Source: Alphaproteobacteria bacterium (GTDB lineage Bacteria; Pseudomonadota; Alphaproteobacteria; UBA9219; RGZA01). From it: 33,953 bases of DNA. Below, in pieces: positions 1 through 33,953 of the stretch; within the stretch, counting starts at the first letter, position 1, and each line of letters opens with the position of its first letter. Location of the stretch: contig JANQEX010000109.1 in the NCBI GenBank assembly GCA_028278105.1, forward strand, positions 1-33,953, written 5' to 3'. Under the pieces are notes generated by a model that searched no databases, had not been told where the DNA came from, and saw only the letters and a list, made by a program, of their open reading frames with translations. Both the position numbers and the translations under genes were made by a program.

Positions 1-8
1 AAAACCCC

Positions 9-103
9 TGGGTTCGTGGGTGCGAGGGTTCGGGGATACGCGGGTTCGCGGACGGAAATTTTCTCCCCCGGACCCTCGCGCCCCCGTACCCCCGAACCCC
101 TTT
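9..103. repeat. Inverted pair of degenerate 8-nt tandem repeats (GGGTTCGN ... CCCCCGAA)
   Basis: GGGTTCG at 10, 26 and 42 (period 16 = 2x8); opposite arm CCCCCGGA/CCCTCGCG/CCCCCGTA/CCCCCGAA, then CCCCTTTT. Confidence 0.7.
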
Positions 104-106
104 TAT

Positions 107-182
107 TGGCAGGAGTGGAGGGGCTCGAACCCCCAGCCCCCGGTTTTGGAGACCGGTGCTCTACCAGTTGAGCTACACTCCT
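107..182 (-). tRNA. trnW: tRNA-Trp (anticodon CCA)
   Basis: Reverse complement reads AGGAGTGTAGCTCAACTGGTAGAGCACCGGTCTCCAAAACCGGGGGCTGGGGGTTCGAGCCCCTCCACTCCTGCCA: full cloverleaf, CCA anticodon, G discriminator, encoded CCA tail. Confidence 0.96.
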
Positions 183-186
183 AAAT

Positions 187-253
187 CAGTCTTCAGTTAT
201 CAGAGGCCGGAAAATTTTCTGATCTCTGATGACGGACCTCCGGTCTCCGGCCT
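187..253. repeat. Inverted pair of 7-nt arrays (CAGTCTT/CAGTTAT/CAGAGGC ... CTGATCT/CTGATGA/CGGACCT/CCGGTCT/CCGGCCT)
   Basis: Exact 7-nt register in both arms; lies immediately upstream of tRNA-Trp. Confidence 0.75.
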
Positions 254-284
254 AAAAAAAGGGCCCGCGGAAATCCCGTGGGCC
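254..284 (-). terminator. Rho-independent terminator-like hairpin (minus strand)
   Basis: Minus strand GGCCCACGGGATTTCCGCGGGCCCTTTTTTT: 9-bp stem with one mismatch plus U-run. Confidence 0.6.
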
Positions 285-468
285 ATTTCTTGCATATTAG
301 GACAAAACATCCCGCCAAACAAGCCTGAAAGAGGGTTTTTCCTTAACGGCTTACGGTTCCGCCCGCGGACGGCGCATATTGATGAAGCCCGTCGCGCGGG
401 ATAGGGTCGTCCGGGCAATGGGTCCGTTTGAGAAGATCACCCCCGCCCCCGGCGGGGGTCCCCCAAAG

Positions 469-581
469 CCGTCATTCCAGACATTGCGAGCGCAAGCGAG
501 CAATGATCTGGAATCTCAGGCCATTATGGGAAAGAGGTCCTGGATAAACGCGCTTCGCGCGTTTTCCAGGATGACGCGGTT
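469..581 (-). repeat. Dispersed structured repeat, inverted single copy of the ~154-bp unit at 25521-25935
   Basis: GGGAAAGAGGTCCTGGATAAACGCGCTTCGCGCGTTTTCCAGGATGACGC matches the reverse complement of the unit at 25521. Confidence 0.75.
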
Positions 582-585
582 TTTT

Positions 586-660
586 TTTTCACTTTTCACT
601 CTTCACCTTTCACTTTTCACTCTTCACTTTTCACTTTTTACCTTTCACTCTTCACTCTCC
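586..660. repeat. Heptad array (YYTTCAC)x10 ending at the rluD-like start codon
   Basis: TTTTCAC-TTTTCAC-TCTTCAC-CTTTCAC-TTTTCAC-TCTTCAC-TTTTCAC-TTTTTAC-CTTTCAC-TCTTCAC-TCTCC-ATG. Confidence 0.9.
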
Positions 661-1623
661 ATGAAACGCCTTTCCCTCACCGGCATTCCGGGCCGTCTCG
701 ACAAGGCCCTCGCCGCCGCCTGCCCCGACCTGACCCGCAGCCGGCTGCAGGCGCTCATCAAGCAAGGCCATGTGCGGGTGGCGGGCGAAAAAATCACCGC
801 GCCTTCGCACAGGCTGAAGGGCGGCGAAAGCATGACGGTTACCCTTCCCGCCCCCGCGCCCGCCCGGCCGAAGCCCGAAAAAATACCGTTGAACATCGTT
901 TATGAGGACGCGCATCTTCTGGTCATCGACAAGCCCGCCGGCATGGTGGCGCATCCCGCCGCGGGGCACGCCGGAGCCACGCTGGTGAACGCGCTTTTGC
1001 ATCATTGCGGCGCAAGCCTCTCCGGCATCGGCGGGGTGACGCGGCCCGGCATCGTCCACCGGCTGGACAAGGATACGTCGGGCCTGATGGTGGTCGCCAA
1101 GCATGACGCGGCGCACCGGGGCCTTTGCGCGCAATTCGCGGGGCGCAGGCTTGCCCGCGATTACACCGTCTTTGTTTTCGGCGTGCCGAAGAAGGCAAGC
1201 GGCGTCCTTGAAGGCGCGATTGGCCGCTCCCCCGCAAACCGCAAGAAAATGGCCGTCACCAAAACCGGCAAGCCCGCCGTGACGCATTACAGGGTCGAGA
1301 AAAGTTTCGGGCTTTACGCGGCCAGACTGGCCTGCACGCTGGAAACGGGCCGCACCCACCAGATCCGCGTGCATCTGGCCGCCGAAGGGCATGGCGTCAT
1401 CGGCGATCCTGTTTACGGGCGCGCAAGCGGGCGGAAAAAAAGCCTGGCGAAAAAGGAGCGGAACGCGGCCCCGCGTTTTCCAAGGCAGGCGCTGCATGCC
1501 GTCGGCCTGCGCTTCATCCATCCCGTGAGCGGCAAGGCGATGCGCTTTGAAAGCCCGCTTCCCGCCGATCTGCGCGATCTGGAAAAGGCGCTGGACAGGC
1601 TGGCATATAGCCGTGTCCCTTAA
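661..1623 (+). CDS. rluD: RluA-family pseudouridine synthase (RluD/RluC-like) with N-terminal S4 domain
   Basis: MKRLSLTGIPGRLDKALAAACPDLTRSRLQALIKQGHVRV (S4-like) and catalytic GIVHRLDKDTSGLMVVAK. ORF track start at 379 is too early (repeat-derived). Confidence 0.9.
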   Translation: MKRLSLTGIPGRLDKALAAACPDLTRSRLQALIKQGHVRVAGEKITAPSHRLKGGESMTVTLPAPAPARPKPEKIPLNIVYEDAHLLVIDKPAGMVAHPAAGHAGATLVNALLHHCGASLSGIGGVTRPGIVHRLDKDTSGLMVVAKHDAAHRGLCAQFAGRRLARDYTVFVFGVPKKASGVLEGAIGRSPANRKKMAVTKTGKPAVTHYRVEKSFGLYAARLACTLETGRTHQIRVHLAAEGHGVIGDPVYGRASGRKKSLAKKERNAAPRFPRQALHAVGLRFIHPVSGKAMRFESPLPADLRDLEKALDRLAYSRVP

Positions 1624-1935
1624 TTTCCAAACACCCCACCCCGAACACTCCCGCGCCCGGCTTCGCCTGCGGCTACGCCGAGGTCTTGGCGCATATGTCG
1701 CGCCGAAGCTTTTGCGGAGGCGGAAAAGCGGGAGTCCCATTTAATTGAAAAACAACGGGATTCCCGCCTGCGCGGGAATGTGCATATGGGGAATTCCCAT
1801 GCAGAATTATTTCGCTTTACTATAAGGAAACATTAATCCTGTTTTTCGCGGAAAAAATAGCGCCGCCACAGGCCGCAACTATATTAACCACTCTTTGCAA
1901 CAAAAACCGGCGATGGATCTGGTAATATCCTGTCC

Positions 1936-2921
1936 ATGCCCAAGGCATCCGGAATCAGAAAACTCTTTGTTGCCGCCGCCTCTGCCGTCGCTTCTTCCCT
2001 GATTCCCGCAGCCGGCGCGTCTCCGGCCTCCGCGGATCCGGTGGGGATTTACTCCCCAGCCGCCATGGAATTCGATGACTTCATGCGAAAATTCACGCCC
2101 GCCATCACGCTGGATCAATTGGTGCATATTCCGACCGGCCGGGGTAGCCCCTTTCACTTTGCCTTCATTGACACGCGGAAACGCATGATGTTTGTGGCAA
2201 ACGGCCCCACGGAGGGCTGTGAATTTATTCTGGTCCACGACGTCACGGAAAAAGACATTGCGGGCATCCGGCGCCGCATGGCCCGACTTCCCGGAAAGTA
2301 CAAGATGCCTACCATAAGAAAAGGGGGGAAAGACGTTCCCATAAAAGCAGGCACGCCTCTCGGACATTGGTTGCGTCCTACAGGCAAGGCCGATCTTCAG
2401 CGAAACCACGAGTTGAAACTGGAACGCGGGGATCCCGCCGTTTACGCGCTGCCGGGCAATTTATGGCGTCGCATGGGAAAGCCCAACCGCCTGGTTGTCA
2501 AAAGGCATGGCGAGGTTATCGGCAACATTGACCTGTCGAAAAATGAAGAATTCGCCAAAATGTATTCGCGCGTCTTTGGCAACCGCTCCAACGATGGCCC
2601 GCCCCCGTTTCTGGCCAAGGAAGTCACGGATGGAACGCTTCTGAAGAGTGCGTGGGAGCTCGCCAGGCAAAAACAGCGCGCCGGGCGGGCGGCGGAAGAC
2701 CATCGCCGCCGGGCGGCCGAGTTGCGAAACACCCTTCCCCCACCCATTCGTTACTCCCCGGTTGATAAGCTTAAAAAGCATAAGTCGCATCGCCGCTCAC
2801 TGCATCATGAGCCTTCGCCGCGCGCGGCGCGCGGAAGAACGGAACCCCGGACCGGGCATGCGGAGCCCGCCGTTCCAATGCCAAGAGCCTACCCCGGAAG
2901 GCGGCCCGGCGCTCTTGCGCG

Positions 2922-2925
<4 letters not shown>
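1936..2925 (+). CDS. Hypothetical secreted protein, basic C-terminal tail
   Basis: 329-aa ORF with plausible signal peptide (MPKASGIRKLFVAAASAVASSLIPAAGASPASA); stop codon lies in the heptad array. Confidence 0.55.
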
Positions 2926-7227
<4,302 letters not shown>

Positions 7228-7237
7228 TCAACAACGA

Positions 7238-7265
7238 GTGAAAAGTGAAGCGTGAAGAGTGAAAA
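7238..7265. repeat. Heptad arm GTGAAAA-GTGAAGC-GTGAAGA-GTGAAAA downstream of the IVP gene
   Basis: Four in-register heptads, inverted relative to 7648-7676. Confidence 0.9.
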
Positions 7266-7268
7266 GGA

Positions 7269-7661
7269 TCAGGCGGCCTTTCTTTTCAATGTTTCGCGCA
7301 ATCTTTTCAGCATCCTCAAAATTTCATCCAGTTCCCCTGCCAGCTTTTCCTTGCTTCCCGCGCTCATGAAGCCAAGGCCCTCGGCAAGAATCATCAATGT
7401 TTCCAGTTCAACGCCCGAACCGAGAGCCGTTGAAATAAAATGCGCATATTCCCTTGTGCTTCCCCGGCCCGCTCCTTCAGCGATATTCGCGGGGATAGAC
7501 ACGGCGGCCCTGCGCATTTGCGATGTCAGTCCATAAAGCTCCGATTTCGGGAAAGCCCCGGTTTCGGCATAGATGCCCTTCACGAAAGAACAACTTTTTT
7601 GCCAGACCATCAGATCCTTGTGGTCTTTTGTTATCGCCGCCTCCCGCTTTTCACTCTTCAC
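7269..7661 (-). CDS. Four-helix-bundle protein, S23/IVP (23S rRNA intervening-sequence protein) family
   Basis: KDLMVWQKSCSFVKGIYAETGAFPKSELYGLTSQMRRAAVSIPANIAEGAGRGSTREYAHFISTALGSGVELETLMILAEGLGF is the family signature; GTG start inside a heptad. Confidence 0.9.
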   Translation of the reverse strand: MKSEKREAAITKDHKDLMVWQKSCSFVKGIYAETGAFPKSELYGLTSQMRRAAVSIPANIAEGAGRGSTREYAHFISTALGSGVELETLMILAEGLGFMSAGSKEKLAGELDEILRMLKRLRETLKRKAA

Positions 7662-7672
7662 TTTTCACTTTA

Positions 7673-7676
<4 letters not shown>
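7648..7676. repeat. Heptad arm TTTTCAC-TCTTCAC-TTTTCAC-(T)TTATCAC between rpoB stop and IVP
   Basis: In-register heptads with one 1-nt insertion; overlap rpoB TGA stop and IVP GTG start. Confidence 0.88.
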
Positions 7677-11956
<4,280 letters not shown>

Positions 11957-12341
11957 CTTGTCTTTCCGGGTAAGGTCTCTACACCTGAAACATGCAAAAG
12001 CCGGCCGGAGCCGTTTCCGGCGCGATGAAAAAATTGCGCCAAAGAGTTAATCGACAGGCGAAAACAGCCGCGCCGCGCCTCCTGCAAATGGCAGCGCGCG
12101 TGTCATGGAGTTTTTGCTTGTCAGCTTTGTGTCACCGGGGCGTGAATCACCATATTTTTCCCCAGGGCGCAAGAATAAAATAATACCAAAGGCGTCATGA
12201 TCCCCTTTTATGAAACTAAATCTCGCTATTTGATTTCATCTGTCCCGCGCAACAATGATATTCGGGGCGGCGCGAAAGCATCGCGGCGCTTGAATCCGCC
12301 CACGCCTTTCGCCTATAACCCGCCCTCGAAAGGGCAGGGCC

Positions 12342-12644
12342 ATGAAAGAGAACATCCACCCCGAATATCACGCCATCAAGGTCATCATGACCGACGGCAC
12401 CGAATTCGAGACCAAATCCACCTGGGGCAAGGAGGGCGACACCCTGCGCCTGGACGTGGATCCCAAAACGCATCCCGCCTGGACCGGCGTCCAGAAAATG
12501 GTGGATCGCGGCGGGCAGCTCAGCAAGTTCAACAACCGTTTCGGCAAGATCGCCAGCGTGACGGGGCTGCGGGAAGGCGAAAAATCCTCCGGACCCGTGA
12601 ACAAGGCGCAAAAGAAAGCCCCGGCCGACAAGGCGAAAAAATAG
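12342..12644 (+). CDS. rpmE: 50S ribosomal protein L31 with Lys-rich C-terminal extension
   Basis: [29 protein letters not shown]...HPAWTG...[15 protein letters not shown]. Confidence 0.95.
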
Positions 12645-12702
12645 GCGGAACGGCGGTAAGCCGTTTTGCCAGGCGCCGGAGCCTGTCATAATATAACGGC
12701 GC

Positions 12703-13479
12703 ATGACCCTGCCGGATTTTTCCTCCTTCCTTCCCCTGCTCCATGCCTGCGCCGACGCGGGCGGCGCGGAAATCCTGAAGCGCTGGCGCAAGGCCGGTTT
12801 CGAAGACAAGCCCGACCTGACCCCCGTCACCGCGGCCGACCGCGAGGCCGAAAAAGCCATCCGCGCGCTTCTGGAAGAAACGCGCCCGCGGGACGGCATT
12901 TGGGGCGAGGAGTTCGGCCGCCGGAATCCCGATGCCGAATTCTGCTGGGTGATCGACCCCGTGGACGGCACCAAGGCCTTTCTGCGCGGCATGCCGGTGT
13001 TCGTTACGCTGATCGGGCTTTTGCATCGGGGCAAGCCGGTCCTCGGCGTCATCGACCAGCCGGTCCTGAAGGAGAGATGGACGGGCGGCGCGGGCGTCCC
13101 CGCCATGTTCAACGGCGCGCCCGCCCGCGCGCGGCGCTGCGCGCGCCTTGAAGACGCCGTGATGAACACCAGCGATCCTTCGCTGGTCCGCAACCCGGTT
13201 TCCGCCCCCATCGAAAAGCTGGGCCGCGCCTGCACCTACGCCTCCTGCGGCGGCGACGGCTATGTTTACGGGCTGCTGGCCTCCGGCCATATCGACGTGA
13301 TCGCCGATGCCGGGCTCAAGCCGCATGATTTCGCCGCGCTCGCGCCGGTGATCGCGGCGGCTGGCGGCGTGGCATGCGACTGGCGGGGAAACCCGCTGGA
13401 CGCGCAAAGTGCTGGCGACGTGCTGGCGCTTGGCAATCCCGCCCTTCTGGACGAGGCGCTGGGATATTTGAAAAGCTGA
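12703..13479 (+). CDS. hisN: Inositol-monophosphatase superfamily, histidinol-phosphatase HisN-like
   Basis: WGEEFG, WVIDPVDGTKAFLRGMPVFVTLIGLLHRGKPVLGVIDQPVL, GDGYVYGLLASGHIDVIADAGLKPHDFAALAPVI motifs. Confidence 0.88.
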   Translation: MTLPDFSSFLPLLHACADAGGAEILKRWRKAGFEDKPDLTPVTAADREAEKAIRALLEETRPRDGIWGEEFGRRNPDAEFCWVIDPVDGTKAFLRGMPVFVTLIGLLHRGKPVLGVIDQPVLKERWTGGAGVPAMFNGAPARARRCARLEDAVMNTSDPSLVRNPVSAPIEKLGRACTYASCGGDGYVYGLLASGHIDVIADAGLKPHDFAALAPVIAAAGGVACDWRGNPLDAQSAGDVLALGNPALLDEALGYLKS

Positions 13480-13487
13480 AGCGCCGC

Positions 13488-14096
13488 CTAAATGCAACGC
13501 ATGCCGGGCGGGCAGCGCGCGCGGCCGCCGGCCTTGTGCGGCTTCGCGGGAGGCGGTTTTGTGGAAGGCGTGGATGGACATCTCAGCGGCGGCCTGTCCT
13601 TGTGCGCCGGGTCGATGATTTTCTCCTGCTTGTATTTCAGGGGCTCGCCCCACGCATTCACGGCCCGGCCCGCGCGTATGGCGCAGGCGGCCCCCGCCAG
13701 CCTTTTTAATTCTCTCCGCGCCAAGGCGGCCTTGGTCCTGTTCTTGCCGGTAGGATTGAATGCTTTCCTGATCGCGCTATGCGTGTAGGGATTTTTGCCT
13801 ATATCAATCAGGTCTTCAAGATGGTAGTTTTTAATGCCGCCGGGCGCTTTTTTCGTCCCGTGGTCGGGGTGAAGGGAAATTTTCGGAACCTTGCCCGACA
13901 GGTCGGCATGCACCGTGTATTTCTCGTCATGGCTAAAAAAGTAGCGGATATTGACCCCGGTGATCGCGCCCGTGGCGCGGCTGCGCGTGGCGTTCCACCT
14001 GATCCAAGGGGGCTGGGCGGTGCGCCGGTTCTCCTTGCTGGGCGCGTGGTTGACCCCCGTAAAACGCGGGCGATCCCCTTGAAAGGTTACGGACAT
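13488..14096 (-). CDS. Hypothetical protein
   Basis: ORF with internal start MSVTFQGDRPRF at 14096; the longer ORF-track start (14159) runs into the MITE-like element. Confidence 0.5.
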   Translation of the reverse strand: MSVTFQGDRPRFTGVNHAPSKENRRTAQPPWIRWNATRSRATGAITGVNIRYFFSHDEKYTVHADLSGKVPKISLHPDHGTKKAPGGIKNYHLEDLIDIGKNPYTHSAIRKAFNPTGKNRTKAALARRELKRLAGAACAIRAGRAVNAWGEPLKYKQEKIIDPAHKDRPPLRCPSTPSTKPPPAKPHKAGGRARCPPGMRCI

Positions 14097-14130
14097 GTCT
14101 GCCCCTGTCAAAATAATGGGTTTTAAATTC

Positions 14131-14234
14131 GGTAGTGGGTCCGTTTGCCCCCTCGACAATCATGCCCGCCCCCGCCTTCGCGGGGGTAAACTCCAGCGGG
14201 GGCGGGGGTGATTTTCTCAAACTGACCCACTACC
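14131..14234. mobile_element. MITE-like element, 104 bp, with 8-bp TSD TTAAATTC
   Basis: TIRs GGTAGTGGGTCCGTTTG / CAAACTGACCCACTACC; flanked by TTAAATTC at 14123-14130 and 14235-14242. Confidence 0.85.
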
Positions 14235-14422
14235 TTAAATTCAACCGGCGGCCTGATGGTAAACGCTTTCCGTTGCCGTATTCTTAATGCTGTTTTCGGC
14301 GGCAAAACAGGGGATTGCCCCATGGGGTCCGGCGCGCCCCTTGCATCGCGGAGGACAAGCCTTCATCTTTCGGCCCCGCCGCCGGTCCGCCCTTTCCGCC
14401 TTTCGAGTCTCCGCCAAAGCCG

Positions 14423-15406
14423 ATGAAATACCTGTCCCTCCTGATCGGCCTTGCCGGGCTCGGCGCCGCCGGATTCCTCATTTTCCGCGAAGGGCCGGCC
14501 CTGATTTTCCAGACCTTCGCCGTGGCCGGCTGGGGCGCCGTGCTGGTGAGCCTTTTGCACCTGCCGCATGTGGTTCTGGCGGGAATCGGCTGGCAGGCCT
14601 TGTGGCCGCCGCGCCGCCGCCCGCCGCTGATCTTGTTGTCCTGGCTTTTGTGGGTGCGCGAGGCGGTGAACGCCCTTCTGCCCGTCGCCAAGCTGGGGGG
14701 CGAGGTGGCGGCGCTCGGCATCATGCGCCGGCGCGGCATGCCGCTGTCCGCCGCGGTGGGCAGCCTGGTGGTGGAGACCACGGTTTCGGTCCTGACGTCC
14801 TTCGCCTTCGTGCTTCTGGGCGTACTCCTTCTGGCCCGCGCGGTTCCGGGTTACGGCGCGATCATGGAATGGGCGGCGGGGCTGGCCGTGGCCTTGCTGG
14901 TGATCGCGGCGCTGATCGGCTTTCAGCGGCTGGGAGCGTTCCGCCTTGCCTCGCGCGTGATCAATTTTCTGGGCGGCGGCAGGCGGCGTCATCTGGTGGC
15001 CGGCGGCGTCAAGCTGGACCGCGCGGTGCGCGCCTTCTACGGGCGGCCGGCGCGTTTGGCGGCCTGCGCCGTCTGGTCGTATCTTGCCTGGTTCGTGGGC
15101 GCGCTGGAAATCTGGGTGGCGCTGCATTTCCTGAATCACCCGGCTCCCTTCGCCACCGCGGTGATTCTCGAAGCCATGCTTCACGCCACCATCAGCATGG
15201 CGTTCTTCGTGCCCGCCGCCCTTGGCGTGCAGGAAGCCACGCTGCTTTTCTTCGGCCAGATGCTGGGCCTGCCCCCGAATGTCTGCCTGGCCCTCGCGCT
15301 GGTGCGCCGCTGCCGCGATGTCTTCTTCATGGCGCCGGGACTCCTGTTCTGGCAGATCCGCGAGGGCGGCCTGGCGCTGAAGAAAATCAGGAAAAGCGCC
15401 GGTTAG
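14423..15406 (+). CDS. Lysylphosphatidylglycerol synthase TM-domain / HpnL-like integral membrane protein
   Basis: Polytopic; MKYLSLLIGLAGLGAAGFLIFREG..., ALLPVAKLGGEVAALGIMRRRGMPLSAAVGSLVVETTVSV resembles the UPF0104/HpnL family. Confidence 0.75.
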   Translation: MKYLSLLIGLAGLGAAGFLIFREGPALIFQTFAVAGWGAVLVSLLHLPHVVLAGIGWQALWPPRRRPPLILLSWLLWVREAVNALLPVAKLGGEVAALGIMRRRGMPLSAAVGSLVVETTVSVLTSFAFVLLGVLLLARAVPGYGAIMEWAAGLAVALLVIAALIGFQRLGAFRLASRVINFLGGGRRRHLVAGGVKLDRAVRAFYGRPARLAACAVWSYLAWFVGALEIWVALHFLNHPAPFATAVILEAMLHATISMAFFVPAALGVQEATLLFFGQMLGLPPNVCLALALVRRCRDVFFMAPGLLFWQIREGGLALKKIRKSAG

Positions 15407-15439
15407 AATTTTTCCCGGTCCGGCTGCCGCGGACGGAAG

Positions 15440-16219
15440 TCAAACCCGCCACGCGCCGACGCCCTTGAGAAAATCGCACAGAACGGCGGAGACCTGTTCG
15501 GCGCGCGTCCGGTCCACGCGCGGGTGGCGGAATGGTACCCATTGAAACCGCTCGTACCACAGTCTGCCGGGATGCGGGCGCGCGGCGTAATCATGGCGCG
15601 GCAGGGGGCGGAATTGCTCCACCCCCGTGCAAAGCCCGGAGAGATTGCCGCGTTCGGACGCATAAAGCGCCAGGGCCATGCGCTTGATCCTTTGCTCCTC
15701 GCGGCTGGCGCGCAATTCAATCTCGCCGCCGTTTTTTTCGGGAAAACTGTTGGCGCGGGCCCGTCCGCCGGCAAGGTTGTATTCCGAAAACTCGTAAACC
15801 GGGATGCCGCTGATGGTGGAGGCCAGCGCGTTCACCGCGTCATGGTCGGGGTTGCCGCCTTCATAGGCGGGAACCCAGACGCAGTCGGGCGCGCAACCGG
15901 CCAGAACCTGCTCCATTTCCGCATGCGCTTCGGGAAGCGACGGCCAGATTTCGCGCGCGGCGCGGGTGGTGTTGCGGTCCACCACGGTGATGCCGAGAAA
16001 ACTGGCCGCCATGTCGGCCTCGCCCAGACGCCGGGCCACCCTCCCGGCATAACCCGGACGCTGGAAGGGCCAGAGCGTTTGCCGGGGCAGGCAGCCATGG
16101 CTGAGATAGGCGCCGAACACGCGCGCCCCGTCCGCGCGGGCGCGGGCGATGGCATAAGCCGTGCCCACCACCTCGTCGTCGGGATGCGGGATCAGGATCA
16201 GGATGCGCTTGCCGAACAT
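15440..16219 (-). CDS. PIG-L/LmbE-family deacetylase
   Basis: ILILIPHPDDEVVGTAYAIARARADGARVFGAYLSHG and YEGGNPDHDAVNALA. Confidence 0.9.
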   Translation of the reverse strand: MFGKRILILIPHPDDEVVGTAYAIARARADGARVFGAYLSHGCLPRQTLWPFQRPGYAGRVARRLGEADMAASFLGITVVDRNTTRAAREIWPSLPEAHAEMEQVLAGCAPDCVWVPAYEGGNPDHDAVNALASTISGIPVYEFSEYNLAGGRARANSFPEKNGGEIELRASREEQRIKRMALALYASERGNLSGLCTGVEQFRPLPRHDYAARPHPGRLWYERFQWVPFRHPRVDRTRAEQVSAVLCDFLKGVGAWRV

Positions 16220-16270
16220 GGCCGCATGCTAGTGGCCTGTCCGCGGGGTCACAAGACCTGACGGTTATAA

Positions 16271-16347
16271 GGGTCGTGAGGGTCGAAAGGGTCGGGAGGG
16301 TCATAAATAAAGACTCTTTCGACCCTTCCGCCCCTGTCGACCCTTAC
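16271..16347. repeat. Inverted 9-nt arrays GGGTCGTGA-GGGTCGAAA-GGGTCGGGA-GGGTCATAA ... GACCCTTCC-GCCCCTGTC-GACCCTTAC
   Basis: Strict 9-nt register in both arms; last unit contains the glycosyltransferase stop (TTA). Confidence 0.9.
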
Positions 16348-17573
16348 TTTCGGACGGCCTCTTTCCAGACCGGCAGGAAATCATGCTCCAGCACCTCCCG
16401 CCAGGCCGGGAAGAAAGCGGCGGCGCGGCGCGCGCCGTCACGCGGACGCTCGTCGCCCCTGAGCCGCGCGGCGTGGACAAGGGCCGCCGTCCAGGCGGCG
16501 TCCGTATCCTCGTGCACCAGAAAACCGGCTCCTTCCCGCTCAATAAAGCGGCCCACGCCGCTTCCAAGCGACGCGATCACCGGCGTGCCACAGCAAAGCG
16601 CCTCGGCCGCGACCAGGCTCCAGGTTTCGACCATCGAGGGCAGGACCAGAAAATCGGCCCCGGCGTAAAGCGCCGCCAGTTCCGGTTTCGGCAGAAAGCC
16701 GGGAGCCGCGGCGCAGTCCGTAAATTTCCTGCGTATTTCGGCGCGGGCGGGTCCCTCGCCGGCGGCCACGAGGAAGAGCGGCGCGTCCCGGCCCCGCGCG
16801 GCGTCCAGCGCCGCCAGAAGGCGATAAATGTTCTTCCCCTCGTCCAGACGCCCGGCGAAGGCAAGAATGGTTGCGTCTTCGGGAATAGTATAGAGCTTGC
16901 GCAAGGCGGCGCGGGCGCTTGCCTGCGGGCGGTACATGTCCTTGTCCACGCCCAGACGGTAGCGCCGCACGCGCGCCCTTCCCACTTCCAGCGCGGCTTC
17001 CCCGGCGTCCTCGTCACGGGCGGCCATGACGAAACGGCAGCGCTGCTCATGCGCCGCGAGGCGTTCGCGCATGCTTTTTTCCGTCGCGTGGGAAAGCGAA
17101 AAAACCCGGTCCAGCGTCCGGCCCGCGCCGAACGGCATGGTTTCCAGAAAGCGGCGGGTGAAGATGCGCCCATAGGCGGGTGCGTCGGTATGAATGGAAT
17201 GCACGAGCGGCCGGCGGTTTTTCCCGGCATGGCGCGCGGCGGTGCGGGCATAGGCGAAATGCGCGTCGGTGGTGTGGATCACCTCCGCCCCGGCAAGGTC
17301 GTTCGCAAGCGCCGGGTGTCCGGGAGCCAGATCCGCCGCCGCCGGAGCATGCAAAAACGGGAGGACGCGCGTGGAAAACACCGGGCGGCGCAGGATCAGC
17401 CGCACCTGGGGGGAAAGGCTTCTGCTTTCGTCGCGCGGGCCCTGCGCATGGAGGGTCAGGCGCAGGCCGGACAGGCCGTCCGCGGCGGCGGCCAGATTCT
17501 GCCAGCATCCCACCTGCCCGCCGGATTCCGGCTTCCATTCCAGATCGATCAGCACATGGACGTGAAGGGACAT
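16344..17573 (-). CDS. Glycosyltransferase family 4 (GT-B fold)
   Basis: ILAFAGRLDEGKNIYRLLAALDAA..., LYAGADFLVLPSMVETWSLVAAEALCCGTPVIASLGSGVGRFIEREGAGFLV. Confidence 0.88.
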   Translation of the reverse strand: MSLHVHVLIDLEWKPESGGQVGCWQNLAAAADGLSGLRLTLHAQGPRDESRSLSPQVRLILRRPVFSTRVLPFLHAPAAADLAPGHPALANDLAGAEVIHTTDAHFAYARTAARHAGKNRRPLVHSIHTDAPAYGRIFTRRFLETMPFGAGRTLDRVFSLSHATEKSMRERLAAHEQRCRFVMAARDEDAGEAALEVGRARVRRYRLGVDKDMYRPQASARAALRKLYTIPEDATILAFAGRLDEGKNIYRLLAALDAARGRDAPLFLVAAGEGPARAEIRRKFTDCAAAPGFLPKPELAALYAGADFLVLPSMVETWSLVAAEALCCGTPVIASLGSGVGRFIEREGAGFLVHEDTDAAWTAALVHAARLRGDERPRDGARRAAAFFPAWREVLEHDFLPVWKEAVRK

Positions 17574-17578
17574 GGGGA

Positions 17579-17723
17579 AGGGTCAGAAAAAGGGTCGGAA
17601 GGGTCAAGAGGGTCTGGCATCCGGGAATATTTAGGGTATCAGTATCTTTGATGATTGGATAGATTTGAGAAAAAATTCCTCCTGACCCTCCTGACCCTCC
17701 TGACCCTTCCGACCCCCTTGCCC
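17579..17723. repeat. Inverted 9-nt arrays (AGGGTCRRR ... CTCCTGACC x3, CTTCCGACC)
   Basis: Left arm abuts the minus-strand GT start; right arm lies inside the downstream ORF. Confidence 0.85.
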
Positions 17724-19058
17724 CTTTTATCCCTCTTCCTCCTTCTCGTTCTCGCGGCATCCCCCCTTCAGGCCGCCGAAAAGCCGCCGGGGCTGATCGA
17801 CCGGCTGCTGGACGCGCTGGGGCGCGAAAAAATGCCGCGCCTCGTCGTTCAGGAAAAACCGCCCGCCGAAGGACCCGCGCCGGCGGCGCCACCGGCTGCA
17901 ACGGCTCCCACGGCGCCGCGGGCGTCCTCCGGGCCGCCGCGCCCGGCCGGACCGGAGTTGGCGCGCAATTTCCTGCCCGTTTACGATCTTGACCGCGGCG
18001 GTCCGGCGGCGGAGGAAACGGGCAAGTCCCCGCCCCTTCTGCCCTTCTTCGCGCCCGCGTCCATCGAGGCGGCGCATCGCGGCGTCTACGCGCTGGTGGT
18101 GATGATTCCCGACAGCGCGCGGGATGCCGCGCGCGCCTATGCCCTCGCGCGGGCGGCGCAGGACGCCGCCTCGGCGCAAAAGCCCGAATGGTACGCCGCC
18201 AACGCCTTCGTCTTCGTGCCACAATTCCTGGCGCCCGAAGACATCGCCGCGAGAGCCGCCGCCTGGCCCGACAAGGGGGCCGCCCTGCTGCGCTGGGCGG
18301 GCGGGGGATGGATTTACGGAGCCGGCAGTTCGGTCAGCCCTGCTGCCGCGGCTTTTCCCGCGCCACGCGGCGTGAGTTCCTTTGCCGCGCTGGATTTCGC
18401 CCTTCTGGCGCTGGCCCGCAAATCCATCTTTCCCGATCTTGAGCGCGTGGTGGTGGCGGGCGCGGGCGCGGGCGGCGATTTCGTGCAGCGCTACGCGGCT
18501 CTTGGCATCGCGCCCGACATTCTGGCTTCGGACGGCCTGCGCGTCCGTTTCGTCGTGGCCAATGCCTGGTCGTACCTTTATCTCGACAAAACGCGCGCCG
18601 CGCCGCTTGAGGCGGGCGCGTTCACCGGCGCGCGGGAACCCGTCTTCGCCGAGCCGGAAGCGGATGCCTGCCCGCAGGCGCAGCTTTATCCCTATGGGCT
18701 GGAGGCCTTGCCGCCCTATGGCCGCAAGCAGGGCAAACACGCCATCCGCCTGCGCTACGACTCGCGCGCCGTCATCTATCTGGCGGGGAGCGAGGCCAAC
18801 CGGCCCCTGGCGGATTCCGCGCCGGGCGCCTGCGCCCGGCTTTTGCAGGGCCGCGCGCTCGCCGGACGCGCGCGACTCTATTTCGCCCATCTGCGGCGTC
18901 TGTATGGCGCGGACGCGATGTCCCGCGCGCAAAGACTTTACATGATACCGGGAGCCGGCGCCGCCGCCGCCGCGCAAATCTGGCAAAGCCCCTGCGGGCT
19001 GTCGGCGCTGTTCGGGGATGGAAGCTGCAACCAGAAGTCAGAGATCAGAGGTCAGTAA
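17655..19058 (+). CDS. Exported protein, possible alpha/beta-hydrolase (DUF3530-like)
   Basis: TTG start; signal peptide FLLTLLTLLTLPTPLPLLSLFLLLVLAASPLQA; SASFAALDFALLAL/GAGAGGDFVQRYA hydrolase-like segment. Family assignment tentative. Confidence 0.65.
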   Translation: MDRFEKKFLLTLLTLLTLPTPLPLLSLFLLLVLAASPLQAAEKPPGLIDRLLDALGREKMPRLVVQEKPPAEGPAPAAPPAATAPTAPRASSGPPRPAGPELARNFLPVYDLDRGGPAAEETGKSPPLLPFFAPASIEAAHRGVYALVVMIPDSARDAARAYALARAAQDAASAQKPEWYAANAFVFVPQFLAPEDIAARAAAWPDKGAALLRWAGGGWIYGAGSSVSPAAAAFPAPRGVSSFAALDFALLALARKSIFPDLERVVVAGAGAGGDFVQRYAALGIAPDILASDGLRVRFVVANAWSYLYLDKTRAAPLEAGAFTGAREPVFAEPEADACPQAQLYPYGLEALPPYGRKQGKHAIRLRYDSRAVIYLAGSEANRPLADSAPGACARLLQGRALAGRARLYFAHLRRLYGADAMSRAQRLYMIPGAGAAAAAQIWQSPCGLSALFGDGSCNQKSEIRGQ

Positions 19059-19065
19059 TCAGACA
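19032..19065. repeat. Heptad arm CAGAAGT-CAGAGAT-CAGAGGT-CAGTAAT-CAGACA
   Basis: In-register; encodes the last residues and TAA of the preceding CDS. Confidence 0.9.
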
Positions 19066-19251
19066 GGCCTTACGCAAACTGGCGAGATAGCTAAATCATC
19101 GTTGTGAGGAGGCCGAAGACCAACGGCCCGGCGAAGCTTTAGCGAAGCCGGGTCGCGGGGGCGGGGACGCCTGATATATTAAATTCTGGATTGCTTCGCC
19201 CCGCTTTGCGGGGTTCGCAATGACGGCCTGAGAATTTTTTTGCGTAAGCCC
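19066..19251. mobile_element. MITE-like element (~186 bp) between heptad arms
   Basis: Imperfect TIRs GGCCTTACGCAAA / TTTGCGTAAGCCC; internal palindromes; flanking ATCAGA on both sides, but flanks are part of a heptad array so the TSD is ambiguous. Confidence 0.55.
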
Positions 19252-19282
19252 TATCAGAAATACAATGGCCAACCCCCAATTT

Positions 19283-19352
19283 CTGACCTCTGATTTCTGA
19301 CTTCTGATATCTGACCTCTGATCTCTGACCTCTGAATACTGACTTCTGATAA
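19283..19352. repeat. Heptad array (CTGAYNT)x10
   Basis: CTGACCT-CTGATTT-CTGACTT-CTGATAT-CTGACCT-CTGATCT-CTGACCT-CTGAATA-CTGACTT-CTGATAA, zero indels. Confidence 0.95.
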
Positions 19353-19379
19353 AAAAACCCCCCGCCTCGCGGCGGGGGG
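19350..19379 (-). terminator. Rho-independent terminator downstream of sciP-like gene
   Basis: Minus strand CCCCCCGCCGCGAGGCGGGGGGTTTTTTT. Confidence 0.85.
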
Positions 19380-19470
19380 CATCGGGGTTGTCACCCCAGT
19401 TGAGGCATTTGCGGATTCCCGGTTCCCGCCGGGGGAATGATCCGGGAATCCGGATGACGCCCCGCGCTTT

Positions 19471-19782
19471 TCAGGCGCGGGCTCCGTCACCCTCGCCGCG
19501 CTGTTTGCGGCGATAATCCTGGAGGCGCGTGACGCGCAGGGCGCGCGAGCCTCCCCGTTCGGACAGCTTCATCCAGGAGCGGATTTCCTCCTCGGAAAGA
19601 TTGTAGCGGGTGCAGACATCGGCCAGCGGCAGAAGCCCCTTGCGCACCGCGTCCACCACGAGGGCCTTGCGGCTGACCACCCAGCGCTTGGTGTCGGGCG
19701 GGGGGAGATTGGTAAGATCGGTCCCGGAAAGCCGGACGATTTTCGGCTCGGATGGGACCGGCTGTGGCTCGTGAAAATTCAT
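19471..19782 (-). CDS. sciP: DUF1153 protein, SciP-like CtrA inhibitor
   Basis: LTNLPPPDTKRWVVSRKALVVDAVRKGLLPLADVCTRYNLSEEEIRSWMKLSERGGSRALRVTRLQDYR. Confidence 0.88.
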   Translation of the reverse strand: MNFHEPQPVPSEPKIVRLSGTDLTNLPPPDTKRWVVSRKALVVDAVRKGLLPLADVCTRYNLSEEEIRSWMKLSERGGSRALRVTRLQDYRRKQRGEGDGARA

Positions 19783-20081
19783 GGTTCCGCCTGTTGTTTT
19801 TTTAAAATGAGAAAACGCGATAATGGATTATGACGATATCGAAAGGTTTTTAAAAAAAACTAAATTAAAGCATTGATAAAAAAGCGATTTTAAGAAAGTT
19901 TAAGTAAATTGCCTTGGGCGTTTTTTGCTCGCAACTAATTGCAAATGTTATACTTTCATCCGTCTCAAATCTTTGGAAACCATAGATTCGGGACCAGCGC
20001 GAGGCTGCGTTTCCGCCGGTCCGAAAAAATATTTTTTGAAAAAACAGGACGCGCGCCGCCGGACACGGCGACACCTCCCCT

Positions 20082-20912
20082 TCAGTCCAGAAAACCGGCG
20101 ATCACGCGAAGCTGTTCCGCGCTCATCAACGCCGGGGCATGGCCGCAACCGGGAAACGTGACGCATTGCGCGCGCGGGCCAAGACGCTTCATCATTTCCG
20201 CGTCTTCCGCGCGCAGGATATCGGAATCTTCCCCGCGCAGCGCCAGCACGGGCGCGATGATGCGCTCATAGACGGGCCAAAGGTCCACGTCGCCGCCGGC
20301 GGCGTTGAAATTATCGGCAATGCGCGGGTCGAAATGCAGGCGGGTTCCGTCGGGCGAAAGGCTGCGCCGGGCCAGCGCGCGCCAATCGTCTTCGCCCAGA
20401 TTCCCGAAGCCGGCATAGGCCGCGCGGCAATAGCGCAGCGCGTCGTCGAAATGGCGGAAACGCGGGCGCAACGCCAGCGCCTGCGCGATGCGGCGCAACC
20501 CCTCCTGAGGCACGAAGGGCCCCACATCGTTCAGCACCAGCCGCCGGATACGGGCCGGATGAAACGCCGCCAGCATCATGCCGACCAGCCCGCCCATGGA
20601 GGTGCCGATCCAGTCCACCTGTTGCAGCTCCAGCGCGTCGAGGGCCTGGAGGCAGTCCTGCATATAGTGGTGAAGGCCGTAAAGCGAGGAATCCAGCAGC
20701 CAGGCGCTGCCGCCGCGTCCGGGCATGTCGGGCGCGTGGACGGGACGGTCCGGGAAAAACTCCGCCAATGTCCCGAAATCGCCCGCGACGCGGGTCAGGG
20801 CATGCACGCAAAACAGCGGCGCGCCCGTCCGTCCTTCATGCCAGGACAGGACATGCAGCTCATGGCGGCCCGCGCCATGCGTACAGACCATGAGACGCGA
20901 ACGCGCTTCCAT
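20082..20912 (-). CDS. Alpha/beta hydrolase
   Basis: LFCVHALTRVAGDFGTLAEF, VDWIGTSMGGLVGMMLAAFHPARIRRLVLNDVGP, FPGCGHAPALM. Confidence 0.9.
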   Translation of the reverse strand: MEARSRLMVCTHGAGRHELHVLSWHEGRTGAPLFCVHALTRVAGDFGTLAEFFPDRPVHAPDMPGRGGSAWLLDSSLYGLHHYMQDCLQALDALELQQVDWIGTSMGGLVGMMLAAFHPARIRRLVLNDVGPFVPQEGLRRIAQALALRPRFRHFDDALRYCRAAYAGFGNLGEDDWRALARRSLSPDGTRLHFDPRIADNFNAAGGDVDLWPVYERIIAPVLALRGEDSDILRAEDAEMMKRLGPRAQCVTFPGCGHAPALMSAEQLRVIAGFLD

Positions 20913-21082
20913 GCCTTCTCCATGCCTTTGAAAAAATTATTCCGGGCCGCGGGCCGGAGATCAAGACGGGACGGCGGCATATGCGCAGGGTGTGGCTTAT
21001 GCGCCCGCGGCTCTATAAACCGGCGCTGCAACGTCTTTTTCCCGGCAAACCAGGGGGGTCCCCGCGCCGGCTTACCCGCCGC

Positions 21083-21098
21083 TTAACACACCGTTAAC
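21083..21098 (+). promoter_or_regulatory. CtrA-type box TTAA-N7-TTAAC
   Basis: gcTTAAcacaccgTTAACatg, exact consensus in a GC-rich context. Confidence 0.6.
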
Positions 21099-21168
21099 AT
21101 GTCGGGCCCTAGTCTTTCCGGGAATCACGCCATTTCTGATCCACCTTCTCGCCAAAGGGCCGGTTTTC

Positions 21169-21591
21169 GTGGGACGCAGTTTCAAGGATATCTTCCTGAT
21201 TGTTTTCCCGCTGACGGGGCTGCTGTTCGGCGGACTGCTTTACTACCTGCTGAATCTCAAATCAATGGGCGCGCCCGGCATGCAGACGGCCGCCGGGCTG
21301 GGCCTGGCCTGCGGGTTGGTGTTCGGCGTCGGCATCGGTTATCTCGTCCGCACCAACGAGGTCACCCTGCCGGTGGATGCTTCGGTCGACGTGTATACGC
21401 GGCTGCAACTGATCCTTCTTCAAATGGGCTACCGGCTGGACACCCAGTTCCAGAAAGTCGTGACCTTCGAGCCCACGCTGCGCGCCGGCATTTTCGCCGA
21501 CCGCATCCGGGTGGAGCTGGTGCCGGGCCAGATCCGCATCGGCGGACCCGTTTACCATCTGGAGCAGATCCAGGACCGGCTTGGGCTTTAG
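21169..21591 (+). CDS. Small membrane protein, hypothetical
   Basis: Two predicted TM segments then a soluble domain; non-ATG (GTG) start. Confidence 0.7.
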   Translation: MGRSFKDIFLIVFPLTGLLFGGLLYYLLNLKSMGAPGMQTAAGLGLACGLVFGVGIGYLVRTNEVTLPVDASVDVYTRLQLILLQMGYRLDTQFQKVVTFEPTLRAGIFADRIRVELVPGQIRIGGPVYHLEQIQDRLGL

Positions 21592-21593
21592 AG

Positions 21594-21668
21594 GACCTAG
21601 GAGCTAGGGGCTAGTTATATTAGCCACCGAATTCTTACTCCTAGATCCTAGCCCCTAGCCTCTAGCCC
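21594..21668. repeat. Inverted heptad arrays GACCTAG-GAGCTAG-GGGCTAG ... CTAGATC-CTAGCCC-CTAGCCT-CTAGCCC
   Basis: CTAG at 21641, 21648, 21655, 21662; CTAG at 21597, 21604, 21611. Confidence 0.9.
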
Positions 21669-21691
21669 CTCAATTCCTTATCTTCCCCCCC

Positions 21692-22786
21692 ATGGCGGAG
21701 AAGAAAGAGCGCATCGTGGTGGCCATGTCGGGCGGGGTGGATTCCTCCGTCGCCGCCGCGCTGTTGCGCGCCGGGGACCATGATGTGGTGGGCATCACCT
21801 TGCAGCTTTACGATTCCGGCAAGGCCCTTGGCAAAAAAGGCGCCTGCTGCGCCGGGGCCGATATTGCCGATGCGCGCGCCGTGGCGGCCCGCCTTGGCAT
21901 TCCGCATTATGTTCTGGATTACGAAAGCCGCTTTTCGCAAGGCGTCATCGACGATTTCGCCGGCAGTTACCTGCGCGGCGAAACGCCCGTGCCTTGCGTG
22001 CGCTGCAACCAGCGCGTCAAGTTCCGTGACCTGATGGATGCCGCGCGCGATCTTGGCGCGTCGGTCCTGGCCACCGGCCATTACGCGCGGCGCGTGGAAG
22101 GCAAAAACGGCGCGGAGCTTCACGCCGCCGCCGATCCGTCGCGCGACCAGAGCTATTTCCTTTTCGCCACCACGCAAGCGCAGCTTGACGACCTGCGCTT
22201 CCCGCTGGGCGATCTGCCCAAAGCCCGCACGCGCGAGCTGGCGGCCGGAATGGGGCTACAGGTGGCGGCCAAGCCCGACAGCCAGGATATCTGCTTCGTG
22301 CCGGAGGGCGATTACGCCACGGTGGTGAAGACCTTGCGGCCGGAGGCGAACGCGCCCGGCGAGATCGTGCACCGCGACGGGCGCGTGCTGGGCCGTCACG
22401 CGGGCATCGTTCACTTCACCGTGGGCCAGCGCCGGGGGTTGAACGTGCATGACCGGGACGGCGATTCCCGCGCGCCGCTATTCGTGGTGGCGATTGACGC
22501 GGAAAACCGCCGCGTGATCGTCGACCGGCGCGAGGGGCTGGCCACGTCCCGCCTGCGCTTGCGCGAGGGCAACTGGCTGGACGGCGGAAGCGGCGCGGAA
22601 AAAAAGGTCATGGTGCGTTTCCGCTCCGCCATGGCGCCGGTTTCCGCCACGCTGCGGCGGCGCGGCAAAATGGACGAGGTGCAATTCGACGCGCCGCAAT
22701 ACGGCGTCGCCCCCGGCCAGGCCTGCGTCGCCTATGACGGCAGCCGCGTTCTGGGCGGCGGCTGGATTGCGAAAAGCGCCGCCTGA
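21692..22786 (+). CDS. mnmA: tRNA 2-thiouridine(34) synthase
   Basis: [68 protein letters not shown]. Confidence 0.97.
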
Positions 22787-22790
22787 GCGC

Positions 22791-23282
22791 CTACCGCCCC
22801 AAAATCCCCTCAAGCTGCGACAGACGGTCCACAGCACCCGCGCCGCAGACATGCGTCCGGACGGCGCGGCCGGGGGCCATCACATGCAACCCGCGCCGCG
22901 TCGACGGCGGATAGGCCGGCGGCATGCGGATCTGGCTGAACAATTCGTAGGAAGTCGCGCCGTTCATGAAACGCAGGCTGGAATCATCCGCGCCATGGGG
23001 AAAGACATGGGTATAGCTGAACAGGGTCAGGTAATCCTCCCGGCGCGGCGGGAATTCCAGTTCCAGCGCGCCGGGCCGGCCGATGCGGAATTGAAGATAT
23101 TGCCCCCGCGGCCCGCGCGCCGCGCACAGCGCGACGGCTTTCGGCGCATCGGCCAGATTGCACGAAAAGACAACCTCCTCGCCTCCGCGGCAAAGGGATG
23201 GAACCATGCCCCGCGCTCCGGCCGGCGAAGCGGCCAGCAGCGTCACGATCACGCACAGGGCAGGACCAGGAAAATTCTTCAT
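22791..23282 (-). CDS. Hypothetical secreted protein
   Basis: Signal peptide MKNFPGPALCVIVTLLAASPAGA; Cys pairs; 4-nt convergent gap with mnmA. Confidence 0.65.
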   Translation of the reverse strand: MKNFPGPALCVIVTLLAASPAGARGMVPSLCRGGEEVVFSCNLADAPKAVALCAARGPRGQYLQFRIGRPGALELEFPPRREDYLTLFSYTHVFPHGADDSSLRFMNGATSYELFSQIRMPPAYPPSTRRGLHVMAPGRAVRTHVCGAGAVDRLSQLEGILGR

Positions 23283-23376
23283 GAAACGACTCCCGCGAAA
23301 GGCCCGGTCCGGCCGGAAAAAACCCGTCCCGACGCTAAAAGCCGAATCCGGCAAAAAGAAGACCTTGGCTCCGCTT

Positions 23377-25287
23377 TTATTCACCCAGAAATCCGCCCGA
23401 CTGCATGTTCCAGAGTCTTGCATAAAGACCATTGTTTTTGAGCAATTCATCATGCGCGCCGTCTTCAACGATTTTTCCGTGATCCATCACGATGAGGCGG
23501 TCCAGATGCGCGATGGTTGAAAGGCGGTGCGCGATGGCGATCACGGTTTTGCCCTTTATCAATTCCTTCAGACTGTCCTGAATGAGCTTCTCGCTTTCGC
23601 TGTCCAGGGCCGAGGTGGCCTCATCAAGGATCAGAATGGGCGCGTCCTTCAGGATGGCCCGCGCAATGGCGATGCGTTGCCTCTGCCCCCCGGACAGTTT
23701 CACGCCGCGTTCGCCAACCCGTGTGTGATAGCCAAGGGGCAGACCCAAGATAAACTCATGGGCGTGCGCCTTCCTGGATGCTTCCATCACGTCCTGGTCC
23801 GACGCATCCAGGCGTCCATAACGGATGTTCTCCATCAGCGAACGGTGAAACAGGGACGTGTCCTGCGGGATAAGCGCCATGTTCCGTCTTAAAACGTCAA
23901 AGGGCAGTTCTTTAATGTTGTGTCCGCCAATCGAAATCGCGCCCTCGTCCACGTCCCAAAGACGCAGCAGCAGGGCCATCAGCGTCGTCTTTCCGGCCCC
24001 GGAGGGGCCGACGACGCCGAGCTTCTGTCCCTCCGCGACGCGCAGGTCGATATTCCGCAAAACATTTTTACCGTTGGGATAGCTGAAACTCAGATTTTCA
24101 AGAGCGATGCCCGTGTCTTCCAGGGCGGGTTGAGGGCCGTCTTCTTTTTCCGGGATTTCATGCCGTGTTCCGATTTCCCTCAGGCTTTCCCGAACCGCGC
24201 CCACCGCTTCCATAAGGTCCCGGATCACATGATGCAGGTGGCGGATTTGCGCGATCAGGACAAAAAGCGTTCCCATGCCCCCGACAAAAGCCGCGGGCGT
24301 CAGGCGTTCGGACAGAAGGCCCTGTCCCAGGATCAGGATCATGGCGCCCACCATGAACATGATCCAGACATCACGGATCAGGTTCTTGATTCTGGACCAG
24401 GTTGAGGATTCGATGAACGCTTCATAGCACCGTTGCGAATGCGCCTCGACTTTCTTGTCTTCCAGAAACCGGGCGTTGAAAAGACGGACAAGGGAGTGAT
24501 TGAGGAGCGAGTCCGTGACGAGGCCCGAGGCTTCGGCGCGTTTTTTAACGGTCCGCATCATGAATTTCTGGGACACAAGGCCAAGCGTGATGGAGAGATA
24601 CAAAAACCCCGCCGCCCAGAACGCGAAGAACAGGCCCGCGTAAAAATCCGTTGCGAACATGACGACGGAAACGATCAGAAGCGCCATCACGGCCGGAAAC
24701 GCATCCCACACCAGGAATCCGAAAATCATATGGATCTGCCGGGACGCTTCCGCAATGCGGTGCGCGATCTGTCCGGCCTCGCGCGCGGAAAACCACCCCG
24801 CGGAATGCCCCAGGGCCCACCAGGTGAGTTGCCGCCGCGCAAGGGCTTCCCCGGTTCCCCGGATCCGGTCCGCGTAACAGACGCCCATGAAATTCGCGCC
24901 GGCCGCGAGGGCAAGCATGGCCAACGCGATGACAACGAGACGGGAGACATGCCCGTAAGAAACCGTGTTGTCTTCCAGGAAAAGGCTGACAAACTGCCCC
25001 AGGATCAGGGGAAGCAGAACATACACGCCCGTGAAGATGCTCTCGAAAAAATAGCCGAGAATGGAATATCTTGCGATATTCTTCTCCTTCAATATATTGC
25101 CCACAAGGCCAAGGAAGGTCTGTCCGGGATTCGTTTTCACAAGAGGATCGGAGAGACGGGGGTCCCTCTGCGACACAAGCCGGGTCACGGCCTTGCCGAG
25201 AAATCCTTTTAAGGGGAAATCCTCTTTATCTACGTCAAGCTTGATATTCTGACGTCTGGATCTGAAATACCCCATATCTGAAACCAC
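23377..25287 (-). CDS. ABC exporter, fused permease/ATPase (MsbA/ABCB-like)
   Basis: GVVGPSGAGKTTLMALLLRLWD, VKLSGGQRQRIAIARAILKDAPILILDEATSALDSESE. Confidence 0.96.
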   Translation of the reverse strand: MVSDMGYFRSRRQNIKLDVDKEDFPLKGFLGKAVTRLVSQRDPRLSDPLVKTNPGQTFLGLVGNILKEKNIARYSILGYFFESIFTGVYVLLPLILGQFVSLFLEDNTVSYGHVSRLVVIALAMLALAAGANFMGVCYADRIRGTGEALARRQLTWWALGHSAGWFSAREAGQIAHRIAEASRQIHMIFGFLVWDAFPAVMALLIVSVVMFATDFYAGLFFAFWAAGFLYLSITLGLVSQKFMMRTVKKRAEASGLVTDSLLNHSLVRLFNARFLEDKKVEAHSQRCYEAFIESSTWSRIKNLIRDVWIMFMVGAMILILGQGLLSERLTPAAFVGGMGTLFVLIAQIRHLHHVIRDLMEAVGAVRESLREIGTRHEIPEKEDGPQPALEDTGIALENLSFSYPNGKNVLRNIDLRVAEGQKLGVVGPSGAGKTTLMALLLRLWDVDEGAISIGGHNIKELPFDVLRRNMALIPQDTSLFHRSLMENIRYGRLDASDQDVMEASRKAHAHEFILGLPLGYHTRVGERGVKLSGGQRQRIAIARAILKDAPILILDEATSALDSESEKLIQDSLKELIKGKTVIAIAHRLSTIAHLDRLIVMDHGKIVEDGAHDELLKNNGLYARLWNMQSGGFLGE

Positions 25288-25326
25288 GCTGCAAAATCCG
25301 CTTCGGCGTCGAGTCTAAATGAATCC

Positions 25327-25374
25327 GGCAGTGGGTCAATTTGAATAAATCACCCCCGCGCCCGGCGCGGATCA
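25327..25374. mobile_element. Truncated half-copy of the 14131/33720 MITE-like family
   Basis: GGCAGTGGGTCAATTTGAATAAATCACCCCCGC, similar to the right end of 14131-14234 reversed. Confidence 0.6.
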
Positions 25375-25394
25375 CTTTTATACAGGCTGCAACC

Positions 25395-25469
25395 TGGCTG
25401 GGGCGGAAGGATTCGAACCTTCGCATGACGGAATCAAAATCCGTTGCCTTACCGCTTGGCTACGCCCCA
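25395..25469 (-). tRNA. trnQ: tRNA-Gln (anticodon TTG)
   Basis: Reverse complement TGGGGCGTAGCCAAGCGGTAAGGCAACGGATTTTGATTCCGTCATGCGAAGGTTCGAATCCTTCCGCCCCAGCCA. Confidence 0.97.
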
Positions 25470-25520
25470 AGGCGGGCAAAACATGTCACAGTCATCGGGG
25501 CGTGGAAAGCGGAAAAAATG

Positions 25521-25935
25521 GCGTCATCCTGGAAAACGCGCGCCGCGCGTTTATCCAGGACCTCTTCCCCATAGATGGCGCGGGATTCCGGATAAGGGCC
25601 CGCCTCCGCTCGCCCTTTTAGGAATGACGGCTTTGGGAAAGTGAGAAGTGAAGAGTGAAGGGTGAAAAAAAACGGCGTCATCCTGGAAAACGCGCGCGGC
25701 GCGTTTATCCAGGACATCTTCCCCATAGATGGCGCGGGATTCCGGATAAGGGCTCGCCTCCGCTCGCCCTTTCCGGAATGACGGCTTTGGGAAAGTGAGA
25801 AGTGAAGAGTGAAAAGTTAAAGAAACGGCGTCATCCCGGAAACCGCCACAGGCGGTTATCCGGGATCTCTGTAGTCGGAGAGAGATCCTGAATAAAGCTC
25901 GCTCCGCTCGCTTTTTCAGGATGACGTCTTGGGGA
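25521..25935 (+). repeat. ~154-bp structured repeat in tandem (2 near-identical copies plus a diverged third)
   Basis: GCGTCATCC[T/C]GGAAA at 25521, 25675 and 25828; units 1-2 each carry a GTGARRA heptad array. Confidence 0.9.
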
Positions 25936-25951
25936 CAGGCTCTCAGGCTCT

Positions 25952-25986
25952 TTCACCCTTCACTTTCCACCTTCCACTCTTCACCC
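25952..25986. repeat. Heptad array TTCACCC-TTCACTT-TCCACCT-TCCACTC-TTCACCC
   Basis: Strict 7-nt register, inverted relative to GTGAGAA-GTGAAGA arrays at 25641 and 25795. Confidence 0.88.
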
Positions 25987-26232
25987 TTTTTTAATTCTCC
26001 GCGGCGCGATCCAAAAACTTTTTGGTAAACGCCGGGTAAACGCCGCTTTCGGGACTCTGCCGAAAACATGAAGCCGCCGCGCCGCGCCAACAGGGGATTC
26101 CGCGGCGCATCCGTTTAGAAAGCGGCAAGAAACGCCTCCATCACTTGTTAAGGAAGAAAGCGCAAAGTCCTTCGCGTCGCCCGCGCGCGATGCATTAGAA
26201 ACTGCATCAAATGCCGGACAAAAATAACCAAT

Positions 26233-26260
26233 CGTTCACGCATAGGTTCTACCGTGAACG
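26233..26260. promoter_or_regulatory. Perfect 8-bp inverted repeat CGTTCACG-N12-CGTGAACG upstream of rcdA-like gene
   Basis: Direct sequence; about 20 nt before the GTG start. Confidence 0.45.
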
Positions 26261-26281
26261 TGAGGCAGAGGAGAAAACAGC

Positions 26282-26758
26282 GTGGCCAAAAAACAGGCTT
26301 TCAAAAATCCCGTCGACCGCACTTTCGAGGAAGGCGTGGCCCTGACCATGGAGGCGCGCAACTACATCGCCTTTCATGAGCAGGCCGACCGCAAGGCGCT
26401 GGGCCTGCCCGACTGCCTGCATATCGGCTATCACCACACCCGCGTCTCGGCGCGGCTGATCCAGGTGATGACCTGGCTTCTGGCCATGAAGGCCGTGAAC
26501 AACGGCGAAATCACCGCCGAGCAGTTCCGCAGCCCCGCTTTCGCGCTGGGCGGCGGGCCCGAATGCCTGGACGCCTCCGGCCCGGAGCTTTCCGATCTTC
26601 CCGCCGGCCTGCGCTCGCTGCTGGAGCGCACCTACAATCTTTACATGCGCGTCAAGCGCCTGGACGACCAGGTGCGCGGCCAGCCCGTGCTGGCCATGGA
26701 CATGGACCCGGCCTTCCTGGCCAAGGCGGGCGTGACGACGCTGACGGCCGTTCAGTAA
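26282..26758 (+). CDS. rcdA: DUF1465 protein, RcdA-like (regulator of CtrA degradation)
   Basis: RTFEEGVALTMEARNYI..., TTRVSARLIQVMTWLLAMKAVNNGEITAEQF-like core. GTG start. Confidence 0.85.
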   Translation: MAKKQAFKNPVDRTFEEGVALTMEARNYIAFHEQADRKALGLPDCLHIGYHHTRVSARLIQVMTWLLAMKAVNNGEITAEQFRSPAFALGGGPECLDASGPELSDLPAGLRSLLERTYNLYMRVKRLDDQVRGQPVLAMDMDPAFLAKAGVTTLTAVQ

Positions 26759-26760
26759 AA

Positions 26761-26960
26761 AGGGCGAAAGGGTCTTAAGGGTCAAGAGGGTCATGCCTCC
26801 CGGCCCTTTTTTATTCGACCCTCCCGCCCCTTGCTTATTCGATCCTTTGACGCTTGATCGCTGTTCAATAAAAGGGGCGAAGGGGTCAAAAGGGTCTTTG
26901 ACCTTCTTGACCCTTCTGACCCTCTCGACCCTTTTTTATTCGACCCTTTCTTGACCCTTG
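26761..26960. repeat. 9-nt arrays, two inverted sets (GGGTCNNNN / GACCCTTNN), terminator-like U-runs
   Basis: AGGGCGAAA-GGGTCTTAA-GGGTCAAGA-GGGTCATGC; GACCTTCTT-GACCCTTCT-GACCCTCTC-GACCCTTTT-TTATT. Confidence 0.9.
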
Positions 26961-27063
26961 TTCCGGTCCTTGATTTCCCCCCCGCTCCTCCCTACATCAC
27001 GTTTGAACCCCGGCGCCCATGATGGGGCCGGGGCATGAAACATATCGCTCAAGGGAGGATATC

Positions 27064-27525
27064 ATGCGTGGTTACGATCTCGCGCCGCTTTTCCGCACAT
27101 CCATCGGCTTTGATCCGCTGTTCCAGCTTCTGGACGGCGCCATGAAAATGGACGAGGCCGCGGCGGGCTACCCGCCCTACAACATCGAAAAAACCGGCGC
27201 GGACGCCTACCGCATCACCATGGCGGTGGCGGGCTTCGCGCCGGAGACCATCAACATCGTGGCGCAGGATTCCGCGCTGCGCGTCACCGGCCGGCAGGAG
27301 CCGGCGGAGGACGGGCGCAGCTTCCTGCATCGCGGCATCGCCGCCCGCGCGTTCGAGCGGCGTTTCCAGCTTGCCGGCCATGTGCAGGTCACGGGCGCGT
27401 CGATGAAGGACGGGCTGCTGCATATCGACCTCGTCCGCGAGGTGCCGCAGGCGCTCCGCCCGCGCGCGATTCCCATTAGCACCGGCGACGCGCCGCGGGT
27501 GGAATCCGCCGGGAAGGCCCATTAG
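27064..27525 (+). CDS. Hsp20-family small heat-shock protein
   Basis: DPLFQLLDGAM...YPPYNIEKTGADAYRITMAVAGFAPETINIVAQDSALRVTGRQE; SD GGGAGG before ATG. Confidence 0.93.
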   Translation: MRGYDLAPLFRTSIGFDPLFQLLDGAMKMDEAAAGYPPYNIEKTGADAYRITMAVAGFAPETINIVAQDSALRVTGRQEPAEDGRSFLHRGIAARAFERRFQLAGHVQVTGASMKDGLLHIDLVREVPQALRPRAIPISTGDAPRVESAGKAH

Positions 27526-27604
27526 GGCCGGACCTTCATTGCCAGGCCCGCCGCAAGGCGAAGCCGAAGCGATTCAATCCTTCAGGCTCGATGCTGGTCC
27601 TTCG

Positions 27605-27631
27605 CCGCCCCGTCCAAGGGGCGGTTTTTTT
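27605..27631 (+). terminator. Rho-independent terminator downstream of hsp20
   Basis: CCGCCCCGTCCAAGGGGCGGTTTTTTT. Confidence 0.9.
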
Positions 27632-27759
27632 AGGCGCATCCCGCCGGCCGGAGCGTTCGTGACGCAATATTAACCCGTTGATAATGAATCATTAAGGCTT
27701 GGGTACCGGCGGCCGGCTATAATTGGCCTTATTTTCCGAACCCTATACTGGAGTCGCTC

Positions 27760-29130
27760 GTGGCGACGGCTGTTTCCAGAAACCAAAACAGTTTTATTGA
27801 CAGGGCTGGACGATGGATCGGCTCGGCGGCAAGGACCGCCTTAAGCGGATTCACCAACCGGGCAAACGAAACTTCCGGCCGGGCGCGAAGCGGGGCCTGG
27901 AACCTTGCCGGAAAAGCCGGACAGGCTTTTGGCAACGCCGCGCGAACAGTCTGGAGCGGGCTTGGCCGCGCGAACAACGCGGTCAAGACTTTCATAAAAA
28001 GCCCGGCCGGGAAGGTTTTCGGTGTTGCCGTCGCAGCCTATGAAACCGGATCAAGCGCAAGCAACGCGGCGGATTCTTCGCAGGGTTTCGGAGAGCGTTT
28101 GTTAAGCGGACTGGAAACCGCCGGTTATGGAATCGCGACGGCCGGCTTCGGCTGGGCCGCCGCCGGCCTGGTTGCAACCGCGGCAACCGCGGGATCATCT
28201 TCTCCCGTTACCCTGCCCGCAACCGCCCTGGCGGCAACCACGGGAGCTGTGGCCTAGCTCGGCACGTTTACCGCGAGCGAGACCGTCAGAACCGCCGCAT
28301 GGCTGACCGGCAACAGCGACGATACGGGCCGGAACAAGATTAAACCCGGAATGATCGCGGACACGGCAAGAGGCATTGGCGTTATCGCAAGCGTGGCATA
28401 TAACACGGCATACAACTGGGTGACGGGGAACAACGCGGGGCCCGCGCCGGCGGCGTCCCCGCCCCCCACTGCAACCGCAAGACCTGACACACCGGCGGCA
28501 TGGCCGCCACTGCGGGATGCATGGTTGCCACGGCAAGCAGCATGGCCGCCACCGCCAGCGGCATCCCCATCCCAGGGAACAATCTCCGCTTCACCGGCAG
28601 CATCCCGGAGCACGGCCCCGGCAGCACCCACGCCGCAGCCGGCGGCACCACGGCCGCCACCGGCCGTGGCCACGACACCAAAAACAAAGCCTGTCTACCA
28701 GTCCTTCGCCGAAATACGGCCAAGGAATGCCGCCGGCGGAAAAGGTCTCAGCGACGGAAGATTCGGGAAGGCCCATGCCCAGGCCCTGGGATTAAACAAT
28801 CACCGTTTAACCCGCGCCGAGAAAAAGCGGTTTCAGGCAGACGCCTTGAAAATAATCGGCAAGCCGGCCCTTGCTTCGGCGTTGCGCCGCAAAGGCTATT
28901 CGGATGAAAAAATAAAATCCTCCATCGGCACGTTTATCGACGGAAAATTCGGAAAGATCACGCGCGTCGCGGCGGAGCTGTTGAGCGATAAATCAAGAAG
29001 CATCGCTCCAAAGGGTGATGCCCGTCCGGACATCGCGGGCAGCAAGGTTATGGCCGCCGCCCGCGCCCAACAGGAGCAGGCCGTCTCCGCCGGCAATGCC
29101 ATGCCCCCAAGAGGGGACGCCCCCGCCTGA
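27760..29130 (+). pseudogene. Hypothetical Ala/Gly-rich protein split by one in-frame TAG at 28255-28257
   Basis: ORFs 27760-28257 and 28351-29130 are in the same frame and no other stop intervenes. Confidence 0.65.
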
Positions 29131-29221
29131 TGGGACTGCCGCGTTCTTTGCCCCTTGCCGCCGCGGCAGGGCGGCAGTAAAATGCTCTCTTCCCCCTTTC
29201 CCGTTTTCGCGGAGGCCTTCC

Positions 29222-29638
29222 ATGCCCAAGCTGAACCTGACCCGCTTTCTGACGGCGGTGCTGGCGGTTTTTCTGTTCACCTTCCTGTACGAGGCGCTGG
29301 TTCATGGCCACATGCTGATGGAGGACTACCGGGCGACGCAGGCGCTGTGGCGCGGCGACGCCGAGATGCAGAACTATTTTGGCGCGGCCGTCCTCAGCAA
29401 TATCCTGAAATCGCTGCTTTTCGCCTTCATCTTCACCTGCCATTACGAGGCGAAGGGGCTGGCGGAAGGCGCGCGCTACGGTCTTTATGTCGGCGCGCTT
29501 CTGGGCGTGATGCAATTCGCCACCTATGCCTACATGCCGATCCCGCTGGCGCTGGCGGCGAAATGGCTGGTGGTGCAGATCGTTTACGGCGTGCTGGCGG
29601 GCACATTGACGGCGGCCATCTACCGCAAGCCGGAGTAG
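29222..29638 (+). CDS. Small integral membrane protein, hypothetical
   Basis: MPKLNLTRFLTAVLAVFLFTFLYEALVHGHMLMEDYRA..., four hydrophobic segments. Confidence 0.8.
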   Translation: MPKLNLTRFLTAVLAVFLFTFLYEALVHGHMLMEDYRATQALWRGDAEMQNYFGAAVLSNILKSLLFAFIFTCHYEAKGLAEGARYGLYVGALLGVMQFATYAYMPIPLALAAKWLVVQIVYGVLAGTLTAAIYRKPE

Positions 29639-29847
29639 GGTCCGTTGGCGGGCAGGTCCGGCCGGCCCAGGCCGGCTGGACCTTGGCGATTGAACCCAGG
29701 GAAACCCTTCCTTAACCCCGCTTAACCGAATTTAATATCCGGCGGCGCCGGCGGGCCCGCTGTGCGCGAAAAGACCGCAAGGGCGCATGATTCCTTGCCT
29801 GCGGCGCATGGTTTTCGCCAATCCTTAAGCCTTTTCCCTTACATTCA

Positions 29848-29873
29848 AACCCTTGCGAAAGCAGGGTTTTTTC
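29848..29873 (+). terminator. Terminator-like hairpin 73 nt upstream of Hsp70-like ORF
   Basis: AACCCTTGCGAAAGCAGGGTTTTTTC: GNRA-capped stem plus U-run. Confidence 0.7.
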
Positions 29874-29903
29874 TTTTCCTTTCATGCCTTTCCTGTTTCT
29901 CTT

Positions 29904-29945
29904 CCGATCCCCGGCTTCTGATTTCCGACCTCCGACCTCTGAATC
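29904..29945. repeat. Heptad array CCGATCC-CCGGCTT-CTGATTT-CCGACCT-CCGACCT-CTGAATC ending exactly at ATG
   Basis: Six heptads, no indels; ATG at 29946 is the next base. Confidence 0.9.
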
Positions 29946-32507
29946 ATGTCCCTTTATCTTGGCATCGACCTTGGCACTTCCAACAGCGTGATCGCGGGGT
30001 TGACGGACGGCAGGATGCGCGTCTTCCGCCCGGCCGACGGCGGCGAGACCCTGCCCTCGATCATCTATTTCGACAAGCGCGGGCACAGGCTGTTCGGCCG
30101 CCGCGCGCATGACCAGGCCTTCGTCAATCCCGAAAACGTGGTGGCGGGCTTCAAGCGGCTGATGGGCACCAAAACGCCGCTGACGGCGCCGGAGGCCGGC
30201 ATCTCGCTCGCGCCGGAGGAATGTTCGGCCGCCATCATCGGCCAGCTTCTGGGCCAGATGGAAAACGACATCGGCAAGCACGAGATGACGGGCGCGGTCG
30301 TCACCATTCCCGCCGCCTTCAACCAGATGCAAAGCGAGGCCACGCTGCGCGCCGCCCGCATGGCGGGGCTGGAGCGCGTGGCCCTTTTGCAGGAGCCGGT
30401 GGCAGCCGCCATGGCGGCCATGGCCGGAAGCCCGCGCGACGGCTATTTCCTGATCTACGACCTGGGCGGCGGCACGTTCGACCTGGCCCTGGCCCATTGC
30501 AAGGGAGGCGACGTCCGCGTCGTCACCCATCAGGGCATCAACATGCTGGGCGGACGCGATTTCGACCGCATGATCGTGAACGAGGTGGTGCGGCCCTGGC
30601 TGGCCGCGACCTTCGACCTGCCCGAAAACTTCGGCCGCGATCCCGACTGGCGGCGGCTGATGCGCATTGCCGCCCTGGCCGCCGAGCGCGCCAAGATCGA
30701 CCTCTCCCTGGTGGAAGAAACGCAGGTCTTCGCCTCGGAGGACGAAGTCCGCATGGAAGACCGGGCCGGGCGCGACATGTTCATCGACGCCACGCTGACC
30801 CGCGGCAATTTCGAGGCGCTGATCCGCGAGCCGGTGGCCAACACCGTCGCGCTCATCCATTCCGTCCTGAAAGACGCCGAGCTGCACGCCGGGCAGCTGG
30901 AAAGCATTGTCTTCGTGGGCGGGCCCTCGCGCATCCCCCTCATCCGCGAAATGGTGAGCGCGGCGCTGAAGGTTCCGGTGGACCTGAAGCTTGATCCCAT
31001 GACCGCCGTCGCCATGGGCGCGGCCTGGCACGCCGAAGGCCTGACTTTCGATGAAAAGCCGGGCGCGGCCCCGCACGCCAGGCGCAAGCCCGTGGAAGCC
31101 CATGCCGAAGTCGACAGGAAGCAGACCGGACTCGACCTGTCCTTCGATTATCCCGCCCGCACCGCCTCCGATCACGCCAGCTTGAAGGTGGTCTTGAAAA
31201 ACAGGCCGGGCCGCGCCCGCTGGCTGCGCGCCCTGCGCCCCGCCGATCACTGGCAATCGCCGCTTTACAAGCTGGAGGACGGGGTGACGCTGCCCCTGCC
31301 CCTGCCCCAGGTGGGCCTTAACGAATACACCGTCGCCGTCTATGACGAGCAGCGCGACCCGCTGCCGCATGGCGAGCGGCCGATCGCCATCACCCGCACC
31401 GCCGTCCGGGCCGCCTCGATCCCCGCCGCGCAAAGCATCGCCGTCAAGGTGCTGGACCGCCGGGCGGGCGGCAACGCGCTGGACGTCATCATCGAAAAGG
31501 GCACGCCGCTGCCCGCCGAGGGCAAGGCGGTGTTCCAGGCCGCGCGTGACCTGGCGGCGGGCGATCCGCACTCGCTGTCGCTGGAGCTGTTCCAGCTTGA
31601 ATATCCCGAACGGGTTGAGTTGAACCTTTGCGTGGGCGTCTTCTACATCGGCGGCAACGACCTCCCCGAAGACTACGTGCTGCGCAAGGGCGAGCCGGTG
31701 ACCTTCAACTGGGCGATGGATGAAAGCGGCATCCTCGGCGCCACCGTCCTTATCCCCTCGCATGAGGAGGAGCCGGAGCATATCGAGCTGGCCACGCCGC
31801 GCTTCTATTCGCCGCAGGCGGCGGCGCTGGCCTACGACATCGCGCACGGCCTGCCCTTCACCCATGCCATGCTGGCGCAGGCCGAAAACGACTGGGGCGA
31901 CCTGGTGGCCGCCATCGGCCCCGGCGCGGGCGCCGACGTGCAGCTTCTGAAAGACCGGCTGGACGACCAGACCGACATCCTGCGCGACAACCCCGAGGAC
32001 AGCGAGATCATCCGCCAGGTTTCGGAGGAAGCCCGTTTCCTGCGCCAGGACATCGCCCGCGCCGGACGGCGCTATCTGGGGCCCTTGCTGGAGCGGCGGC
32101 TGGGCCGGCTTTCGGCCATTTTCAACCGCGTGGCGCGCAATTTCGCCAGCGCCGAGGAAATGGAAAGGTTCGAACAGGGACTGCGCCAGGTGCGCGAGAT
32201 TCTCGACCGCGACGACGCGCAGGAACTGCCCCAGGCCGACCCGCTGCTGGAAGACCTGACCGGCGACTTCTTCGACATCGCCTGGCGCGACCGCGGCTTC
32301 GTGCGCATGTGGTTCAACCGCCTGAAGGACGAGTCCCACCTCTTCCCGGACCAGGACGAGTTCGCCTCCATGGTCGCCGCCGGCGCGGCCCATGACCGCG
32401 ACCGCGACGACGAGGCGCTGCGCCTGCTGGTCAAGCGCATGTTCGACGCGCGCGTGCGCCTCTCGGCCTCCGACGCCGTGGCCGACCCCGCCACGCTGAT
32501 GCGCTAG
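29946..32507 (+). CDS. Large divergent Hsp70-family (DnaK-like) protein
   Basis: YLGIDLGTSNSVIAGL, LIYDLGGGTFDLALAH, VFVGGPSRIPLIREM; 853 aa with expanded C-terminal half. Confidence 0.93.
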   Translation: MSLYLGIDLGTSNSVIAGLTDGRMRVFRPADGGETLPSIIYFDKRGHRLFGRRAHDQAFVNPENVVAGFKRLMGTKTPLTAPEAGISLAPEECSAAIIGQLLGQMENDIGKHEMTGAVVTIPAAFNQMQSEATLRAARMAGLERVALLQEPVAAAMAAMAGSPRDGYFLIYDLGGGTFDLALAHCKGGDVRVVTHQGINMLGGRDFDRMIVNEVVRPWLAATFDLPENFGRDPDWRRLMRIAALAAERAKIDLSLVEETQVFASEDEVRMEDRAGRDMFIDATLTRGNFEALIREPVANTVALIHSVLKDAELHAGQLESIVFVGGPSRIPLIREMVSAALKVPVDLKLDPMTAVAMGAAWHAEGLTFDEKPGAAPHARRKPVEAHAEVDRKQTGLDLSFDYPARTASDHASLKVVLKNRPGRARWLRALRPADHWQSPLYKLEDGVTLPLPLPQVGLNEYTVAVYDEQRDPLPHGERPIAITRTAVRAASIPAAQSIAVKVLDRRAGGNALDVIIEKGTPLPAEGKAVFQAARDLAAGDPHSLSLELFQLEYPERVELNLCVGVFYIGGNDLPEDYVLRKGEPVTFNWAMDESGILGATVLIPSHEEEPEHIELATPRFYSPQAAALAYDIAHGLPFTHAMLAQAENDWGDLVAAIGPGAGADVQLLKDRLDDQTDILRDNPEDSEIIRQVSEEARFLRQDIARAGRRYLGPLLERRLGRLSAIFNRVARNFASAEEMERFEQGLRQVREILDRDDAQELPQADPLLEDLTGDFFDIAWRDRGFVRMWFNRLKDESHLFPDQDEFASMVAAGAAHDRDRDDEALRLLVKRMFDARVRLSASDAVADPATLMR

Positions 32508-32601
32508 GTTCAATGGGCAATTAAACTCAAGTCATTGAGAAGATTAAATGAACATTCCGGGCAAGGCTGCGAAGCAGCCGCGACCCGGAATCCCGTTTGT
32601 T
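32504..32601 (+). repeat. 98-bp dispersed repeat, copy 1
   Basis: CTAGGTTCAATGGGCAATTAAACTCAAGTCATTGAGAAG...GTTTGTT; ungapped match to 33856-33953. Confidence 0.93.
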
Positions 32602-32679
32602 CCTGAAAATAAATGGAATTCCCGCCCCCGCCTGTCCGCCTCCGCAGGCTCCAGCGGGCATTCACGCTTGAAATCCAAA

Positions 32680-32996
32680 TAATACCAACGATCTTATAAA
32701 CTGATCCATCCCACAGGGAGAGTGGTCATGCCCGCCCCCGCCTTCGCGGGGGCAGGCTCCGGCGGGGACCCAGTTTAATATTGTAAGCGTGAACTCCCGC
32801 CGGACGGTGCTTATACCAACGAATTTATGAACTGATCCATCCCCCAAGGAGAGTTGTCATGCCCGCGCAGGCGGGCATCCACGCTAAAAAACCATCAAAA
32901 CAAAAGTTTTAAAGCGTGGACCCCCGCCTGCGTGGGGAGGCGGGGGTGACGGTCCGTGCTTTTGGGATGAGTCATTTCATAAGACTGTTGGTATTA
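32680..32996. mobile_element. Nested/compound MITE-like element, TIR TAATACCAAC
   Basis: Left TIR TAATACCAACGATCTTATAAACTGATCCATCCCA (32680), second left TIR ATACCAACGAATTTATGAACTGATCCATCCC (32813), right [37 protein letters not shown] (ends 32996). Confidence 0.8.
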
Positions 32997-33162
32997 GACT
33001 GTTTCCGGCCCGCGTTTCACGGCGTCCGGATTCCCAAAAAGTTAAATTGCGGTTTGCATTCTGGAAAAAAACCGTGCGCGCGCGCAAATTTTACCGCCGC
33101 ATCATAAAGGGCTTGTTAAGCACGGCGGGTTCATAATGCGCCTGTTTTCAGGAACATATTTC

Positions 33163-33681
33163 ATGGCAAAGCACAGACCCTCCCGCCTCGCATCCAGACT
33201 TGGCATCAAGCAAAGCGCAGACGCTTACAGCGGGATTCTCAAGGCCTACCGCGAGGTTCCCGGTCCCGGCAATGCCGATCCGATCTCCCGCGTCAAAATG
33301 CTGACGGGCCGTCTGGCAACCCTGAGTGAAAACAACACGTTCCGGGTCGTGCAATCGGCTGGCAACGGCAAGAATTGGAAACCCGCCTCCCTGGGAAAAC
33401 AGGTGGGGGTTGCGGCAAGCATTCTCCAAACGCTTGATCAAACATGCATGGCCACAACAAGGCGCGGACTAACCACGGAACACATTGCCGCAGCCATGGC
33501 GCATCTGACCGCGCCGTCCGGTAACCACGCATCCCCTTCTTCCGCGCCGCGGCAGACCGTCGCGCCACAAGGCCTCAAACTGGATTCCGCCCTGGCCCAT
33601 GCCCATGCCGGGTTCGACCCTTGGGACAGGTTGAATATGCGAGATTTCAACCGGATTCGTTCCTTCAATCCCAGCGCTTGA
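33163..33681 (+). CDS. Hypothetical protein
   Basis: MAKHRPSRLASRLGIKQSADAYSGIL...; start could also be 33136. Confidence 0.55.
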   Translation: MAKHRPSRLASRLGIKQSADAYSGILKAYREVPGPGNADPISRVKMLTGRLATLSENNTFRVVQSAGNGKNWKPASLGKQVGVAASILQTLDQTCMATTRRGLTTEHIAAAMAHLTAPSGNHASPSSAPRQTVAPQGLKLDSALAHAHAGFDPWDRLNMRDFNRIRSFNPSA

Positions 33682-33719
33682 TTTGGCGGTTAGCGCGAAC
33701 TCCTCCAAGAGCCTTTTCC

Positions 33720-33816
33720 GGTAGTGTCTCAGTTTAAAAAACATCATGCCCGTCCCCGCCGGAGTTTACCCCCGCGAAAGCGGGGACGGGGGTGATTGTC
33801 AAAGTGAGACACCACC
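33720..33816. mobile_element. MITE-like element, 97 bp, with 8-bp TSD CCTTTTCC
   Basis: TIRs GGTAGTGTCTCAGTTT / CAAAGTGAGACACCACC; CCTTTTCC at 33712-33719 and 33817-33824. Confidence 0.88.
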
Positions 33817-33855
33817 CCTTTTCCGGGCAGGTTGACAGTCCTGAAGCAGGAAACC

Positions 33856-33953
33856 CTAGGTTCAATGGACAATTAAACTCAAGTCATTGAAAAGACGAGA
33901 TGAACATTCCGGGCAAGGTTGCGCAGCAACCGCGACCCGGAATCCAGTTTGTT
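33856..33953 (+). repeat. 98-bp dispersed repeat, copy 2 (may continue past window)
   Basis: Ungapped alignment to 32504-32601. Confidence 0.93.

Follow-up and report, generated by a model that had tools for sequence, protein, structure and literature searches.

A MITE family with a captured head-to-head REP hairpin dimer probably accounts for a dispersed repeat beside an Hsp70-like gene

RESULTS

Two copies of a dispersed repeat at the end of the contig

The window, that is, the whole stretch of DNA analysed here, comprises all 33,953 bp of contig C1 in the draft genome of its host (G000; 119 contigs). A sequence-only reading had placed a 98-bp dispersed repeat near its right end, with a hairpin in which a C:G pair of copy 1 is replaced by T:A in copy 2. 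The two copies (32504-32601 and 33856-33953) were confirmed to align without gaps at 91% identity, and the description of the hairpin arms and of the C:G/T:A pair was correct. The Hsp70-like ORF ends at 32507 with TAG at 32505-32507, and copy 1 does overlap this stop codon; the copies also bracket the hypothetical ORF at 33163-33681. The unit had to be revised: the 98 bp are the left part of a MITE family, designated MITE 1, whose complete copies range from a basal length of 163 bp to 255 bp, and copy 2 stops with the contig at 33953. The following features were annotated:

29946-32507, + strand: Hsp70-like protein (PF00012), 853 aa, stop codon read from the MITE 1 end
32505-32523, + strand: left terminal inverted repeat of MITE copy 1, TAGGTTCAATGGGCAATTA, with the target TA included; it supplies the TAG that terminates the Hsp70-like ORF
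32505-32625, + strand: MITE copy 1, the part collinear with complete copies of 163-255 bp
32554-32591, + strand: hairpin 1 of copy 1, a REP-like unit, ATTCCGGG-CAA-GGCTGC-GAA-GCAGCC-GCGA-CCCGGAAT
32592-32625, + strand: tail, spacer that separates the two REP units, and 5′ arm of hairpin 3 (GGAATTCCCGC)
32626-32682, + strand: tip of hairpin 3 and junction into the interior/end of a second MITE family (CATTCACGCTTGAAATCC..ATACCAAC)
32812-32996, + strand: complete copy of the second TA-type MITE family (TATACCAAC...GTTGGTATTA)
33163-33681, + strand: ORF between the copies, 172 aa, without a Pfam match, outside the element
33724-33812, no strand assigned: inverted-repeat element, GTGTCTCA...TGAGACAC, whose hairpin core is GC-rich
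33857-33953, + strand: MITE copy 2, left 97 bp only, an ordinary left end truncated by the contig end
33906-33943, + strand: hairpin 1 of copy 2, with the tip GGTTGC-GCA-GCAACC, the common MITE 1 allele

Copy 1 leaves MITE 1 after GCGGG inside hairpin 3 and continues as the second MITE family, without the right terminal repeat of MITE 1. Copy 2 ends at 33953 because the contig ends there; many other MITE 1 copies are likewise interrupted at contig ends, 95-100 bp in from a MITE end, which a fork of the assembly graph at that point would produce. In three genomes of the same family, the Hsp70 homologues have the C-terminus ..EPATLMRGE*, and the ORF of the window ends in ..DPATLMR*; therefore, its last two residues were lost at the MITE junction. 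The closest Hsp70 homologues were 71-73% identical, and no close strain showed an orthologous site with these flanks and without the insertion.

Several other repeats were observed in the window. An inverted copy related to the GTGTCTCA..TGAGACAC element lies at 14130-14215, and arrays of a 14-bp unit (CTGATTTCTGACCT type) occupy 2908-2990 and 19262-19358, with an inverted stretch at 19032-19063. A 154-bp tandem duplication, 94% identical, lies at 25513-25820, with a diverged inverted copy at 462-594.

Ends, length, and copy number of MITE 1

Read into their flanks, the genomic copies continue past the 98 bp and close with the reverse complement of their own start. The 98-bp repeat was scored in 40 copies across the genome, and in the stretches around genomic copies MITE 1 was complete in 39 cases, left-only in 21, and right-only in 20. 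The single-ended copies were mostly truncations at contig ends, nested insertions, and chimeras. The complete copies span 163-255 bp, one more at 339 bp holding a nested insert. Overall, the family comprises roughly 75 or more copies in a genome of 2 Mb (2.05 Mb), and these occur in both orientations. The dispersal described in the earlier reading is thus real, but the dispersed repeat is to be read as a MITE.

The elements are bounded by TAGGTTCAATGG ends, and the terminal repeats are 19 bp long (TAGGTTCAATGGACAATTA) and conserved, with 9 of 1064 cells changed. The end TAATTGTCCATTGAACCTA had 148 matches with up to 2 mismatches in the genome, compared with 0 for the reversed control, so that the repetition is far in excess of chance. 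All 39 complete copies are short and carry terminal inverted repeats at both ends and no ORF, as do MITEs of the IS630/Tc1-mariner type. By a rough count, in which some of the ORFs may not be real, 12 of 22 MITE 1 sites lay inside long ORFs. In 384 other genomes of the class, the MITE 1 ends gave only scattered 2-mismatch matches at the same level as the control, and they had no match among named GTDB contigs. An autonomous copy between distant ends was considered and rejected: the left-only copies with long flanks were chimeric or nested, and no complete longer element was found.

Target site and transposition

TA was present at both ends in 36 of the 39 complete copies. When the flanks were rejoined (n = 37), the targets read CTAG in 19 cases, TTAG in 8, CTAA in 7, and others in 3. 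Since about half of the rejoined targets (18/37) differ from CTAG while TA holds, the duplication is TA, and a 4-bp CTAG duplication was ruled out. CTAG makes up 2.2% of the TA contexts in the window, and the preference for CTAG was highly significant against this background (p = 3e-22). On contig C3, a copy sits in a tandem array of the 7-bp unit CTAGCTC, and its flanks, when rejoined across a single TA, reconstitute that array. TA duplication is characteristic of IS630/Tc1-mariner elements (PMC2170065), and IS630 itself prefers TA within CTAG, according to the title of Tenzen and Ohtsubo (1991) as cited in PMC2170065. The TA duplication of MITE 1 together with its CTAG preference is the signature of the IS630/Tc1-mariner type.

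Other TA-type MITEs were nested at TA inside MITE 1 copies, among them a relative of the second family (TATACCAAC..GTTGGTATTA) on contig C31 (L102). A third family, TAGGGTCTGAACTCAATTA..TAATTGAGTCCAGACCCTA, was nested in MITE 1 at GAC-TA-AATG (L079, L087, L107) and also occurred in right-end copies (L038, L050, L071, L078); ends similar to it were seen beside REP dimers in G030 (L159, L169).

The IS630-type DDE_3 domain (PF13358) was not found in G000, G001-G004, G010, or G030, and Y1_Tnp (PF01797) was not found in G000, G001, G030, or the two-contig genome G010; within the order, each domain does occur in 8 of 33 genomes. The MITE 1 ends were matched to no autonomous element or transposase of the same lineage. 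Therefore, the spreading enzyme would have been lost, be missing from the draft, or belong to another family; an autonomous copy could be absent from the 119-contig assembly. MITE 1 behaves like an IS630/Tc1-mariner-type MITE for which no parent element with PF13358 was found in the genomes searched.

The hairpin is half of a REP dimer that also exists outside the MITE

The 38-nt hairpin of the earlier reading is a single unit of a REP dimer in inverted arrangement. Each REP-like unit has a conserved foot stem (ATTCCGG..CCGGAAT), an internal loop (CAA..GCGA) that is kept in three genomes, and a rapidly evolving tip, which is self-complementary in nearly every case. In G030 and G010 the inverted pair is laid out as CGTCATTCC..GGAATCCCGTTTG - spacer - CAAACGGGATTCC..GGAATGACG, with GTCATCCC.. 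in G001. In the host genome, about 18 of 92 units are stand-alone REPs that lack both MITE 1 ends, and the dimer was also present without MITE 1 ends in G030 and G010 (same order) and in G001 (same genus). A covariance model of the unit, which is short and was partly built from the same sequences, gave at least 111 matches in G000, at least 50 in G030, and at least 30 in G001, compared with 0-5 in each of the other 30 genomes, all among the matches scored.

The tag of the units was GAAC in 88 of 92 cases in G000, CGTC in G030 and G010, and TGTC or GTC in G001. As in CGTC-type REPs, head-to-head dimers and a short CC(A) tail were found, and no associated transposase. In REP dimers of G010 and G030 (L062, L128, L157), the two units bear different long tips of up to 57 nt, which are nearly always self-complementary.

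The C:G/T:A pair and conservation of the stem

At the pair on which the earlier reading rested its argument, the units of G000 were T:A in about 72 cases, C:G in 5, G:A in 4, and C:A in 2. That reading would have been contradicted by unpaired substitutions as frequent as paired ones, and at this pair the unpaired states (6 units) were about as common as the alternative paired state C:G (5 units). A copy as divergent as copy 1 would carry a compensated pair by chance with p of about 0.02, and for the MITE 1 family as a whole the expectation is 0.30 such pairs. All but one of the five C:G units are stand-alone REPs that lie outside MITE 1, and three of these four share the GAA loop of copy 1; therefore, copy 1 more likely keeps or re-acquired an older tip than made a new change. 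A fresh compensatory change in copy 1, the original proposal, is weakened by these stand-alone REPs with the same tip. The C:A units belong to MITEs whose tips are otherwise of the common kind. The most economical path would run from C:G (old REP) via C:A to T:A (amplified MITE).

The claim of selection on structure fared differently in its two parts: the cited pair alone is weak evidence, and the comparison across genomes indicates that the hairpin is kept as a structure. Among 32 distinct 38-mers from three genomes, the covariation score was 0.284, compared with 0.093 for shuffled sequences and at most 0.076 for slid partners; 96.7% of cells paired, and both-sided changes occurred at 5 pairs. 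These covariation figures may be inflated by the relatedness of the sequences, while the changes span genomes and also occur within G030, where the paired variants CCCGC/GCGGG, CTCGC/GCGAG, TCCGC/GCGGA, and TTCGC/GCGAA were found. The exceptions were several G001 tips and two G030 tips, GCGAGC..GCGAGC, with the middle unpaired. Within MITE 1, changed cells numbered 4 of 1736 in stems and 27 of 682 in loops (p = 9e-12), and variable sites 2 of 28 in stems and 26 of 40 elsewhere (p = 1e-6); the outer stem of the hairpin was unchanged in all 1008 cells.

The pairing may be kept by selection, acting on a cruciform or an RNA hairpin, or by template-switch repair between the arms. In the latter case mutation alone would suffice: template switching would copy one arm to the other, and whole self-complementary tips would arise in single events. 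We give this reading somewhat less than even odds. Replication template switching between hairpin arms is a documented source of compensatory changes by mutation alone (PMC8794818), and whole tips have been replaced in G000 (GGTTGC..GCAACC, GCGCCC..GGGCGC, and GCGAGC..GCTCGC) and many times in G030 and G010. The chimeric and cassette-bearing tips described below also mark hairpin tips as points of rearrangement. However, the C:A and G:A mismatches that persist in six units fit ordinary stepwise substitution, and an outer stem with 0 of 1008 cells changed is not predicted by mutation alone.

A dispersed structured small RNA or cis-acting RNA, in which selection on an RNA stem causes the compensatory change, is improbable in our view. 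Covarying stems were indeed found, together with the invariant outer stem and the internal loop CAA..GCGA conserved in three genomes, yet covarying stems are equally expected of a DNA hairpin. A single strand of MITE 1 folds as a multi-branched hairpin closed by the terminal inverted repeats, very stably both as RNA (z = -8.9) and as DNA (z = -8.7); such folding is expected of any such inverted repeat. The element as a whole is a nearly perfect inverted repeat, so that both strands fold, and the TA duplications and the copies in both orientations likewise speak against an RNA gene. An Rfam search of the window matched two tRNAs and nothing else, leaving a stable small RNA unsupported. For the matched base change, a MITE that carries an older and more widely shared palindrome pair is a better explanation than a new small RNA would be.

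Mosaic tips and a 71-bp cassette

The oddest part of the repeat is its hypervariable, mostly self-complementary tips, together with a 71-bp cassette confined to hairpin tips. The second hairpin of MITE 1 has at least 7 alternative tips, either short or cassettes that give elements of 185, 208, 230-233, and 252-255 bp. The left haplotype was not associated with tail (p = 0.85), spacer (p = 0.69), or cassette (p = 0.68); only the cassette and the adjacent right end were associated (p = 0.004). Pairwise r2 was about 0 beyond neighbouring sites, sites 40 and 42 keeping 0.63. The markers are thus in linkage equilibrium along the element, to which recurrent single-site mutation could contribute.

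That repeat handling in the draft made the mosaic or chimeric copies is very unlikely. The genome is in 119 contigs, and many copies stop at contig ends that share 95-100 bp; therefore, the graph word length is probably near that value. The markers are mostly less than 80 bp apart, which makes misassembly an unlikely cause of the mosaic, and unlinked markers less than 50 bp apart lie within one graph word. The ends, TA duplications, and hairpins were also observed in dozens of copies with unique flanks.

The 71-bp GC-rich cassette was found in at least 43 places in G000 (e.g. L184, 1501-1571, and L187). Its flanks were self-complementary over at least 5 bp in 28 of 30 places examined, and its boundaries were nearly always GC[cassette]nAAGC. 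It occupies hairpin tips in at least 4 repeat contexts, one of which is MITE 1, where it lies in either orientation, and a related sequence was present in a hairpin tip of G001. On contig C27 at about 50978 (L059, near 1501-1760), the cassette of a MITE copy runs directly into a tRNA-like sequence (GGGTAGCTCAGTCGGTAGAGC..). Carriage of the cassette between hairpins by shared-stem recombination is a more ordinary reading than self-movement. A bolder proposal, which we consider rather unlikely, is that hairpin tips are a target of sequence exchange: the 71-bp and other cassettes would swap tip loops in at least 4 families, with near-fixed boundaries and in both orientations, and MITE 1 would be freely reshuffled. 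If true, this would mean a dedicated or strongly favoured mechanism of hairpin-tip insertion or exchange.

DISCUSSION

The best explanation of the repeat, to which we assign a probability of roughly 0.87, is a non-autonomous IS630/Tc1-mariner-type MITE with a captured head-to-head dimer of REP hairpins. The class of the element is ordinary, and its cargo is unusual. The REP dimer, which stands alone in G000 and in its relatives, would be older than the MITE and independent of it. The composite would have been spread to its roughly 75 or more sites by a transposase that recognized the 19-bp ends in trans. The pair change between the two copies would then contrast an older stand-alone tip, GGCTGC/GCAGCC, with the tip of the amplified MITE, GGTTGC/GCAACC; intermediate tips, GGCTGC/GCAACC, are still present.

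CGTC-type REPs are common in alphaproteobacteria, and a REP dimer in a TA-type MITE would offer a concrete route by which orphan REPs are spread by unrelated transposases. Taken alone, covarying pairs in a dispersed palindrome are no evidence for an RNA gene. Furthermore, the cassette-bearing tips form a natural series for studies of hairpin-tip rearrangement.

Correia elements and RUP are examples of IS630/Tc1-mariner-type MITEs, likened to MITE 1 here by description and not by sequence, and ISY100 and IS630 have enzymes of this type. Like MITE 1, such MITEs are short and without an ORF, have terminal inverted repeats, duplicate TA, and prefer TA in CTAG (PMC2170065). In contrast to them, MITE 1 has a REP dimer with exchangeable tips as its core, and no matching transposase was found.

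REPINs, too, are doublets of inverted REPs, which form a single hairpin and spread together (Bertels and Rainey 2011, PMC3116915). This defining layout is the basis for viewing the repeat as a REPIN-type element that a RAYT (Y1 transposase) mobilizes in single-stranded form, with the outer terminal repeats as merely part of the REPIN hairpin, but REPINs are tied to RAYTs, no Y1 transposase was found in G000, G001, G010, or G030, the GTAG tag is absent, and the TA duplication and CTAG preference are IS630-like, which makes this reading highly improbable.

CGTC-tagged REPs are typical of alphaproteobacteria, form head-to-head dimers, and have been reported without a dedicated transposase (Di Nocera et al. 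2013, PMC3733652). The units described here resemble them in the 8-bp AT-initiated stem, the CC tail, the inverted dimers, and the complementary spacer ends (PMC3733652). The units of G000 differ in their GAAC tag and in loops of 22 nt with an inner stem, compared with 4-5 nt, and most REP copies of G000 lie inside a MITE. REP dimers within outer inverted repeats are known from A. variabilis (GTAG-15 in TATAGGA...TCCTATA) and H. neapolitanus (CGTC-1) (PMC3733652). As in MITE 1, these dimers are regularly enclosed, and the outer repeat of A. variabilis starts with TATAGG. These outer palindromes are not described as TA-duplicating MITEs, and a target palindrome without a REP was not found there. 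Unlike in those genomes, stand-alone REPs coexist with the composite in G000.
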